From NCBI GenBank assembly GCA_017616895.1, contig JAFZXE010000013.1, forward strand, positions 1-64,000: 64,000 bases of DNA, written 5' to 3'. Source of the DNA: Bacteroidales bacterium. GTDB lineage: Bacteria > Bacteroidota > Bacteroidia > Bacteroidales > P3. A program made the translations under genes and the position numbers. Each line of letters starts with the position of its first letter. Position 1 is the stretch's first letter. The notes below the pieces were generated by a model. That model was not told where the DNA came from and made no database searches. It was given only the letters and a program-made list of their open reading frames with translations. This document shows, piece after piece, positions 1-64,000 of the stretch.

Positions 1-222
1 AATTGTGAATTGTGAATTGTGAATAGTGAATTGTGAATAGTGAATTGTGAATAGTGAATTGACAAATGACGCTTGCCTATTACTTACAGCTTACAACTTA
101 AAACTTAAACTTACAACTTACAGCTTACAACTTAAAACTTAAACTTACAACTTACAACTTACAGCTTAAAACTTAAAATCACATATCAACGTATCAACAT
201 ATAAACATATCAACGTATCATC
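1..222. repeat. Short-word intergenic repeat tract
   Basis: Three successive low-complexity runs fill the gap before the first gene. First comes a 7-bp period run (AATTGTG/AATAGTG, about 1-61). Next is a run of ACTTACAACTT/ACTTAAAACTT words (about 80-180). Last come CATATCAAC/CGTATCAAC words (about 180-222) that end directly at the ATG at 223. The same words, in similar order, recur in many gaps of this window. No gene is seen in it. Confidence 0.85.
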
Positions 223-1032
223 ATGAAACTCTTACAAGCTTACATGGGAACGCCGTTGGCGGACACCACTCCGATGGGACAGGATTTGCTGGACGATGCA
301 CTCAATGCACAGGCATCGCACGCCACCGATACTATCATAAGCAGCCAGTTTGGCGAAGAACAGCCGGTTATGGACTTTCTGGGGATTCCGCTATTTGATG
401 GTCCCGGATTGATTCACCTGTTGGCTCTTTTTGCTTTCAACCTGCTGGTGTGCTGGATTATAGTGCATTTCTTCTACTATAAGAAAAGTCGCCGCAAAGA
501 CTACTACTTCACCTACATGCTCTTCAGCGTCACGATTTTCGCGCTGCTGTTCATGTTGAAAAACCTCTCCATCGAGATTGGTTTCGGATTGGGCTTGTTC
601 GCCATCTTCGGCTTGTTGCGCTACCGCACCGACGCAGTTCCCATCCGTGAGATGACCTACCTGTTCGTAATCATCGGCATCTCTATCATCAACGGTTTCG
701 GAATGGCGGCCAGCAGCTATGTGGCGCTGTTTGCCACCAACGTGCTCGTGGTTTTGATGACCTGGGTGATGGAATCGGGCATAGGCAAGCACAACAAGAG
801 CACTCAGGCGACAAAGATGATTATGTACGAAAAAATCGACCTCATAAAACCCGATCGCTACGAGGATATGCTCGCCGACTTGCGTGAACGCACAGGATTG
901 GACATCGTGAAAGCCGAAGTGGGATATATCAACTTTCTCAAAGACACAGCCTACGTCAAAGTGTTCTACCGTCCCGAGAGCGGTCAAGGCAACAGCATCG
1001 ATATGGTGACCAAGTACAAGGGGACGGTGTGA
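223..1032 (+). CDS. DUF4956 domain membrane protein
   Basis: Integral membrane protein of 269 aa. Hydrophobic segments lie near residues 63-86, 94-112, 118-132, 144-162 and 163-183, followed by a soluble C-terminal domain of about 80 residues. The glycine-rich stretch FGLGLFAIFGLLRYRTDAVP (about 121-140) with the following IREMTY is typical of the DUF4956 family. Members often sit beside VTC-like polyphosphate polymerase or CotH genes; if such a partner exists here it lies upstream of the window. The next gene is a DUF2490 protein, which supports the usual neighbourhood. Biochemical function is unknown. The ATG start follows the CATATCAAC repeat words directly and no Shine-Dalgarno is visible. 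Confidence 0.85.
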   Translation: MKLLQAYMGTPLADTTPMGQDLLDDALNAQASHATDTIISSQFGEEQPVMDFLGIPLFDGPGLIHLLALFAFNLLVCWIIVHFFYYKKSRRKDYYFTYMLFSVTIFALLFMLKNLSIEIGFGLGLFAIFGLLRYRTDAVPIREMTYLFVIIGISIINGFGMAASSYVALFATNVLVVLMTWVMESGIGKHNKSTQATKMIMYEKIDLIKPDRYEDMLADLRERTGLDIVKAEVGYINFLKDTAYVKVFYRPESGQGNSIDMVTKYKGTV

Positions 1033-1199
1033 AAACTAATTTTGAAAGTTGAATTTTGGAGGTGAGTTTTAAGTTGCGAGCTGTAAGTTTTAAGTAGTCA
1101 GCGATCAGCAAACACATTTGTCAAATGCTTTAGCATTCATGAGCACCTCTGAATCAAATTAAATCAAGCGAATAAATCACTATTCACTAATCTCGAGTT

Positions 1200-1895
1200 T
1201 TGAGTCGTATTCGGTTGCTGATATTGCTTGTCGTTTTGCTGCCTGGAGGTTTTCTTGGGGCGCAAAACTATGATTTCGGCACCGAATGGGAGGCTGAATA
1301 TACTCATGCAATCGTCAAAGGCACCGACATTTCGATTGGCGAAGAACTGCGATTCAAACAGTTCAGCACTCGATTCTCAAAGACCGAAACGACTGTGGGG
1401 TTGAGTCAGGCTTTGTGGCGTAAGCAACTGAAACAATACGGATTGCGGTTGAAACTCGGTGCCAGCTACGCCTTCATCTATCGCTACAACTCAAAACACT
1501 ACTACGAAGACCAGCATCGGCTGAACCTCAACCTGTCGCTCTCCAAAAAGTTCGGCGACTGGACGATAGGTTACCGGCTGCGCTATCAGACGACCTTCCG
1601 CAACGAGCGCATCGGCGATTACAAATACAACCCGCAGATGTACCTCCGCAACCGCATCGGTGTGAGCTATTCGTTTCCCGACAAACCCTGGAAACTCTCG
1701 CTCTCAGAGGAGTGTTTCCAACGGCTCAACCATCCGTCGCGAAAGATTGTCGATGAGTTCCGAACCGTCGCAACCGCATCCTACCAGATCGACCGCCACA
1801 ACACCGTGAGCGTCCACCTCAAAGCCGCCACCGAGGTGCAAGTGAAGAACCCCGACAGGTTTTTCGCGCTGGGCTTCTCATACGAATTTGATTAA
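1200..1895 (+). CDS. DUF2490 domain outer-membrane-type protein
   Basis: 231 aa with a Sec signal peptide (residues 1-21, cleavage likely after FLGA). The remainder has alternating aromatic and polar beta strands (YGLRLKLGASYAF, WTIGYRLRYQTTF) and ends in a strand finishing with Phe-Asp, consistent with a small outer-membrane barrel. Family DUF2490 is frequently paired with DUF4956 proteins such as the preceding gene, so the two are probably functionally linked. The best start is TTG at 1200, because it places the signal peptide at the N-terminus. The 167-bp gap before it holds short repeat words. The substrate is unknown. Confidence 0.8.
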   Translation: MSRIRLLILLVVLLPGGFLGAQNYDFGTEWEAEYTHAIVKGTDISIGEELRFKQFSTRFSKTETTVGLSQALWRKQLKQYGLRLKLGASYAFIYRYNSKHYYEDQHRLNLNLSLSKKFGDWTIGYRLRYQTTFRNERIGDYKYNPQMYLRNRIGVSYSFPDKPWKLSLSEECFQRLNHPSRKIVDEFRTVATASYQIDRHNTVSVHLKAATEVQVKNPDRFFALGFSYEFD

Positions 1896-1934
1896 TTCGT
1901 CGTTATATAAGACAGAATTAACAAATAGTGACGA

Positions 1935-2642
1935 ATGAAAAAGATTTATTTTCTACTTGCAATCGCCATAGTGGCGTTTTTATCAAGTTGTAGCGGTGGA
2001 GGTGAATACGAACAAGTCATCGCGACCTATCCCGACGGGAGCAACCAGCTGGTATATGTCATGAAAGGCAAAGAATCAAAAGCGGTGAAGATAGGCGAGC
2101 GGATGTACTACAGCAATGGACAGCTGCAATATGAGAAACATTTCAGCGGCAAAGACGAAACGCCCGACGGCGTGTGGAAATACTACTACCCCACAGGAGA
2201 GCTCTTCGTGAGTGGCGACTACAATTCAAATCATGAGAAAGGTAGCGACTGGACTATGCTCGACCGAGAAGGAAAGACATATCTGAACGGCGAATACGAC
2301 TCGCTTCGTATAGTCGAATGGAGCGAACTGGGCACTCCCGCCACAGTTGTATTTCATCAAGGTACAACACAATATATCTATCAGTTCTATAGCAACTGTG
2401 CCTTACGTTCATCCGGCAAAACCACCGATGGAAAACGCGAAGGACGCTGGCTTTTCTACCATCCCAACGGGATGCTTCAAACCGAAGGCACTTTTATCGA
2501 TGGTAAGGAGAACGGCAAATATACCGTCTATCGCGACAACGGCATACCCTACTACCAAGGACTTTACGAGAACGGCCGTCGTTGCGGCGAGTGGGAGTTC
2601 TACGACGAGGAAGGCAATATAGCCCACAGGCAGAAATTCTAA
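1935..2642 (+). CDS. YwqK/MORN-like repeat lipoprotein
   Basis: 235 aa lipoprotein with signal peptide and lipobox LSSC (lipidated Cys19). The mature part carries repeated units of about 22 residues of the form YY.NGQLQYE...G...DGVWKYYYPTGEL, as in the 'toxin-antitoxin system YwqK family antitoxin' and MORN-like proteins. That family name is only an annotation label, and no toxin gene is adjacent. A likely role is in the cell envelope, but none is proven. It is followed 6 bp later by the CCA-adding enzyme gene, so the two are probably co-transcribed. A second protein of this repeat type is at 17894-18931. Confidence 0.8.
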   Translation: MKKIYFLLAIAIVAFLSSCSGGGEYEQVIATYPDGSNQLVYVMKGKESKAVKIGERMYYSNGQLQYEKHFSGKDETPDGVWKYYYPTGELFVSGDYNSNHEKGSDWTMLDREGKTYLNGEYDSLRIVEWSELGTPATVVFHQGTTQYIYQFYSNCALRSSGKTTDGKREGRWLFYHPNGMLQTEGTFIDGKENGKYTVYRDNGIPYYQGLYENGRRCGEWEFYDEEGNIAHRQKF

Positions 2643-2648
2643 CACAAC

Positions 2649-4061
2649 TTGCTCGACAATCCAATATATAAGATTATCGGCGGCGAAGCCGACCGTATGG
2701 GCGTGAAAGCCTATGCCGTGGGTGGCGTGGTGCGCGATTATTTTCTGCAGCGCCCATGCACCGACATCGACGTAGTGTGTGTCGGCAGCGGCATAGAACT
2801 GGCCAAAGCCAGCGCCAAAGCAGCTGGATCAGCAAAGGTGTCTGTCTATCAGAACTTCGGCACGGCAGCATTCGGTTACAAACACGACGGCATCGATTGG
2901 CAGATTGAATTTGTCGGGGCAAGAAAAGAGTCGTACCGTCGCGAAAGCCGCAAACCTATTGTGGAAGACGGCACCCTCGAGGACGACCAGCAGCGACGCG
3001 ACTTCACCATCAACGCGATGGCATTTTCACTCAATGAAGAGACTTTCGGCGAGTTGCTTGACCCATTCGGAGGAATCCGCGACCTCAACGAAGGACTACT
3101 GCGCACTCCGCTCGACCCGGACGTCACTTTCAGCGACGACCCGCTGCGTATGATGCGCGCCATAAGATTTGCATCGCAACTTGGTTTCCGTATCGAAGAG
3201 AAAACCTTCGAGGCCATAGGACGGAACAAAGAGCGCATAGAAATTGTGTCGAAGGAGCGCATCGCCACAGAACTGAACAAGATAATCATGTCGCCTCGCC
3301 CCTCGGTAGGGCTCAAGTTGCTCGAGCTGTCTGGGCTTCTGAAACTGATTTTTCCAGAGCTTTCAAAGCTAAAAGGAATCGAAACGGTTAGCGGTAGGGG
3401 TCACAAGGACAACTTTTACCACACCATGGAGGTTATGGACCACGTGGCAGAAAAGAGCGACAACCTCTGGTTGCGTTGGGCGGCGCTGCTGCACGATATC
3501 GGGAAACCCTACACCAAACGCTACGACGAACGTATCGGCTGGACATTCCACGGACACGAGGCAAAAGGCAGCCACATGGTCAAACGTATATTCAAAAGCC
3601 TACATCTGCCGCTCAATGGAAAGGAACGCTATGTCGAAAAACTTGTCATGTTGCACATGCGTCCTATCATACTGTCCGAGGACATCGTGACCGACTCGGC
3701 CGTGAGGCGGTTGCTATTTGAGGCTGGCGACGACATCGACGACCTGATGACACTCTGCGAAGCCGACATCACATCGAAGAACGAAGTAAAGGTTAAACGG
3801 TTCATGGACAACTTCGCCACCGTGCGCCGCAAGTTGGTAGAGCTGGAGGAGAAAGACCGCATACGTAACTTTCAACCACCAGTGGGAGGCGAAGAGATAA
3901 TGCGTATCTTCGGCATACCGCCCTGCCATGAGATAGGAATAATCAAAGAGCGCATCAAAGACGCCATCCTAGACGGCAAGATACCCAATGACCGCGAGGA
4001 AGCACTGAAGATGATGTACGAGATAGCTGCTGAGATTGGATTGAAGCCTGTTAGCAATTAG
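2649..4061 (+). CDS. cca: CCA tRNA nucleotidyltransferase with HD domain
   Basis: 470 aa class II nucleotidyltransferase that adds or repairs the 3' CCA of tRNAs. The N-terminal polymerase-beta-like fold shows GGVVRD (residues 25-30) and the metal-binding DIDVVC (39-44). RRDFTINAMAF is near residue 120. The middle part is the RNA-binding region. A C-terminal HD domain has HKDNFYHTMEVMDH and LLHDIGKP (about 250-285). The start is TTG at 2649, 6 bp after the previous stop. The tRNA-Glu downstream has no encoded CCA, so this enzyme would be needed to mature it. A two-way terminator follows. Confidence 0.95.
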   Translation: MLDNPIYKIIGGEADRMGVKAYAVGGVVRDYFLQRPCTDIDVVCVGSGIELAKASAKAAGSAKVSVYQNFGTAAFGYKHDGIDWQIEFVGARKESYRRESRKPIVEDGTLEDDQQRRDFTINAMAFSLNEETFGELLDPFGGIRDLNEGLLRTPLDPDVTFSDDPLRMMRAIRFASQLGFRIEEKTFEAIGRNKERIEIVSKERIATELNKIIMSPRPSVGLKLLELSGLLKLIFPELSKLKGIETVSGRGHKDNFYHTMEVMDHVAEKSDNLWLRWAALLHDIGKPYTKRYDERIGWTFHGHEAKGSHMVKRIFKSLHLPLNGKERYVEKLVMLHMRPIILSEDIVTDSAVRRLLFEAGDDIDDLMTLCEADITSKNEVKVKRFMDNFATVRRKLVELEEKDRIRNFQPPVGGEEIMRIFGIPPCHEIGIIKERIKDAILDGKIPNDREEALKMMYEIAAEIGLKPVSN

Positions 4062-4092
4062 GGTACGATTCGACGGCCTTATTGGTTCAAAC

Positions 4093-4127
4093 AAAAATCC
4101 GGCCTTGATGGGTCGGATTTTCTTTTT
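4093..4127. terminator. Bidirectional Rho-independent terminator
   Basis: The stem AATCCG/CGGATT (4096-4101 and 4114-4119) is flanked by an A-run on the left and a T-rich run on the right. It can therefore terminate both cca on the plus strand and the tRNA on the minus strand. Confidence 0.75.
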
Positions 4128-4128
4128 G

Positions 4129-4202
4129 TACCGCATGCCGGAGTCGAACCGGCGATCTACTGCGTGAGAGGCAGTTGTCCTGGACCACTAGACGAATGCG
4201 GC
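4129..4202 (-). tRNA. tRNA-Glu (anticodon CTC)
   Basis: The minus strand folds into a 74-nt cloverleaf. The acceptor is GCCGCAT/ATGCGGT with a G1-U72 pair and discriminator A. The D arm contains TCTAGTGGTCCAGGA. The anticodon stem ACTGC/GCAGT encloses loop CTCTCAC, giving CTC (glutamate, reads GAG). The T arm is CCGG-TTCGACT-CCGG. The CCA end is not encoded. It is followed by the terminator at 4093-4127. Confidence 0.93.
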
Positions 4203-4314
4203 AGGTGGCATCAGCCATTTTTGCGGGTGCAAAGATAGAAACATTTTTTTAATTCAGCACTTCTTTTATGGCTTTTTTTTGAAATACTGTAACAGGGTTT
4301 TGAATATTAATTAG

Positions 4315-5910
4315 TTACAATATTACATCATAGGCTTTCTTGTAGCACGGATCAACCTCTTTCATTATCTGATAGTAGTATTTTGTGCCAAAAATATTCT
4401 TTGCGATAAGAGCTTTCAGAACGAGATGCAGGTAGTGTTCTGTGGTTGACAGCCGCTGTGTGTCAGTGGTACCCGTAGTGTCGGTCGTTGCATAGCCTTT
4501 TGATTTTGCAAAAGCGGCGAACTCATCGTCAACAGCATAGGTGTCATATTTCTTTAAGTACTGTTCGAATGTGATGCCTTTAAGCTCTTTCCTGTGTTTT
4601 TCGCTCCAACGCAGCGGAAACTCGTTCACCAAACCTTTCGAGCGAAGTGTGACAAAATAGTCGGCCAGTTTTGTTGTGTCCATAGGCACGAATACATCGG
4701 GCATGATGCCGCCGCCGCCATACACAATCCGTCCCGAAGCTGTCTTAAACATCAGAGAGTCGGGGAAATGAATGGAATCCTGCGAGAGCAGTTCGCCGTG
4801 TTTGTAGCGCTCGTATATGTCGTTGCGGTAAGCGTCGCCGCCAGCTTTGTAGGGTTTCTGTATGCAACGACCCGATGGAGTGTAGTAGCGTGCGGTGGTG
4901 AGTCGAACCTGTGAACCGTCTTTAAGCGAGAACATGCGCTGCACTAATCCCTTGCCAAACGAACGGCGTCCCACAATCGTACCTCTATCCCAATCCTGTA
5001 CCGCGCCAGATACAATCTCCGATGCCGATGCCGAGTTTTCGTCGATGAGCACAACCAGCTTACCATCGCGGAAGCGGCCTGACATATTTGTCGAATACGA
5101 GTGGCGCGGCTGTTTGCGACCTTCCTGATATACAATCAACTTGCGAGACTGTAGGAATTCGTTGGCAAGCGACGTTGCTACATCAAGAAATCCGCCACTG
5201 TTGCCCCTGAGGTCGAGCATCAACGATTTCATGCCCTGCTTCTGTAGATCGGACAAAGCACTGCGGAACTCGTCAACGCTGGTGCGTGCGAAGCGCTCCA
5301 GTTTGATATAACCCACGGTGTCGTTTGCCATAAACCATGTGTCGATGCTGTGGATCGGCACCTTGCCACGTGTGATGGTGAAATCCAACTCTTTCGAGTC
5401 GCGCAGCATGGTTATTTTCACCTCACTTCCCTTTGGACCGCGAAGGTGGTTGGACACGAATGTGTTGTTCACGCTGTCGCCTACGGCAGGACGGCCGTCG
5501 ATACGCACAATTTTATCGCCAGGCAGAATGCCCACTTTCGACGAAGGACCGCCCTCGATAACCTCCACTACATGTATGGTATCTTCGACAATCTGGAACG
5601 ATATTCCAACGCCTTCGAAGTTGCCTTGCAGGTTCTCATTGGCTTTCTGCACATCTTTGGCAGGGATATAAATACTGTGTGGGTCAAGAGTCTTGAGCAT
5701 TGCCACGATGGCTTGCGTGGCAAGGCTGTCCATATCGGGCGATTCAACATATTTATCTTGAATGAGGTTCCACATTTCCTTAATGCGTGCCTCAGCAGCA
5801 GCGGTTGTGTCGAGAGTGCGTCCGTGTTTGTGTTGCTTGCGTTGAGCCGACGCTGGCTGACACACTAGTAATGCAATGACAAAGAATAGAATGGTAGAAT
5901 GCTTAAACAT
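4315..5910 (-). CDS. S41 family C-terminal processing protease
   Basis: 531 aa exported Ser/Lys protease. It has a signal peptide (about 1-22), a helical N-terminal region, a PDZ domain (about 95-170, with GVGISFQIVED and PGDKIVRIDG) and a peptidase core. The catalytic Ser lies in ENSASASE (about residue 295) and the general-base Lys in SFGKG (about 320). The family trims or degrades periplasmic proteins by their C-terminus. It is a single gene transcribed away from topA. The Ctp family assignment is firm; the physiological substrate is unknown. Confidence 0.93.
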   Translation of the reverse strand: MFKHSTILFFVIALLVCQPASAQRKQHKHGRTLDTTAAAEARIKEMWNLIQDKYVESPDMDSLATQAIVAMLKTLDPHSIYIPAKDVQKANENLQGNFEGVGISFQIVEDTIHVVEVIEGGPSSKVGILPGDKIVRIDGRPAVGDSVNNTFVSNHLRGPKGSEVKITMLRDSKELDFTITRGKVPIHSIDTWFMANDTVGYIKLERFARTSVDEFRSALSDLQKQGMKSLMLDLRGNSGGFLDVATSLANEFLQSRKLIVYQEGRKQPRHSYSTNMSGRFRDGKLVVLIDENSASASEIVSGAVQDWDRGTIVGRRSFGKGLVQRMFSLKDGSQVRLTTARYYTPSGRCIQKPYKAGGDAYRNDIYERYKHGELLSQDSIHFPDSLMFKTASGRIVYGGGGIMPDVFVPMDTTKLADYFVTLRSKGLVNEFPLRWSEKHRKELKGITFEQYLKKYDTYAVDDEFAAFAKSKGYATTDTTGTTDTQRLSTTEHYLHLVLKALIAKNIFGTKYYYQIMKEVDPCYKKAYDVIL

Positions 5911-6199
5911 AAGGCAAATGTGTTGATACTAATTATTAATACGCAACGATGGGGTATTTATTGTGTTAAGAGGAATACGCGAGTGTGTGAAAATCATGAT
6001 ATCTGTTTTCTCAAAAAGTCAAAAAAGTAAGATTTTGCCTGATATTAATTTTTTTTGTGTTAATTTGCAGAGGTTAGTGGGGTATAGCGCAACGAGGCAT
6101 AATTCTCACAAGTCACACACAATAAATAATATATAATAAGTAGTAAATAATATACCATACGTAATCACAAATAGAAAATCAATCAAACAAATACATATA

Positions 6200-8542
6200 A
6201 TGATGAAAAATCTCGTAATAGTAGAGTCGCCTGCGAAGGCAAAAAAAATTGAAGAATTTCTCGGTAAGGACTATACTGTGAAATCGAGTTACGGACATAT
6301 CCGTGACCTATCGAAGAACGACATGTCTATAGACGTGGAAAACAACTACGAGCCGGAGTATCAAATTTCGGACGACAAACGAAAGCTTGTATCCGAGCTA
6401 CAGAAAGCCGTGAGTGAAGCCGAGCAGGTGTGGCTCGCATCCGATGAAGACCGCGAAGGAGAGGCCATCGCATGGCATCTACAGGAAACTCTTAAACTGG
6501 ACAAGGAAAAGACGAAGAGAATTGTATTCAACGAGATTACGGAAAACGCCCTAAAGCATGCAATAGAGAATCCTAGAAAGATTGATATGAACCTGGTTGA
6601 CGCCCAGCAGGCTCGCAGGGTTCTAGACAGGCTTGTAGGTTACGAGATAAGCCCCATACTGTGGAGCAAGATAAAACCCGCTCTTTCGGCTGGACGCGTG
6701 CAGAGCGTGGCTGTGAGACTGATTGTGGAACGTGAACGTGAAATCAAAAAATTCGAGAGCGAGAGCTATTTCAAGATAACTGCAGAGTTTCGCAGTGCAG
6801 AAGGTGGCACGATTGTGGCAGAAATCGGAAGGAGAATCGAAAGCGAGACCGAGGCAACAAAACTGCTGAAAGAGATTGGCGCTGCATCGTGGGAGGTATC
6901 GGACGTGGATAAAAAACCGGCACACCGTTCTCCTGCGCCTCCATTTACAACATCAACCCTGCAGCAGGAGGCAAGCCGAAAACTGGGTTACTCTGTTGCC
7001 AGAACGATGCAGATTGCCCAGCAGCTCTACGAGTCTGGATTCATCACATACATGAGAACAGACTCAGTGAACCTGTCGGAATTAGCACTGAAAATGGCTT
7101 CGGAAGAGATTTGCAACCTGTATGGTGAGAGATACCTTAAGACGAGACGCTACCATACAAAGACAAAGGGAGCTCAGGAAGCTCACGAAGCAATCCGCCC
7201 GACGAACCTGGCTAACCAAACGATAAATGCGGACGTTGCACAGCGCCGTTTATACGAGCTTATCTGGAAGAGAACCATTGCATCACAGATGGCCGACGCC
7301 GAAATTGAGAAGACGAATGTGGAGATAAGCAGCAAGACTGTGAAAGATAAATTCGTGTGGGACGGTGAGCAGATTATGTTTGACGGATTCTTCAAGGTAT
7401 ATTCCGAATCGAGCGACGACGAAGAGGATGAAGCTCGTATGGAATCAAAAGGTGCGCAGCTGACCGTATCAAAAGGACAGACTCTGACTGTGGAGGACGG
7501 AGAGGCGTCACAGCACTACACCCAACACCCGCCAAGATATACCGAGGCAAGTCTTGTAAAGAAACTTGAAGAACTGGGCATTGGACGACCGTCAACATAC
7601 GCACCGACAATTTCAACGATACTGAAACGCGAATATGTCAGCAAAGAGGACCGCAACCCCGAGCAGAGAAACGCCACGGTGATACAGCTGCACAACAACA
7701 GCATAAAAAAGACCGAACGCATAGAAAAGAGCGGAGCCGAGAAAGGCAAGCTGGTGCCTACCGACATTGGAACCGTGGTAAACGACTTCCTGATGCAGCA
7801 TTTCACCAATATCCTCGACTATAATTTCACTGCCACCGTTGAGAAAAACTTCGACGAGATAGCCGCCGGCTCGAAAGCGTGGCGCAAGGTGATAGACGGA
7901 TTCTACCGTCCATTCCACAAAAACATAGAGACAACACAGAAAAACTCGCACCGCAGCAGCGGCGAAAGACTTATCGGTGTGGACCCCAAGAGCGGCAAGA
8001 ACGTTTACGCAAAGATAGGTCGCTATGGCACCTTGATACAGGTGGGAGACACAAACAACGAGGAAAAACCGAAATTTGCCTCGATGAAGAAAGGACAAAG
8101 TATAGAGACCATAACCCTCGAAGAGGCTTTGAGTCTATTCTCGCTGCCTAGAACTGTTGGCAAGTACGACGGCAAAGAGGTGATAGTGTCGATTGGCAAG
8201 TTCGGACCTTACGTAAGGCTTGACAACAAATTCTACTCGTTGTCGAAGAGCGACGATCCATACGACATAGACCTCAAACGCTGCATCGAGATTATCAACA
8301 CAAAGCGTGAGGCTGAAAAAGAAAAGGAAAAACTGAAAGAGTTGTTCCCCCACACTATTGGTGACTACGAGGAGGCTCCGGTGTGCTCAAATGTGGGCAA
8401 ATACGGTCCTTATCTAACCTACCGTGGCGAGAACTTCAAACTGCCTAAAGAGAGCGACCCGATGAAGGTTACGCTGGACGAGGCGGTAGCCATAATCACC
8501 AATGCAGCCAAGAATAAGAAAACTCGGGGAAAGAAAAAATAA
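6200..8542 (+). CDS. topA: DNA topoisomerase I
   Basis: 780 aa type IA topoisomerase that relaxes negative supercoils. The Toprim domain shows VESPAKAKKIEEF at the N-terminus and SDEDREGEAIAWH (D82 and D84 bind metal). The active-site Tyr is Y284 in FITYMRTDS. The C-terminus has three TopoI C-terminal repeats (near 8010, 8170 and 8395) of the pattern GKYGPY or GRYGT rather than zinc fingers, as in other Bacteroidota. The leader is about 130 nt and contains TTAATTTGC near 6061-6069, a one-mismatch match to the -7 consensus. The stop codon overlaps the start of the next gene. Confidence 0.96.
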   Translation: MMKNLVIVESPAKAKKIEEFLGKDYTVKSSYGHIRDLSKNDMSIDVENNYEPEYQISDDKRKLVSELQKAVSEAEQVWLASDEDREGEAIAWHLQETLKLDKEKTKRIVFNEITENALKHAIENPRKIDMNLVDAQQARRVLDRLVGYEISPILWSKIKPALSAGRVQSVAVRLIVEREREIKKFESESYFKITAEFRSAEGGTIVAEIGRRIESETEATKLLKEIGAASWEVSDVDKKPAHRSPAPPFTTSTLQQEASRKLGYSVARTMQIAQQLYESGFITYMRTDSVNLSELALKMASEEICNLYGERYLKTRRYHTKTKGAQEAHEAIRPTNLANQTINADVAQRRLYELIWKRTIASQMADAEIEKTNVEISSKTVKDKFVWDGEQIMFDGFFKVYSESSDDEEDEARMESKGAQLTVSKGQTLTVEDGEASQHYTQHPPRYTEASLVKKLEELGIGRPSTYAPTISTILKREYVSKEDRNPEQRNATVIQLHNNSIKKTERIEKSGAEKGKLVPTDIGTVVNDFLMQHFTNILDYNFTATVEKNFDEIAAGSKAWRKVIDGFYRPFHKNIETTQKNSHRSSGERLIGVDPKSGKNVYAKIGRYGTLIQVGDTNNEEKPKFASMKKGQSIETITLEEALSLFSLPRTVGKYDGKEVIVSIGKFGPYVRLDNKFYSLSKSDDPYDIDLKRCIEIINTKREAEKEKEKLKELFPHTIGDYEEAPVCSNVGKYGPYLTYRGENFKLPKESDPMKVTLDEAVAIITNAAKNKKTRGKKK

Positions 8543-10422
8543 TGACCCTATCGATAGTCATCGTTAACTACAACGTCCGGTTTTTCCTTGAGCAATGCCT
8601 GGAGTCGGTATATAATTCGAGGCGTGATTGCGAAACAGGGCAGCTGGAGCTGGAGGTATTTGTAGTTGACAATGACTCAGCCGACGACTCGGTGAAGATG
8701 GTGAGGGAACGTTTCCCTCAAGTGAAACTGATTGAGAACAAAGAGAATGTCGGTTTTGCGAAGGCCAACAACCAGGCGCTGAGAGAATGTAAGGGCGAAT
8801 ATGTGCTGCTGCTCAACCCCGACACGCTGGTGGAGCACGACACTTTTGTGCGATGTGTGGATTTCATTGCGTCACACCACGACTGCGGTGCGCTGGGAGT
8901 GAAGATGGTTGATGGAAACGGCAGGTTCCTGAAAGAGAGCAAACGAGGTTTTCCCACCCCTGCGGCGTCATTCTACAAGCTGTCAGGGCTGATTAAGTTG
9001 TTTCCACATTCAAGAAGGATTGCCGCATACTATATGGGGCACATTCCCAATGACCAGACAGCGCAGATAGAGATACTGCCCGGCGCATTCATCATGACTA
9101 CGCGAGCTGCGTTAGACAAAGTGGGATTGCTCGACGAGAGCTACTTCATGTATGGCGAGGACATCGACTTCTCGTGGCGTTTTATCCTGGCCGGCTACAA
9201 GAACTACTATCTCCCAGAGGCTCGCATCATCCACTACAAAGGCGAAAGCACCAAGAAGGGCAGCATGAACTATGTCTATACCTTCTACAACGCGATGTCG
9301 ATATTCTCGAAACGCTATTTCAAGGGTAGCCATGCGGCGATGTACAACCTGCTGATACACCTGGCGATATGGCTGCGTGCCGGGCTTTCGTTTATGCGTA
9401 GGCTCGTGTCCCGTATAGTCCTGCCGTTGGCCGACTTCGCAATGGCTTTCGGAGGGTTTGTACTTATCAAGGACCTCTGGGCCAAACACCTTGCCAACAC
9501 CGTAAACTACTATCCGGCGGAATACACCTATGCGGTGTTGCCCACCTACATAGCCGTGCTTATGCTCTCGACTTGGCTCAACGGTGGCTACGACAAACCA
9601 CTGAAGCATTGGCGCATTGTGAAAGGGATGGCTATAGGTGCCACCGTACTGTTGGTGTTCTATTCCCTGCTCGACGAAACCCAACGATACTCCCGAGCCA
9701 TACTATTGCTTGGGGCAATATGGACAACTCTTACAACCATCGGTCTCCGGGTGCTGCTCACAGTCTTGGGTGCCGAAGGCTACCAAAGCCGTAGGAAACG
9801 CACAGCCATCGTGATTGGAAGCGAATCGGAATGTCGGCGAGCCGAGAAACTGTACAACGAATCAGGGCAGGCCGGAAAGAAGATTGTGAGGCTGGAACCA
9901 GACGGAACCAGGCATCTCAACGAACTCATTCACATCCACCATGCCGACGAGGTAGTCTTCTGCGGTCGCGACCTTTCCACTGCCGACATCATAAACCTCA
10001 TGAGCCAGAAGGCTACCCACAACGTCGATTACAAGATTGTACCGTCCGAGAGCGACTTCGTGATAGGCAGCAACAGCATCAGCAGCCCTGAAGACCTATA
10101 CACCGAAGAGCTCAACGCCATCACCACCCCAATGAACAGGCGCAACAAGCGACTGTTCGATATTTCATCAGCGACACTACTGCTACTCCTATCACCCATA
10201 CTATTCTGGTTTCAAAAGCGAAAGAGAGCTTTTTACATAAATCTCCTCAACGTACTAGTGGGTCGCAAGACCTGGGTTGGCGACAAGGGGATTTTCTCTC
10301 CAGCCGACATCGTTAGCAACGGCAACGCCATCGACCGCAAACAAATCGAACTACGCTATTCCCGCAACTATCACCTATCAACAGACATAATAATCCTTTG
10401 GAAAAACCTTTTAAATATATGA
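8542..10422 (+). CDS. GT2 glycosyltransferase fused to truncated glycosylphosphotransferase-like part
   Basis: 626 aa. Residues 1-260 form a GT-A family 2 glycosyltransferase (SIVIVNYNV, DNDSADDS, LLNPDTLVE, GEDIDFSWR). Membrane segments follow at about 285-400. A nucleotide-binding-like region (about 415-520, RKRTAIVIGSE) resembles the CoA_binding_3 domain of polyprenyl glycosylphosphotransferases. The end (RRNKRLFDISSATLLLL) resembles the entry into a Bac_transf domain, but the catalytic core is short or lost (only GRKTWVGD remains recognisable). It probably transfers a sugar in envelope polysaccharide synthesis. Its ATG overlaps the topA stop by 1 bp, and its stop overlaps the next ATG. 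Confidence 0.75.
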   Translation: MTLSIVIVNYNVRFFLEQCLESVYNSRRDCETGQLELEVFVVDNDSADDSVKMVRERFPQVKLIENKENVGFAKANNQALRECKGEYVLLLNPDTLVEHDTFVRCVDFIASHHDCGALGVKMVDGNGRFLKESKRGFPTPAASFYKLSGLIKLFPHSRRIAAYYMGHIPNDQTAQIEILPGAFIMTTRAALDKVGLLDESYFMYGEDIDFSWRFILAGYKNYYLPEARIIHYKGESTKKGSMNYVYTFYNAMSIFSKRYFKGSHAAMYNLLIHLAIWLRAGLSFMRRLVSRIVLPLADFAMAFGGFVLIKDLWAKHLANTVNYYPAEYTYAVLPTYIAVLMLSTWLNGGYDKPLKHWRIVKGMAIGATVLLVFYSLLDETQRYSRAILLLGAIWTTLTTIGLRVLLTVLGAEGYQSRRKRTAIVIGSESECRRAEKLYNESGQAGKKIVRLEPDGTRHLNELIHIHHADEVVFCGRDLSTADIINLMSQKATHNVDYKIVPSESDFVIGSNSISSPEDLYTEELNAITTPMNRRNKRLFDISSATLLLLLSPILFWFQKRKRAFYINLLNVLVGRKTWVGDKGIFSPADIVSNGNAIDRKQIELRYSRNYHLSTDIIILWKNLLNI

Positions 10423-11126
10423 AACGAACCATTCTTTTCACCATCTTGCTGCTACTCGTCACCGCAGCACAGGCACAGCGCATCCATGCTTACGTGGCAG
10501 CCGGAGCCACCGTTTCACAAGTCGAAGGCGACGAACTCAAAGGCTTTAAAAAATGGGGTGGCACAGCAGGCGTGGGCGCCATGGTTAGACTCACCGAAAA
10601 CGGACGCTGGAAGATGAGCGTTGAAGCCGACTTTGCACAGAGGGGATTCAGAAACAATATTAAACACCCAGAATCATATGTTACGAGTATCACACTAAAT
10701 TATATCGACATACCTGTAGTTTTCCACTTCCACGACAACAAAGGGGGTCTTGAGGTGGGTGCTGGAATTTTGTATGGACGATTAGTCAAACAGCCGCATG
10801 GTACATTAGAATTTCCTAGCACATTCGTCCCTGACACATCAAACATGGAGTTTCTCAAAAATGACTTTGCAGCATTACTAGATCTACGTTTCACGATATG
10901 GCGCGGACTACAACTAAACCTCCGATTTCAATACTCAATAATTCCCATAAAAAAGGATTGGGAATTCTATGTTTACACGACCGACGAACAAATTTCCACA
11001 AATAATCCAGGTGAAACAAGGATACGAGACTGCCGCAATATCTCAATCGGAGCTCGCCTCATCTACGAGTTCGGCACTGGCGACGACAACGGGATTATCG
11101 GCAAACGGTCAAGGAAAAAGCGGTGA
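10419..11126 (+). CDS. Outer-membrane beta-barrel protein (PorT-like family)
   Basis: 235 aa with a signal peptide (MKRTILFTILLLLVTAAQA). The rest is beta-rich with amphipathic strands (ITLNYIDIPVVFHF, GLQLNLRFQYSIIP, ISIGARLIYEF) and a GVGAMV turn, as in small outer-membrane barrel families. The start at 10419 is chosen because it gives the signal peptide and an ATGA overlap with the preceding gene. An upstream TTG at 10398 would add seven residues ahead of the signal. Some AT-rich codon use in the middle differs from its neighbours. Ligand unknown. Confidence 0.75.
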   Translation: MKRTILFTILLLLVTAAQAQRIHAYVAAGATVSQVEGDELKGFKKWGGTAGVGAMVRLTENGRWKMSVEADFAQRGFRNNIKHPESYVTSITLNYIDIPVVFHFHDNKGGLEVGAGILYGRLVKQPHGTLEFPSTFVPDTSNMEFLKNDFAALLDLRFTIWRGLQLNLRFQYSIIPIKKDWEFYVYTTDEQISTNNPGETRIRDCRNISIGARLIYEFGTGDDNGIIGKRSRKKR

Positions 11127-11578
11127 ACAACATAGAGGATTGCGGATTGAAAAAAGTAGCACTTTTCCCAGGTTCGTTCGACCCCTTCACCGAGGGGCAC
11201 GAGACTCTTGTCAAACGAGCCTTGCTTCTATTTGACAATATTGTCATCGCCGTCGGCATGAACAGCGACAAGCAGTATATGTTCACCGTAGAAGAGCGCG
11301 TGAGCATGATTGAAAATCGGTTTGACGGCAACGAGCGGATAAAGGTGGTCAGCTATAGCGACATGACCGTAGATTGCTGCCGACGCGAAGGTGCTGGTTT
11401 TATCGTAAGGGGCGTCCGCAACACCAAAGACTTCGAATACGAGCAGACGGTAGCGGCAGTGAACCGCAATCTCGCGCCAGATATTGACACCGTGTTGATG
11501 CTCTCCGACCTTGAATACAAGGATGTGAGCAGCACCTTGGAACGAGAAAAGCTATTGCACAACAAGAAGGAGGATTGA
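11123..11578 (+). CDS. coaD: Phosphopantetheine adenylyltransferase
   Basis: 151 aa nucleotidyltransferase that makes dephospho-CoA from 4'-phosphopantetheine and ATP, the penultimate CoA step. ALFPGSFDPFTEGH carries the (T/H)xGH signature. VRGVRNTKDFEYE and the C-terminal DVSSTLERE correspond to conserved substrate loops. GTG at 11123 overlaps the previous stop by 4 bp. TTG at 11147 (LKKVALFPG) is an alternative closer to the usual family start. The neighbours recG and the barrel gene are in the same run. Confidence 0.93.
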   Translation: MNNIEDCGLKKVALFPGSFDPFTEGHETLVKRALLLFDNIVIAVGMNSDKQYMFTVEERVSMIENRFDGNERIKVVSYSDMTVDCCRREGAGFIVRGVRNTKDFEYEQTVAAVNRNLAPDIDTVLMLSDLEYKDVSSTLEREKLLHNKKED

Positions 11579-11579
11579 T

Positions 11580-13670
11580 TTGGACCTCACCACCGACATA
11601 TCGTATCTTAAAGGCGTTGGACCGCAAAGGGCACAGTTACTGGGTCGTGAACTGGGTATCTTCACCTGCAACGATCTACTCAACCACTTTCCATTCCGAT
11701 ATGTTGACCGTTCAGTGGTGAGCCGAGTGGCTGAAATCGACACGGACAAAGACTACATTGTGCTGCGCGGCACCATCTCCAACATGCAGACCGTAACCAA
11801 TGGTCACACCGTGCGGCTGACGGCACAGTTTCGCGATATGAGCGGCACCGTCGATCTCGTGTGGTTCCAGGGGGTCAACTGGATTCGTGAGAGTCTCAAA
11901 CCGGACACTCTCTACCTTGTCATGGGGAAAGTGACCACCTACGGCAACACGCTGCAGATGGCGCATCCCGACATCGAACCTGCCTCGCAACAAGACAAAG
12001 CCCTCTCCCACCCCTTCATTCCAATCTACTCCACCACAGAGAAAGCCAGAAACAAAGGCCTCAATCAAAAAGGCATTGCCCGACTGATGGAGACTCTGCT
12101 CGAGCAGGTAAAAGGTCAGCTGCCTGAAACCCTGCCTGCCGACATACGCGAACGCTACCACCTCATGCCTCGCGAAGCGGCTCTGAACAACATACACTTC
12201 CCCCGCAACAACGAACTACTCGCCAAAGCCCGTGAGCGCATGAAATTTGAGGAGCTGTTCAATATGCAGCTCGACTACCAATACACACGGTCGCTGAGGC
12301 TAAACCAGTCGCAGGGACGGGTGTTCGACACCATAGGCGAACATTTCAACCGCTTCTACAACGAGAAACTGCCCTTCGAACTGACCGGTGCCCAGAAACG
12401 CGTAATCAAGGAGATCCGCACCGACCTCAAAAGCGGACGCCAGATGAACCGCCTGCTGCAAGGCGATGTAGGTAGCGGCAAGACTATGGTAGCTCTCTTC
12501 ACTATGCTCATGGCCCTCGACAACCAGTGCCAAGCCTGTATGATGGCTCCCACCGAGATTCTTGCCAACCAGCACTACAATACCATCCGCAGACAAACCG
12601 AAGGCCTCGGCATCGCCGTTGAACTGCTCACTGGCAGTCTGAAAGCAGCTCAGAAACGCAAGATAAAGGCTCGCCTGGCCGCTGGCGAGATAGACATACT
12701 CATCGGCACCCACGCACTGATTGAGGACGACGTGGTGTTTCAACAGCTCGGGCTTGTGGTGATTGACGAACAGCACCGTTTCGGTGTCAAACAGCGGGCC
12801 AAACTGTGGGCCAAGAACACTATACCGCCTCATGTGCTGGTCATGACCGCCACACCTATACCGCGGACTTTGGCCATGACTCTCTACGCCGACTTGGAGT
12901 GTTCTGTAATCGACGAGCTGCCCCCCGGACGACGTCCCATACAGACACTCCACGCCACCGACGCCCAACGCCTACGGCTGTTCGGCTTTATGCGTGAGCA
13001 GATTGCCAAAGGACGCCAGGTCTATGTCGTCTATCCGCTTATCAACGAATCGGAAAAGAGCGACCTCAAAGACCTCATGGACGGCTACGAGAGCATCCGG
13101 CGGGCATTCCCGCTGCCACAATACGGTGTCAGCATCCTCCACGGGCAAATGCCTCCTGACGCCAAAGACTACGAGATGGAACACTTCAAGAGCGGCGAAA
13201 ACCAAATAATGGTATCCACTACCGTCATCGAGGTTGGCGTCGATGTGCCCAACGCCACCGTCATGGTCATCGAAAACGCCGAGCGGTTCGGACTGTCGCA
13301 GCTTCATCAGTTGCGTGGACGTGTCGGTCGCGGAGGCGAGCAGTCCTACTGCATCCTCATGACCAAAGACAACCTGAGCAGCACCAGCCGTGAACGCATA
13401 CAGACCATGTGTGCCACCAACGACGGATTCCGCATCGCCGAAGCCGACCTGCGTCTGCGCGGTCCCGGAGACATACAAGGTCTTCAGCAGAGCGGCATGC
13501 TCGAGTTGAAACTCGCCGACATCATCGAGGACGAACCCATGGTGAAAGCCACACGCGACGAAGTGCGCCGTATATTGGAAGAAGACCCGCAACTTGCACA
13601 ACCCGACCACTACATGCTACGCAAACACGTAGCCCAGACAGTGCACATCGAATGGAACAAAATCTCATGA
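11580..13670 (+). CDS. recG: ATP-dependent DNA helicase RecG
   Basis: 696 aa superfamily 2 helicase that remodels stalled forks and Holliday junctions. An N-terminal wedge/OB domain (about 55-160) precedes the helicase core. Walker A is LQGDVGSGKTM, Walker B is VIDEQHRFG (DEQH type), motif III is VLVMTATPIPRTL, and motif VI lies in QLRGRVGRGGEQS. Length is normal for the family. The start is TTG at 11580, 1 bp after the coaD stop. The end overlaps the GNAT gene. Confidence 0.96.
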   Translation: MDLTTDISYLKGVGPQRAQLLGRELGIFTCNDLLNHFPFRYVDRSVVSRVAEIDTDKDYIVLRGTISNMQTVTNGHTVRLTAQFRDMSGTVDLVWFQGVNWIRESLKPDTLYLVMGKVTTYGNTLQMAHPDIEPASQQDKALSHPFIPIYSTTEKARNKGLNQKGIARLMETLLEQVKGQLPETLPADIRERYHLMPREAALNNIHFPRNNELLAKARERMKFEELFNMQLDYQYTRSLRLNQSQGRVFDTIGEHFNRFYNEKLPFELTGAQKRVIKEIRTDLKSGRQMNRLLQGDVGSGKTMVALFTMLMALDNQCQACMMAPTEILANQHYNTIRRQTEGLGIAVELLTGSLKAAQKRKIKARLAAGEIDILIGTHALIEDDVVFQQLGLVVIDEQHRFGVKQRAKLWAKNTIPPHVLVMTATPIPRTLAMTLYADLECSVIDELPPGRRPIQTLHATDAQRLRLFGFMREQIAKGRQVYVVYPLINESEKSDLKDLMDGYESIRRAFPLPQYGVSILHGQMPPDAKDYEMEHFKSGENQIMVSTTVIEVGVDVPNATVMVIENAERFGLSQLHQLRGRVGRGGEQSYCILMTKDNLSSTSRERIQTMCATNDGFRIAEADLRLRGPGDIQGLQQSGMLELKLADIIEDEPMVKATRDEVRRILEEDPQLAQPDHYMLRKHVAQTVHIEWNKIS

Positions 13671-14044
13671 TTTCCCTACAAATACAACAAAACACCCTAC
13701 ACAAAACCTATCGGCAGGAATATGCCATTGTGGCCGACGGTGAGGTTGTGGGATTGATTGAACTGTTTAATTACGACGAGGTTGACATGCGGGCCGAGGT
13801 CGGCATATACATCGAAGAGAGCCACCGCGGCAAAGGCTACGGCAAAGCCACGATCGAGGAACTGATGAAATACTGCAAAGAGGTGCTGCAGATGCACCAG
13901 GTGGTCTGCGACATAGCCGAGGACAACACCCCCAGCCTGCGCCTATTCGAAAGCCAGGGATTCACCCCCTGCGGCATCCTAAAAGACTGGACCGCCACCC
14001 CCAACGGCTGGCAAAACGCCGTAAGACTGCAGAAAATCCTTTAG
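13667..14044 (+). CDS. GNAT family N-acetyltransferase
   Basis: 125 aa acetyltransferase. The acetyl-CoA loop is HRGKGYGKATIEEL (R/Q-x-x-G-x-G/A pattern), preceded by the core strand AEVGIYIEE and followed by NTPSLRLFESQGF, which resembles RimJ/RimL-type enzymes acting on amines or protein N-termini. ATG at 13667 overlaps the recG stop (ATGA). An in-frame ATG at 13652 would add five residues. The substrate cannot be deduced. Confidence 0.85.
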   Translation: MISLQIQQNTLHKTYRQEYAIVADGEVVGLIELFNYDEVDMRAEVGIYIEESHRGKGYGKATIEELMKYCKEVLQMHQVVCDIAEDNTPSLRLFESQGFTPCGILKDWTATPNGWQNAVRLQKIL

Positions 14045-14049
14045 TTTCA

Positions 14050-14136
14050 ATTTTTTACTTTCAACCAACTAGTTACCTTTCAAACCTTTTTAACCTTTTT
14101 AACCTTTTCAACCTTTTCAACCCTTCCAACAATCAA
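14050..14136. repeat. AACCTTTTT 9-bp repeat words before mltG
   Basis: A run of AACCTTTTT/AACCTTTTC words with 9-bp spacing fills the gap between the GNAT and mltG genes. The same word occurs at 15190-15230 and 51495-51535. Confidence 0.8.
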
Positions 14137-14141
14137 AATAC

Positions 14142-15173
14142 ATGGCTAAAAAGAAATCCCAATCCAACCCAAAGCTTATACTTGCCCTCATCGGCATCGT
14201 AATCATAGCGCTTATAGCCATAGTCTTAGCCAATGTGACGAAACGTGTGACTGTAAGCGACGACACTCGCATATACGTCCCCACAGGAGCATCCTATAAT
14301 GACCTCTGCGACACCCTAAACAAACACAACATTGTACCGCAGAAATCCACCTTCAACCTGATGGCCACTGCCCGCGGACTCGATAAACACGTAAAAGCCG
14401 GCAGCTATATCGTGAAGCCCGGCATGAGCTACATGCAGCTTATACAGAAACTTTACACAGGCAACCAGAACCCCATACGCATAACCATCGGCAAATACCG
14501 CACCCTTCGCCAGCTCTGCGACGGCGTTGCCGCCAAGATGGAATTTTCCGCCGACACTCTCTACAAAATACTCACCGACAAAGAGTTCTGCCAAGTCTAT
14601 AACCACACCCCCCAGACCGTTATCGGAGCCTTTACACAAAACACCTACGAAGTCTATTGGAACAGCAGTCCCAAACGCTTTGTCGAACGCATGATGATGG
14701 AGACCGACGCCTTCTGGAATGACGAACGCAATGCAAAACTCAAATCCCTGAACCTCAGCCGTAACGAAGTGGTAACCATAGCTTCCATTGTAGAAGAGGA
14801 AACCAACAAGCAGAAAGAGAAGTCCGACATCGCCTCTGTCTATCTCAACCGCCTGCGCAAAGGTATGCGGCTCGAGGCCGACCCAACGGTGAAATACGCC
14901 GTCGGCGACTTCACCCTGCGGCGCATCCTCGAACGCCACCTCAAGACACCCAGCCCTTACAACACCTACCAGAACCAAGGGCTTCCCCCAGGACCGATAT
15001 GCCTCCCCAGCGCCGAGAGCATCGACGCCGTCCTTGAGAACAAAAAGACCAACTACATCTATTTCTGCGCCAAGGAAGACTTCTCCGGATACCACAACTT
15101 CGCCTCCTCCTACCAGCAACACCTCACCAACGCCGCCCGCTACCACAAAGCACTAAATGAAAGGAAACTTTAG
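14142..15173 (+). CDS. mltG: Endolytic murein transglycosylase MltG
   Basis: 343 aa inner-membrane YceG-like enzyme that cuts nascent peptidoglycan strands. A single N-terminal transmembrane segment (about 11-32) is followed by a LysM-like region (about 45-115) and the catalytic domain. IASIVEEETN contains the essential Glu, and MRLEADPTVKYAVG and SPYNTYQNQGLPPGPI are the conserved family blocks. It stands alone with repeat words on both sides. Confidence 0.94.
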   Translation: MAKKKSQSNPKLILALIGIVIIALIAIVLANVTKRVTVSDDTRIYVPTGASYNDLCDTLNKHNIVPQKSTFNLMATARGLDKHVKAGSYIVKPGMSYMQLIQKLYTGNQNPIRITIGKYRTLRQLCDGVAAKMEFSADTLYKILTDKEFCQVYNHTPQTVIGAFTQNTYEVYWNSSPKRFVERMMMETDAFWNDERNAKLKSLNLSRNEVVTIASIVEEETNKQKEKSDIASVYLNRLRKGMRLEADPTVKYAVGDFTLRRILERHLKTPSPYNTYQNQGLPPGPICLPSAESIDAVLENKKTNYIYFCAKEDFSGYHNFASSYQQHLTNAARYHKALNERKL

Positions 15174-15175
15174 TG

Positions 15176-15262
15176 GTCAGTAGCCAGTTACCTTTTAAAC
15201 TTTTTCAACCTTTCAAACCTTTCAACAATTAACATATCAACTTATAAACAAACACATTAGCA
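15176..15262. repeat. Composite intergenic word tract
   Basis: In order: GGTCAGTAGCCAG, then CCTTTTAAAC/CTTTCAAACC words, then CATATCAAC and a CACATTAGCA-type word, ending next to the ATG at 15266. The order matches other tracts in the window. Confidence 0.75.
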
Positions 15263-15265
15263 ATT

Positions 15266-15514
15266 ATGTTAGGTATCATCATCACAATTCTCATCGGAGC
15301 ACTGGCCGGTTTTCTGGCTGGTAAAATCACAAAAGGTACCGGTTTCGGTTTCTGGATCAACCTGTTGGTTGGCATAGTCGGCGGTTTCGTTGGCGGTTCC
15401 GTTCTCGGATGGTTCGGCATCCACTGCGGAGAAACTATAATAGGCCGAATCATCGCAGCCGTAATCGGCGCAGTACTGCTGCTGTGGATTATTTCTTTGA
15501 TAAATAAGAAATAA
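15266..15514 (+). CDS. GlsB/YeaQ/YmgE family stress-response membrane protein
   Basis: 82 aa very hydrophobic protein with glycine-rich transmembrane helices (ILIGALAGFLAGKITKG, LLVGIVGGFVGGSVLGWFGI, IAAVIGAVLLLWIISLI). This is the signature of the Transgly_assoc (YeaQ/YmgE) family found under general stress. Molecular function is not established. It is a single gene placed upstream of the SRP RNA promoter. Confidence 0.88.
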   Translation: MLGIIITILIGALAGFLAGKITKGTGFGFWINLLVGIVGGFVGGSVLGWFGIHCGETIIGRIIAAVIGAVLLLWIISLINKK

Positions 15515-15571
15515 GGTGTATTGAAGGGAATACCATTCCGAAGCAATTCACAAGTCGATAGACAATAATAT

Positions 15572-15601
15572 TTGCTACTTTCAAAAAAAGTAGTACTTTT
15601 G
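15572..15601 (+). promoter_or_regulatory. Promoter of the SRP RNA
   Basis: TTG (15572-15574), a 19-bp spacer, then TACTTTTG (15594-15601). This is an exact match to the Bacteroidota primary-sigma pattern, ending a few bases before the RNA. Confidence 0.85.
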
Positions 15602-15603
15602 CA

Positions 15604-15709
15604 ATCGGGTAAGTCTTATACGACCAGCTCCCATTGAATCCCCCAGGGTAGGAATACAGCAAGGGTGTTTGGTTGTAGCGGTGCGATATAATCAGCTTAC
15701 CCTTTTTTT
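15604..15709 (+). ncRNA. ffs: Signal recognition particle RNA (small bacterial type)
   Basis: About 100 nt that closes with GGGTAAG (15607-15613) pairing CTTACCC (15696-15702), followed at once by seven T residues as an intrinsic terminator. The apical part contains CCCCCAGGGTAGGAATACAGCAAGGG with the GGAA-type tetraloop region and the asymmetric AGCA loop that binds Ffh M-domain. This is the conserved SRP domain IV motif. Its own promoter lies just upstream. Boundaries are accurate to a few bases. Confidence 0.88.
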
Positions 15710-15738
15710 GTTGTCGTTCGTTAAAAGCAGTTATTGAT

Positions 15739-16527
15739 ATGGCTTTGATATTACTTTCGTACTTGTTGATAGTCGCCGGCGTGGTTGTTTGGGCGGCGCT
15801 GATACCCGGAAAGAAGAAGGTGTCGCCGACGCTTACAACATACATCACGGTGTTTGGCGGTGCTTTTCTGCTGGCGTCGTGCTTCATCAACCTGGTGCCG
15901 CACATGTTTCTGGGCGAGGAGCCTTATCGGTTTGTGACACCCAACCTACACTTCAAGGTTGCGGCGGCGGTGATGATTGGTTTCCTCATCCAGCTGCTGC
16001 TCGAGCAGATGACCCACGGTGCCGAACACGGACACAACCACTGCCACAACTGCGAGACGGACCATCACGAACATCATGTGCACCCTGTGACGGGATTGAT
16101 GATAGGACTCTGCGTACACGCTTTTCTAGAAGGTATGCCAATGATTGAGTTTGAAGAAGGCGGCGACATCGACATCCACCAAGGACTTCTCTATGGCATC
16201 GTGCTGCACAATATCCCCATCGCGATAGTGATGGTGACGCTTTTCATGAGCAACCGCTACGGGTTCTGGAAGTCCCTAGGTCTGCTGACCATCTTTGCTG
16301 TGATGACTCCGCTTGGCTCGCTGACCAACATCTTCCTGGTGCCCGAAAACGAAGCCCTGCAGTGCGTCATCATGGGTGTGGTTGTAGGCATACTGCTGCA
16401 TGTGAGCGTGAGCATCCTTTTCGACCACGACCACAACAACTTCTCGTGGAAAAAACTGCTCACCATCATCATCGCCTTCGTGGCCGCCTACTTCACCCCC
16501 GGCTGCCCCGAAATCTATGGTTTATGA
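15739..16527 (+). CDS. ZIP family metal transporter
   Basis: 262 aa with eight predicted membrane segments. A histidine-rich cytoplasmic loop follows the third segment (HGAEHGHNHCHN and DHHEHHVH, about residues 95-115). The metal path motifs are HAFLEGMPMIEFE and GIVLHNIPIAIVM. ZIP proteins import divalent cations such as Zn2+ or Fe2+. The specificity cannot be read from the sequence. The start ATG lies about 30 bp after the SRP terminator, so the gene may need its own promoter or read-through. Confidence 0.88.
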   Translation: MALILLSYLLIVAGVVVWAALIPGKKKVSPTLTTYITVFGGAFLLASCFINLVPHMFLGEEPYRFVTPNLHFKVAAAVMIGFLIQLLLEQMTHGAEHGHNHCHNCETDHHEHHVHPVTGLMIGLCVHAFLEGMPMIEFEEGGDIDIHQGLLYGIVLHNIPIAIVMVTLFMSNRYGFWKSLGLLTIFAVMTPLGSLTNIFLVPENEALQCVIMGVVVGILLHVSVSILFDHDHNNFSWKKLLTIIIAFVAAYFTPGCPEIYGL

Positions 16528-16650
16528 ATGCGTTAATGCGTAAGTGGCATAACCCTGAATCACATTAACACAATCAAGCAACAACACACATATCAACCTA
16601 TCAACATAAAACATATCAACAAGCACTAACGCTCTAACGCAATCAAATAG

Positions 16651-17763
16651 ATGACTATTCCCGAAACAATAAAAGACCTCAACGAACGCAAGGAGGCACT
16701 GCATAAATTCCTCAATATCGAAGGGCTGAAAAAGGAAATAGCCGAGGAGGAGAAAAAGACCGAGGCTGCCGATTTCTGGAACGACCCGAAAGAGGCGCAG
16801 GCTGTGATGAAGAAGCTGAAAAACAAGAAAAGCTGGACGACGGCATACGACGAAGTGTCGGCCAGCTGCGACGACCTTCAGGTGATGGGCGAGTTTTTCG
16901 CCAGCGGCGATGCCTCGGAGGAGGAAACCATGCAGCAGATAGAAACCACCACCAAGTTGGTCGAAGGTCTGGAGTTCAAGAACATGCTACGAGGCGAAAG
17001 CGATCGCTTCGACGCAGTACTCTCTATCAACGCCGGAGCCGGCGGAGTGGAAGCCCAGGATTGGGCCGAGATGCTGATGCGCATGTACATTCGCTATGCC
17101 GAACGTTCGGGCTACAAGGTAGCCATCTCCAACTCGCTCGACGGCGACGGTGCCGGCATCAAGAGCTGCACTATGCAGATAGAGGGAGACTTCGCCTTTG
17201 GATATCTGAAAAGCGAAACGGGCGTACACCGCCTGGTGCGCGTGAGCCCATTCAATGCGCAGGGCAAACGTATGACTTCGTTCGCATCGGTGAGCGTCAC
17301 ACCTTTGGTCGATGACACAATCGAGGTGGTGGTGGATATGTCGCGCCTTTCGTGGGATACCTTCCGCAGCGGCGGTGCCGGAGGTCAGAACGTGAACAAG
17401 GTGGAGAGCGGCGTTCGACTTCGCTACCAGTACAAAGACCCATATACCGGCGAGGAAGAAGAAATACTGATTGAAAACACCGAGACTCGCGACCAACCCA
17501 AGAACAAAGAAAACGCCATGCGCTTGCTTCGCTCGCAACTCTACGACCGCGAGATGAAACACCGCATGGAGGAACAGGCAAAAATCAAAGCCTCGCAGAA
17601 AAAAATAGAATGGGGCAGCCAAATACGCAGCTACGTGATGGACGACCGCCGAGTGAAAGACCACCGCACCAACTACCAGACAGGCGACGTGACAGGTGTG
17701 ATGGACGGCAAGATAGACGAGTTCATAAAAGCCTACCTCATGCAGTTCGGCGGCGAAGAATAA
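16651..17763 (+). CDS. prfB: Peptide chain release factor 2
   Basis: 370 aa class I release factor for UGA/UAA. The anticodon-like tripeptide is SPF in RVSPFNAQG and the catalytic GGQ is in GGAGGQNVNKVES. The full protein, including the N-terminal helices that precede the usual frameshift site, is read in one frame from ATG 16651. There is no CTTTGA-type programmed frameshift near codon 25, so the common autoregulation of RF2 is absent. Upstream gaps hold CATATCAAC words. Confidence 0.95.
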   Translation: MTIPETIKDLNERKEALHKFLNIEGLKKEIAEEEKKTEAADFWNDPKEAQAVMKKLKNKKSWTTAYDEVSASCDDLQVMGEFFASGDASEEETMQQIETTTKLVEGLEFKNMLRGESDRFDAVLSINAGAGGVEAQDWAEMLMRMYIRYAERSGYKVAISNSLDGDGAGIKSCTMQIEGDFAFGYLKSETGVHRLVRVSPFNAQGKRMTSFASVSVTPLVDDTIEVVVDMSRLSWDTFRSGGAGGQNVNKVESGVRLRYQYKDPYTGEEEEILIENTETRDQPKNKENAMRLLRSQLYDREMKHRMEEQAKIKASQKKIEWGSQIRSYVMDDRRVKDHRTNYQTGDVTGVMDGKIDEFIKAYLMQFGGEE

Positions 17764-17859
17764 ATGTTTACAGTCGATACGTTGATTGTTTTGCGAAATT
17801 GAACCCCAAACATAAACCCACTATTGTCAATTCACTATTCACTATTCACTTTTTTTTAG

Positions 17860-17868
17860 TACATTTGC
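17860..17868 (+). promoter_or_regulatory. -7 element upstream of the MORN-like gene
   Basis: TACATTTGC matches TAnnTTTG exactly and lies 26 bp before the ATG at 17894. No clear -33 TTG is seen at the expected distance; that position falls in TTCACTATTCAC repeat words. Confidence 0.6.
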
Positions 17869-17893
17869 ACATCTACCGTAAATATTGAAATTA

Positions 17894-18931
17894 ATGAAAG
17901 CACAATCTTTTCTTCTGTTATTCATTGGATTAAGTCTTGTCTGCGCAGCACAGAACACCATAGACAAACAGGGTCGCAAGCAGGGTCACTGGATTAAGAC
18001 CGACAAGCAAGGCCACAAAATATTTGAAGGCAACTTCAAGGACGGTCACGAGACCGGGGTGTTTGAATATTTCTATGCCGACGGCACCGTGCGCCTGCGC
18101 AATACCTTTGTGGGCAACGACGGCAAACGCTGCAAACACGAAGCCTACGACGAGAAAGGTCGTTTGGTGGCCAAAGGCGAATACTGCCTCAAGAACCGCG
18201 ACGGACGCTGGGAATACTACGCCGAGGACGGCAAAATGATAAAGCTGGTCAACTACAAGATGGGGGTGAAAGAGGGATTGCAGGCCATCTTCGAACACAG
18301 CGGCGACACCGCCGAGGTGCTGACCTGGAAAGACAACAAGAAAGAAGGCCGCTGGTGGAAACGCACTGGCAAGAAAGCCTACCTGACTGCCACATACAAA
18401 GACGGTGCGTTGGAAGGCAGACTCACAGAATATAACGAGAACGGACAACTTTCACACGAATGTACCTACAGCCACGGCTCCAAGGACGGTCACAGCATAT
18501 ACTACGAGAACGGTCTGAAAACCATTGACGAGAGCTGGCAGAAAGGCATTTTCATCGACCGCACGGTACTCATACTCGAAGGTAAGACTGCACACTACAA
18601 GTCGATTTACAAGATAGCCTATGTGATGCCCGTGGGGCAGAACCAGAAAAAAGCCATCGTCTATCTGACAGACGGCAGCAAGGTGAACGCCACCGAGAAC
18701 TCCGACGACATCTGCAACCGTTTGGGCGACGAACTATTCTCTGTAGTGAACAAGAAAAACCGCGTGGTAGCCTCGACTCAGTGCATCAAAGGTATCAAGA
18801 AAGACTCCGAAGGCCGTGACATACTCGACCTCGATCCCGAACCGTCGTTCGTCATCTTCCCCGACGAAGACTGCATCAAGCTGGTGCAAGCCATGATGAA
18901 CGAAAAGAACGGAGTAGTCCCGGGAGAGTAA
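17894..18931 (+). CDS. Secreted MORN/YwqK-like repeat protein
   Basis: 345 aa with a Sec signal peptide (MKAQSFLLLFIGLSLVCAAQ). The first 200 residues hold about seven repeats of the type DGHETGVFEYFYADGTVRL or NRDGRWEYYAEDGK, as in YwqK-family antitoxin-annotated and MORN-like proteins. Residues 200-345 form a separate domain without an obvious match. ATG 17894 is preferred over TTG 17885, because it starts the signal peptide and follows the -7 element. It probably acts in the periplasm or outer membrane. Function unknown. Confidence 0.8.
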   Translation: MKAQSFLLLFIGLSLVCAAQNTIDKQGRKQGHWIKTDKQGHKIFEGNFKDGHETGVFEYFYADGTVRLRNTFVGNDGKRCKHEAYDEKGRLVAKGEYCLKNRDGRWEYYAEDGKMIKLVNYKMGVKEGLQAIFEHSGDTAEVLTWKDNKKEGRWWKRTGKKAYLTATYKDGALEGRLTEYNENGQLSHECTYSHGSKDGHSIYYENGLKTIDESWQKGIFIDRTVLILEGKTAHYKSIYKIAYVMPVGQNQKKAIVYLTDGSKVNATENSDDICNRLGDELFSVVNKKNRVVASTQCIKGIKKDSEGRDILDLDPEPSFVIFPDEDCIKLVQAMMNEKNGVVPGE

Positions 18932-18951
18932 GTAATTTTGAATTTTGAATT

Positions 18952-20226
18952 TTGAGAGTAGCGGCACACACGCTGGGGTGCAAACTCAATTTTGCTGAAA
19001 CCAGCCATCTGCTACGCCGTTTCACAGAAGCGGGTCACACAGTGGTCGGATTCCATTCGGAAGCCGACCTCTACATTATTAATACCTGCACTGTCACCGC
19101 CATCGCCGAACGCAAATGCCGCACGGCCATAAGGCAAGCCACACGTCTGAATCCCAATGCACAGGTGGCCGTCATCGGCTGTTTCGCCCAAAACGAACGC
19201 AGCCAGATTGAGCAAATCCCAGGCGTAACCATCATCCTCGGCAACGACCAAAAACATCGCTTGCTAGAACTGGTCACTGGTCACCCATCACAGGTCACTG
19301 GTCACTCATCACAGATCTCAGATCACTGGGAGTTCTCTCCGGCATATTCGGCAAATGACCGCACACGAACATTTCTTAAGATACAGGACGGCTGCGACTA
19401 TTTCTGTACCTACTGCGCCATACCGCTGGCACGCGGACGTTCACGCAGCGCGACCATCGAAGAGGTTGTTTCGATGGCACATAAGATTGGGCAAAGCGGG
19501 GCGAAAGAGATAGTGCTGACCGGCGTCAACACAGGCACATTCGGGTTACATACGGGCGAGCGTTTTATCGACCTGCTGCGCCGACTGGATGAGGTAGAAT
19601 CAATAGCACGTTACCGCATATCGAGCATAGAGCCCAACCTGATAGACGAAGAGATTATTGACTTCACAGCACAGTCGAGGGCATTCCTGCCACATTTCCA
19701 CATACCGCTACAAGCCGGCAGCGACAACGTGCTGCGCCTTATGCACAGACACTACGACACCGCGCTATACCGTGAGCGGATAGAATATATCAAACAGCGA
19801 ATGCCCGACGCATGCATAGCAGCCGACATCATAGCAGGATTCAACGGCGAGAGCGAAGAGGACTTTGAAGAGACGAAGCGGTTTGTAGAAAACCTGCCTC
19901 TCTCCTATCTGCATGTGTTCACCTACTCAGAGCGTCCTCACACAGCCGCGCTGAAACTGACACCCCGCACCGACATGCACCTGCGCCGCCAGCGAAGCCA
20001 GCAGCTGCACACCATCTCGGAGCGCAAGATGGCAGACTTCGTCGAAAGTCAGTTGGGCAAACGCCGAGCGGTACTGTGGGAAAGCAGCCGACACGCAGGC
20101 GAAATGTACGGACTGACGGACAACTACATCCGTGTGCGCCAAAATTACGCCCCTGAGCTGAGCAATACGGTTACGGAAGTGACGCTGTCGAAAGAAAACA
20201 TAGTTATCGGAGCGCCAACAGATTAA
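18952..20226 (+). CDS. mtaB: tRNA t6A37 methylthiotransferase MtaB
   Basis: 424 aa radical SAM enzyme that makes ms2t6A37 in tRNA. The N-terminal UPF0004 domain holds three cluster Cys (TLGCKLN, NTCTVT, IGCFAQ). The radical SAM domain has DGCDYFCTYC (CxxxCxxC). A C-terminal TRAM-like region ends the protein. The start is TTG at 18952, lying inside a TTTTGAATTTTGA repeat. Between the two domains (codons at 19271-19329) the sequence encodes VTGHPSQVTGHSSQ, which is translated intergenic-type repeat DNA, so the linker has been expanded in frame. The methyltransferase core looks intact. Confidence 0.92.
   Translation: MRVAAHTLGCKLNFAETSHLLRRFTEAGHTVVGFHSEADLYIINTCTVTAIAERKCRTAIRQATRLNPNAQVAVIGCFAQNERSQIEQIPGVTIILGNDQKHRLLELVTGHPSQVTGHSSQISDHWEFSPAYSANDRTRTFLKIQDGCDYFCTYCAIPLARGRSRSATIEEVVSMAHKIGQSGAKEIVLTGVNTGTFGLHTGERFIDLLRRLDEVESIARYRISSIEPNLIDEEIIDFTAQSRAFLPHFHIPLQAGSDNVLRLMHRHYDTALYRERIEYIKQRMPDACIAADIIAGFNGESEEDFEETKRFVENLPLSYLHVFTYSERPHTAALKLTPRTDMHLRRQRSQQLHTISERKMADFVESQLGKRRAVLWESSRHAGEMYGLTDNYIRVRQNYAPELSNTVTEVTLSKENIVIGAPTD
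19271..19329 (+). repeat. GGTCACTGGTCAC repeat inside mtaB
   Basis: Two and a half copies of a roughly 21-bp unit (TGGTCACTGGTCACCCATCA) lie within the mtaB reading frame. The unit belongs to the same word family as the GTCAGTGGTCAG tracts seen between genes. Confidence 0.75.
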
Positions 20227-20314
20227 GCAGACATCACAGGATGCAGGACAAACGGATTTTAACTAATTTTAAGATGATTTTTGCGTGAAACAGGCGTATA
20301 TCTAGATTTATTCG

Positions 20315-20323
20315 TATATTTGC
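20315..20323 (+). promoter_or_regulatory. -7 element upstream of lipoprotein gene
   Basis: TATATTTGC matches TAnnTTTG exactly and sits 54 bp before the ATG at 20378. No good -33 element is visible. Confidence 0.6.
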
Positions 20324-20377
20324 ATCCGTAAATTTTTACAGAAACTAATTTTATTAATCCATTTAAATCACAAAATC

Positions 20378-21022
20378 ATGAAGAACTTTTTCAAAATTCT
20401 CGGCGTAGCTCTTATCGCCGGCAGCATGCTTTTCGTAGCTTGCAAAAAGGATGAAGAAAACACAAACAACGGCGGTAACGGCGGCAACAACACTCCGACC
20501 GACACCACTCCCACAACCCCGACCGACCCGGTTGATCCTCCTGCACCTACAACCGTTATGACATTGAACATTGACGGCGTTGACTATGACGTTGACGAAT
20601 TCAATGCTGGATACTATCAGGGAACCCTGTATCTTATACCCGAATCCACCACGGGTGGCGCACTTCAAATTGAGTCGGCCCAGACCGTCGGTGTCCACGA
20701 CACCAATGATATGGGAAGCCAGTGGGGCGTTTGTTATTTCCCCGCAAGCACCAATCAATCAGACCTGTACTTCACCTACAACGGAACACAGTATCCGAGA
20801 TGGGAAAACTGGATTGGAGATGACGTTGAAACCATTACCGCAATTGACTTGAACGCCCACACTATCAGCATGGAATACAGTGGAACAATGCTTGACTTGG
20901 AAATGTACATGAATCAGGGTTCGCAAGTTGTCACTAAAACAACTGCTGTAAACCTCCAGAATGCAGAATGGACAGAAGTTCAGCTCAGCAAAAAAGCCGC
21001 AATGAAGTCTCTCAAAAAATAA
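20378..21022 (+). CDS. Hypothetical lipoprotein
   Basis: 214 aa with a lipobox (LFVAC, Cys21) followed by a disordered Asn/Gly and Thr/Pro-rich linker (NTNNGGNGGNN, PTDTTPTTPTDP). A domain of about 160 residues with acidic and aromatic beta strands (MTLNIDGVDYDVDEF, DLYFTYNGTQYPRWENW) follows. This layout is typical of Bacteroidota surface lipoproteins. No known family is recognised. It has its own -7 element and a strong terminator, so it is a single-gene unit. Confidence 0.8.
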   Translation: MKNFFKILGVALIAGSMLFVACKKDEENTNNGGNGGNNTPTDTTPTTPTDPVDPPAPTTVMTLNIDGVDYDVDEFNAGYYQGTLYLIPESTTGGALQIESAQTVGVHDTNDMGSQWGVCYFPASTNQSDLYFTYNGTQYPRWENWIGDDVETITAIDLNAHTISMEYSGTMLDLEMYMNQGSQVVTKTTAVNLQNAEWTEVQLSKKAAMKSLKK

Positions 21023-21036
21023 GAGACATATTCATT

Positions 21037-21076
21037 ATAAAAAAGAGACAACCATGCGGTTGTCTCTTTTTTTTGG
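21037..21076 (+). terminator. Rho-independent terminator
   Basis: A perfect stem AGAGACAACC / GGTTGTCTCT with an ATGC loop, preceded by an A-run and followed by at least eight T residues. Confidence 0.93.
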
Positions 21077-21108
21077 GGATAAGACAACCTCGGTGGAGAT
21101 TCTGCTTG

Positions 21109-21284
21109 TTAAGTCACAGTTAAGTCATGGTTAAGTCATGGTTAAGTCATGGTTAAGTCATGGTTAAGTCACAGTTAAGTCACAGTTAAGTCACAGTTAA
21201 GTCACAGTTAAGCTTCTGTTAAACCTCTGTTAAGTCAAATAAAAGTCACAGAATTGTCAGAGAAATGTCAGAGTTAAGTAAATA
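21109..21284 (+). repeat. 11-bp phased repeat array (16 units)
   Basis: Sixteen consecutive 11-bp units, from TTAAGTCACAG and TTAAGTCATGG to degenerate AATTGTCAGAG, without a spacing error. The array fills the gap between the terminator at 21076 and the next lipoprotein gene. No gene is seen in it. Confidence 0.9.
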
Positions 21285-21351
21285 TTACAACATAAGCGTC
21301 AGAGAACATAACATTCACTTCATTAAACCTACAAAGATATTAAATTCGGTT

Positions 21352-21747
21352 ATGGAAAAGAAAACAATCCTTATTATTATGTTGATTATGGCGATACAGT
21401 TGTTTACAAGTTGCCAGACGGAAGAAGAAAAGGTCAAAGATGTAGCATACAAATACTCCTATGCGATGGGAAACTATGATCTTGAGGAAGCCAAGCAATA
21501 TGCGACGGACGAAACCATTGAAACAACCCTTGCGTTAGCACAGTTTTTTTTGAGCAAACTTGATACCAGTTACATTGTATCAGATACTCCTGCTACTATA
21601 GTTATTGACTCTGTCTGTTTTGAAACGGACTCAAGCGCAACAACATATTGTACAAAAAACACACCAATAAAGCACAACTTGAAAATTAAACTACTGTTAC
21701 GCAAGCGCAAAGGGAAATGGCTTGCACATGACCCACTGAACCAATAA
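21352..21747 (+). CDS. Small hypothetical lipoprotein (DUF4878-like)
   Basis: 131 aa lipoprotein: signal MEKKTILIIMLIMAIQLFTSC with lipobox FTSC. The mature part begins with a helix (KVKDVAYKYSYAMGNYDLEEAKQYA) followed by strands, ending RKRKGKWLAHDPLNQ. The cystatin-like shape (helix then sheet, ending in a KGKW strand) resembles DUF4878 lipoproteins. That is a family guess from layout. The start at 21352 is chosen for the signal peptide; upstream in-frame codons belong to the repeat array. Followed by a terminator. Confidence 0.75.
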   Translation: MEKKTILIIMLIMAIQLFTSCQTEEEKVKDVAYKYSYAMGNYDLEEAKQYATDETIETTLALAQFFLSKLDTSYIVSDTPATIVIDSVCFETDSSATTYCTKNTPIKHNLKIKLLLRKRKGKWLAHDPLNQ

Positions 21748-21773
21748 AAGTTGAAAGCCAATAACACTACAAG

Positions 21774-21813
21774 GTGGCACGACTACAAGAGGTAGTCGTG
21801 CCATTTTTGTTTA
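21774..21813 (+). terminator. Rho-independent terminator
   Basis: Stem GGCACGACTAC / GTAGTCGTGCC with loop AAGAG, followed by ATTTTTGTTT. Confidence 0.92.
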
Positions 21814-21889
21814 GCATATAGAACGTCCACAAGGTGTGCACATTCTGTGGTATGTGGATATATTGTTCATAATTTTAGGCTGCAGAATA

Positions 21890-21919
21890 TTGCCTTTCGG
21901 CAAAAATAAACTACCTTTG
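21890..21919 (+). promoter_or_regulatory. Promoter of the purF-like gene
   Basis: TTG (21890-21892), a 19-bp spacer, then TACCTTTG (21912-21919). This matches the Bacteroidota consensus exactly and lies 55 bp before the ATG. Confidence 0.85.
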
Positions 21920-21974
21920 TGGTTTATTTTTCTATCATAATATATTTATTCATCATCTTAAAACACAAAGCATT

Positions 21975-23381
21975 ATGAGCGGACTTTTCGGTATTGTCTC
22001 TAAAGAGCCTTGCATCACAGATCTGTTCTACGGAACCGATTATCATTCACATCTGGGTACCAAGCGTGCCGGTTTGAGCACAGTGGACAATGGTACCTTT
22101 CATCGCAACATCCACAACATCCAGAACTCCTACTTCAGGACTAAATTCACGGGCGACCTGCACGAGATGACGGGTAACTACGGCATCGGCGTCATCAGCG
22201 ACACCGACGCTCAGCCCATCGTCGTGAACTCCCACCTCGGACGTTTCGCCATCGTGACCGTATCCAAAATCAACAACATCCCCGAGCTAGAGGCTAAATG
22301 TCTCGGCATGAACCAGCAGTTTACCGAACTGAGCATGGGCAGCACCAACCCCACCGAGCTGGTGGCGCTGCTGATCACTCAAGGCAAAACCTTCGTGGAG
22401 GGCATACAGAACGTTTACAAGAACGTGAAGGGAAGCTGCACGATGCTGATACTGACGCCCGACGGCGTGATTGCGGCACGCGACTACCTGGGCCGCACAC
22501 CGCTTGTAATCGGACGCAAAGGCACGAGCTATGCCATCGCCTCAGAGAGCCACAGCTACATCAACCTCGACTACAACACCACCCGTTTTGTAGGTCCAGG
22601 CGAGATCATCAAGGTCACCACCAACGGTCTTGAGCAACTGCTCGCACCAAACGACAAGATGCAGATTTGCTCGTTCCTGTGGATTTACTACGGATACCCG
22701 TGTGTTGAATACGAGGGGATCAACGCCGAAGAGGTGCGATACCAGCTGGGCTACGCAATGGGACAGAGCGATGACATCCAAGCCGACTACGTGTCGGCGA
22801 TACCCGACTCGGGCATCGGGATGGCGTTGGGATACGCTGCTGGCAAGGGCATCCCGTACAAACGCGGTGTGCTGAAATACACTCCCACATGGGCTCGCAG
22901 CTTCATGCCGGTCAACCAGGAGGCCCGCAACCTAGTGGCAAAGATGAAACTCATACCCAGCCGCAAGATGCTCGAAGGCAAAGAGGTGGTGTTCTGCGAC
23001 GACTCGATAGTACGTGGAACGCAGCTGCGCGACAACGTGAAGATGCTCTACGACTGCGGAGTGAAGAAAGTGCATGTGCGCATCAGCTGTCCGCCGCTCG
23101 TTCACGGCTGCCAATACCTCAACTTCTCGGCTTCGAAGAACGATATGGAGCTCATCACCCGTCGTTGCATCGAAGAGCTTGAGAACGGCGAGATACGCAA
23201 CATCGAAGCCTACCGCGACGAGACGACACCGCAATACGCCAACATGGTCGAGATGATTCGTCAGCGTGTCGGTGTCGATACCTTGAAGTTCAACAGCCTC
23301 AAGACCGTCTGCGACGCCATCGGCCTGCCTAAAGAAAGAGTCTGCACCCACTGCTTCGACGGCTCGTCGTTCGGAGAATAA
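21975..23381 (+). CDS. Amidophosphoribosyltransferase homologue lacking the catalytic Cys
   Basis: 468 aa with the two-domain layout of PurF: an N-terminal Ntn-type glutaminase domain (about 1-230) and a type I phosphoribosyltransferase domain with the PRPP loop VVFCDDSIVRGTQ (about 337-349). True PurF exposes Cys right after the initiator Met. Here the start reads MSGLFGIVS, so the nucleophile position holds Ser. The C-terminus CTHCFDGSSFGE resembles the PurF tail. It may use ammonia directly, have another role, or use Ser as a weak nucleophile. A second PurF elsewhere in the genome is possible. Confidence 0.8.
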   Translation: MSGLFGIVSKEPCITDLFYGTDYHSHLGTKRAGLSTVDNGTFHRNIHNIQNSYFRTKFTGDLHEMTGNYGIGVISDTDAQPIVVNSHLGRFAIVTVSKINNIPELEAKCLGMNQQFTELSMGSTNPTELVALLITQGKTFVEGIQNVYKNVKGSCTMLILTPDGVIAARDYLGRTPLVIGRKGTSYAIASESHSYINLDYNTTRFVGPGEIIKVTTNGLEQLLAPNDKMQICSFLWIYYGYPCVEYEGINAEEVRYQLGYAMGQSDDIQADYVSAIPDSGIGMALGYAAGKGIPYKRGVLKYTPTWARSFMPVNQEARNLVAKMKLIPSRKMLEGKEVVFCDDSIVRGTQLRDNVKMLYDCGVKKVHVRISCPPLVHGCQYLNFSASKNDMELITRRCIEELENGEIRNIEAYRDETTPQYANMVEMIRQRVGVDTLKFNSLKTVCDAIGLPKERVCTHCFDGSSFGE

Positions 23382-23403
23382 GATTCAAGTTTTATTGATT
23401 GCG

Positions 23404-24840
23404 ATGAAGAAGGTTGCGATACTGCTGTCGGTGATGGCGATGTGCCACGTAATATGGGCGCAGGACACATTACAGTCGGCAGTACGCGACCGCGAATCGC
23501 TGATACGAGAACAAAAGATGGTGGTGCTGAAAGACCGCATACGGTCACAGCACCAGCGGCTGACAGCACAATGTAGCGAGGAAGGTGTTGCGGACAAAAA
23601 TCGCGCAAGATTCTTGAAAAACATCCACTATGCCTACCTTTCGGTATATAACCATTACAACATAAACAGCAGCGACAACTCTGAGGAATACTACTTCAGG
23701 TTGACTCAGTTAGACAGTATGCAACGCCACCTGCGCGACAGCATTCTGGGAGCCGACTCGTACATCAACCGCATAGAGAATTTCAAGAACACATTGAGAC
23801 TCAAAGCCGGCAAAGACCGTGTAGATGTATATAAATCGTACCTACGCACATACGAGCCACCAACTATAGCCATCAACTTCACCACGATTGAAGAGTACCG
23901 CCTCTATGCAAGACAACACCTAGAAATAATTAAGATTCAAAACAGATACCTGGAATGTCTTGAATGGCTCGACCGTATTGAGGCCAACACTGGCAGCATA
24001 CTGGCCATGCTGGGCAACAGCGGAGGGCACTCCCTACCGTACAAGAACATCGTCGCCACAACCAACTTCGTGCCAATATTCACCACGGACGAGGGCGGAC
24101 AGCAGTTTATAGATAAACTAAAGGATTTTGAGGCGATGCAACAGGAGTACCTAAAAACCGAAGCCCGCATACGTGAACTGGAGGGTATTGCCGACAGCAT
24201 CTACCGCGTGGGGCGCAAATACAGCGACCTCACCGGGGCTTTTCGCCTTGTGCAACAGGGTACGGACATATATCCTGCATTTCGCAACCAAGAGGAGTTA
24301 GATGCCTACGAGCGGAAAATACAGGACTACAAGACTGTATGCATGCAGTATCTGCATCTGGTTTATCTGCGCGACACCATCGCCGCAAACGAGAACATCA
24401 TCGACCACTCCACCAAGACTTTGCGCGACGGACAGCGCACTCTAAAGAAATTCTACAAGTGGACTCCCAACTTCAGCACTCCAGCCGAAGGCGTGGCGTT
24501 CTTCAAAGACCTCCAGCTGCTGCTCGACATGCAGAAACAGTGTATCGGCATCAACGACAATATCGTCACTCAGGATCTCAACGAGAAAGAGATTCTGGCG
24601 CTCACCAAAGACTACAGCTACATCCGCCGCGCATACAACACCATGATGAAGACCTACGAATACAAAGGCTCCATCGCCACCAAAGAGAATCTGCGCATCT
24701 ATGGCGACCTGCAGCGTATGGCCGTCGATATGCAGCTGGCTCTGATTAACCACATCAAACGCAACCCGATGGAACTGGAGCGTATGATGAGAGCCGAAAA
24801 AGAAGTGAGAGGCTACAAAGCCGTGATAGGAGTCAAATAA
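23404..24840 (+). CDS. Secreted helical protein, unknown function
   Basis: 478 aa with a Sec signal peptide (MKKVAILLSVMAMCHVIWAQ). The mature protein is mostly alpha-helical with charged heptad-like stretches (DRESLIREQKMVVLKDRIR, KDFEAMQQEYLKTEARIREL), suggesting coiled coils in the periplasm. No family is recognised. It starts 22 bp after the purF-like gene, so it may be in the same transcript. ATG 23404 is preferred to TTG 23395, since it begins the signal peptide. Confidence 0.75.
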   Translation: MKKVAILLSVMAMCHVIWAQDTLQSAVRDRESLIREQKMVVLKDRIRSQHQRLTAQCSEEGVADKNRARFLKNIHYAYLSVYNHYNINSSDNSEEYYFRLTQLDSMQRHLRDSILGADSYINRIENFKNTLRLKAGKDRVDVYKSYLRTYEPPTIAINFTTIEEYRLYARQHLEIIKIQNRYLECLEWLDRIEANTGSILAMLGNSGGHSLPYKNIVATTNFVPIFTTDEGGQQFIDKLKDFEAMQQEYLKTEARIRELEGIADSIYRVGRKYSDLTGAFRLVQQGTDIYPAFRNQEELDAYERKIQDYKTVCMQYLHLVYLRDTIAANENIIDHSTKTLRDGQRTLKKFYKWTPNFSTPAEGVAFFKDLQLLLDMQKQCIGINDNIVTQDLNEKEILALTKDYSYIRRAYNTMMKTYEYKGSIATKENLRIYGDLQRMAVDMQLALINHIKRNPMELERMMRAEKEVRGYKAVIGVK

Positions 24841-24844
24841 CTAG

Positions 24845-25003
24845 GTGCACGCCCGCACAAGACGATAATTTAGTTTTAAGCTGTAAGCCGCAAGCTGCAA
24901 GCTGTAAGTTTTAAGCTGTTAGTTTTAAGTGGTCAGCAGTCAGCGGTTAGTCGTCAGCGGTTAGTCACCTTTCTAACATATCAACATATCAACCTATCAA
25001 CGA
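24845..25003. repeat. Full composite intergenic word tract
   Basis: The most complete example in the window. It begins with a GC-rich word, GTGCACGCCCGCACAAGACG. TTTTAAGCTGTAAG words follow, then GTCAGCAGTCAGCGGTTAG words, a CCTTTCTAA word, and finally CATATCAACATATCAACC. It lies between two convergent genes. Confidence 0.8.
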
Positions 25004-25734
25004 GATTCCAGCGTCACAATCGCCGAAAAGCTTGAACCTCTGGTGTTGTATATCTGGTATTGTGCCGTATCGTCGGTAGGTTGACAGCGACGTATCTCCA
25101 CGCTCTCGCCTGGACGCGTCTCCGCCACATACGCCACCTCGATAGTTTTTATACGTTTCCCTTCCGGCAGGTTGTCGTCAACCCAGCGGATATACTCGCA
25201 GTTGTTCACATGACCCGTGTGGTCAAGCATCGACGGCTTCACGTTGAACTGTTCCACCTTGCACGATTCATCCATCGGCAACATGCGCAGTTTGGTCAGA
25301 CGCTCTTTCTGTGTGGCACAGATATCGTTGTGGATATAGCCATCCATGATGTCGTTGAGGCGGGCGACATGGCGGGTGTTCACGTCGATGACCACCCAGA
25401 AAGCCGTTGCGCCTGCAAGTCGTTCTCCGTCGAGTGTGGTGACCAGGAAATCACGCACATCGAACAATCCGTCAACCCCGCGCGACCAAGTCGCAATCTT
25501 CACCCGTGTGCCGTATGCCGGCATCGTGTCAACCTCATAGTACATCCTGCTCAACACCCACGCCTTCTGGTTCTTGATAAGGTCATAGTAGCAGATATGC
25601 GTGAGCGTCGTATGTTCTTCCGCCACCGTCTGCAGCAGCCGCGAAAGCCCCCACATGGAAAGATGGTCGGTCCAATCGCAGAAATACGACTCTATAAAGA
25701 ATTCGTTCGTGTAGATGTTCTTCTCGTCAAGCAT
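24997..25734 (-). CDS. Acyl-ACP thioesterase
   Basis: 245 aa double hot-dog protein of the FatA/FatB-like Acyl-ACP_TE family, releasing free fatty acids from ACP. The N-terminal hot-dog includes DHLSMWGLSRLLQTVAEEH and WVLSRMYYEVD. The second has DHTGHVNNCEYIRWVDD, which carries the conserved His/Asn catalytic block. Its upstream DNA (25735-25830) holds the CCTTTCAACC then CATCAACCTATCAACC words ending just before the ATG. It is separate from the FAS-like cluster at 48856-54796. Confidence 0.9.
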   Translation of the reverse strand: MLDEKNIYTNEFFIESYFCDWTDHLSMWGLSRLLQTVAEEHTTLTHICYYDLIKNQKAWVLSRMYYEVDTMPAYGTRVKIATWSRGVDGLFDVRDFLVTTLDGERLAGATAFWVVIDVNTRHVARLNDIMDGYIHNDICATQKERLTKLRMLPMDESCKVEQFNVKPSMLDHTGHVNNCEYIRWVDDNLPEGKRIKTIEVAYVAETRPGESVEIRRCQPTDDTAQYQIYNTRGSSFSAIVTLESR

Positions 25735-25832
25735 GGCACGGCGGTGGTTGATAGGTTGATGGGTTCTAAAGGGTTGAAAGGTTCAAGTACACTAACACAT
25801 TCACGCAATAACGCATTCGCGCAATCAAACAA

Positions 25833-27611
25833 TCACATCCTCTCCGGCACCTCGATGCCGAGAATGTTCATAGTGTTGCGCAGGGCTGTCGCAACCGTGT
25901 CGCAGAGCGTCACACGGAAAGCGCGCACACCCTCGTTCTCCTCTCGCAATATGGGCGTGTCCTGATAGAAGCTGTTGAAAGCTTTGGCCAGGTCGTAGGC
26001 GTAGTTGGCCACCATGGCGGGGCTCAGGCTTTGTGCCGCCTGCGCCACCACCGACGGCATAGTGTGCAGAAGCTTTATTATGTCGCGCTCCTTGTCGCCA
26101 ACCTCCGTTATCGCCCGTGCCGCCAGCTCCTGGCTGCTCTTTCTCACTATACTGCGTATCCTCGCATACGTATATTGTATAAACGGACCTGTGTTGCCGT
26201 TAAAGTCGATACTCTCCGCCGGGTTGAAAAGCATGTTCTTCGTCGGATCCACCTTCAAGATGAAATACTTCAGCGCCCCGAGTGCCAGCACATGATAGAG
26301 CCGCTTGCGTTCCTCCTCCGACAGCTCGTCGTTCTTGCCGTGTTCGAGGCTCATCTGCTCGGCCGTCTGCTCCATGTCCGCTATCAGGTCGTCGGCATCG
26401 ACCACCGTCCCCTCCCTCGACTTCATCTTGCCGTTGGGCAGCTCCACCATACCGTACGAGAGGTGATACACCTTCTCCGCCCACTCGAATCCGAGTTTGC
26501 CCAGTATCAGCTTCAGCACCTTGAAATGGTAGTCCTGCTCGTTGCCCACAACATACACCAATCGGTCGGCGTCAAAGTCATTGTGACGCAGCAACGCCGT
26601 ACCCAAGTCCTGAGTCATATACACCGATGTGCCGTCTTTGCGCAGCAGCAGCTTCTCGTCGAGGCCGTCGCCCGTGAGGTCGCACCACACCGAGCCATCA
26701 TCCCTGCGATAGAGAACACCCGTATCGAGCCCTTTCTGCACCAGCTCCTTGCCGAGCAGATAAGTGTTCGACTCATAGTATATCTTGTCGAAGCCGACGC
26801 CCAGCGAGCGGTAGGTCTCGTCGAAGCCGGCATACACCCAGCCGTTCATCTTCTCCCACAGGTCACGCACCTCTTTGTCTCCCTCCTCCCAGCGTTTCAG
26901 CATCGACTGCGCCTCCTTCATCAGCGGAGCCTCTTTCTTGGCCTCTTCCTCGTCCATCCCTTTCGCCACCAACTCGGCAATCTCGGCTTTGTAGTGTTTG
27001 TCAAACTCCACATAGTATTTCCCCACCAGGTGGTCACCCTTCATGCCCGACGACTCAGGTGTCTCGCCGCCGCCGAAGCGCATCCACGCCAGCATCGACT
27101 TGCAAATATGTATGCCGCGGTCGTTCACCAGGTTCACCCTCTTCACATTCTGCCCGTCGGCCTTCAGCAGCTCGCTCACCGACCAGCCCAGCAAGTTGTT
27201 TCTTATATGACCTAGGTGGAGCGGCTTGTTCGTGTTCGGCGACGAATACTCTATCACCACCGGTTTCGCGTCGGCAGGCACTTCCTTAAGACCGAAACGC
27301 GTCTGTCCCGCTATTTCGCTCACAAACGAAGTCCAGTAGCTGTCAGCTATCGAGATATTCAGAAAACCCTTCACCACGTTGTAGTCACACACCTCCTCCA
27401 CCGACGCCTTCAGCCCCTCACCCAGCTCCGCCGCCACCATCTCAGGCGACTTGCGAGCCTGTTTCACGTATGGGAACACCACCAAAGTGTAGTCGCCCGC
27501 AAACTCCTTCTTAGTCGATTGTAGGACCACCTGCCCAGGTTCGACTTCTATACCGTAAAGCTCGCAAAGGAGATGAGAAATAGCATTCTGCAAAATAGTC
27601 TCTATATTCAT
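25833..27611 (-). CDS. argS: Arginine--tRNA ligase
   Basis: 592 aa class I synthetase. The N-terminal Add-1 domain (about 1-85) contacts tRNA. The HIGH-type motif is HLGH (132-135) within NKPLHLGHIRNN. The KMSKS-equivalent region reads KMKSREGTVV. The C-terminal DALR anticodon-binding domain ends in LGIEVPERM. Length is normal. A TATTTTTGC -7 element at 27667-27675 lies upstream on the minus strand. Confidence 0.96.
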   Translation of the reverse strand: MNIETILQNAISHLLCELYGIEVEPGQVVLQSTKKEFAGDYTLVVFPYVKQARKSPEMVAAELGEGLKASVEEVCDYNVVKGFLNISIADSYWTSFVSEIAGQTRFGLKEVPADAKPVVIEYSSPNTNKPLHLGHIRNNLLGWSVSELLKADGQNVKRVNLVNDRGIHICKSMLAWMRFGGGETPESSGMKGDHLVGKYYVEFDKHYKAEIAELVAKGMDEEEAKKEAPLMKEAQSMLKRWEEGDKEVRDLWEKMNGWVYAGFDETYRSLGVGFDKIYYESNTYLLGKELVQKGLDTGVLYRRDDGSVWCDLTGDGLDEKLLLRKDGTSVYMTQDLGTALLRHNDFDADRLVYVVGNEQDYHFKVLKLILGKLGFEWAEKVYHLSYGMVELPNGKMKSREGTVVDADDLIADMEQTAEQMSLEHGKNDELSEEERKRLYHVLALGALKYFILKVDPTKNMLFNPAESIDFNGNTGPFIQYTYARIRSIVRKSSQELAARAITEVGDKERDIIKLLHTMPSVVAQAAQSLSPAMVANYAYDLAKAFNSFYQDTPILREENEGVRAFRVTLCDTVATALRNTMNILGIEVPERM

Positions 27612-27666
27612 AATTCAATGATTTGTCGGTATCCGCAACAACATTGCAGCACACCGTAATGAAGAT

Positions 27667-27675
27667 GCAAAAATA
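27667..27675 (-). promoter_or_regulatory. -7 element of argS
   Basis: On the minus strand TATTTTTGC matches TAnnTTTG, 56 bp before the argS ATG. No clear TTG at -33. Confidence 0.6.
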
Positions 27676-27771
27676 CGAAAAATTTACCAGCCAGCATACT
27701 CTAACTAAAAACGAATATACCGCCATACCTACTCATACTTAAAATAACTGATAACGAACCCACCTCTGCCA

Positions 27772-27802
27772 CAAAAAAAGCGGAGCATTTTCACTCCGCC
27801 TT
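27772..27802 (-). terminator. Rho-independent terminator after rpe
   Basis: Minus strand: stem GCGGAG / CTCCGC with loop TGAAAATG, followed by TTTTTTT. It sits 36 bp beyond the rpe stop codon. Confidence 0.88.
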
Positions 27803-27837
27803 TGTGTAATCTGTTTAAGATAACGAACCATCAGTTC

Positions 27838-28497
27838 TCAACCTTTCAATTGATGGATGGTGTCAATTGGGTTGGCCGAGGCGAAGACGGCGTTGCCTGC
27901 GACGAGGACGTCGGCTCCGGCTTGATATAGTTTTGGGGCGTTGTCGGTGTTGACGCCTCCGTCAACTTCGATGAGGCATTGTGGGTTCTTGCGGTTGCAG
28001 AGCTCGCGCAGCTGTGCTACCTTGGAGTAGGTATTCTCAATGAATTTCTGCCCGCCGAAACCAGGGTTCACACTCATAAGCAGCACCATGTCACACATCT
28101 GAACGGTGTCCTCAAGCAACGATACGGGTGTGTGCGGATTTAGGACCACTCCGCATTTCATACCTTCGTCACGGATGGCGGCAAGAGTACGGTTGAGGTG
28201 GGTGCAGGCTTCGTAATGCACGGTGAGTATATCGGCACCGCATTTCTTGAAATCGGCGACATACCTGCCAGGGTCCATTATCATGAGGTGTACGTCAAGA
28301 GGTTTCTTGGAGTGTTTCTTAATATACTTTATCACTGGCTGACCGAATGATATGTTGGGAACAAACATACCGTCCATGACGTCGATGTGCAACCAGTCGC
28401 ACTCGCTGTCGTTGAGCATCTCGATGTCGCGCTGCAAGTTGGCAAAATCAGCGGAGAGAAGGGATGGTGAAACCATTCTTATCATATTGTCTCTCAT
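27838..28497 (-). CDS. rpe: Ribulose-phosphate 3-epimerase
   Basis: 219 aa TIM-barrel enzyme that interconverts ribulose-5-phosphate and xylulose-5-phosphate in the pentose phosphate pathway. It shows SPSLLSADF, the metal ligands in WLHIDVMDGMFVPN, MSVNPGFGGQKF and the catalytic Asp in IEVDGGV. The start is uncertain: ATG 28497 (MRDNMIRM), 28485 (MIRMVSP) or 28476 (MVSPSLL). The last two fit the family length best. The first is listed as the longest well-placed ATG. The terminator lies downstream. Confidence 0.94.
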   Translation of the reverse strand: MRDNMIRMVSPSLLSADFANLQRDIEMLNDSECDWLHIDVMDGMFVPNISFGQPVIKYIKKHSKKPLDVHLMIMDPGRYVADFKKCGADILTVHYEACTHLNRTLAAIRDEGMKCGVVLNPHTPVSLLEDTVQMCDMVLLMSVNPGFGGQKFIENTYSKVAQLRELCNRKNPQCLIEVDGGVNTDNAPKLYQAGADVLVAGNAVFASANPIDTIHQLKG

Positions 28498-28568
28498 TTT
28501 GAAGGGGTGAAGGGGGTTACGTTGATATGTTGATATGTTAATACGAGAGGGGGTGAAGGTGCTCTTAT

Positions 28569-29594
28569 CTAGTATTCTGGGACTTCGGTAAGATGTGCGG
28601 CATCGCCCATGCACTGTGTGGCTGTAAGCATGGGATAGTTGAGCAGGTGGGAGATGTAGTTCTTGTGTTCTTTACGGATTTTGGCCATAGAGAGCTCCAA
28701 CTGCTCTGCTATGGGCAGTTGTTCCTCAATGCGGACCTTCATAGCCAGCACGACGGCTTCGCGCTGTACCTTGCAAATCTGGGTATAGTATTTCAGCAGA
28801 ATCGTGTTTCTCTCCTTGCCTGTAGCCGAGGAGAGTGAGGTTGCATATTTGGAATATATACTACGGCACTTCTCGTCAGCATCAGAAAGATACTGGTCGG
28901 CTTTGCTGCCAGCAGCCTCCCAACGGTCAATTGTGGGTTGTAAAGGTTCCAAGAGTTTGCCCAGTTCGGCAGCGTCGTCGAGCGCGGCGGCCTCGGCGGT
29001 ACCGTTTGCATAACGTGCCTTCAAGTAGGCTTCCTGCTCAGCATCGCTCATATTGGAAAGTTTCTCTATTTCCTGACGGGAGAGTCCCGAATATCTTGAG
29101 GCCAAATCGTATGCCATATCGGTTGCCTCGGTGGAATCGATATTGGAATAAGAAAGTGAGAGCACCTGGGTTGAAAGCAATGCCACATTGGTGACGTAAC
29201 GCGTTACAGGGCTGGTGAGCAACTTGAAGGACTGCTCGTTGAGCTCGTAACTTTTATAGTCAATAAGCTGCTGCTCGGTAGGGACATCAAGCGCCTGCAT
29301 CATCAGAGATGCGTATGTAACCTCCTGGTCGCCTTGCTGCGAGGTGCTTAGGTTAGCGGTGTTGTCGCGGTTTTTGCCATAAGCGTTGTCCAAACCGCGG
29401 TCAATAGCTTTGTCTGCCTCATCCAAGCCGCGATCCATTGCTTTTTCGGCATTTTTCTCGGCATGGTCAACAGCTTTGTCAACGGCTTTTTCGGTAGCCT
29501 TCTGCGCGGCCTTGCGAATAATGTTGCCGAACTGCGCATTAGCAGAGACTGTTCCAACAGCCAATGCGATTATGAGAACCAATATTTTTTTCAT
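28569..29594 (-). CDS. Secreted protein with N-terminal heptad-like repeats
   Basis: 341 aa with a signal peptide (MKKILVLIIALAVGTVSANA). Residues 25-70 form short charged repeats (KATEKAVDKAVDHAEKNAEK, DRGLDEADKAIDRGLDNA) that should make a continuous amphipathic helix or coiled coil. The C-terminal 250 residues are mainly helical (YSGLSRQEIEKLSNMSDAE). No family is recognised. It lies between ompH-like and rpe genes on the same strand, 25 bp from the former, so it is probably co-transcribed and envelope-located. Confidence 0.75.
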   Translation of the reverse strand: MKKILVLIIALAVGTVSANAQFGNIIRKAAQKATEKAVDKAVDHAEKNAEKAMDRGLDEADKAIDRGLDNAYGKNRDNTANLSTSQQGDQEVTYASLMMQALDVPTEQQLIDYKSYELNEQSFKLLTSPVTRYVTNVALLSTQVLSLSYSNIDSTEATDMAYDLASRYSGLSRQEIEKLSNMSDAEQEAYLKARYANGTAEAAALDDAAELGKLLEPLQPTIDRWEAAGSKADQYLSDADEKCRSIYSKYATSLSSATGKERNTILLKYYTQICKVQREAVVLAMKVRIEEQLPIAEQLELSMAKIRKEHKNYISHLLNYPMLTATQCMGDAAHLTEVPEY

Positions 29595-29619
29595 AGCAAT
29601 TATTGGGCTTTAAATCCGA

Positions 29620-30348
29620 TTACTTGGTGGTTTTGTTTTTCTTAACCTGGGCATATTCCTCATTCAATCCTTTGAGGATTTCCTGGGTGATATCCATACC
29701 TTCGTCGCCATAAAGGACTGGGGTGTTGCTGTATGACTTTGCGAGGATGAGGTTGTAGTTGTCGTGCTTGGAGTTATAGTCGGCAATGAAGTTGTAAACG
29801 GCCTTGGTCATCTTGTCAAGCTCGTCCTGCAGGCTTTTCTGCTTCTGCGGCAGAAGGTCGGCATACTGCTTTTCGAGGCGCATGAGCTTTTCATAGCGGT
29901 CTTTCAACTCTTTTTCTTTTTCCTGCTGCTGCGACAGGGTAAGTTTGTCGCCTGTCTGCAGGTAGTTCTGATAATCGGTCTGGAACTGTTCTTCCTGCTG
30001 AGCCAAAGAGGCCTGCTGTGCGCTGACCTGCTCGATCTTTTTCTGCAACTCACGCGCATACTCGTAGCCCTCCATCAAGGTGTCGGTATTGATATAGGCG
30101 ATACGCAGCTGCGCGCCGTCCTCGACAACCGCCGCCTGGCTGTTGGTTCCTTTTGTCGGAGCCTTGCACGAACCGTTGCCGACAAAATGCAGTACATAAA
30201 GCGCTACAACTGCGATGCACAGCAACGCCAGAATAATGGCCGACGCCAAGTGACATTTGCATTTTTTATGTTCTGTCTTACAGCCGCAGGGCTGCTCAGT
30301 TTCTTGTTTTACGATTTCGATGTTTTCGATGTTGTTGTTTTCTTCCAT
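29620..30348 (-). CDS. OmpH/Skp-like protein with N-terminal membrane anchor
   Basis: 242 aa. A cytoplasmic Cys-rich head (GCKTEHKKCKCH, about 22-33) is followed by one transmembrane helix (about 35-55). The periplasmic OmpH domain begins with LRIAYINTDTLMEGYE and continues through a long Gln/Lys coiled coil (SAQQASLAQQEEQFQTDY, KQYADLLPQKQKSLQDEL), the Skp tentacle-like arms. Skp chaperones outer-membrane proteins. The anchored form suggests a chaperone held at the inner membrane. Usual Skp has a cleaved signal, so the anchor and Cys-rich head are departures. Confidence 0.82.
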   Translation of the reverse strand: MEENNNIENIEIVKQETEQPCGCKTEHKKCKCHLASAIILALLCIAVVALYVLHFVGNGSCKAPTKGTNSQAAVVEDGAQLRIAYINTDTLMEGYEYARELQKKIEQVSAQQASLAQQEEQFQTDYQNYLQTGDKLTLSQQQEKEKELKDRYEKLMRLEKQYADLLPQKQKSLQDELDKMTKAVYNFIADYNSKHDNYNLILAKSYSNTPVLYGDEGMDITQEILKGLNEEYAQVKKNKTTK

Positions 30349-30403
30349 GATATGTTGTAATTGCGTTATTGTTTGATTGCGTTATTGTGTTAGTGGTTGA
30401 CTG

Positions 30404-31939
30404 CTACTCACCGATCTCCCCTATTGTCTCCACAGCCTTCTTCAGTCGTTTCACCGTTTCGTCCTTGCCTATCACCATCACGAAGGTGAGCAAATCGGGT
30501 CCTACGGTCTTACCAATCAGGGCGATGCGGAACGAGTTCATAATCTGTCCCATGTTAAACTGGTTGGCCACGATGTAGTCGTCGAGTATCGCCTTGTGGA
30601 GTGCGTCGTGCTCAAAGGGTACGGTGTCGAGTATCTCGAGTATCTTGTTCATGTGGGTGGTCATACCGGCTTTCCAGCGTTTCTTGAGGTCGGCGGGGTT
30701 ATACTCCGTAGGTGCCTCGAAGAAATAGCTGGTGGTCTCCCAAAGTTCTGACGGGAAGTTGATGCGGTTCTTCATCATAGCACACACCTGCTCAACATAC
30801 TCGTCGCTTGCACTCACACCATGTTCTGCCAGTTGAGGTTTTAGATATTCGGCAAACTGTTTGTCCGACAGCATCTGCATATACTCGTGGTTGAACCACT
30901 TCGACTTCTCGACGTTGAACTTGGCTCCACTTTTGCTTATATGACTGATGTCGAATGCCTTGATGAGTTCGTCCATAGAAAAGATCTCCTGCTCGGTACC
31001 TGGATTCCAACCCAGCAGAGCCAGCATATTCACCACTGCACCAGGCAGATAGCCTTTCTCCCTGTAGCCCGACGAGAGCTCGCCGCTCTGCGGGTCGTGC
31101 CAGTCGAGTGGAAATACTGGGAAGCCGAGACGGTCGCCGTCTCTCTTGCTGAGTTTGCCGTTGCCTTCGGGTTTGAGCAGCAGCGGAAGATGGGCAAACT
31201 GCGGCATCGTATCCTCCCATCCGAAAGCGCGGTAGAGCATCACGTGCAGCGGTGCGCTGGGCAGCCACTCCTCCCCTCTTATCACATGGCTGACTTCCAT
31301 CAGATGGTCGTCAACTATGTTGGCCAGATGGTATGTGGGCATCCCGTCGCTCTTGAAAAGCACCTTGTCGTCCAACAAGTTGGAGTTCATGGTAACATCG
31401 CCTCGTATAAGGTCGTGAACGGTTATATCTATGTTCTCCGGGAATTTGAATCGCACCACATACTGCTCGCCGCTTTCGATGCGACGTTTCACCTCGTCGG
31501 CCGGCAGCGTGAGCGAGTTTTCCATCCCACCGCGAGTGTGGCAGTCATACTGGAAGGTCTTTTTCTGAGCCTCGCACTCTTTGCGTTTGGCGTCGAGAGC
31601 CTGAGGTGTGTCGAAGGCGTAGTAGGCCCAGCCGTCGTTTAGCAGCTGGTCGGCATACTGTTTGTATAGCGGCTTGCGGTCGCTCTGGCGATATGGTCCG
31701 TAGGCTCCTCCCACGTGTACTCCCTCGTCAAACTCGATGCCAAGCCACGTGAGGGCCTCGATTATATAGTCTTCCGCACCTGGCACAAATCGTGTCTGGT
31801 CGGTATCCTCGATGCGCAGTATCATCGTGCCGCCGTTCTGACGGGCAAAGAGATAGTTATATAAAGCTGTGCGTACGCCGCCTATATGCAAAGGTCCCGT
31901 AGGACTAGGCGCAAATCTTACTCTTACTTTTCGTTCCAT
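30404..31939 (-). CDS. gltX: Glutamate--tRNA ligase
   Basis: 511 aa class I synthetase charging tRNA-Glu. The HIGH motif is HIGG (18-21) in [13 protein letters not shown]. The KMSKS motif is KLSKR (262-266). [10 protein letters not shown] is the glutamate/ATP site block. The C-terminal half is the helical anticodon-binding region. Length and all motifs are normal. The upstream gap of about 115 bp holds GTCAGTGGTCAG, CTTAAAAC and CATATCAAC words oriented toward the ATG. Confidence 0.96.
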
Positions 31940-31945
31940 TATTTA

Positions 31946-32054
31946 TGTTGATATGTTTTATGTTGATACGTTGATATGTTGATATGCTATTTTGAGTTTT
32001 AAACTGTAAGTTTTAAGTTTTAAGTGGCGCTGACCACTGACTACTGACCACTGA
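31946..32054 (-). repeat. Composite intergenic word tract before gltX
   Basis: Read on the minus strand: GTCAGTGGTCAG/GTCAGTAGTCGG words, then CTTAAAACTTACAG words, then CATATCAACATATCAACG words ending about 10 bp before the gltX ATG. Confidence 0.8.
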
Positions 32055-33068
32055 CTACCGACTACTGACCACTAAATCCGAAAAATGTTTCTTCCCCTTT
32101 ATGTAATAGTCAAACAGAAGCAATCTTTTCTCTCGTGCGGCAAGCACTTGACGCCTTACTGCCGCCCGTTTCTTCCTCAGCTGCGGGAGCAACCTGAAGA
32201 AATCCCTGTGGGCCCTTCCTACGGCGAGGAAATCCTTGGGGTTGCCGTCGGCTATAAACTTCAAAGCCGCCACCCAGTCGAGGGGCAGCCGCAACAAGAC
32301 GACCGGAAGCAAACTGCGCGAAGGAAGGTTCTTGTAGAGCATCGAGAGGTTGTTGCGGAAGTTGAGGTATGTCTTCTTCGGCGAACTCTTGGGCAGCGTG
32401 CCTCCTCCGAGGTGGAACACCGTCGATTGTGGGCAGCTCATCACCCTGTAGCCGGCGTTGCGCACTCGCCAGCAGAAGTCTATCTCCTCCATGTGGGCGA
32501 AGAAGTCGCCGTCCAAACCGCCCAGCTCTTTCCACACCGACGCCCTCACGAACATAGCCGCTCCCGTCGCCCACATCACGTCACACACGTCGTCATACTG
32601 TCCGTTGTCTTTCTCCAAGGTGGTAAACATCCGGCCTCTGCAGTAGGGATAGCCGAAAGCGTCTATAAATCCGCCCGACGCGCCGGCATATTCGAAGGTG
32701 TCGCGCTGGGTGTCCATCAGCAGTTTCGGCTGGCATACCGCCACCTCCGGCTCTTTTTCGAACAGTTCGGTTATGGGTTCTATCCAACCTGGAGTCACCT
32801 CCACATCGTCGTTGAGCAGCACATAGTATTCGGCATCCACCTGAGCCAACGCCCTGTTATACCCTTCTGCGAAACCGTAGTTCTTGTCGAGCCTTATTAT
32901 CCGTATCGACGGGTAGTGCTGTTCGACAAACGCCAGCGAGTCGTCGGTCGAGCCGTTGTCGGCAATGACCACAAAGGCATCGCCTGTAGTGTGCTCCACC
33001 ACCGACGGCAGGTAGCGCTCCAACATCGAGCGTCCATTCCAGTTAAGTATGACTACGGCGGTTTTCAA
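32055..33068 (-). CDS. Glycosyltransferase family 2
   Basis: 337 aa GT-A glycosyltransferase. It shows VVILNWNGRSMLERYLPSV at the N-terminus, DNGSTDDS (about 37-44), LLNDDVEVTPGW (metal-binding DD) and EEIDFCWRVRNAG near residue 190 (the ED/EE acceptor block). The C-terminal hydrophobic helix (LLPVVLLRLPLDWVAALKF) suggests membrane association. It is likely involved in LPS or capsule assembly, in line with the neighbouring lipid A acyltransferase. Donor and acceptor sugars are unknown. Confidence 0.9.
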   Translation of the reverse strand: MKTAVVILNWNGRSMLERYLPSVVEHTTGDAFVVIADNGSTDDSLAFVEQHYPSIRIIRLDKNYGFAEGYNRALAQVDAEYYVLLNDDVEVTPGWIEPITELFEKEPEVAVCQPKLLMDTQRDTFEYAGASGGFIDAFGYPYCRGRMFTTLEKDNGQYDDVCDVMWATGAAMFVRASVWKELGGLDGDFFAHMEEIDFCWRVRNAGYRVMSCPQSTVFHLGGGTLPKSSPKKTYLNFRNNLSMLYKNLPSRSLLPVVLLRLPLDWVAALKFIADGNPKDFLAVGRAHRDFFRLLPQLRKKRAAVRRQVLAAREKRLLLFDYYIKGKKHFSDLVVSSR

Positions 33069-33075
33069 GATTACG

Positions 33076-33225
33076 ATTTCGTTGATAGGTTATTCGTTGA
33101 TAGGTTGATATGTTGATAGGTTATTCGTTGATAGGTTGATATGTTGATATGTTGATATGTTATTCGTTGATAGGTTGATATGTTGATATGTTTACTTAAA
33201 ACTTACAGCTTACAGCTTAAAACTC
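33076..33225 (-). repeat. CATATCAAC/CCTATCAAC word run before the GT2 gene
   Basis: On the minus strand this gap is TTTTAAGCTGTAAG words followed by at least ten copies of CATATCAAC or CCTATCAAC with AATAACC breaks, ending close to the ATG at 33068. Confidence 0.85.
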
Positions 33226-33251
33226 ATTAATTGTCCTGTGCGGGCACGCAC
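33226..33251 (-). repeat. GC-rich dispersed word at a gene 3' end
   Basis: On the minus strand GTGCGTGCCCGCACAGGACA plus AATTAAT overlaps the acyltransferase stop codon. Close copies are at 34111-34133, 52735-52759 and 24845-24872, and related GC-rich copies at 36531-36606. Confidence 0.75.
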
Positions 33252-34108
33252 TTCCACCTCCTGTGGCTCCAGAGCCAGTATTGCGGGTTTTCTTTTATCG
33301 TCTTCTCCAGTCGGGCGGCGTAGCGGCGTGTGATGTCGCCGTCGTTCTCCTCCTGCGGCTTCAGCGCGAGCGGCTCGAAGGTCACCTCATAGTAGCCGCG
33401 CTTGATTTTCTTCACCTCGTAGTAGAGCACAGGATAGTCGTATTTCTTTGCGAAGTGTTCCGAGCCGAAGATAAAGGCTGTCTCCTGGTTGAGGAAGCGC
33501 GTCCACAGGCATTTCTTCCTGTCGCTCGGCGACTGGTCGCCCAGCATCATCCAGGCTGTCGGCACCCTGTAGCGGTCGTAGTACTCCATCACCTGCCTCA
33601 CGTCGGTGTTATCGACAATCTCCGTCCCGTAGCGGGCTCGTTTCTGCGTGAGCAGCCGTCCGAAAGGCTTCTGCACTATATGCTTGCCCACTCCCACCCC
33701 GTGATGCAGCAGTTGGAAGTTGAGCGTCGCAATCATCATCTCCCAGTTGTTGTAGTGCGCCGACATGATAATCACGCTGCGTCCCGCCTCGTAGTAAGGC
33801 CGCAGCAGCTCGGCGTTCACAATATGATAGCGATTCAAAAGTTGCGTCGGCGTCGCCCTGAGTCCCCACACCCCTTCGGCCAGCAGGTCGCAGATATGGC
33901 GGTAATAGGCCTTTTCGAGCTTCACTATCTCTTTCACGCTTTTTTCGGGGAACGACTTGGTCAGATTCTTCCTCGTCACCTTGCGGCGATAACGCACCAC
34001 ATAATACACCACCGGATACAGCAAGTCGCCCAGCAGGTAGAGCACCCACAAAGGCAACCACGCCAGCGGCATGATAAGGCAGTACATTATGAACTTAGCG
34101 CGAATCAA
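33227..34108 (-). CDS. Lipid A biosynthesis lauroyl/palmitoyl acyltransferase family
   Basis: 293 aa LpxL/HtrB-family acyltransferase that adds a secondary acyl chain to lipid A at the inner membrane. An N-terminal membrane helix (about 10-38) precedes the HX4E catalytic motif HYNNWE (H118, E123). GDQSPSDRKK and ARYGTEIVDN are family blocks. The C-terminal residues CVPAQDN are encoded by a GC-rich repeat word shared with other gene ends (33226-33251), so the last residues are repeat-derived. Confidence 0.92.
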   Translation of the reverse strand: MIRAKFIMYCLIMPLAWLPLWVLYLLGDLLYPVVYYVVRYRRKVTRKNLTKSFPEKSVKEIVKLEKAYYRHICDLLAEGVWGLRATPTQLLNRYHIVNAELLRPYYEAGRSVIIMSAHYNNWEMMIATLNFQLLHHGVGVGKHIVQKPFGRLLTQKRARYGTEIVDNTDVRQVMEYYDRYRVPTAWMMLGDQSPSDRKKCLWTRFLNQETAFIFGSEHFAKKYDYPVLYYEVKKIKRGYYEVTFEPLALKPQEENDGDITRRYAARLEKTIKENPQYWLWSHRRWKCVPAQDN

Positions 34109-34167
34109 GGTGCGTGCCCACAGGGCAATTTATTTCAGATTTCAAGTTTCATTTGTCAATTCACAAC

Positions 34168-35673
34168 TCAATATCCCCTTTCAAACTGTTCGCCCACTTC
34201 GCCCACCGCGTCTTCAGGCAGCTGCTGCTGGCTCAGGCGGCGCTCCCACATGGCTTCCTGTGTCTCGCCTTTGGCGTTGGAGTTGAGCAGACGGTAGTAG
34301 CCCGAGCGGAACTCGTCCCAGAACAGGAACACCCGGTTCGGCGAGTCGGTCGGCATATAGTTGTAGCGCCACAGCTGATAGGGCAGATAGTATATGTGGC
34401 CTTGCGATGCCGAGAAGCCCGCGAGGTCGGCGTGTGCGGCCGAGCCCACGTCGAGTCGGCGCGTCGAGACGAAGTTCTTCTCGTCGCGTATATAGTCGGG
34501 CGGACCGTACTGCAGATAAACCCTTCCCCTGTCGGTGCGGTAGCCTTTGGTGCGGGGATACGAGTAGGTGGCATCGACATACTCCAGCCAGCCCTTATAC
34601 TCGTTCCATTTCATCTCAGCCTGCTCGCCGTGACGTTTTTCCCAGAACTTATACAGGAACGCCTGCTTCTCCTTCACGTTGTCGTTTTTCTTTATCACCT
34701 CGCGTATGAACGTCAGCTCCTCGTCCGAAGCAATCGGGTAGAGCGCGTCGAGGTAGTAGTTCAGCTTGTTCTCGTCGGTGATGCGGCTGGCGAAGGTGCC
34801 GTCATACATACTCATCTCCTCGTTGTTCACCAGCGACGGCTTGGTGCGGTGGAACGGCAGACGCTTATACAGCAGATTGTCGTTGGTGCGGTTGTGAATC
34901 TCCACCACCAGGTTATAGTCGCCCGAAGGCAGCTGACTGATGTCGAGCGGACTATACACCCTCACCAAGTTTTTTGCCTCATGCTGCGTCTCGCTGCCCA
35001 CGTTAGGCATCCTGCGTCCCGTAGTACGATCCTCGACAAACACCAAGCTCGTAAAAGGCTTGCTGAAAACCTCTTTCTTGATGTTGTAAACCTCGTAATA
35101 GACGTTCAGCACATCTATATTGGCAGGGATTTCGTCCTCAACATACGGCTCCATATCGTAGCCGCCACGCGAAAGGATATTCTCCGAAGCCGTAGGCGTC
35201 ACCGTAGCCATCAGCTGCAGCGACGACATTGAAGGTTTCTTCTTCTCGTATGCCACATTCACCCGCTGCAGCAGGCTTGTGCCGCCGTCGTCCTTCGACT
35301 TGTCTCTCAGCGTCAGCTCCAGGTTGTATATTCCGTTCTTCAGACCCACACGCTGCAGGTCGAGAAACGAGAAATGGTTGTCGTCCGCACTTGCCGTCGT
35401 GGGCGAGTTGAGGTCATATTTTTTTGCATACACAATCTCGTCGCCCGACTTATAAACCATCGTCACCTCCACGGTCGCCTTGTAGCGCCCGTTTTCCATC
35501 TTTACAAAACCCAGCGACGAAGCGTCGAACAGCAGGTACGACTCCACATACGGCTGGTCGTCCTCGGGCAGATAGAAAGTCGAATAGCTGAACACGGCGC
35601 TCAAGCTGCGTCCCTGACCCCATACCGGCGCAACCAGCGCCACCAGCATCAATGCAAAAATTATCTTTCTCAT
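34168..35673 (-). CDS. GWxTD domain-containing secreted protein
   Basis: 501 aa with a signal peptide (MRKIIFALMLVALVAPVWG). The N-terminal 350 residues are beta-sandwich-like (SYLLFDASSLGFVKMENGRY). The C-terminal part carries the GWxTD-type block, with RTDRGRVYLQYGPPDYI and LPYQLWRYNYM, a domain specific to Bacteroidota and related phyla. No biochemical function is established for the family. The adjacent lipid A acyltransferase gene on the same strand suggests an envelope role. The 930-bp upstream region is repeat-rich. Confidence 0.87.
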   Translation of the reverse strand: MRKIIFALMLVALVAPVWGQGRSLSAVFSYSTFYLPEDDQPYVESYLLFDASSLGFVKMENGRYKATVEVTMVYKSGDEIVYAKKYDLNSPTTASADDNHFSFLDLQRVGLKNGIYNLELTLRDKSKDDGGTSLLQRVNVAYEKKKPSMSSLQLMATVTPTASENILSRGGYDMEPYVEDEIPANIDVLNVYYEVYNIKKEVFSKPFTSLVFVEDRTTGRRMPNVGSETQHEAKNLVRVYSPLDISQLPSGDYNLVVEIHNRTNDNLLYKRLPFHRTKPSLVNNEEMSMYDGTFASRITDENKLNYYLDALYPIASDEELTFIREVIKKNDNVKEKQAFLYKFWEKRHGEQAEMKWNEYKGWLEYVDATYSYPRTKGYRTDRGRVYLQYGPPDYIRDEKNFVSTRRLDVGSAAHADLAGFSASQGHIYYLPYQLWRYNYMPTDSPNRVFLFWDEFRSGYYRLLNSNAKGETQEAMWERRLSQQQLPEDAVGEVGEQFERGY

Positions 35674-35780
35674 GTTTTTTAAAATTATAACTAATTAACG
35701 CAAACCGCCCCGTTATATTGCGTCACATTCACAAATCATTGCTTTGTAGCTGAATATCAACACGCATTTCGCCCACAATT

Positions 35781-35918
35781 CTTTTACCTTTCACCTACTT
35801 TTCGTTTACATTTCTTTTACCTTTGTTATACTTTTTCACCTACTTTTCTTTTACTTTTCTTTTACCTTTGTTCTACTTTTCTCCTACTTTTCTTTTACTT
35901 TTCTCCTACTTTTCACCC
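35781..35918. repeat. 11-bp phased pyrimidine array
   Basis: About 12 units of the type CCTACTTTTCT / TTTTACTTTTC / TTTTACCTTTG in exact 11-bp register from 35794. The plus strand is almost pure pyrimidine plus A. Confidence 0.88.
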
Positions 35919-35928
35919 ATATCGGTTA

Positions 35929-36005
35929 TATACAGACCCTATACAGACCCTATACAGACCCTATACAAACCCTATACAAACCCTACACCGCGCCTACCCT
36001 GCGCC
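35929..36005. repeat. 11-bp phased TATACAGACCC array
   Basis: Seven units: TATACAGACCC three times, TATACAAACCC twice, then TACACCGCGCC and TACCCTGCGCC, all 11 bp. Confidence 0.9.
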
Positions 36006-36265
36006 CACCGTGGTTTTGCCGTCGTTCGTTTTGCTAATTTGTGTGGTTTGCTGATTTAGGTTGTCACTTTTGCGTCCTGCGACTGGATTAAGTTGACGGG
36101 TTAATAATTATCGACTGATTTTTGTTGTCAGCCGCCCGCGGTTGCGACTGAAAACGGTTTACTCTGATCCAGAGCCTGAGCTTTCCGCTTTTACTGACAT
36201 TCGTTGATTTTTTTGCGAACATTGCCACATCCTCACCTCCATCAGCCGCAAAACCAAGCCCCAAG

Positions 36266-36419
36266 TGCTCTCTGCCTGCTTTCTACCTGCTCTCTAGGTG
36301 CTCTACAAGTGCATAACAACTGCTACAAAAGTAAGACTATGCTAAGAGAAAACTAGGAAAATACTAAGACAAATGCAGGAGCCAGGTAGGAGAAAAGTTG
36401 GACACTGGTAGAAGAAAAC
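36266..36419. repeat. 11-bp phased degenerate array (14 units)
   Basis: Fourteen 11-bp units drift from TGCTCTCTGCC through TGCTACAAAAG to TAAGAGAAAAC and TAGAAGAAAAC without loss of register. Confidence 0.82.
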
Positions 36420-36530
36420 CACAAAACAATCAGGAGCCGCCTCCGTCCCCAACAGGGACGACCCTAGGAGAAATCGGGGACGAAACCAATTCCGCACCGC
36501 CCCCAACCCATCATACATCAACACCTAAAA

Positions 36531-36606
36531 ATACTATCGCCCCGTTCGGGCACGCAAAAAAAACTATCGCCCCGTGCGGGCACAAAATCATCACCCCGTG
36601 CGGACA
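36531..36606 (-). repeat. Triplicated GC-rich word after the kinase gene
   Basis: Read on the minus strand: three copies of TGCCCGCACGGGGCGATAG-like sequence, each followed by a T-rich stretch. Each copy can form a short CCCGCACGGG stem. They lie directly beyond the kinase stop codon and may act as weak terminators. Confidence 0.7.
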
Positions 36607-36607
36607 G

Positions 36608-38362
36608 TCACTCTATCGCCTCGATATTCTCCCACTGCCCCCATACCGCATGGTGCCTGTACTTCTCCACCGACTCCTTCGGCACCTTCAGCACCGCGTT
36701 CGACGGCCTTCCCTCGAACGTCGTCTCCAGAACGCTGGGCGGCTCTAACGCCCTCACGGTCACACACTCCAGATTATAACATTCGGTAAAGGCATAGTTG
36801 CCCACAAATTTTATCGACCTCCCGAAGTCAATATTGCGGATGTTATAGTCATACGAGAACGCATAGTTGCCCACAACCTCGGTCGAATCAGGGAACTTCA
36901 GGCTCTCGAACCCCGTCGCGTAGAACGCCCCGTGCTCGATAACCTTCAAACTGTTCGGAAACACAATATCGGTCATGTTGCTGTCTCTGGCAAACACGTT
37001 GTTCGGCATGGTTTCCAACCCATCCTCAAACACCGCCTCCCGCAAGTTTACGACCGATCTGAACAGATCCAGCGGCACATGCCTCACGTTGCCGGTCACC
37101 ACGACCTTTTCGAGCGACGAGCAGCGGTAGAAAAAAGTGCGTATTTCCGATTTGAAACTATATTCGCACGAGTCGGCTTTCCACACGACGGTCGTGAGTC
37201 TCGAGCAGTCGTTGAATGCGCTCAGACCCAGACGGGTGAGCGACCGTGGAATCACCAGCGTGTCACGCAGTCCCGAGCAGGCGCAGAAAGCCATGCGACC
37301 TATCGACTCCAACCCTTCCGGCAGTTCCACCCTCTTGAGCCCAAAGCAGTTCTGGAAGGTCCCGTCGTCTATACTCGTCACCCTGTAGTCGAGCCCAAAC
37401 CTTTTTATTGTCGCCGGAATCCGCATCTCCCCGCCTATCTCCTCATATTCTTCCGGCCACGGTTGGGTTGCCGATGCCGGACACACCAGCATCACCTCGC
37501 GCTGCGGGAAATTGCTTATCACGCGGTAATAGACCATCTGCCCCGAGTCGAGCCGCACACGGAACATACGGTTTGTCGGCACCACGGCGGCTATCACCAA
37601 GGCAACAATAGCCATCGCGACCCCCACCCACACATACCAGAGGCTGCGCATCTCGCGCCTGAATCGCTCCACCGTAGCCGGGCGCCGCGTCGGCTCCTTG
37701 CGTGTCGCTTTTCTCACCGCCCTGCGGTATCGGTGGGGGAACATCATCGACGTGATACGCCCCAGCGAGTATATGTCGGCCCGTTGGTCCGAAACCATGC
37801 CCTCCCCCTGTTCGGGTGCGGCATAGCCCACAGTGCCCGACGACTGCTTGAAAGCCGCATACTGCGGCCCGTCGCTCAGCCCGAAGTCAATCAACTTGAC
37901 ATTGTTGCCTTCCTCGGTTATTATGATGTTGGCTGGTTTCAGGTCGTGGTGATACACGTTGTGCGCATGGCAGTGGGCCACCGCGTCGAGCAGCTGGCCG
38001 AGCACCTCGCGTCGTTCCCCGCACGAGCGTTTACCTTTGAGCCATTCGTCCAGCGTCGTCCCAGCCACATATTCCATCACTATGCACTGCCCCGCTTTTT
38101 CGTCGTGCTCGAAACTCTCGACCCTCACCACATTGGGGTGGTCCAGCCTCACCCCGATACTATATTCCTTGTATAGCCATTCCTCGTATATCGGGTTGTC
38201 CCTGAACTGCTCGGCCAACCCCTTCAGCACATACCAACGTCCCCAGCGCCGAGCCTTGTAGAACACATGGCACGCGCCACGCCCCAGTTCGCTGTATGAC
38301 GAAAAGAAGTCGTCGGTCAACCTCGCGCCACCCGAAATACCACCCGACGGACAGTCCATCAT
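36608..38362 (-). CDS. Transmembrane Ser/Thr protein kinase with extracytoplasmic leucine-rich repeats
   Basis: 584 aa. The cytoplasmic Hanks-type kinase domain (about 15-235) has glycine loop ELGRGACHVFY, Lys47 in YVLKG, the catalytic loop VYHHDLKPANI (D140) and IDFGLSD (D159), then APEQ. One transmembrane helix lies at about 242-261. The outer part (about 300-584) is made of BspA-type LRR_5 repeats (GTFQNCFGLKRVELPEGLES, AFYATGFESLKFPDSTEV). This suggests a receptor kinase that senses an external ligand. ATG 38362 is preceded by a strong AGGAGG and a TATCTTTGC promoter element at 38438-38446; an upstream in-frame extension would start before that promoter. Confidence 0.88.
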   Translation of the reverse strand: MMDCPSGGISGGARLTDDFFSSYSELGRGACHVFYKARRWGRWYVLKGLAEQFRDNPIYEEWLYKEYSIGVRLDHPNVVRVESFEHDEKAGQCIVMEYVAGTTLDEWLKGKRSCGERREVLGQLLDAVAHCHAHNVYHHDLKPANIIITEEGNNVKLIDFGLSDGPQYAAFKQSSGTVGYAAPEQGEGMVSDQRADIYSLGRITSMMFPHRYRRAVRKATRKEPTRRPATVERFRREMRSLWYVWVGVAMAIVALVIAAVVPTNRMFRVRLDSGQMVYYRVISNFPQREVMLVCPASATQPWPEEYEEIGGEMRIPATIKRFGLDYRVTSIDDGTFQNCFGLKRVELPEGLESIGRMAFCACSGLRDTLVIPRSLTRLGLSAFNDCSRLTTVVWKADSCEYSFKSEIRTFFYRCSSLEKVVVTGNVRHVPLDLFRSVVNLREAVFEDGLETMPNNVFARDSNMTDIVFPNSLKVIEHGAFYATGFESLKFPDSTEVVGNYAFSYDYNIRNIDFGRSIKFVGNYAFTECYNLECVTVRALEPPSVLETTFEGRPSNAVLKVPKESVEKYRHHAVWGQWENIEAIE

Positions 38363-38437
38363 CTGCCCCCTCCTTTGCCGTTCATTATTCGAATAAAGTT
38401 CAAAAACATCACGCCTTGCAACAAAGTTTTTCAAACT

Positions 38438-38446
38438 GCAAAGATA
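38438..38446 (-). promoter_or_regulatory. -7 element of the kinase gene
   Basis: On the minus strand TATCTTTGC is an exact TAnnTTTG match, 76 bp before the ATG at 38362. It faces away from the divergent regulator promoter at 38548-38556, so the two promoters share about 100 bp. Confidence 0.7.
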
Positions 38447-38547
38447 CACAATCTTTTCACAACCCCACCATTCACCCACCAATATTACCTAATCACCAAT
38501 CACCCAAAACGGACCAAAACGGTTACAGCCATCATAGAATAATTTCA

Positions 38548-38556
38548 TATTTTTGC
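38548..38556 (+). promoter_or_regulatory. -7 element giving a near-leaderless start
   Basis: TATTTTTGC matches the consensus and ends only 8 bp before the ATG at 38565. The expected transcription start is therefore at or within a few bases of the start codon. Confidence 0.6.
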
Positions 38557-38564
38557 AACCCGTT

Positions 38565-39143
38565 ATGACAGACACTACCGACACCATAAAGAAACTCCTC
38601 CAGCTCGTCTGCGAGTCGGCGGGCTGCGAAGCCAACACCCCGGGAGATTTCTACACCCTGGCCGGATACATCGAAAAACGCACAGGCGTCCCCATAGGCC
38701 TCACCACCACCAAACGCCTCTGGAACTATGCCGGCCTTTCGTCCAAGCCGCGTATCTCGACCCTCAACCTCCTTGCGCGGGCCCTCGGCTATCGCAATTT
38801 CGAGGATTTTTCAGCCCACCACTCCGACATCACCCCGTCGAGCGACCCCGTTTTAGGACGTGCCATAAAGCAGAGCGACCTCAAGCGCGGCGACCGGCTC
38901 CTTCTGCGCTGGAATCCAGGGCGGGAGCTCATGGTGGAATATCTCGACAACGGCTGTTTCCGTGTGCTCGAGAGCGTCGCCAGCAAGCTGGGCGTCGGCA
39001 CCACCTTCCAGGCCGCCTTCTTCGCGCTGGGCCACCCCGCCATGATTGCCAACGTCATCTACAACGACACCACCTGGACACTCTACGAACTCGGCCAGCA
39101 AGGCGGCATCACATACTTACGCCACATACCCGCCGAACAGTGA
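38565..39143 (+). CDS. Putative regulator divergent from the receptor kinase
   Basis: 192 aa. The N-terminal 80 residues are helical and look like a DNA-binding or docking domain (GDFYTLAGYIEKRTGVPIG, TLNLLARALGYRNFEDFSAH). The LNLLARALGY segment resembles the recognition part of HTH_3-type proteins. The C-terminal half is a small beta-rich domain (SDLKRGDRLLLRWNPGRELM, GCFRVLESVASKLGVG). I do not recognise a named family. The divergent arrangement with the kinase (203 bp between starts) suggests it may be that kinase's partner or regulator. This is inference. Confidence 0.65.
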   Translation: MTDTTDTIKKLLQLVCESAGCEANTPGDFYTLAGYIEKRTGVPIGLTTTKRLWNYAGLSSKPRISTLNLLARALGYRNFEDFSAHHSDITPSSDPVLGRAIKQSDLKRGDRLLLRWNPGRELMVEYLDNGCFRVLESVASKLGVGTTFQAAFFALGHPAMIANVIYNDTTWTLYELGQQGGITYLRHIPAEQ

Positions 39144-39154
39144 TTTCACACCCT

Positions 39155-39344
39155 CTTTTGACAAAATAAAGAGGAATAAACCCTAGTTTTTTGTCAAAAT
39201 CAAGAGGAATAATCCCCACTTTTTTGACAAAATCAAGAGGAATAGCCCCCACTTTTTTCGACAAAATCAAGAGGAATAAGCCTCGCTTTTTTGTCAAAAT
39301 CAAGAGGAATAAGCCACACTTTTTTGTCAAAATCAAGAGGAAAG
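39155..39344. repeat. 33-bp tandem repeat (about 6 units)
   Basis: Six copies of a unit of 33-34 bp with core GTCAAAATCAAGAGGAATAA and a T6 run, in the gap between two convergent genes. Because 33 is a multiple of three, both strands look open in some frames, but no coding signal is seen. Confidence 0.9.
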
Positions 39345-40544
39345 TCAATACATCAGCCCGAAAAGCCACAATGGCAGTTTGTTGCCATAGGGATATTCTA
39401 TGCCGTCACAAGCAAGATAGGCATTCTCTCGGCCCGCAATCTGACTGCCGTCTTTAGAACTGCCCCCTACTTCAAACACCCACTTGCCGTCAACAACGAA
39501 GTCCGCAGATTTGGCATATTCCACACTATGCCGATAGGCTACCTGATTGCAGAAAAAAGACTCTCTGACAGTCCCATCATTGGCCGCAGCGAGATTGAGG
39601 ACATAACACAGATTAGGGTTCTCCATCAGAATCTTGTCGGGTTTCTGCATCCGCTTAACCGACGTGGCATCAGAGTAGAGTAGGCGGATAAGCCGCGCAT
39701 CGTGAAGATATTGCAGATAAGAGGTCAGGCTCACACGACTCAGTTCTAGCATCTTCGACAGCTTGCTGATATCCACAAGCATAGGAACTTCGGTTGCCAG
39801 CACAGCCAAGAGCGCTTTGAGTTTTCGGATATTTCCAACATCAACCCCACGCTGCTGAGGGAGTTCGATTCCTAGAATCATATCCACCACATTCTCGACC
39901 CGAATGGGGTACTGTTTAGGATTTTCCTTGCGAAATGGGTAGTAGCCAGAGCGAAGATATTCACTGAAATGTTCCAACGGACGACATTTGCCGTTCACCT
40001 CCTCACAAATGGCGTCAGCTTGGCATACGATGTCATTCAAGGTGCACTGTGGCAGTTTGATTTTATGATAGAATTCCTGATACTCCCTGAACGACAATCC
40101 CTGCATCTCATAGCACACACACCTTCTCGACAGGTCAGCCTCCGCATTGAGAATCTGCAACAATGAAGATCCTGTGAAAACTATCTTGATTGTGGGATAA
40201 AGGTCATAGATGTTCTTTATATATTGACTCCAATGCGGATACTTGTGCACTTCGTCCAAAAACAGACATTCACCGCCCGACTGATAAAAGGACTGTACGG
40301 TATCCATCAAATCATGCTGTGCAAAATAGGCGCTGTCAAGGTTGATATACAGGGCCTTCTTGGTTGCGGCACCATAGTGCAACTTGATATGCTGGAGTAG
40401 CAGTGTGGTTTTGCCGACGCCTCTGGCTCCGCGAATACCGATAAGGCGGGTGCTCTCCCAGTCAATTTCATACATCAGGGAACGTACAAATGTTGTTGTA
40501 AGATTCTGAATCAATTGACGTTGCAATGCAAAAAATGCTTCCAT
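39345..40544 (-). CDS. DUF4143 AAA-type ATPase
   Basis: 399 aa ATPase of the AAA_14/DUF4143 family. Walker A is GIRGARGVGKTTLLL, Walker B is ECLFLDEVHKY, and sensor IVFTGSS is present. The C-terminal DUF4143 region, a winged-helix and nuclease-like fold, begins around KLKALLAVLATEVPML and ends with FVVDGKWVFEVGGSSKD. The family is common in Bacteroidota accessory DNA; its function is unknown. ATG 40544 is chosen over GTG 40565, which would lie at the putative transcription start. Two perfect palindromes lie just upstream, suggesting regulation. Confidence 0.87.
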   Translation of the reverse strand: MEAFFALQRQLIQNLTTTFVRSLMYEIDWESTRLIGIRGARGVGKTTLLLQHIKLHYGAATKKALYINLDSAYFAQHDLMDTVQSFYQSGGECLFLDEVHKYPHWSQYIKNIYDLYPTIKIVFTGSSLLQILNAEADLSRRCVCYEMQGLSFREYQEFYHKIKLPQCTLNDIVCQADAICEEVNGKCRPLEHFSEYLRSGYYPFRKENPKQYPIRVENVVDMILGIELPQQRGVDVGNIRKLKALLAVLATEVPMLVDISKLSKMLELSRVSLTSYLQYLHDARLIRLLYSDATSVKRMQKPDKILMENPNLCYVLNLAAANDGTVRESFFCNQVAYRHSVEYAKSADFVVDGKWVFEVGGSSKDGSQIAGRENAYLACDGIEYPYGNKLPLWLFGLMY

Positions 40545-40563
40545 AACTATTTTGGATTTTGCC

Positions 40564-40572
40564 ACAAAAATA
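40564..40572 (-). promoter_or_regulatory. -7 element of the DUF4143 gene
   Basis: On the minus strand TATTTTTGT (TAnnTTTG match) lies 20-28 bp before the ATG at 40544 and directly beside the first palindrome. Confidence 0.55.
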
Positions 40573-40579
40573 CATAAAA

Positions 40580-40599
40580 TTGTTTAATACGTTAAACAA
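40580..40599. promoter_or_regulatory. Perfect palindrome, putative operator 1
   Basis: TTGTTTAA-TACG-TTAAACAA: perfect 8-bp arms around 4 bp, placed between the -7 and -35 region of the DUF4143 promoter. Confidence 0.65.
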
Positions 40600-40612
40600 A
40601 GATCACGAAAAT

Positions 40613-40632
40613 TTGTTTAACCCATTAAACAA
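40613..40632. promoter_or_regulatory. Perfect palindrome, putative operator 2
   Basis: TTGTTTAA-CCCA-TTAAACAA: the same arms with a different spacer, 33 bp (three helical turns) from the first site. Confidence 0.65.
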
Positions 40633-40726
40633 TTATCGTCATCCAACGCCTCACTCTCTTAACCTTTTAATCAAACGTGTACGTGGAAAGCCCACCATTC
40701 CGTTCAGACCACTTTTTAACAAATCC

Positions 40727-40834
40727 TCAAAATTATTTATGCCCAAATGTTACATTTCCTCAATATTTCAAACACGTATATATTACAAAATCTCACAATT
40801 TATAATGCCAAATTGTTACATTACCTCATAATTT
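40727..40834. repeat. Imperfect 42-bp direct repeat, 66-bp period
   Basis: Copies at 40727-40768 and 40793-40834 match at 33 of 42 positions. Each contains a GTTACATT core that is part of the near-palindrome AAATGTTACATTT in the first copy. Confidence 0.75.
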
Positions 40835-40954
40835 ATCACATTGTTGACAGTGCGGAAAGTGGTTTGTTAATAATTTAACCCCACACTAGGAGTGTGGGGT
40901 ATTGCCACCCCCAACAAAAGCGTGCCGAAGGTACGCCACTTTAAAAAAATTTCG

Positions 40955-40963
40955 TATATTTGC
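40955..40963 (+). promoter_or_regulatory. Orphan -7 element
   Basis: TATATTTGC is an exact consensus match but no convincing gene follows. A transcript may begin here that contains the GCAAACC stem-loop. Confidence 0.45.
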
Positions 40964-41598
40964 AGACGCAAACCGAGAGAAAAAGGTTTGCCGAAAGAAA
41001 GCGCATTTTCGCCTTATTCCGACCGTGTGAATCTCGACAATTTACACATTATCTGTGATGTTAGGAATAAAGGAGTTACGAGATGCTCCCTTGATTGTAT
41101 ATATACATTCATTGTGGGGCGATTCAAAGTATCTTTATATTCACTTCACAGGGAAGTCGAGACCCTCACACGGGAAGATAGAGACATACTGAATGGCTCC
41201 ACTTTCTTCCGTTGTTGATAGTAAATATAATAGTAAATATAATTGAGTAAAATGCACAACGAACAGTTTGAACAAGTGAAATTGCGAATCCAGCACAACA
41301 AGTTATACACAACATGCAAAAAAACGACATATTTTCACCCATGCGAAAGACTGATTCCCATAGCATTACGAAACGAACCAAAACGGTTTTGGCAGAGACA
41401 GCATTTATTGTGAAATTTGCATGTGAAAAAAATCTTGCGTAGTAATCCAAACAACATTTCTCTTTTCTAATGCTTAATTTCTGATACCTATTGATTATTT
41501 ATGCTATACATAGTTAACGAGTACCCCAAATTTAGCCCAGTTTCGGAATAGCACAAATATAAAATATAGACAGAGCAATATTAATCAATAAAAACAAC

Positions 41599-41630
41599 GG
41601 AGAAAGCCGAAAATCCATAAAAGAGTAGGC
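41599..41630 (+). repeat. Leader repeat, copy A
   Basis: Contains GCCGAAAATCCATAAAAGAG followed by TAGGC, 20 bp before the ATG at 41650. Copies B (42373-42404) and C (44928-44960) precede other genes of the cluster. Confidence 0.85.
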
Positions 41631-41649
41631 GATAATAAAAAATAAAATT

Positions 41650-41892
41650 ATGTCATACAAATTAAAAATCACTGCTGGTCGTAGCGCAGGTGTGGGTTGG
41701 ATGATGAAACCCGATGGTAGTTTTATGAGACAAAACAATGGAATTGAATTGGTTTTTGTTGTTGACTCCCCTTACAAAGACCGTATTTCATCGGATGAAC
41801 TACTGAAACAGACAGGCAACAAATGGAAACCTGGAATAGGGAAACCTGACACCATTATGAATGCCAACGGTTGGAAAGTTGAAGTTATTTAA
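41650..41892 (+). CDS. Small cluster protein 1 (80 aa), unknown
   Basis: 80 aa soluble protein, beta-rich, starting MSYKLKITAGRS, with a Trp/Gly/Pro-rich C-terminus (GNKWKPGIGKPDTI). No family is recognised and no signal peptide is seen. It is preceded by leader repeat A and followed 15 bp later by the GGAGACGTCCT stem-loop. Base composition is AT-richer than the flanking core genes. The size and setting would fit an immunity-type or partner protein, but nothing in the sequence proves it. Confidence 0.65.
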   Translation: MSYKLKITAGRSAGVGWMMKPDGSFMRQNNGIELVFVVDSPYKDRISSDELLKQTGNKWKPGIGKPDTIMNANGWKVEVI

Positions 41893-41906
41893 TCACCCCT
41901 CTTAAT

Positions 41907-41938
41907 AATCAGGGCGGATGGAGACGTCCTCCCTGGTT
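41907..41938 (+). promoter_or_regulatory. Conserved stem-loop, copy 1
   Basis: AATCAGGG pairs with CCCTGGTT around a loop containing TGGAGACGTCCT. It lies between the 80-aa gene and the 133-aa gene, 16 bp before the ATG of the latter. The second copy (42670-42703) keeps the loop but changes stem bases in a compensatory way. Confidence 0.7.
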
Positions 41939-41954
41939 CAAAAATAATCCTTTG

Positions 41955-42356
41955 ATGGAGCAGTGCCGCACAGACAGTATTGAAAACGTCGAGTTGACGA
42001 TTGAGCGCAACTGGAGTCTTGCAGAATTGGAACGTCGTTTTGACGAGACCTTCGAGGCTGAACTTTGGATTTATGGAGTCGCGACAGAAAGGGAGCAACT
42101 CCAATCCCTTGACGGGAACAAACGAATCCGCAATAACCCACGACGCATTGAGGAGCTGGAGGGTGCCGCCAGCAACACACTTATTATTCGCGGTAGCGAT
42201 CAGATAGGAAACATTATTAAGCGTTTGCAGGAGGCCATCGGTTTTGCCGTCCGCATACGCGACCGTCGTTACGGACAGACTCCGCCAGACATACTTCCAC
42301 TTTACGTCGTCCGCGACACCCCACGCCCACGGCACGATATGGAACCTTTAAGCTAA
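41955..42356 (+). CDS. 133-aa protein with two related halves, unknown
   Basis: 133 aa with no signal peptide. The two halves look related: LTIERNWSLAELERRFDETF..AELWIYG and LIIRGSDQIGNIIKRLQEAI.FAVRIRD share a strand-helix-strand plan, which may be a beta-grasp-like fold. No named family is recognised. GC content is higher than in the flanking small genes. ATG 41955 follows the stem-loop. A shrunken second copy is at 42716-42806, which shows that this gene was part of a duplicated unit. Confidence 0.6.
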   Translation: MEQCRTDSIENVELTIERNWSLAELERRFDETFEAELWIYGVATEREQLQSLDGNKRIRNNPRRIEELEGAASNTLIIRGSDQIGNIIKRLQEAIGFAVRIRDRRYGQTPPDILPLYVVRDTPRPRHDMEPLS

Positions 42357-42372
42357 TAAGCTAATAAGCAAT

Positions 42373-42404
42373 GGAGGATGCCGAAAATCCAGAAAAGAGT
42401 AGGC
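42373..42404 (+). repeat. Leader repeat, copy B
   Basis: GGAGGATGCCGAAAATCC followed by AGAAAAGAGTAGGC, 22 bp before the ATG at 42427. Preceded by AT, it forms ATGGAGGATGCC, so a tiny peptide starting MEDAENP could be read from copies B and C. Confidence 0.85.
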
Positions 42405-42426
42405 GTCATCAATAAATCATATTATT

Positions 42427-42654
42427 ATGGCTACATTTGAATTAACCAAAAAAAATGACGTTGGAGGTATTCCAAAAGGATTCAAACTAATTGTAAAATC
42501 CGAGAAAAACTTTGGTTGGCCAGAAAAAGAGGAGTATCTGACATCATTGGAATATCTTCCAAACCTAGGTCAATTAAAGCTTCGTGGCGACTGGAATGCA
42601 TTAACTGGATCTAATTGGAACGGTCATTGGAGCGTAACTAACACAAAACGTTAG
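42427..42654 (+). CDS. Small cluster protein 2 (75 aa), unknown
   Basis: 75 aa, starting MATFELTKKNDVGGIPKGFK, ending in a Trp/Asn-rich stretch (GDWNALTGSNWNGHWSVT). No family is recognised. It occupies the same position in the second duplicated unit as the 80-aa protein in the first (leader repeat before it, GGAGACGTCCT stem-loop after it), yet the sequence is unrelated or only very remotely related. This is the behaviour expected of a variable cassette. Confidence 0.65.
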   Translation: MATFELTKKNDVGGIPKGFKLIVKSEKNFGWPEKEEYLTSLEYLPNLGQLKLRGDWNALTGSNWNGHWSVTNTKR

Positions 42655-42669
42655 AATTAAGATTCAATT

Positions 42670-42703
42670 AATCGGGGGGGGGCTGGAGACGTCCTCCCCG
42701 ATT
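42670..42703 (+). promoter_or_regulatory. Conserved stem-loop, copy 2
   Basis: AATCGGGG pairs with CCCCGATT around a loop with TGGAGACGTCCT. Compared with copy 1 an A-T pair has become G-C and a T-G pair has become T-A, so pairing is kept. Confidence 0.7.
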
Positions 42704-42715
42704 CTAAAAAAACTC

Positions 42716-42806
42716 TGATGGAGCAGCACCGTACAGTCGACATTAACCCCACCACTCTATCATCCGCGATACCCCACGCCCACAGAACGATATGGAACCA
42801 TTAAAG
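42716..42806 (+). pseudogene. Internally deleted copy of the 133-aa gene
   Basis: The first 35 bases resemble the start of the gene at 41955 (TGATGGAGCAGCACCG versus TGATGGAGCAGTGCCG). The last 50 resemble its end (CCGCGATACCCCACGCCCAC versus CCGCGACACCCCACGCCCAC, then GATATGGAACC). About 310 bp from the middle are missing. It cannot encode the full protein. Confidence 0.75.
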
Positions 42807-42821
42807 CAAATAAACACAATT

Positions 42822-44525
42822 ATGGCACACAAAAAACAGGCTACATTTAAAGAGTACACTATTGGTATACGTGAGAATAACAGCATTGAGGTGCTGGTTG
42901 ATGGGAAACCTTACGATGGCGCAGTCAAACCTCTGCTGCGAGACACCATAGCCCCTCAGATTGGACTCTCTTTAGAGGAAAAATGGAATACCCAGATTTT
43001 AGGGAGAAAAATAGTAGACCACATTAATCTCAGCACTACCCCTTCCGAATGCGAAACCATCACTCCAGAACCCCAAGAGGATACCCCATCGGAACCTCAT
43101 AAATATTGGAGAGGATTGTATGGCCTTAAAGACGACAAGGGCAATACAATACTCCGACCGACCTATGAGGAAATGGGTTCATTCTACGACGGATTAGCCT
43201 CTGTCGGGAAAGATGGAAAATTTGGTTACATCGACAAAATGGGGAAAGTCGTCATTGCATTAGAATGGGACTCGGCAGAAAAATTCAGTGAAGGTTTGGC
43301 AGCAGTTAAAAAGGATGGAAAATGGGGTTATATTGACAAGAAAGGAGAGGTTGTTATTCCGTTAGATTATGATTGGGCAGGGGAATTCAGCGAAGGACTT
43401 GCAGCAGTTGAAAAGGACGAGAAGTGTGGCTTCATTGACAAGAAAGGAAAGGTTATTGCTCCGTTTGATTACGACGGGGCAACCATCTTCAGTGAAGGGT
43501 TGGCTGAAGTTGAAAAGGATGGCAAGTGTGGTTTCGTCGACAAAAGCGGGAATTTGGTCATTACTCCTGAATGGAACTGGACAAGGGAATTCTGCGAAGG
43601 ATTTGCGGCAGTTGAAAAGGATGGCAAGTGGGGCTTTATCGACAAAACCGGTAAACTAATTATTCCTCTGAAATGGAATGACGCTAATTACTGCGTCAAT
43701 GGTTTATTTGAAGTAATGAAGGGGAAAAAGTATTGCCTAATAAACAAAAGCAGCAAGATTGTTTTCCAAGGGGGTTACCTGCCATTTCGAGATATCGGCT
43801 ACGGATTTAAAACAGTTGGGTTTGAAAAGGATGGCCTAATTGATAATAACGGAAATATAGTCCTTCCTGAGGAATATGATACAATAAGTGAATTTAAAGA
43901 AGGATTGGCCTATGTCAAGAAAGATGGAAAATGTGGGTTCATTGACAATAACGCAAAGTTAATTATCCCTTTAGAATGGGATAAGGCGCTTGGTTTTTAT
44001 GAAGGTCTTGTCGGGGTAAGTAAAGGAGTAGAGGTTAGTACGGGTTGGGTCCCATACAAACGAGACATGTGGGGATTCATCAACAAAAGTGGCAAAGTAG
44101 TTATTCCATTAGAATGGGATTATGTGGGTAGTTTCTGCGAAGGACTAGCAAAAGTTGCGAAAGACGGAAAGATGGGTTTTGTTGACAAAAATGGCAAGAT
44201 TGTCATTTCTCCTGAATGGTATGATGTTGATGATTTTTGTGATGGTTTTGCATTTTGTGAAAAAAACGGGAAAAAGGGTATCATCAATAGAAGTGGAGAA
44301 ATAGTCATTCCGTTGAATTGGGACAGGGTAAGTTTTTGGGGCAATGAATTGATTGAAGTGGAAGAAAAAAAGAAAGTGGGTCTTCTCAACATGAGCAACG
44401 AGATTGTCCTCCCTGTGGAATATGATAAAATAGCTTCTATCAAGAATGGTCTGGCAGAAGTTACAAAGGATGGTAAAAAGGGATTTATCAACAAGGATGG
44501 TAAATTTGTGGAGCCATTGAAATAA
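42822..44525 (+). CDS. WG-repeat protein with shared N-terminal head
   Basis: 567 aa, cytoplasmic by sequence. Residues 1-72 are a head domain (FKEYTIGIRENNSIEVLVDG, KWNTQILGRKIVDHIN) also present in the nuclease at 44972. Residues 95-567 consist of about 14-16 WG (KWG) repeats of 26-35 residues of the form EGLAAVKKDGKWGYIDKKG then VVIPLDYDWA. WG repeats build beta-propeller or beta-solenoid-like binding surfaces. ATG 42822 is chosen by alignment with the 44972 gene; ATG 42792 falls in the deleted copy. The first 126 bp match the other gene at roughly 93%, then identity drops sharply. Confidence 0.8.
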   Translation: MAHKKQATFKEYTIGIRENNSIEVLVDGKPYDGAVKPLLRDTIAPQIGLSLEEKWNTQILGRKIVDHINLSTTPSECETITPEPQEDTPSEPHKYWRGLYGLKDDKGNTILRPTYEEMGSFYDGLASVGKDGKFGYIDKMGKVVIALEWDSAEKFSEGLAAVKKDGKWGYIDKKGEVVIPLDYDWAGEFSEGLAAVEKDEKCGFIDKKGKVIAPFDYDGATIFSEGLAEVEKDGKCGFVDKSGNLVITPEWNWTREFCEGFAAVEKDGKWGFIDKTGKLIIPLKWNDANYCVNGLFEVMKGKKYCLINKSSKIVFQGGYLPFRDIGYGFKTVGFEKDGLIDNNGNIVLPEEYDTISEFKEGLAYVKKDGKCGFIDNNAKLIIPLEWDKALGFYEGLVGVSKGVEVSTGWVPYKRDMWGFINKSGKVVIPLEWDYVGSFCEGLAKVAKDGKMGFVDKNGKIVISPEWYDVDDFCDGFAFCEKNGKKGIINRSGEIVIPLNWDRVSFWGNELIEVEEKKKVGLLNMSNEIVLPVEYDKIASIKNGLAEVTKDGKKGFINKDGKFVEPLK

Positions 44526-44552
44526 CATAACAAGAGAAACAACTAAAAGCCA

Positions 44553-44909
44553 ATGAATAAGACAAAACTTATTAAAGCTATTGAAGACTACCGTAAAGGT
44601 AAAGGGAGTGGAAAAACCAGAAAAACGGTAGAAGAATACTTCATTAAACTTGCCGACCAACATGATGGGAATTGGGAAGTGCCTGATGGTATGCCTTGTA
44701 AAAGTTATTTACCTTGGTTTGGAGAAACTCATGCTGACCATTGGGTAGACGAAGGAACTCCTTTATCTATCATTCATCTTGGGGAGAGTGCGCTTATTGA
44801 GATTGACGGATGGTCAACAGCTATTGACGAACTTGACGACGAGGTTGAAATGCCTGCCCTCATTAGTATTCTTGAGGCTTTGATAAGGCTTTATAACATC
44901 GAGTTTTAA
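44553..44909 (+). CDS. Small cluster protein 3 (118 aa), unknown
   Basis: 118 aa acidic protein: a basic N-terminal helix (MNKTKLIKAIEDYRKGKGSG) followed by an acidic, Trp-containing middle (PWFGETHADHWVDEGTPLS) and a helical end (VEMPALISILEALIRLYNIE). No family is recognised. It lies between the WG-repeat gene (27 bp after it) and leader repeat C (18 bp before it). An immunity or accessory role is possible by position only. Confidence 0.65.
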   Translation: MNKTKLIKAIEDYRKGKGSGKTRKTVEEYFIKLADQHDGNWEVPDGMPCKSYLPWFGETHADHWVDEGTPLSIIHLGESALIEIDGWSTAIDELDDEVEMPALISILEALIRLYNIEF

Positions 44910-44927
44910 GACGAATAAGGAAATAAT

Positions 44928-44960
44928 GGAGGATGCCGAAAATCCATAAAAAGAGTAGGC
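44928..44960 (+). repeat. Leader repeat, copy C
   Basis: GGAGGATGCCGAAAATCC followed by ATAAAAAGAGTAGGC, 11 bp before the ATG at 44972. Nearly identical to copies A and B. Confidence 0.85.
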
Positions 44961-44971
44961 ATTATAATATT

Positions 44972-46600
44972 ATGGCATACAAAAAACAGGCTACATTTAA
45001 AGAGTACACTATCGGTGTACGCGAGAACAACAGTATTGAGGTGCTGGTTAATGGGAAACCTTACGATGGCGCAGTCAAACATCTGCTGCAAGATATTGCA
45101 CAAAATGTAGGTTTCTCCGTCGAAAAGAAATGGAACACCCAAGACCTGGGAAGAAAACTGGTGGATATTATTAACAACAAGGAAACAAAAATAGGAAAAC
45201 CAACCTCGAATATAACCAATAAAGAGAAAACTCCTGCCATCCTGATTAATATCATGTACTCTGGCAGCTATCTGAAAGAAAATCTTGGACACGAAGTAAT
45301 CAATCTTATTGCGACTGACAATGACGAACATTACATTTATGTTAACCCTATTGGCAAAATAGGAAAAGATGCAATAAAAAAGTATAACATCGAATACATT
45401 CTTCTCGGCCAACTAACAAATGCAAAAACAGTTAAGGTTATTGCAAAAGCCACAGGTCTTAAGATGCTAGAGAGCACGAAAGAAGCATTAACTGGCGAAG
45501 GACATAATGCAAATGAAGGAAAAATCCTCCAAATAATATATGATCGACACAAAAAAGAATTAAAATTAAAAGATGTAAAGTATGGAGGGAAAAAATTAGA
45601 GGACATTTTTCCTGATGAAAGACAATTGCTTGCGACATTTAAAGCAGACAAGGTTGTTATGGCAAAAAAGGAAACTTATATTTATGCATATGATTATAAG
45701 GAAGACGAAGAAAACAAACTCCCCGAGTCTTATCACGATAGGGAAAAGTCTTTTGAATTTGCCAAACAAAAACCATATATGTATTTTCCAAAAACAAACA
45801 AAAAAGGAGGTGAATTACCAGATTACGAAAAGTTATTGTATATCATTGAACATACAGAATGGGAAGAAAATAGTGTTGAAGAATACAACCCCGATAAGGT
45901 TATTCCAACCTCAATGCTTGAGATAATGGGTAAGGAATTTAGCGAACTGTCATATTCAAACATGATTCACTACTTTCTTGCAAACTACACCAAGCTACAA
46001 GGGCCATTTATTGAATTTTTAACAATAACAAAAAAGAACCCCTCAATTCCACCGACTAGCAGTTTCGAAATCTACCGAGAGTACCACCCAGAATCGAATA
46101 ATAAATCACAGGATGGATTTGAAAATGAATCGGATAATAAAAAAAGTTCGTCACCTATTGATTTGTTAATTAAATATGGTGAGAACAGAATTATCATCGA
46201 AAACAAGATAAAAGCAGAAATTGGTGCCCTAAAAACAGATGGCGAAGGAAATCAGTTGACAAGGTATGTCGAGGAGCTGAAAAAATACGAAAATGTCGAT
46301 GAAGAAAAAATCCATTGTTTCATTCTAACACCTAAATACCATAAGATTGACATCGAACAGCTGTCCGAACAAATGGAAGGAGCCAATAAGAAATTGTTAA
46401 AGAAATACAAATCAATAACATACGAAGACCTCCATAATTTCTTTGAAAAAAATAAAAGATTTATTTCTACCGACCGCTATTTGGAAGAATTCTTAAGTGC
46501 CCTTAAACTTCATGCGAGTGATACAGACGATTATAACTATCGCATAATGATGCGTCGACTGGGGAAGAGGATAAAAGACATTGATGAACTCAAAAAATAA
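44972..46600 (+). CDS. PD-(D/E)XK nuclease with shared N-terminal head
   Basis: 542 aa. The head (about 1-70) is the same as in the WG-repeat protein (FKEYTIGVRENNSIEVLVNG, WNTQDLGRKLVDIINN). A middle domain (about 88-330) includes ILINIMYSGSYLKENLGHEV and VNPIGKIGKDAIKKYNIEYI and matches nothing I can name. The C-terminal part is a PDDEXK_4-like nuclease: PIDLLIKYG (Asp near 397) and IIIENKIKAE (E-x-K near 410), followed by QLTRYVEEL. It could be a sensor-nuclease effector. The next gene, 6 bp on, is another nuclease. The gene is strongly AT-rich. Confidence 0.78.
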   Translation: MAYKKQATFKEYTIGVRENNSIEVLVNGKPYDGAVKHLLQDIAQNVGFSVEKKWNTQDLGRKLVDIINNKETKIGKPTSNITNKEKTPAILINIMYSGSYLKENLGHEVINLIATDNDEHYIYVNPIGKIGKDAIKKYNIEYILLGQLTNAKTVKVIAKATGLKMLESTKEALTGEGHNANEGKILQIIYDRHKKELKLKDVKYGGKKLEDIFPDERQLLATFKADKVVMAKKETYIYAYDYKEDEENKLPESYHDREKSFEFAKQKPYMYFPKTNKKGGELPDYEKLLYIIEHTEWEENSVEEYNPDKVIPTSMLEIMGKEFSELSYSNMIHYFLANYTKLQGPFIEFLTITKKNPSIPPTSSFEIYREYHPESNNKSQDGFENESDNKKSSSPIDLLIKYGENRIIIENKIKAEIGALKTDGEGNQLTRYVEELKKYENVDEEKIHCFILTPKYHKIDIEQLSEQMEGANKKLLKKYKSITYEDLHNFFEKNKRFISTDRYLEEFLSALKLHASDTDDYNYRIMMRRLGKRIKDIDELKK

Positions 46601-46606
46601 GAGAAC

Positions 46607-48145
46607 ATGGCTAATGTAAACCTTTCCAAATCCCGCTATACGGCCTATTGTCAATGTCCGAAGAACCTTTGGCTCGGGGTTTACCATCCTGAAGTAATAG
46701 ACAATGATCCCGCCACATTGGCACGTTTCGAGAAAGGTTCCGAGGTGGGTGAACTCGCCAAGCGTCTATTCCCAAGCACCATCGATGTGACTACACATAA
46801 TGGCGAAGCCCTCGACCTCAAGGCCATGATTGAAAAAACACAGCAGTGCATAGCCAACGGTACCGAGGTGATTGCAGAAGCAGCCTTCTCCTACGAAGGG
46901 TGCTATTGTGCAGTCGATTTGCTGCGCCACGAGGGTGACGGATGGACCATCTATGAGGTGAAAAGCACCTCCAACAAGGAGGAAGGCGGCAAACTGAAGA
47001 AATTCGACAAGTACCTGCCAGACATCGCCTACCAGACTTGGGTACTGCGCCAATGCGGCATCAAAGTGACGGGCATCAACCTTGTATGCCTCAACCGCGA
47101 CTATGTTAGGCATGGAGAGCTCAACCCACAGCAATTGTTTGCCATCATCGACATGCGGGAAGCTGTAGAAGATGAACTAGCCAAAGTTCCAATGCAGGTG
47201 CCTGAAGCATTGAAAGTGCTGAAACAGGAGGCTGAACCCAACATCGACCTGTCGGAAAACTGCGAGAAACCTTACCATTGCGCTTTCTGGAACTATTGTA
47301 CGCGCCATCTGCCCGAAGATTCCGTCTTTAAGGTATATGGCTCTTCAACCGGAAAAGGTGATGCAACTTTCCATATCGACAAGAAACTTGAACACTACCG
47401 TGCAGGAAGGGTGTCGTATGAGCAGTTGGTCGATCAGCCGTTGGGTATCATTCAACGAATGCAGGTGAAACGACAGACACACATCGACCGCGACGGCATA
47501 CGCAGATTTCTCGACAGGCTCACCTATCCGCTTTACTTCCTTGACTTTGAGACCATGCAAGACGTCATCCCGCAATATGACGGCACACGACCCAGCATGC
47601 AGATTACGTTCCAGTATTCGTTGCACGTTGTTGACTCTCCCGACAGCATCTGCAAGAAACATGGTTACGGCTATCTAGCCCCCAGCGATGGAAGCGACCC
47701 GCGACGCAAACTGGCTGAAGACCTCTGCCGGCATATACCAATGGGTGTCTGCACTTTGGCCTATAATATGAGTTTCGAAAAAGGCCGTATTTCGGAGTTG
47801 GCACAAGTCTATCCCGACCTTCACGACCACTTGATGGACATACACAGCCACATCATCGACTTAATCGAACCCTTTCGAGCTGGATATTACTACTTGCCAG
47901 ACATGAATGGGTCGTTCAGTATCAAGAGCGTACTGCCTGCGTTATTCCCTGGCGACCCAGACCTTGACTACCACAACCTCGAAGGGGATGTCCATAATGG
48001 AACCGAGGCGATGACAATATTCCCGAAAATCAAGGATATGCCGCCCTCGGAAGCAGCCGAAGCCCGCAAGTCACTGCTCCAATACTGCAACCTAGACACA
48101 TGGGCGATGGTTAAAGTGTGGGAGAAACTGATGAATTGTAAATAA
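46607..48145 (+). CDS. DUF2779 protein: Cas4-like nuclease plus DEDD exonuclease
   Basis: 512 aa. The N-terminal half resembles Cas4/RecB nucleases: SKSRYTAYCQCPKNLWLG with C15/C17, VDLLRHEG and YEVKSTSN (D...E-x-K), and a Cys cluster CEKPYHCAFWNYC (about 222-234) that together can hold a 4Fe-4S cluster. The C-terminal DUF2779 domain has DnaQ/DEDD features: YFLDFETMQD, LAYNMSFEKGRI, DLIEPF and QYCNLDTWAM. DUF2779 genes are often found as accessory genes. Here the gene follows the head-nuclease by 6 bp, which suggests one operon. GC content returns toward the core level. Confidence 0.85.
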   Translation: MANVNLSKSRYTAYCQCPKNLWLGVYHPEVIDNDPATLARFEKGSEVGELAKRLFPSTIDVTTHNGEALDLKAMIEKTQQCIANGTEVIAEAAFSYEGCYCAVDLLRHEGDGWTIYEVKSTSNKEEGGKLKKFDKYLPDIAYQTWVLRQCGIKVTGINLVCLNRDYVRHGELNPQQLFAIIDMREAVEDELAKVPMQVPEALKVLKQEAEPNIDLSENCEKPYHCAFWNYCTRHLPEDSVFKVYGSSTGKGDATFHIDKKLEHYRAGRVSYEQLVDQPLGIIQRMQVKRQTHIDRDGIRRFLDRLTYPLYFLDFETMQDVIPQYDGTRPSMQITFQYSLHVVDSPDSICKKHGYGYLAPSDGSDPRRKLAEDLCRHIPMGVCTLAYNMSFEKGRISELAQVYPDLHDHLMDIHSHIIDLIEPFRAGYYYLPDMNGSFSIKSVLPALFPGDPDLDYHNLEGDVHNGTEAMTIFPKIKDMPPSEAAEARKSLLQYCNLDTWAMVKVWEKLMNCK

Positions 48146-48239
48146 ATCTGCAGAAAAAACGACAAGCAACAAACTATTCTGTTTACAACTCTATTAAGAT
48201 AAGTATTGATATATTTTATCTGTTGTTGAAACTAAATTT

Positions 48240-48536
48240 ATGGCAATATTCCTTTGGCTTTTCCAGTTTATCAGCCCTATCGCTATTTTGTTAGGGTTAT
48301 TGTATTTGTGTAGCGGCCCTTCAACTATGGCATTGATTGTAGGTGCGCTTAGTGCCGTCCTCGGCCTTGTGGTAGGCATAGTCGGTTGGGCGGATACAGT
48401 GCCTCCCCGCTGGTTTTGGATCAAAAGCCGTGTGGATTTAGCGGGAAGCCGCTTCCTGACCGCCATCGGCTACGCCATACAGTTCTTCTTCCTGGCACTC
48501 GCCATATTCGGCTTGGTGGAATATTTCAACCAATAG
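48240..48536 (+). CDS. Small hypothetical membrane protein
   Basis: 98 aa with three hydrophobic segments (about 3-25, 29-50 and 73-95) and a short loop with TVPPRWFWIKSRVDLAGSR between the second and third. No family is recognised. It stands alone between the DUF2779 gene and the acyltransferase, followed by a terminator. Confidence 0.6.
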   Translation: MAIFLWLFQFISPIAILLGLLYLCSGPSTMALIVGALSAVLGLVVGIVGWADTVPPRWFWIKSRVDLAGSRFLTAIGYAIQFFFLALAIFGLVEYFNQ

Positions 48537-48607
48537 GTCTTTTTATCATTGTAAGATAGGAGATTTGACTTATATTTCATCATCGGGTGTGTATCCTGAT
48601 TGCACCC

Positions 48608-48646
48608 CCAGCAAGCGGCGGATATGAAAATCTGCCGCTTGCTTTT
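48608..48646 (+). terminator. Rho-independent terminator
   Basis: Stem GCAAGCGGC / GCCGCTTGC followed by TTTTG, about 70 bp after the small membrane protein gene. The rest of the gap 48537-48855 shows only the -7 element listed next. Confidence 0.75.
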
Positions 48647-48811
48647 GCAGTGTGCCGTGGGCGCTGTTTTATAGTTGATGATACGGGCTTGGCGGAGCAT
48701 CAGGCAAAAAAGGGGGCATCGGAGGGCTGCAAAAGAGGAGTCAGAAGTCGGTTTTTGTCGAGAAAAAATTGCCTTTTGTCGATTTTAACACTCTAATTAA
48801 ACTATTAGATG

Positions 48812-48820
48812 TAATTTTGC
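48812..48820 (+). promoter_or_regulatory. -7 element of the acyltransferase cluster
   Basis: TAATTTTGC matches TAnnTTTG and is 36 bp before the GTG at 48856. This supports that GTG over the upstream in-frame TTG at 48769. Confidence 0.55.
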
Positions 48821-48855
48821 ATCTTCTTTTTGTTGAACAATTCAACACTTTTATT

Positions 48856-50187
48856 GTGTCAAAACGCTCATTATCATACAAATTATTCTGCCACTGGGTT
48901 GGTCTGCACCACCGCTTTTACTACCCCCAACACACCTATAACGGCATGGAACGCGTACCTGCCGACGGCAACGCCATCGTTATGGTGGGCAACCATCAGA
49001 ACTGCATGATGGACCCCGTGAACGTGGAATACGCACTCACCGACCGCAAGGCCTACTGCCTTGTGCGCGGCGACATATTCCGTGTCAACAAACTGTTTAC
49101 AAAGTTCCTCCACTGGCTAGGCCTTCTGCCTGTCAACCGCCTGAATTTCGAGGGCTTGCAGGGCTCTGGCAACGCCAAAGAGGCCAACAAGAACACCTTC
49201 AGCGACGCCCGCAAGTGGCTCATACAGGGCAACACCTTGATTCTCTTCCCCGAAGCGGGGCATCAGAACAAACGCTGGCTGGGCTACTTCTCGCTGGGCT
49301 ACCTGAACCTGGCCTTCGAGGCCGCCCAGGAAGCCGACTTTAAGAAAGAGGTGTATGTCATGCCTTTCGGCCACCACTACGGCAACTACTTCCACTCGCG
49401 CTACGGATTTGTGCTGAACTTCGGCGAGCCCATAGCCCTTTCGCCCTACTACGACCGCTACCGCGAGAAACCCCGCACCACCATGCGCGAGGTGAACGCC
49501 TTGGTGGAGAAGCAGATAAGCTCGCTGATGCTCGACATACGCGACCTGGACCACTACGCCGCCATCGACGCACTGCGGGGCAGCGAGGTTGGCAAACAGT
49601 ATGCAGTGAAACAGGGCGCCAACCCAAAACACCTTTCGGAGAAACTGCAAGCCGACAAGAAACTGGCGGCTGCGCTGCCGAAAGAGGTTGACGAACTGGA
49701 CGAGCTGGAGAATGTGGAGCGCGAGACATTCGAGCTGGGTATGCGCGACTGGGTGCTGGCAAAAAAGCCCGGCGTGTTAAACCTCGCCAGCCGCATAGCA
49801 CTCCTTGTGCTCGGCGCGCCCTTGGCTGCCGCATGTCTGCCCGCATGGGTTTACCTGCTGCTGCCGCGTATTATGTTTGGCAAAAAAATTAACGGTGCGG
49901 TGGACGACATGTTCCGCAGCACCTGGCTTTTCGGCTTCGCCGTGCTGGTCATCTCGCCGCTGGTGTGGATATTGCCCGGCGTGATACTGCTGCTGGTCAA
50001 ATGGTGGATAGGGCTGGCCTATCTCGCAGCGATGCCGCTGATGGTTTGGTATCTGGTGGTTTACACCAAACTGTGGCGCAAGACATGCGGCGTGTACCGC
50101 TATGTGGCACTCGGCAAGAAAGGCAGAGACCTCGCCGAACGTCGCGAAAAAGCAGTTGGGATAATATCCGACAGAACGGAGCGTTAA
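48856..50187 (+). CDS. 1-acyl-glycerol-3-phosphate acyltransferase family protein
   Basis: 443 aa PlsC-like acyltransferase. The NHx4D motif is NHQNCMMD (about residues 46-53) and the second block is LFPEAGHQNKRW. GNAIVMVGN and PVNRLNFEG are as in the family. The C-terminal third adds three membrane helices (about 305-400), a longer form common in Bacteroidota. GTG 48856 is chosen because it follows a -7 element and gives the usual short N-terminus. It heads a run of lipid-type genes, so it may load the product of the downstream ketosynthase/ACP genes onto a glycerol or other acceptor. Confidence 0.83.
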   Translation: MSKRSLSYKLFCHWVGLHHRFYYPQHTYNGMERVPADGNAIVMVGNHQNCMMDPVNVEYALTDRKAYCLVRGDIFRVNKLFTKFLHWLGLLPVNRLNFEGLQGSGNAKEANKNTFSDARKWLIQGNTLILFPEAGHQNKRWLGYFSLGYLNLAFEAAQEADFKKEVYVMPFGHHYGNYFHSRYGFVLNFGEPIALSPYYDRYREKPRTTMREVNALVEKQISSLMLDIRDLDHYAAIDALRGSEVGKQYAVKQGANPKHLSEKLQADKKLAAALPKEVDELDELENVERETFELGMRDWVLAKKPGVLNLASRIALLVLGAPLAAACLPAWVYLLLPRIMFGKKINGAVDDMFRSTWLFGFAVLVISPLVWILPGVILLLVKWWIGLAYLAAMPLMVWYLVVYTKLWRKTCGVYRYVALGKKGRDLAERREKAVGIISDRTER

Positions 50188-50231
50188 TGAAATACATCGA
50201 ACTTTCAAACATCTAACACATACTACATATT

Positions 50232-51470
50232 ATGGAAAACAAAGATCGCAGAGTTGTAATAACAGGCATGGGCATCTGGTCTTGTCTCGGCACAACCCTT
50301 GACGAAGTAAAGGACTCTCTCTACCACGGCTACTCCGGCATCATATTTGCACCCGAGCGCAAGGAGATGGGCTTTGAGTCGGGCTTGACCGCCTACGTCA
50401 AACAGCCCGAGCTGAAAGGGCTCGTTGACCGCGCCCACCGTGTGTTCATGCCCGAAGAGGCTCAATATGCCTACATGGCCACCGTCGATGCCATGAAGAT
50501 GGCGGGACTGGACGAGGAATACATGGAGAAACACGATGTCGGCCTGCTCTACGGCAACGACAGCAGCGCCGACGCTGTGGTGAAAAGCGTAGATACGATG
50601 CGCAACAAAAAGAGTACACACCTGGTGGGCTCGGGCGCCATATTCCAGTCGATGAACTCGACGGTCACCATGAATCTGGGATGTCTCTTCAAACTTCGCG
50701 GCATCAACATGACCGTGAGCGCAGCGTGTGCCAGCGGCTCGCACGCCATCGGGCTGGGCAGCCTCCTTATCAAATGGGGCTTGCAGGATTGCATCGTATG
50801 TGGCGGCGCCCAGGAGGTAAACCCCTACTCTATCGGCAGTTTCGACGGCATCGGAGCTTTCTCGAAACGCGAAAACGAACCCGCCAAAGCCTCACGCCCG
50901 TTTGACGCTCAACGCGACGGTCTTGTGCCTGGCGGCGGTGCGGCAACGGTTATCATAGAGAGCTACGAGTCGGCCATGCGTCGCGGCGCACACATCATTG
51001 CCGAAGTCTTGGGATACGGCTTCTCCTCGAACGGCGACCATATCTCATCGCCCAACGTTGACGGCCCTCGCAAGTCGCTCCTTATGGCATTGGATCAGAG
51101 CGGTGTGTCGAAAGACATGATTGGATACATCAACGCTCACGCCACATCGACTCACGTCGGCGACACCAACGAGGCGAAAGCCATCTACTCGGTGTTTGGC
51201 AACAACATGCCGCCCGTGACCTCGACCAAAGGGCAAACGGGCCACGAGATGTGGATGGCGGGTGCCAGCGAGGTGATATACTCCATACTTATGATGAAGA
51301 ACAACTTCATAGCTGCCAACCTTAACTACGAATACGGCGACGAAGACACGGGGAAACTGAACATACCTGCCTACCGCCTCGACAACCACCCATTCGACCT
51401 GTTCCTCTCGAACAGTTTCGGCTTCGGCGGAACCAACTCAACGCTGGTGATAAAAGACTGGAAAGAGTGA
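50232..51470 (+). CDS. Beta-ketoacyl-ACP synthase
   Basis: 412 aa thiolase-fold condensing enzyme of the FabF type. The catalytic triad is complete: Cys166 in SAACASGSHA, His303 in NAHATSTHVGD, His338 in KGQTGHEMW. GFGGTNSTLV is at the C-terminus. Compared with housekeeping FabF the N-terminal half is divergent (FAPERKEMGFESGL), which suggests a dedicated pathway. It lies 44 bp after the acyltransferase and before an ACP. Confidence 0.9.
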   Translation: MENKDRRVVITGMGIWSCLGTTLDEVKDSLYHGYSGIIFAPERKEMGFESGLTAYVKQPELKGLVDRAHRVFMPEEAQYAYMATVDAMKMAGLDEEYMEKHDVGLLYGNDSSADAVVKSVDTMRNKKSTHLVGSGAIFQSMNSTVTMNLGCLFKLRGINMTVSAACASGSHAIGLGSLLIKWGLQDCIVCGGAQEVNPYSIGSFDGIGAFSKRENEPAKASRPFDAQRDGLVPGGGAATVIIESYESAMRRGAHIIAEVLGYGFSSNGDHISSPNVDGPRKSLLMALDQSGVSKDMIGYINAHATSTHVGDTNEAKAIYSVFGNNMPPVTSTKGQTGHEMWMAGASEVIYSILMMKNNFIAANLNYEYGDEDTGKLNIPAYRLDNHPFDLFLSNSFGFGGTNSTLVIKDWKE

Positions 51471-51542
51471 GCCACTAACGAAAACGATAACGATAACCTT
51501 TCAAACCCTTTAAACTTTAAACTTTTAAACACAAGAAATATC

Positions 51543-51791
51543 ATGGAAAAAGACGAAATTATCAAGAAAATGGTGTCGATTTTGGCATCTGAATTTGAAG
51601 TAGAAGAAGATATTATAACCCCAGAAGCCAACATAAAAGAAACCATGCACCTCGACAGCCTCAGCCTCGTCGATATGGTTGGCTTGGTGGAAGAGGAGTT
51701 TGGCGTGGAAATCAAAACCGCCGACCTGCCCAAAATCAAGACTTTCGCCGACTTATACGAATACGTCTTCGCCAACCAGAAAGACGAATAG
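51543..51791 (+). CDS. Acyl carrier protein
   Basis: 82 aa acidic four-helix carrier. The phosphopantetheine Ser is in HLDSLSLVDMV (DSL motif, Ser near residue 39). It differs from typical FAS AcpP (usually DSLDTVEL), so it is likely a dedicated carrier of this cluster. It follows the ketosynthase gene with a repeat-word gap (51480-51540). Confidence 0.92.
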   Translation: MEKDEIIKKMVSILASEFEVEEDIITPEANIKETMHLDSLSLVDMVGLVEEEFGVEIKTADLPKIKTFADLYEYVFANQKDE

Positions 51792-51836
51792 AGACAAAGG
51801 GGCTGATTTCGGGCTTCAATAATCTGGGTTTGCAAA

Positions 51837-52247
51837 ATGCTGACAAGCGATATAATGAGCCTTATCCCACAGCGGCCTCCCATCCTGATGGTGAACCGCT
51901 TTGAGTGTGGCGACGAGGAGGCCTGCAACACCGAACTCGACATTCGCGGGGACAATATGTTCCTCTCGAATGGACATTTGACGGCAGAGGGCATCCTTGA
52001 GCATATAGCGCAAACCGCAGCCGCATACATAGGATACCGACGCAAACTGGCCGGCGAAGAGGTGAACCTCGGATTTATAGGCGACATAAAGAAGTGCGTC
52101 ATATCTAAGACAATGCCAACCGTCGGCCAAACGGTAAAGACATCCATGAGGGTTGTTTCCCAAGTGGGCGGCATCACGATGATTGCGGCAGAAAGCAAAG
52201 TGGATAACGAAACCATTCTCTCATGCCGCATGAAACTGGCTAATTAG
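51837..52247 (+). CDS. 3-hydroxyacyl-ACP dehydratase-like hot-dog protein
   Basis: 136 aa single hot-dog fold similar to FabZ-like enzymes of polyene and flexirubin clusters. It shows IPQRPPILMVNRF at the start, GHLTAEGILEHIAQTAAAY in the central helix (His/Glu positions of the dehydratase site) and SRVVSQVGG-like strands. It probably removes water from 3-hydroxyacyl-ACP. A second dehydratase-like gene is at 52904. Confidence 0.82.
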   Translation: MLTSDIMSLIPQRPPILMVNRFECGDEEACNTELDIRGDNMFLSNGHLTAEGILEHIAQTAAAYIGYRRKLAGEEVNLGFIGDIKKCVISKTMPTVGQTVKTSMRVVSQVGGITMIAAESKVDNETILSCRMKLAN

Positions 52248-52274
52248 CTGTCAGTAATTTATATTTGTTAAGCT

Positions 52275-52760
52275 TTGACACTCACATCCACATACGAGAA
52301 GAACATACCGTTCCGCGACATCGACTCGCTGGCAGTTTTGTGGCACGGGAACTACGTGGCCTACATGGAAGAAGCTCGCGAGGCATTTCTGACGAAATTC
52401 GAACTGCACCAAATCCAAATGGGAGTCGGGGAATACATACTGCCAGTAACCCACGTGGATATCCGATACAAAGGTGCCTTTGTATATGGCGATACCGCCA
52501 TCATAACCGTAGAGTACCTTCCATGCAAAAGGGCTCGGGTGGATTTGTCGTACAAATTCTACCGTAAAAGCGACCACTTCCTTATGACCGAGGCGGTGAC
52601 GTCACACCACTTCTTCAACCCCACAACAAAGCAGGTGGCGGTGAATCGCCCGGACTTCTACAAGGAATGGCAAGAAAAGTGGAGAGTCTTTGAGGAGTCC
52701 GTGCCCTCACAGGGGTCCGTGCCCGGACTGGGCAGTGCGTGCCCGCACAGGGCAATTTAG
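52275..52760 (+). CDS. 4HBT-type acyl-CoA/ACP thioesterase
   Basis: 161 aa hot-dog thioesterase. The motif RDIDSLAVLWHGNYVAYMEE carries the catalytic Asp and HGNYV typical of 4-hydroxybenzoyl-CoA thioesterases (YbgC-like). The start is TTG 52275. The last residues (SVPSQGSVPGLGSACPHRAI) are encoded by GC-rich repeat words (CCGTGCCCTCACAGGGG and GTGCGTGCCCGCACAGGGCA), so the natural C-terminus has probably been extended by repeat DNA. Confidence 0.82.
   Translation: MTLTSTYEKNIPFRDIDSLAVLWHGNYVAYMEEAREAFLTKFELHQIQMGVGEYILPVTHVDIRYKGAFVYGDTAIITVEYLPCKRARVDLSYKFYRKSDHFLMTEAVTSHHFFNPTTKQVAVNRPDFYKEWQEKWRVFEESVPSQGSVPGLGSACPHRAI
52735..52759 (+). repeat. GC-rich dispersed word at the thioesterase stop
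   Basis: GTGCGTGCCCGCACAGGGCA followed by ATTTA, the same word as at 34111-34133 and, on the minus strand, 33226-33251. Confidence 0.75.
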
Positions 52761-52761
52761 T

Positions 52762-52895
52762 AGTTAGAGGTCAGTGGTCAGTGGTCGGGGGTTAGTGGTC
52801 GGGGGGCAGTGGTCGGTGGGTAGCCGATACCGAAATAACGAAATAACGAAATAACGAAATAACGAAATAACGCGATAACACATTAACGCAATAAC
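52762..52895. repeat. GTCAGTGG and CGAAATAA word runs
   Basis: GGTCAGTGGTCAGTGGTCGG words (52769-52820) are followed by five CGAAATAA words (8-bp period) and CACATTAACGCAATAACC, ending next to the start of the following gene. Confidence 0.85.
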
Positions 52896-52903
52896 CATAT
52901 CCT

Positions 52904-53254
52904 TTGCAGATAAAAGACACACTATATAAGATTGAATCTCAGCACGACGGTGGTCGGTTCGACATTCTGATGCTCGACGGGCATCCCGTATATGAGGGTC
53001 ACTTCCCAGGTCAGCCCATAACACCAGGGGTGCTCACGCTGGCGATGGTTCGCGAATGCGCATCCATCCTGGTCGAGAAGCCCCTCTCCTACTCTACCAT
53101 CAAAAACTGTCGCTTCGTTGCTATGGTTAAACCAGGAGAGCATCTGAGGCTCAATCTGGAACTTTTCGCAACAGATTGCGGGTATCAAATCAATGCCAAC
53201 ATTACCGACCACGACGACGGCCTCCGCCTACAACTGGAAGGAGAGTTAGTTTAA
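52904..53254 (+). CDS. FabZ/FabA-like dehydratase hot-dog protein
   Basis: 116 aa hot-dog protein. VYEGHFPGQPITPGVLTL holds the His and the PGxP loop of 3-hydroxyacyl-ACP dehydratases, and KNCRFVAMVKPGEHLRL is the following strand pair. It is shorter than housekeeping FabZ (about 140-150 aa) and lacks its N-terminal helix, as in dedicated secondary-pathway dehydratases. The start is TTG 52904, as upstream DNA is repeat words. Confidence 0.82.
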   Translation: MQIKDTLYKIESQHDGGRFDILMLDGHPVYEGHFPGQPITPGVLTLAMVRECASILVEKPLSYSTIKNCRFVAMVKPGEHLRLNLELFATDCGYQINANITDHDDGLRLQLEGELV

Positions 53255-53255
53255 G

Positions 53256-53330
53256 CTGTAAGCTGTAAGTTTTAAGTTATAAGTTTTTAGTTAACCACCT
53301 ACACATTCACATCTTCACACATTAACAACT
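53256..53330. repeat. AGCTGTAAGTTTTAAG word run
   Basis: AGCTGTAAG words, GTTTTAAG words, AACCACC, then CACATTCACATCTTCACACATTAAC, ending at the TTG of the next gene. Confidence 0.75.
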
Positions 53331-53335
53331 CCAAC

Positions 53336-54796
53336 TTGTACGACACAATAATCATAGGAGGCGGCTATGCAGGATTGACCTGCGGAGTAATCCTGGCAAA
53401 GGCAGGACAGCGTGTGTGCGTTCTTGAGAAAGGTCGTACGCTGGGCGGTGCCTTCCAGTGTTTTCAGCGTTCGGGGATGAGGCTGGACACAGGATTCCAC
53501 TATGTGGGCGGCGTTTCGGAAGGCGAAATCATGCATCCCATGTTGGAGTTGTTCGGGTTAGCTGACCTTCCATGGGTACGGCTCGATGAAGAATTTATCG
53601 AAGTACACCTCGACGGCAAAATATACCACCTATGCTGTGGATACGACCGTTTCGCCGAAAGCCTCACAAAACAGTTTCCTTCAGAAAAAGCGGGTATCGA
53701 CGCACTGGTCAATACGATGCGGGGCATAGCCGAACACATCTACCAATCGGTAGAAAACACCTCCGGCTACGAAAACAAGCTTATGCAGATACCTGCAAAG
53801 GCTTGGCTTGACGAGCATTTCAGCGACCCGATACTAAAAAAACTTCTCTGCGCCAACGCCGTCACCACCGACCTCACGCCAGAACTACCTCTGTATTCGT
53901 TCACTCAGTCGCTCAACTCGTTTGTACAACATACATACCGTATCGAAGGAGGTGGAGACACTATCATATCACGTCTGCGAGACAATATTATCGCCCTTGG
54001 CGGCGAGGTGCGTACTGGATGCGAGGTAACCGCCTTTCGAGACAACGGCGAAGGACGTATTGCAGAGGTCGAATGTGCCAACGGTGAGTTTTTTGCCGCC
54101 AATCAGTTCATTTCCACCATACACCCCGCCATCAGTGTGTCGTTGATGCCTGAATGTCCGCAGATACGCGGCATTTACCGCCGTCGCTTCTCGCGAATGC
54201 CCAACTCAAGAGGCATATTCACAGTACAGCTTACTGTCAAGCCCGGAACAATACCCTATCGCAACCATGTAATAAGCCTGCTCGGCGGCACTGACCCATG
54301 GAATGCCGACTACAGCGCCACTGCGCCCGTAAAGAACATGTTAATCAATTTCAACGTGCCGCAGAATCCTGACAATACATTTGCAGATAATATCGACCTG
54401 CTCACACCGATGGAGTACAGCGCTGTGGAGCATTGGAGCGACAGCCGTGTAGGACATAGACCTGACGACTATAAAGCATTCAAAGACGCAAAAGCGCAAG
54501 AGTGTATTGAATTGGCTGCAAAAGAAATACCTGGACTCAAGGAGAATATAACAGCCGTCTATACCAGCACCCCCCTCACCTACCGCGACTACACGGGAAC
54601 TGTACGAGGTTCGGCTTACGGCATCAGCAAGTCGGCATCAGCAATAGCCGGCGGTATGCTCTCACCGATGACTCCCTTCAAAAACCTATTCTTCGCAGGA
54701 CAGAGCCTTATGCTACACGGGATGCTCGGAGTGGGCATGACGTCCATCCTGGTTACTAATGTTGTGAAGAAGGTTATAAACGGAAACGAGCGGTAA
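53336..54796 (+). CDS. CrtI-like NAD(P)/FAD-dependent oxidoreductase
   Basis: 486 aa flavoprotein of the phytoene desaturase/retinol saturase superfamily. The dinucleotide fold starts TIIIGGGYAGLTCG (GxGxxG) and is followed by ERRW-like VLEKGRTLGGAFQCF. The C-terminal FAD-contact block includes MLHGMLGVGMTSILVTN. It may saturate or desaturate the acyl chain made by the ketosynthase/ACP genes upstream. Start TTG 53336. It ends 8 bp from the convergent nrdG. Confidence 0.85.
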   Translation: MYDTIIIGGGYAGLTCGVILAKAGQRVCVLEKGRTLGGAFQCFQRSGMRLDTGFHYVGGVSEGEIMHPMLELFGLADLPWVRLDEEFIEVHLDGKIYHLCCGYDRFAESLTKQFPSEKAGIDALVNTMRGIAEHIYQSVENTSGYENKLMQIPAKAWLDEHFSDPILKKLLCANAVTTDLTPELPLYSFTQSLNSFVQHTYRIEGGGDTIISRLRDNIIALGGEVRTGCEVTAFRDNGEGRIAEVECANGEFFAANQFISTIHPAISVSLMPECPQIRGIYRRRFSRMPNSRGIFTVQLTVKPGTIPYRNHVISLLGGTDPWNADYSATAPVKNMLINFNVPQNPDNTFADNIDLLTPMEYSAVEHWSDSRVGHRPDDYKAFKDAKAQECIELAAKEIPGLKENITAVYTSTPLTYRDYTGTVRGSAYGISKSASAIAGGMLSPMTPFKNLFFAGQSLMLHGMLGVGMTSILVTNVVKKVINGNER

Positions 54797-54803
54797 AAAT
54801 CAA

Positions 54804-55271
54804 TTATTTTTTTTGAAAGACCGCAGTGATGTCAACAAACGTGCCATCCTGCTGTTTTTTCAGCATTCGTTGGTTTGTTTTTGCCGACGATAACGGCCCG
54901 AGGTGTGCGTTATAGGGTCCGAGTTTGATATAGTCAAACACCTGTTTGTCAACATTGCCAGGGACATGCTGGCGACCGCTGTACCATGCAACCTTGTAGT
55001 TTGGATAGCGCTGTTTGAGGTCGTTTGCCAAGGCCTCGACCTCCTCGGGTGCGGAATCCCCCCCCATGAAACAGACGCATGTAATACTGCTCTCGTAGCC
55101 TGCAATTAAACCACTAAGAGAGTCGATATTCAATTCCTCACCAATATCCTGCCACAGCCACGGACTATGACATCCGGGGCAGTGGCATGGACACTTTGTA
55201 AGATTAATCGCTAGTGTTGTCTCGTTGGGTATTTCCTGAAATACTATGTCAGCATTCAGATATTTAAGCAT
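54804..55271 (-). CDS. nrdG: Anaerobic ribonucleotide reductase activating protein
   Basis: 155 aa radical SAM activase that installs the glycyl radical on NrdD. The cluster motif is in KCPCHCPGCHSP, which satisfies CxxxCxxC and has one extra Cys within it. FMGGDSAPEEVEAL corresponds to the SAM-binding GGE-like block. Its start overlaps the end of nrdD by 16 bp, so the two are translated from one mRNA. Confidence 0.92.
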   Translation of the reverse strand: MLKYLNADIVFQEIPNETTLAINLTKCPCHCPGCHSPWLWQDIGEELNIDSLSGLIAGYESSITCVCFMGGDSAPEEVEALANDLKQRYPNYKVAWYSGRQHVPGNVDKQVFDYIKLGPYNAHLGPLSSAKTNQRMLKKQQDGTFVDITAVFQKK

Positions 55272-57493
55272 ATCTCACCCTGTTTCTCACTAACCGCCTG
55301 AGTCTGACTGAGCAGTTGCTCGCGACGACGCGACTCGGTCTCCAACATTTCGGCGGTCTGATAAGTCTGCGACACATTGCTTAACGAACGCTCTACACGA
55401 TCCATAGGATTGTGGTAGTGGCGACGGTGAGCCTCCTCCTGGCGTGCCTGCGAGAAGTTGCTGACACGTTTCAGGTAACCGATAATACGGGTCATGTAGT
55501 CAACATTGGTGCTATGGCACTTGGGGCACTCCTTCAGGTGACGCTTGTCTATATATCCACATTCGTTGCAGATGGTGTTAGGCACATTGAACGTGAAGTA
55601 GTTGCAACCTTCCTTGGCGGCCACACGCAGCAAGTTGCGATACTGATCCTGCGACAGGTGTTCGTCTAAGTTCATGTGCAGCGCGCTACCACCCGTGAGG
55701 TGCTCGATATAAGGTGCGCCGTGCAGCTTGAACTTGTCGATGATACTGAGCGAGTCGTCCTCAACAATATAGAAATAGCTATTGTAGCAGTCGCGTGGTA
55801 CCAGATATCCATCTTCACGATCCCATTTGGCGTGTTTCACACCAACGTTCTCGGCAGGAATCATCTCGCAGTTGAACATCAGATCCTTGGTACGGTACTG
55901 CTTGTTGTATCTCTCGATCACGCCGAGAACCGACTGTACGTAGTTACGGTACTGCTCGTTGTCGTTGATGCGTATGCCAAGGAACTCAGCACCCTCGACC
56001 AAGCCGTTCACACCGATGGTGAGGTACTGACGGGCGATGTTGATATAGCCAGCATCGAACAGCGGCAACATGCCGTGAGACTGCAACTCTTTGAGGTTTT
56101 CGTTGTAGGCAATCTGCACTTTGTGGCACAAATCGACTATCTCGCCAATGTATTCCAGATAGTTCCTTTTCTCTTTCACGGCCTGCTGTATGCAGCGATT
56201 GAGATTGATTGTGAGAACACTCTTAGATCCTGTCGATACACCGCCGGCACCGAGTGTATAACTGAAGCCATTGTCTGTAATCTCGTTGCGCAGACGGCAG
56301 CAGCTCGAGAGAGAGTCGGCATTGTCACTCATATAGGTGAAGAACGAGTGGCCTTCGGCATACATCTGTGCGGTGAAGTCGCCCCATTCCTTGTCCTTGC
56401 AGTCGCCGTTCTCAGTCAGCAGAGCCATTGTCTCGACCGGGAATGTGAGCACCGAGCGCAGACGCTCGTTGTTAAACCAAGTCATGAAGCGTTTCTGGAG
56501 CCACGAGAGACCGTCCCAGTCGGGAGCCTCGCCATTGGGGAAGCGGAAGTCGCCGAAAATACTGTTGAAATAGTAACGGTCGTAATAAGCTATGTTCCAG
56601 AACACTGCCTGATAGTTACGGGCACCTGTCGGCTGGTTCAGAGTATAGACAATCTGCTCGAAGCAGTCGGTGATCATCTTGTCGATGGTACGCTGTTTGG
56701 TGGAGAGGTCAACAACCTCGTCGGGGCGTTTCCAATAGTCCTTGCCGTACTCCATGCCGATGAAGTAGTTGAGGTACATAAGGAATTCGGGGGTAGCGCA
56801 GGCACCGCTCAGCATGCTGGAGACCATGAACACCATATTCACAAAACCGCCGCAGAAACTCTTCAGATTGGTGGGAGCCTTTGAGTTGCCGCCAATAGAT
56901 GCGGTGCCGCTCAGGAGCCAAGGATACATGGTTATGCTGGCGCAGTAGTTTGCAAGCGATGTCTCGTCATTCTTATATATAAAATGGTGTGTGAGCAGGT
57001 CGAGATACTTGTCTGACAGTTCCTTGCCGTAGAGTTTCTTGATACGGTCGGTAAGCAGGCGACGGTTGAGACGTATGAAACCGGCCTTTGGCAACTCGCC
57101 GATGAGGGTGGCGATGTTCTTGTGCTCCACGTTGGCGTTGGCATCGTACTTGCTGCCAGTGGCTGCGTTAGCGGCTTTGCAGTAATCGACGAGGAAGCTA
57201 AGCTTCTCCAACGTCTCACGGTCTTCGGTATGCTTCTGACGGTAGAGCATGAAGCTCTTGGCCACCTTGTAGTAACCTTCTTTCATCAAGGCCTCCTCAA
57301 CCTGATTCTGGATATCCTCAACGGTAATGTCCTCATGAATGTCGAGATGAGTAAGAATCTTGCCAATAGAAGCCAAATCAGCCGGCTCGTCAACTGACTG
57401 AAAAGCCTTGATGATGGCATTCATGATTTTATCCAGAGAAAAGCGGACTGGCTGTCCGTCACGCTTGATGATTGAGAAAGGAACCTGCTCCAT
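55256..57493 (-). CDS. nrdD: Anaerobic ribonucleoside-triphosphate reductase
   Basis: 745 aa class III reductase making dNTPs without oxygen. The N-terminal ATP-cone has FSIIKRDGQPVRFSLDKI. The central barrel follows. Near the C-terminus are the zinc-binding pairs CNECGY and CPKCHS, then the glycyl radical loop in RIIGYLKRV. A C-terminal tail rich in Gln/Glu and Arg follows. This indicates anaerobic growth. The leader is about 160 nt from the -7 element at 57660-57668. Confidence 0.95.
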   Translation of the reverse strand: MEQVPFSIIKRDGQPVRFSLDKIMNAIIKAFQSVDEPADLASIGKILTHLDIHEDITVEDIQNQVEEALMKEGYYKVAKSFMLYRQKHTEDRETLEKLSFLVDYCKAANAATGSKYDANANVEHKNIATLIGELPKAGFIRLNRRLLTDRIKKLYGKELSDKYLDLLTHHFIYKNDETSLANYCASITMYPWLLSGTASIGGNSKAPTNLKSFCGGFVNMVFMVSSMLSGACATPEFLMYLNYFIGMEYGKDYWKRPDEVVDLSTKQRTIDKMITDCFEQIVYTLNQPTGARNYQAVFWNIAYYDRYYFNSIFGDFRFPNGEAPDWDGLSWLQKRFMTWFNNERLRSVLTFPVETMALLTENGDCKDKEWGDFTAQMYAEGHSFFTYMSDNADSLSSCCRLRNEITDNGFSYTLGAGGVSTGSKSVLTINLNRCIQQAVKEKRNYLEYIGEIVDLCHKVQIAYNENLKELQSHGMLPLFDAGYINIARQYLTIGVNGLVEGAEFLGIRINDNEQYRNYVQSVLGVIERYNKQYRTKDLMFNCEMIPAENVGVKHAKWDREDGYLVPRDCYNSYFYIVEDDSLSIIDKFKLHGAPYIEHLTGGSALHMNLDEHLSQDQYRNLLRVAAKEGCNYFTFNVPNTICNECGYIDKRHLKECPKCHSTNVDYMTRIIGYLKRVSNFSQARQEEAHRRHYHNPMDRVERSLSNVSQTYQTAEMLETESRRREQLLSQTQAVSEKQGEICLNI

Positions 57494-57659
57494 TGATTTA
57501 GTTTGTTTATCGGTTATATATAAAATGACAGAATATCAGACAATTAAAAACTCCTAGCAACTAAAACTCTCGAGAACGTCTCCCGATTTGCTTTCATGCC
57601 GAGCATATCACACACACTCTCAGCCACTCACATTTTAGGTGTAGGCAATCTTACCGTCT

Positions 57660-57668
57660 GCAAAGATA
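57660..57668 (-). promoter_or_regulatory. -7 element of nrdDG
   Basis: Minus strand TATCTTTGC, an exact TAnnTTTG match. It implies a 5' leader of about 160 nt in which no known riboswitch is recognised. Confidence 0.6.
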
Positions 57669-57758
57669 CAGCCACAAAAACGAATCTTGCAGTCTCTTTT
57701 CAAAAACTTCTTAACAACATATTAACATCTCCTCTATCTCCCTCATACACAAGCCGAA

Positions 57759-58643
57759 TCACATTTTCAACTTGTCGAAATTCACGCCATAGACACCCTG
57801 AACCTTAGAAACAGAGATGAAAGCGTTCTCGTCAATGCGGTGTATAATCTGCATGACGTGAGCCTTGTCGGTTCGATGAGCCATGATGATGAGGACTTTC
57901 TGTTCGCGGTGGGTATAGCACCCTTCGGCATCGAGCAAGGTTGCTCCGCGACCGACCTCCTTGGTGACGGCATCGCCGATATCGGTGGTTTTGGAGGAGA
58001 AGACCATAATCTGGTAGGACTGCTTGTTGCCATCGATGACCATATCGAGAACATAGGTCATCGTGACCATCATAACGTAGCCGAAAATGACATTCTCAAT
58101 CCTGCCGGACACGAAATACGAGCACCCGATAATGACGATGTCGAGGTACATGATGACCTTGCCGGGAGAGATGTTATAGTATTTTGTGAGAATGAGCGCT
58201 ATGATGTCTGTACCGCCACTGTTGCCGCCCATAGCGAAGGCTGCACCGATGCCGATGCCGCAGAGAGCTCCGCCGATGATGGCACACATGAATCCGCCAA
58301 AGCTGGAAACGTCGAAAAGCCCTTCAACATGCAATACTTGCTGCCATAGGATGAAGCATACCGAAGACATGACGATGCCGTATATGGTGTTGGCGCCGAA
58401 TTTGGAACCCAACACCTTGAAGCCCAGCAATACGAGCAGGGCGTTGATTATTAGGTTCATCACACCAATGGGAAGTTTTATGCCGACAGCGTAGTAGAGA
58501 ACCGATGAAATACCGCTGACGCCACCGCCCACTATCTTGGATGGAAGCATAAAGGCGGCCCAAGCAAAAGTGTATAGCGCGATGCCCAATGTGATAATCA
58601 CATAAGATAGGATGATATTAGAACGTTTCTTGAAAATCTGCAT
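57759..58643 (-). CDS. YitT family membrane protein
   Basis: 294 aa with five or six membrane helices (ILSYVIITLGIALYTFAWAA, GVMNLIINALLVLLGF, GGALCGIGIGAAFAMGGNSG) forming the YitT (DUF161) domain. A soluble C-terminal DUF2179 domain follows (GATLLDAEGCYTHREQKVLI, HVMQIIHRIDENAFISVS). Function is not established; the family is widespread. A full promoter lies upstream at 58687-58719. Confidence 0.9.
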   Translation of the reverse strand: MQIFKKRSNIILSYVIITLGIALYTFAWAAFMLPSKIVGGGVSGISSVLYYAVGIKLPIGVMNLIINALLVLLGFKVLGSKFGANTIYGIVMSSVCFILWQQVLHVEGLFDVSSFGGFMCAIIGGALCGIGIGAAFAMGGNSGGTDIIALILTKYYNISPGKVIMYLDIVIIGCSYFVSGRIENVIFGYVMMVTMTYVLDMVIDGNKQSYQIMVFSSKTTDIGDAVTKEVGRGATLLDAEGCYTHREQKVLIIMAHRTDKAHVMQIIHRIDENAFISVSKVQGVYGVNFDKLKM

Positions 58644-58686
58644 ATTCGTGAAATATTAAAGACTTGTTGAACCAATGACTCGAAAT

Positions 58687-58719
58687 GCAAAAATACACAA
58701 ACAAATGGAAACGGAACAA
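58687..58719 (-). promoter_or_regulatory. Promoter of the YitT gene
   Basis: On the minus strand TTG (58719-58717), 21 bp, then TATTTTTGC (58695-58687), 44 bp before the ATG. Confidence 0.65.
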
Positions 58720-58777
58720 TTTTCATATTATATCTACGATATAATATCTCTGATTTTCAATCAAAACGGCATTAAAA

Positions 58778-58964
58778 TAATTCTAGGGTAATTCTAAGGT
58801 AACTCTAGGTTAATTCTAGGTTAATTCTAGGACAAAGCCTACTCAACCCCTAGTCAACTCCGACTCAACTTCGACACAAGTCCTAGTCAGTTCCGACTGA
58901 ACTCTGAGTTAACTCTGACTCAATTCTGACTCAACTCTGACTTAAAATCGACTCACCGAACACA
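58778..58964. repeat. 11-bp phased repeat array (17 units)
   Basis: Seventeen units in exact 11-bp register, drifting from TAATTCTAGGG and TAATTCTAGGT to CAACTCCGACT and CAACTCTGACT. The array fills the gap between the YitT promoter and the stop of the TSCPD gene. Confidence 0.9.
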
Positions 58965-58985
58965 AGAAAGCGGGCACAAGCCGAA

Positions 58986-59273
58986 CTACTTGACATTTAT
59001 CGCATCCAACACCTCGGCCAGCTGGTCGGGGCAGCTGGTGCCCTTGCCGCCGCAGTCGATGCCTTTGAGCAGAGATATCACCTCGTTGAAGGTGCGACCC
59101 TCGGCCAGTCGCGCGACGCCTTGCGTGTTACCGTGGCAGCCGCCTGTGAACTGTATTCTTTCAATCCGGTCGCCGCGGCTCCACACCTCCACAATCTGCG
59201 AGCATACCCCTTCAGGCATAGCGCATACATAGTCAAGCCCGTCGGCGCCCCGTTCCTGTCTTATTATCTGCAT
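58986..59273 (-). CDS. TSCPD domain protein (TIGR03905 type)
   Basis: 95 aa small protein with the TSCPD domain, also found at the C-terminus of class II ribonucleotide reductases. The signature Cys-rich ends are GTSCPDQLAEVL and FTGGCHGNTQGVARL. EGVCSQIVEVW is near the start. Stand-alone versions may bind metal. Function unknown. Start ATG 59273. Confidence 0.88.
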   Translation of the reverse strand: MQIIRQERGADGLDYVCAMPEGVCSQIVEVWSRGDRIERIQFTGGCHGNTQGVARLAEGRTFNEVISLLKGIDCGGKGTSCPDQLAEVLDAINVK

Positions 59274-59357
59274 GATGGTAGATATTGATAATAGTTATTG
59301 GTAAAATAGTTATGACTCGCGGACTGCAAGCAGCAAGCAGAGACGAGCCACCGACTG

Positions 59358-60044
59358 CTAAACATCATTCACCTGCACGCCGTAATCTCTGGCGCCGAAT
59401 ATCGAACTGCCGAGCCTTATGAGGGTACTACCCTCCTCTACCGCAATCTGCCAGTCGTGGCTCATACCCATCGATATTTCCTTGAACTCAGGCTTGTCGG
59501 CAAAACGGCTTGCTTTCAGGGAGTCGAATATGTTGTGCAAGTTACGGAACTCACGGCGTACCTGCTCCATATCATCGGTCTTTGTAGCCATGCCCATCAC
59601 ACCGACTATACGCACATTGGAGAGTTCGCCGTAATGATTCATAAGTTCCTCGCACTCCGCCTGGTCGAGACCGAACTTGGTTTCCTCCTGAGCTATATGG
59701 AACTGCAAAAGGCAGTCCACAACGCGCTCATGTTTGGCAGCCTCCTTATTCACCGCCTGTAATAGCGACAAGGAGTCGATGCTGTGGATAAGACTCACAT
59801 ATTGTATGATGTACTTAATCTTGTTTGTCTGGAGGTGACCCACAAAATGCCACTCGATGTCATGAGGAAGCGACTGGTGCTTGTCGCGCATCTCGAGAGC
59901 TTTGTTTTCGCCAAAGAGACGCTGCCCCGCATCATAGGCCTGCTGAATCATGTCGGCGGGCTTGGTCTTGGAAACAGCCACTAACCGTGTACCGTCGGGT
60001 ATCGAGCGCTTGAGGTCTGTTATATTTTGTTTGACGTCTATCAT
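59358..60044 (-). CDS. YggS family PLP homeostasis protein
   Basis: 228 aa PLP-binding TIM-barrel protein (alanine racemase N-terminal-like). The PLP lysine is K26 in LVAVSKTKP. FGENKALEMRDKH, WHFVGHLQTNK and SMGMSHDWQIA are the conserved blocks. The family buffers free pyridoxal phosphate. It is just downstream of folC on the same strand. Confidence 0.93.
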   Translation of the reverse strand: MIDVKQNITDLKRSIPDGTRLVAVSKTKPADMIQQAYDAGQRLFGENKALEMRDKHQSLPHDIEWHFVGHLQTNKIKYIIQYVSLIHSIDSLSLLQAVNKEAAKHERVVDCLLQFHIAQEETKFGLDQAECEELMNHYGELSNVRIVGVMGMATKTDDMEQVRREFRNLHNIFDSLKASRFADKPEFKEISMGMSHDWQIAVEEGSTLIRLGSSIFGARDYGVQVNDV

Positions 60045-60081
60045 TGTAATTTTAAAGAATTAAGTATTCAATGGATGGATT

Positions 60082-61380
60082 TTAGTGCTGACCGGCAAGG
60101 TAGTCTGCCACCAAAAAGATACTGCCTGTTATGAGAATTAAATCTTTTGCGGATGCTTCGGCGTTAGCCGCCTTGACTGCCAGAGCCACATCGGGGTATG
60201 ACTTGCCGGAAAGCCCGGCTGCGGCAGCCTCCTCGGCAAGGGTCTCGACCGCAAGGCCACGTTCGACACTAGGTTTGGTGAAATAGTACTCGGCGTCATG
60301 AGGCAGCATACGCAGTATCGCGCCGTAGTCTTTGTCGTTGACACAACCATAGACAATGCGCAAACGCTCGTATTCCATGCTCTTGAGCTTGGCGAGCATA
60401 GCATTGATGCCATCAGCGTTATGCGCGGTCTCGCAGATGGTGAGCGGTTTCTTGTGAACGACCTGCCAACGACCCTTAAAACCTGTGTTCTTGACTACAT
60501 TGGCGAGCCCGTCGGCAATGTTCTCGTCGCTAATATTATAACCCAGAATGCGCAATATTTCGAGAGACTGAAAGACCGTAGCAAGGTTCTTTATCTGATA
60601 GCTGCCCGTCAGAGGGAATTCGAGGTTGCTATAGAGACGCTGCCCCAACTTATACACATCGAAGGTCATTACAGAGCCGTTGTCGGAAGTCGGGACAATC
60701 TTATATCGTTTGTCGGCGAAGTCTATCGGCGCACCGAGCTGCATTGCCTTAGCCTCAAACACACCAGCGGTGTCGGGATGTGTCTCGCCTATGACCACAG
60801 GCACTTCTTCCTTGATGATTCCGGCTTTTTCAGACGCTATCTTGGTAAGCGTATCGCCGAGGAACTGCGTGTGATCGAGCCCTATGTTGGTTATCACGCT
60901 CAAGTCAGGGGTGACGACGTTGGTGCTATCGAGCCGTCCGCCCATTCCAACCTCCACGACGGCCACATCGACATTCTGCTTAGCAAAATAGTCGAAGGCC
61001 AAACCAACAGTCATCTCGAAGAAGGAAAGCCCAATGCCTTCGATGGCACAACGGTAGTTCTGCACAAAATCAACCACATTGCCCCTGATTATCATCTCAC
61101 CGTTAACCCGTATGCGCTCGCGAAAATCAACGAGGTGAGGAGATGTGTAGAGGCCCACCTTGTAGCCAGCCTCCTGGAGTATGGACGCCAAGGTATGGGC
61201 GACAGAGCCTTTACCGTTGGTTCCTGCGACATGTATGGTTTTGAACTTCTTCTCAGGGTTGCCGAGCAGCGACATCAACTGCACGGTGTTCTTAATATCT
61301 GCCTTGTATGCGGCCGCACCAACACGATGGTACATCGGCAGCGCCTTGGTCATATACTCTACAGTCTGTGCGTAGTTCAT
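60082..61380 (-). CDS. folC: Bifunctional folylpolyglutamate/dihydrofolate synthase
   Basis: 432 aa Mur-ligase-fold enzyme that adds glutamate to dihydropteroate and folates. The P-loop is HVAGTNGKGSVAHTL. SPHLVDFRERIRVNG is the folate/substrate block, VEVGMGGRLDSTNV the metal/ATP site, and ETAHNADG begins the C-terminal domain. It begins 15 bp after the barrel gene. Confidence 0.95.
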   Translation of the reverse strand: MNYAQTVEYMTKALPMYHRVGAAAYKADIKNTVQLMSLLGNPEKKFKTIHVAGTNGKGSVAHTLASILQEAGYKVGLYTSPHLVDFRERIRVNGEMIIRGNVVDFVQNYRCAIEGIGLSFFEMTVGLAFDYFAKQNVDVAVVEVGMGGRLDSTNVVTPDLSVITNIGLDHTQFLGDTLTKIASEKAGIIKEEVPVVIGETHPDTAGVFEAKAMQLGAPIDFADKRYKIVPTSDNGSVMTFDVYKLGQRLYSNLEFPLTGSYQIKNLATVFQSLEILRILGYNISDENIADGLANVVKNTGFKGRWQVVHKKPLTICETAHNADGINAMLAKLKSMEYERLRIVYGCVNDKDYGAILRMLPHDAEYYFTKPSVERGLAVETLAEEAAAAGLSGKSYPDVALAVKAANAEASAKDLILITGSIFLVADYLAGQH

Positions 61381-61395
61381 CAGTCTCGATTATCG

Positions 61396-63213
61396 TTATT
61401 TCTTTTTAGTAAGTATCGTATAGGTAAGTCCTGCAAGGAAGGTTATGCGCTGCGAAGGATAGTTAGACCACAAGTAGTAACGCTGATAGCAGAGGTTGTC
61501 GGCCTTGATGAAAAAGGACAGCGCCCGGTTGTGGCGGTACTCAAGTTCGGCACTCAAACCATAGCGCAACGGCAGAGTCTCCGTGACACCCGTAGCATCC
61601 GGCTGGCTGCCCCTCACCTGCCCTATCACCAACGCTTCGAGTCCAAAGAGCCACTTGTCGCGATAGTTGAACTTGGCCGTAACGAATGCATCGAAATCGG
61701 GACGGTAGGGCAAAGTCTTGTCGGTGTAATAATAGTAGTTGCCGCCGAGCGAGATATTGAGCATCTCGTCGTTCACAAACGAGAAGCAACCACCCGCCTT
61801 CACGCGGTTGTAGTCGAGGTAGAGCGGCTCATAGACGTTTTTCAGTACATAGTTGGTGTCGAGTTGGAAACAGAGGTCGTTCTTGAACATATTGAACTCG
61901 CCGTATAGTTTCATCTCAAGTTTTTTACTGAAATTTACACGCATACGCAGATAGAAGTCGTAGTGCGAGGTGCCTCGCAATGTGGCATACGGGCCAACGT
62001 ACGGGTTCACCTGCCGAATCACGTCCAAGCTGTTGGCATCCATACCTCCGACAGCGCCGAGGCTGAGGTTGAGACGCTCCTTGAAGAACGACTTGCTTAG
62101 CTCAACATCGGGATAGAAGTGGAAGTGAGTGGTATCGGCATAGTCGAAATTCTCGATGTTTGCCGTAAAACCGCCATGCACTTTGAATGTGCCAAGCAGA
62201 AATTCTATATAAGGATTGATGTCGAACAGGTTGCGGAAAGCAGACTGTGTGGTTGGAGCCGCACCCGTGTAACCAAGAGGCATGGACATTCCGCCCACAG
62301 GTTTGACCGTACTACGATAGCCATCCCACACAAGGTGGAAGTATGCAACCGATTTGTACTTCTTTTTCTTGCCCATGTTGAAGGTGTAATGCAAGTCGCC
62401 GTCGAAATTCAGGTTCAACTCGCTCTGCTTGTACAACGCCCAGAGGTTAGAAACATTCAGGTTGGCCGAATAGCCAAGAGCGTTTGTGCTGAGGTCACGT
62501 ACACCGAAATTCCATGCAAGGCGGTTATAGAGCGCGCGGTAGTCTTTGACATGCAGCGAGTCGCGGTAATTGACAGTGTTGCTGTGAGTGCCAAAGAGTA
62601 CAGAGTCGTAGATATGCAAGGTGGAATCGTTGAAACCATAGTAGAGGTTATAGTCGTTTTCAAACGAAAGGTCTGTCGAGAGCTGCACTTTGTCGCCTAC
62701 GATGAACTTGCCGAACAAGGTCGCTCCTGTCTGCGAAAAATGGTTCTTTCCATAATAGGATGACGGGAAATCAACACCCTTCTTACGTTTGCCTATTGTA
62801 CCCCACGAAGAATTATGGGTCACAAAGGCGCCATAGTTGATTTTCTTGCTCCTTGTGCTGTTGTAGTAGAATTCGGCCATTGGCGACCAATAGTTACCAA
62901 ATCCCAGACGGAGATAATTATTGTAGAGCCTAGTGGTAGGCTCACCAATTATTTTCGCCGCCTTTATGCGAGTGGGCGAATAAAGCGACGTGAGCCGACG
63001 TGTTGTCACGTCGTATGTGAACTTGTGACGCAACGCGGTGGAGGTATCGCCGATTTGCGGTGCCACATTGATTTTGTTGAATTCACCTATTTCCGGACGA
63101 TATGTGCCCGTAACAGTCACACTCTCGTTGAACGTCTCGTCTTTTGACTGCGCAAACGTCTGCGACTGATGCACAATCAAAACCGAAAGAATTATTGCGA
63201 AAGTCTTTTTCAT
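61396..63213 (-). CDS. Outer-membrane beta-barrel protein (TonB-receptor-barrel-like)
   Basis: 605 aa with a signal peptide (MKKTFAIILSVLIVHQSQTFA). A short N-terminal part (ESVTVTGTYRPEIGE) resembles the start of a TonB-dependent receptor plug, but there is no full plug domain. The rest is a chain of long amphipathic aromatic strands (NNYLRLGFGNYWSPMAEFYY, ITFLAGLTYTILTKKK) forming a barrel of about 20 or more strands. It probably sits in the outer membrane. It follows a TPR protein gene by 34 bp, so the TPR protein may be its periplasmic partner. Confidence 0.8.
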   Translation of the reverse strand: MKKTFAIILSVLIVHQSQTFAQSKDETFNESVTVTGTYRPEIGEFNKINVAPQIGDTSTALRHKFTYDVTTRRLTSLYSPTRIKAAKIIGEPTTRLYNNYLRLGFGNYWSPMAEFYYNSTRSKKINYGAFVTHNSSWGTIGKRKKGVDFPSSYYGKNHFSQTGATLFGKFIVGDKVQLSTDLSFENDYNLYYGFNDSTLHIYDSVLFGTHSNTVNYRDSLHVKDYRALYNRLAWNFGVRDLSTNALGYSANLNVSNLWALYKQSELNLNFDGDLHYTFNMGKKKKYKSVAYFHLVWDGYRSTVKPVGGMSMPLGYTGAAPTTQSAFRNLFDINPYIEFLLGTFKVHGGFTANIENFDYADTTHFHFYPDVELSKSFFKERLNLSLGAVGGMDANSLDVIRQVNPYVGPYATLRGTSHYDFYLRMRVNFSKKLEMKLYGEFNMFKNDLCFQLDTNYVLKNVYEPLYLDYNRVKAGGCFSFVNDEMLNISLGGNYYYYTDKTLPYRPDFDAFVTAKFNYRDKWLFGLEALVIGQVRGSQPDATGVTETLPLRYGLSAELEYRHNRALSFFIKADNLCYQRYYLWSNYPSQRITFLAGLTYTILTKKK

Positions 63214-63247
63214 ATTTGAAATCTATAAGTATCTAAAAAACTTGAAA

Positions 63248-64000
63248 CTAAAACTCATCCCCCAACTCAATCTCAATCGGCTGTTCCTCCTGCGGCTGGG
63301 CTATGGATTCGGAAGCAACTATTGCGTCGTATTTCGACTGCGCAAGACGCACCAAATCCTCTCCGTCATAATTATCGATAATACTTTGGAGTGTCTGTTT
63401 TGCCTGCAGGTTGTTCTCTCGCACATAGAATATATCAGCCCAGAGGATGAAAGTCTTAGCCAGCCAGTAGTCGCTATGCGGCTCGGCTATGATGCGCTCA
63501 ATGGCAGATTCAGCCTCGTCGTATTGTTTTTTGTTGAAATAGTTTTCTGCACCGTAATAGGCGGCCTCACCGCTGTATTCACCGTTTGTTGATTTGAGCA
63601 GCCGGTTGTAGCAACGGGTTGCGTTGGCCTCATCGCCGGTGCTCTTATAGCTACGCGCCATCGAGATATACGCCTCATCGCGCAATTCGTCCGTCACCGA
63701 AGAGTTGTCGGTCAAAGAGGTTGCCGTCGTTATCAAATCGTCATGACTGCCCAAATGAGCATAGCAGCGCATCATGCCCACCGTTCCAGTTGTACGCAAT
63801 TCTGGCGTTTCGGCTGTTTGGGAAAGTGCGGTGTAATGCAATAGAGCCTTGGTATAGTCGGTCAGCGAATAGGCAATCTGGGCGGCATTGACCAACGATG
63901 TCTCTGTATATTGATTGGTATTCACACCTATAACATACTCGTAGTGCGGCAAGGCTCGCTCGTTTTGACCTGTACGGTGTAGGCAATCGGCCAAATAGTA
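63248..64000 (-). CDS. TPR repeat protein (partial, N-terminus outside window)
   Basis: At least 250 residues, open to the window edge, so the start lies beyond 64000. It consists of tetratricopeptide-like repeats (YEYVIGVNTNQYTETSLVNA, KALLHYTALSQTAETPELRT, EAYISMARSYKSTGDEANAT, FILWADIFYVRENNLQAKQT). It ends in an acidic tail EQPIEIELGDEF. Such proteins act as scaffolds, often in envelope assembly. It is upstream of the barrel gene in the same direction. Confidence 0.85.
   Translation of the reverse strand, partial: YYLADCLHRTGQNERALPHYEYVIGVNTNQYTETSLVNAAQIAYSLTDYTKALLHYTALSQTAETPELRTTGTVGMMRCYAHLGSHDDLITTATSLTDNSSVTDELRDEAYISMARSYKSTGDEANATRCYNRLLKSTNGEYSGEAAYYGAENYFNKKQYDEAESAIERIIAEPHSDYWLAKTFILWADIFYVRENNLQAKQTLQSIIDNYDGEDLVRLAQSKYDAIVASESIAQPQEEQPIEIELGDEF

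What the first reader, a model, noticed from the sequence alone, without database searches (positions are those of the whole stretch)
41599..46600. Constant/variable cassette-like locus with reused DNA modules
Within 5 kb the same DNA pieces recur around different genes. There are three copies of a 32-bp leader repeat, two copies of a stem-loop, one intact and one deleted copy of a 133-aa gene, and a 5' gene segment of about 126 bp shared by two otherwise different genes. Three small genes (80, 75 and 118 aa) have no recognisable family. Reused constant DNA around variable genes is how polymorphic toxin/immunity or cassette systems grow. The role (defence, competition or sensing) is inference, but the modular reuse is directly visible. 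It is the strongest candidate here for an undescribed system.
Basis: partly seen in the sequence, partly recalled or inferred. Interest (0 to 1): 0.8.

Follow-up and report, generated by a model that had tools for sequence, protein, structure and literature searches.

The report
Shuffling Bacteroidales adaptor-nuclease gene cluster
This stretch belongs to a gene cluster, widespread in gut Bacteroidales, in which a small shared protein domain is attached to nucleases and sensor-like repeat proteins, and in which whole genes appear to come and go at copies of one short RNA-coding repeat.

Summary
The modules are real. The 32-bp "leader" is a known RNA, DUF805b (Rfam RF02914), three copies above the curated cut-off; pair counts support an H-type pseudoknot, usually about 22 nt before a start codon. 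The shared 5' gene segment encodes a ~68-aa domain ("head") without a significant family match. It occurs in 79 kept loci, nearly all Bacteroidales, alone, doubled, or fused to PDDEXK_4 nuclease, WG repeats, BspA-type leucine-rich repeats, OmpA proteins, KAP NTPase and a second new domain ("tail"). The 133-aa gene is a divergent tail relative. Neighbours (kinase, TerB, ion channel, pyroglutamyl peptidase) come in changing order. Leader-plus-gene units behave as cassettes: a 524-bp unit in L124 is absent from L168 and L169 with the joint inside the leader, and leader-to-stop blocks recur within and between genomes. So the cassette reading is supported; toxin/immunity is not. Most likely role: head-mediated coupling of sensors to a nuclease effector, in defence or stress.

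The parts
41597..41631 (+). leader 1: DUF805b RNA (RF02914), 18 nt before the 80-aa gene
   Evidence: cmscan 47.8 bits, cut-off 35.6
41650..41892 (+). 80-aa variable gene; weak similarity to another DUF805b-led 72-aa gene (L022)
   Evidence: ORF; no family; similarity to the L022 gene p about 0.001 by shuffling
41907..41938 (+). stem-loop 1: about 13 bp with GAGA loop, 15 nt after the 80-aa stop codon
   Evidence: model R1 46.3 bits, a training sequence; compensatory pairs
41955..42356 (+). 133-aa gene, divergent 'tail'-domain protein
   Evidence: tail profile 15.2 bits; best of the shuffled versions 8.6; BLASTP E 2e-6 to the tail gene of L104
42371..42405 (+). leader 2: DUF805b RNA, 21 nt before the 75-aa gene
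   Evidence: 48.0 bits
42427..42654 (+). 75-aa variable gene; homologue in L101, also DUF805b-led and beside a head gene
   Evidence: phmmer E 2.6e-33; leader and gene in L101
42670..42703 (+). stem-loop 2, 16 nt after the 75-aa stop codon
   Evidence: model R1 43.1 bits, a training sequence
42706..42804 (+). deleted copy of the 133-aa gene (both ends kept, middle lost)
   Evidence: alignment of the two units; repeats D10, D14, D16
42822..44525 (+). head domain + 12 WG repeats (567 aa; start chosen by head homology, an in-frame ATG lies at 42792)
   Evidence: PF14903 E 4.8e-123; head profile
44553..44909 (+). 118-aa gene, no significant family
44926..44961 (+). leader 3: DUF805b RNA, 10 nt before the head-nuclease gene (closer than usual)
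   Evidence: 51.1 bits
44972..46600 (+). head domain + PDDEXK_4 nuclease (542 aa); D397, E410, K412 motif kept
   Evidence: PF14281 E 1.1e-10; motif; partial PADLOC PDC-S26 match E 2.3e-8
46607..48145 (+). DUF2779 protein with a weak Cas4-like region; in L115 a homologue follows PDDEXK_4 with one small gene between
   Evidence: PF11074 E 4.5e-42; L074 and L115 homologues
48240..48536 (+). 98-aa gene of the family I call tm101, present in 13 of 79 head loci
   Evidence: 84% identical to the L073/L093 gene
36608..38362 (-). Ser/Thr kinase + BspA-type LRR; my kinase family is in 23 of 79 head loci
   Evidence: PF00069 E 1.1e-34, PF13306 E 1.8e-37; BLAST hits in 27 loci of the head set, some perhaps through the LRR
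38565..39143 (+). 192-aa gene of the reg193 family (26 of 79 head loci)
   Evidence: no Pfam family
39345..40544 (-). AAA_14 ATPase; related genes in 13 of 79 head loci
   Evidence: PF13173 E 1.8e-29; L100 homologue 47%

Best explanation
The locus (about 36.6-48.5 kb, wider than the finding) belongs to an apparently undescribed, rearranging Bacteroidales gene cluster built on a ~68-aa adaptor-like domain (head) and a ~100-aa partner domain (tail). In this genome one head carries a WG repeat protein and the other a PD-(D/E)XK nuclease with its motif kept. Most likely the head brings sensor-type proteins (WG, LRR, OmpA) together with effector nucleases, much as effector-associated domains are thought to do in other conflict systems, so that a signal such as infection or envelope damage unleashes the nuclease. 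Several members are expressed behind DUF805b pseudoknot leaders, usually about 22 nt before the start codon, which probably act on translation initiation. Leader-plus-gene units are gained, lost and duplicated by recombination between leader copies, which explains the constant leader with variable gene. Shown here by sequence: domain, architectures, co-occurrence, pseudoknot pairing, leader-bounded units. Inferred: head-head contact, nuclease activity and its activation, the trigger, translational control.
For: Head in 97 confirmed stretches, 79 loci kept. Of 106 head ORFs (duplicate locus L067 left out) 27 are free-standing single heads, 38 free-standing double heads and 41 carry 40 or more further residues; by my profiles these include OmpA type 6, tail 9, PDDEXK_4 4, KAP 2 clear (L099, L122), c304 2, nuc224 1, and by Pfam LRR_5 and WG repeats. 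Neighbours among 79 loci: tail 60, OmpA type 58, ion channel 42, coiled coil 42, nuc224 37, TerB 32, kinase 23, nearly all on the head's strand; median gap 34 nt among the 156 neighbours closer than 250 nt. 47 of 79 loci hold nuc224 or PDDEXK_4. Pseudoknot: four P1 pairs stand in 65-81 of 83 sequences and the outer P2 pair in 80 of 83 with 5 pair types, each above all 2000 shuffles; 81 of 90 measurable sites have the ATG 15-30 nt away. Cassettes: 524-bp unit present/absent with the joint in the leader, L169 flanks 96% and 99% identical; leader-gene blocks 96.6% and 97.6% identical that start 2-9 nt before the leader and end 7 nt after the stop; 20 of 111 homologous blocks start at a leader in both loci, 0.49 expected from position. 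Defence hints: PDC-S26 partial match of the window nuclease, PDC-S29 (E 2.2e-71, L074) and PDC-S20 (5.7e-32, L067) in related loci.
Against: Co-resident heads are not generally more alike than heads elsewhere (nearest in the same locus for 3 of 129; median percentile 0.44 of 57), unlike described effector-associated domains; the window pair is an exception. 32 of 79 loci show no nuc224 or PDDEXK_4; truncation contributes, but 18 of 50 loci over 14 kb also lack one. nuc224 has no Pfam match. Kinase matches in PADLOC are to kinase domains in general, and head-WG, head-LRR and nuc224 have none. Block edges at leaders are not independent events, and conserved gene units alone would give edges near genes; only the L124/L169/L168 joint and the near-identical duplicated units escape that doubt. 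Only 11 of 115 tail genes and 23 sites in 16 of 79 head loci have a leader, and in the unbiased set the leader mostly precedes unrelated genes. Leader 3 of the window lies only 10 nt before its gene.
Confidence: 0.5

Rival explanations
1. A physiological envelope or stress signalling cluster with no conflict role: kinase, OmpA-type membrane proteins, ion channel, TerB and peptidase form a membrane-linked complex and the head is its scaffold; nucleases serve repair or turnover.
For: Frequent OmpA type (58), ion channel (42), pyroglutamyl peptidase (22) among 79 loci, none a classical effector; the leader is a general one.
Against: Reshuffled order and patchy presence (7 of 393 order genomes with a 4-row profile; 3 of 61 relatives), nuclease fusions, and a site that carries a quite different large gene in one close relative are unusual for housekeeping.
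Confidence: 0.3
2. Polymorphic toxin/immunity cassettes: head is a constant trafficking part, the variable ends are toxins and the small genes immunity proteins.
For: Constant N-terminal part with variable ends in the window; small unknown genes beside them.
Against: Head is also C-terminal, doubled and free-standing; partners include WG, LRR, OmpA and KAP; no significant secretion-linked family in the window proteins.
Confidence: 0.06
3. No system: a region of ordinary duplications and decaying paralogues that happens to hold a general regulatory leader.
For: One 133-aa copy is deleted; the leader occurs before many unrelated genes; 80-aa and 118-aa genes have no relatives among the loci held.
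Against: The same families recur together on one strand in scores of named genomes; the 75-aa gene with leader and head neighbour recurs in L101.
Confidence: 0.07
4. Leader sites are targets of a dedicated recombinase, integron-like, rather than passive homology.
For: Leader-bounded blocks and the in-leader joint. Two genes upstream of the head-WG gene in L146 read like serine recombinases by eye (not searched).
Against: No integrase among the 11 window genes of the locus that were scanned; the L124/L169 joint lies in sequence identical in both leaders, which plain homologous recombination explains.
Confidence: 0.05

Closest known systems
DUF805b RNA (Rfam RF02914, clan CL00115)
   Same: All three leaders exceed the curated score; P1 hairpin as in the Rfam model
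   Different: The Rfam structure line shown has only P1; I add pair counts for P2 (pseudoknot), a preferred distance to start codons, the link to the head/tail cluster and the role as recombination joint. The original description (recalled, Weinberg and colleagues 2017; not read) may already draw the pseudoknot.
Effector-associated domains (EADs) of ternary conflict systems (PMC7159879, section 30 read and other passages seen; PMC8195603, passages seen)
   Same: Small domain without a known enzymatic family, terminal, several copies per locus, fused to effector and signalling parts, partly in adjacent genes
   Different: No MoxR-vWA, VMAP, iSTAND or GAP1 core in the proteins scanned; co-resident copies are not closest relatives except in the window and one gene of L112; no significant Pfam match
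PADLOC candidates PDC-S26, PDC-S29, PDC-S20
   Same: Window nuclease matches PDC-S26 partly; related loci carry EcsC-TerB (PDC-S29) and KAP (PDC-S20) proteins
   Different: These are candidate labels; no PADLOC model matched the WG protein, and the nuclease match covers only the nuclease domain
Integron gene cassettes
   Same: Constant element bounding exchangeable genes
   Different: The constant element is a 5' regulatory RNA, and no integrase was identified among the scanned window genes

Membership tests
DUF805b RNA (RF02914) | score above gathering cut-off | tested here: met
   51.1, 48.0, 47.8 bits against 35.6
DUF805b RNA (RF02914) | P1 stem and position before a coding gene | tested here: met
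   P1 supported over 83 sequences; leader 1 has one mismatched Rfam pair; 10-21 nt before an ATG in the window
Effector-associated domain | small domain without enzymatic features | tested here: met
   about 68 aa; no significant match in Pfam, NCBIfam, PHROGs or PDB sequences (best E 0.081)
Effector-associated domain | terminal copies fused to effector and signalling domains, further copies nearby | tested here: met
Effector-associated domain | copies in adjacent genes closest to each other | tested here: not met
   3 of 129 (two of them the window pair); median percentile 0.44; confounded by close orthologues and by the two halves of double heads
Effector-associated domain | one copy fused to a core MoxR-vWA/VMAP/iSTAND/GAP1 component | tested here: not met
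   none above cut-off among 58 proteins scanned with Pfam; a sub-threshold TCAD9 match of the window kinase (E 0.019) is the nearest; not every locus protein was scanned
Effector-associated domain | homotypic binding | not testable with these tools
   structure prediction switched off
Polymorphic toxin system | secretion or trafficking part on the toxin | tested here: inconclusive
   no significant family in the window proteins; signal peptides were not scanned
Polymorphic toxin system | cognate immunity gene | not testable with these tools
   small neighbours have no family
Integron cassette array | integrase gene | tested here: not met
   none among 11 scanned window genes; whole genome not searched
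Integron cassette array | attC site | not tested
   no attC model was run
PADLOC PDC-S26 | full-length model match | tested here: not met
   window residues 346-506 match model 72-198 of 413, E 2.3e-8

The most novel reading that the evidence does not exclude
A gene-cassette system in which a 35-nt pseudoknot RNA is both the expression leader and the recombination boundary: genes are plugged in behind DUF805b leaders of a Bacteroidales immune or stress island, and a new adaptor domain family (head) links whichever sensors and nucleases are plugged in.
Probability: 0.3. Interest if true: 0.85.

Novelty: new variant of a known kind. Interest (0 to 1): 0.65.

Why it matters
It gives a widespread but unexplained Bacteroidales RNA a definite anatomy (a pseudoknot at a preferred distance from start codons) and a gene cluster in which it recurs, and it names two protein domains, absent from the family libraries searched here, with a readable fusion grammar. 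If the head does couple sensors to nucleases, gut Bacteroidales have an adaptor-based response island that these libraries do not show. The leader-bounded units make the question of how such islands swap genes directly testable by strain comparison.

Tried and rejected
Head in viral contigs, plasmids and phages: no match, so no sign of carriage there. Whole-locus DNA in plasmids gave one WG-repeat hit, phages none. 133-aa gene by single-sequence search of 61 relatives: own genome only, and direct BLASTP to the L050 gene found nothing; the relation shows with the tail profile and by BLASTP to L104, and against all 30,919 ORFs held its profile E is only 0.053. Hairpin pattern search: 15 of 61 genomes matched; by folding I kept G000, G022, G023 and G030 with the full AATCnGG/CCnGATT stem; a match in G018 folds about as stably but lacks those end pairs and was left out, the others looked like chance. 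Two weak hairpin matches in L135 (E 0.11) were also left aside. Hairpin as a strand-specific RNA: doubtful, 3 of 7 copies in the head set have the opposite loop orientation, and stable hairpins are general behind tail genes (mean -12.0 against -6.1 kcal/mol for shuffled, 115 genes), so it may be a 3'-end or terminator-like element. A fifth P1 pair is not supported (27 of 83 paired, shuffled mean 26.7). Head and solved structures: best E 0.081, not significant. 80-aa and 75-aa as one family: rejected. Paper searches (listings only) showed no description of this cluster, and none that holds the word DUF805b; the library lacks most subscription papers, so this is no proof of absence from print. 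One search was a script that failed on a file name; one search replaced it, and its rows for minus-strand loci were not turned, so I use from it only the window rows and took the others anew.
Full report
Observation. In order on the + strand: leader, 80-aa gene, stem-loop, 133-aa gene, leader, 75-aa gene, stem-loop, deleted 133-aa copy, head-WG gene, 118-aa gene, leader, head-PDDEXK_4 gene, then DUF2779 and a 98-aa gene. Between the two tandem units the leader and stem-loop are alike while the enclosed gene is not. The shared head DNA starts at the ATG and ends after about 120 nt.

The leader is known. It is DUF805b RNA, RF02914. It was found in 48 of 61 genomes (own genome and 60 relatives), 111 matches at E up to 0.001. 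From the loci fetched for these matches (not all were fetched) I recovered 67 sites by pattern and read the next gene: mostly unrelated genes, often small lipoprotein-like, porin-like or peptide genes by eye; apart from the window one (L217) belonged to a head-locus family. Over 92 sites (relatives plus head loci) the median distance from the 3' end of P2 to the ATG is 22 nt, and 81 of 90 measurable sites lie at 15-30 nt; leader 3 of the window, at 10-11 nt, does not. Over 83 distinct sequences four P1 pairs stand in 65, 81, 77 and 81, and the outer P2 pair in 80, with G-C 68, U-A 6, G-U 3, A-U 2 and C-G 1, each above all 2000 shuffles; slid P2 controls give 6-13. The inner two P2 pairs were nearly fixed by my search pattern and say nothing. 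This supports an H-type pseudoknot. A role in translation initiation is inference from the spacing.

The head domain. Residues 1-69 of the 44972 protein matched in 3 of 61 genomes and a four-row profile in 7 of 393 genomes of the order. Reading those loci revealed a common neighbourhood. An 11-row profile scanned over named genomes gave 97 confirmed stretches, 79 loci kept, mostly Bacteroidales MAGs, many from rumen and gut, with Porphyromonas uenonis, Capnocytophaga gingivalis and two MAGs labelled Moraxella. With the window, L067 and L074 added there are 109 head ORFs; L067 is part of L124, so 106 without it, in 78 of the 79 loci and the window and L074.

Architectures and neighbours. Of the 106, 27 are free-standing single heads, 38 free-standing double heads and 41 have 40 or more further residues. 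By profile these carry OmpA type 6, tail 9, PDDEXK_4 4 (L124, L131, L165, window), KAP 2 clear (L099, L122), c304 2 and nuc224 1 (L162); by Pfam LRR_5 (L107, L116, L123, L136, L168) and WG (window, L143; L146 by similarity). In L124 (L067) the head is at the C-terminus of the nuclease protein, in the window at the N-terminus. Gene calls for neighbours were simple (longest ORFs; this step keeps a head gene in 72 of 79 loci). Family presence among 79 loci: tail 60, OmpA type 58, coiled coil 42, ion channel 42, nuc224 37, TerB 32, basic 86-aa 31, reg193 26, kinase 23, pyroglutamyl peptidase 22, AAA_14 13, KAP 11, PDDEXK_4 10; apart from reg193 (7 of 28 genes) and a minority of AAA_14 and a few other genes they lie on the head's strand.

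The window as a member. Besides the two head genes the window has genes of the kinase (with LRR), reg193, AAA_14 and 98-aa families of these loci, DUF2779 next to PDDEXK_4, as in L115 with one small gene between, and the 133-aa gene, which scores 15.2 bits with the tail profile; of 5000 shuffled versions none of the 2905 reported exceeds 8.6. The 75-aa gene has a homologue in L101 behind a DUF805b leader beside a head gene. The 80- and 118-aa genes have none among the loci held.

The stem-loop. A model from five copies (two of the window, G022, G023, G030) finds it in the 79 head loci at seven places in six loci: L093 (the G022 training copy), L094, L099, L110, L116 and L164 twice, each 14-17 nt behind the stop codon of a tail-type gene, about 7 of 115 tail genes. 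In G023 it also follows a tail-like end (L084, read by eye). Three of the seven have the opposite loop orientation. In the window it follows the 80- and 75-aa genes instead. With these search settings no tail gene of the relatives had both this leader and this stem-loop, so the full leader-gene-hairpin frame is seen in the window alone.

Cassettes. 23 leaders lie in 16 of 79 head loci, 1.08 Mb, about 21 per Mb, against about 0.65 per Mb in the 61 genomes (111 matches in roughly 170 Mb, my sum of the rounded sizes; methods differ, the pattern being the stricter). 11 of 115 tail genes have one. L100 holds two units 96.6% identical over 378 bp, from 8-9 nt before the leader to 7 nt after the stop; L096 and L100 share one at 97.6% over 369 bp. 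Of 111 blocks (80% or more identical, 150 bp or more) between leader-bearing loci 20 begin at a leader in both, 0.49 expected from position alone; several of the 20 reflect the same few leaders, and conserved genes alone would place edges near genes. The clearest case is L124 against L169 and L168: L169 flanks 96% and 99% identical, L168 about 87-89%, a leader plus 128-aa gene present only in L124, and the joint inside sequence common to both leaders. Plain recombination between direct repeats suffices.

Site variability. Of 37 genomes searched only G014 has a close orthologue of the right flank (74% identical; the next gene 95%). Upstream of it lies a 2879-aa gene instead of this cluster; its start resembles SpvB/RHS proteins, a recalled resemblance not tested. 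One comparison does not establish a hotspot.

Function. The nuclease keeps D397, E410 and K412 and the kinase its HxD and DFG motifs (motif meaning recalled). 47 of 79 loci have nuc224 or PDDEXK_4, 32 of the 50 over 14 kb. nuc224 has conserved D and ELKY residues (36 sequences) compatible with the same fold but no Pfam match, so calling it a nuclease is inference. PADLOC matches are partial or generic for the window proteins. The best-supported reading is adaptor-mediated coupling of sensors and nuclease in defence or stress; a purely physiological envelope role is the main rival. Against a strict EAD reading, co-resident heads are rarely each other's closest relatives (3 of 129).

Literature. 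EAD features were taken from PMC7159879 (section 30 read, other passages seen) and PMC8195603 (passages seen). Searches for DUF805b, DUF805, PDC labels, family combinations, WG repeat and Pfam accessions listed no account of this cluster. The original DUF805b paper was not read and is recalled only.

Noticed in passing
window 39123-39375: About six tandem 33-bp units (TTTTGACAAAATCAAGAGGAATAA type) between the reg193 gene and the AAA_14 gene.
   Followed up: no
window 40578-40634 and 40719-40834: A 23-nt inverted repeat (91% complementary, 11 nt between arms) and three diverged repeats spaced 33 nt upstream of the locus.
   Followed up: no
L242 112-8751 (G014): A 2879-aa gene at the site equivalent to this locus in a same-genus relative, resembling SpvB/RHS-type proteins by eye.
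   Followed up: no
L190, L205, L206, L220, L229: DUF805b-led 49-60-aa peptides sharing an EYxxPxVExxxARVERGF/KGY-like start; look like precursor peptides.
   Followed up: no
L009, L026, L030, L033, L046, L047, L174, L185, L191: A recurring family of DUF805b-led small lipoprotein-like genes with a CxC motif.
   Followed up: no
L182: DUF805b-led 140-aa protein made of short repeats (KVYKGDSTSYSNQ type); another short-repeat protein lies at 73744-74157 of the window's contig, L075.
   Followed up: no
L161 and L167: Double-head genes with OmpA-type neighbours in MAGs labelled Moraxella: transfer or misbinned contigs.
   Followed up: no
L146 3131-5392 and L143 189-473: Genes that read like serine and tyrosine recombinases by eye, upstream of the head-WG genes of two Alistipes MAGs; these loci may be mobile.
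   Followed up: no
window 15600-15706: Bacteroidales small SRP RNA (RF04183), 115.7 bits.
   Followed up: no
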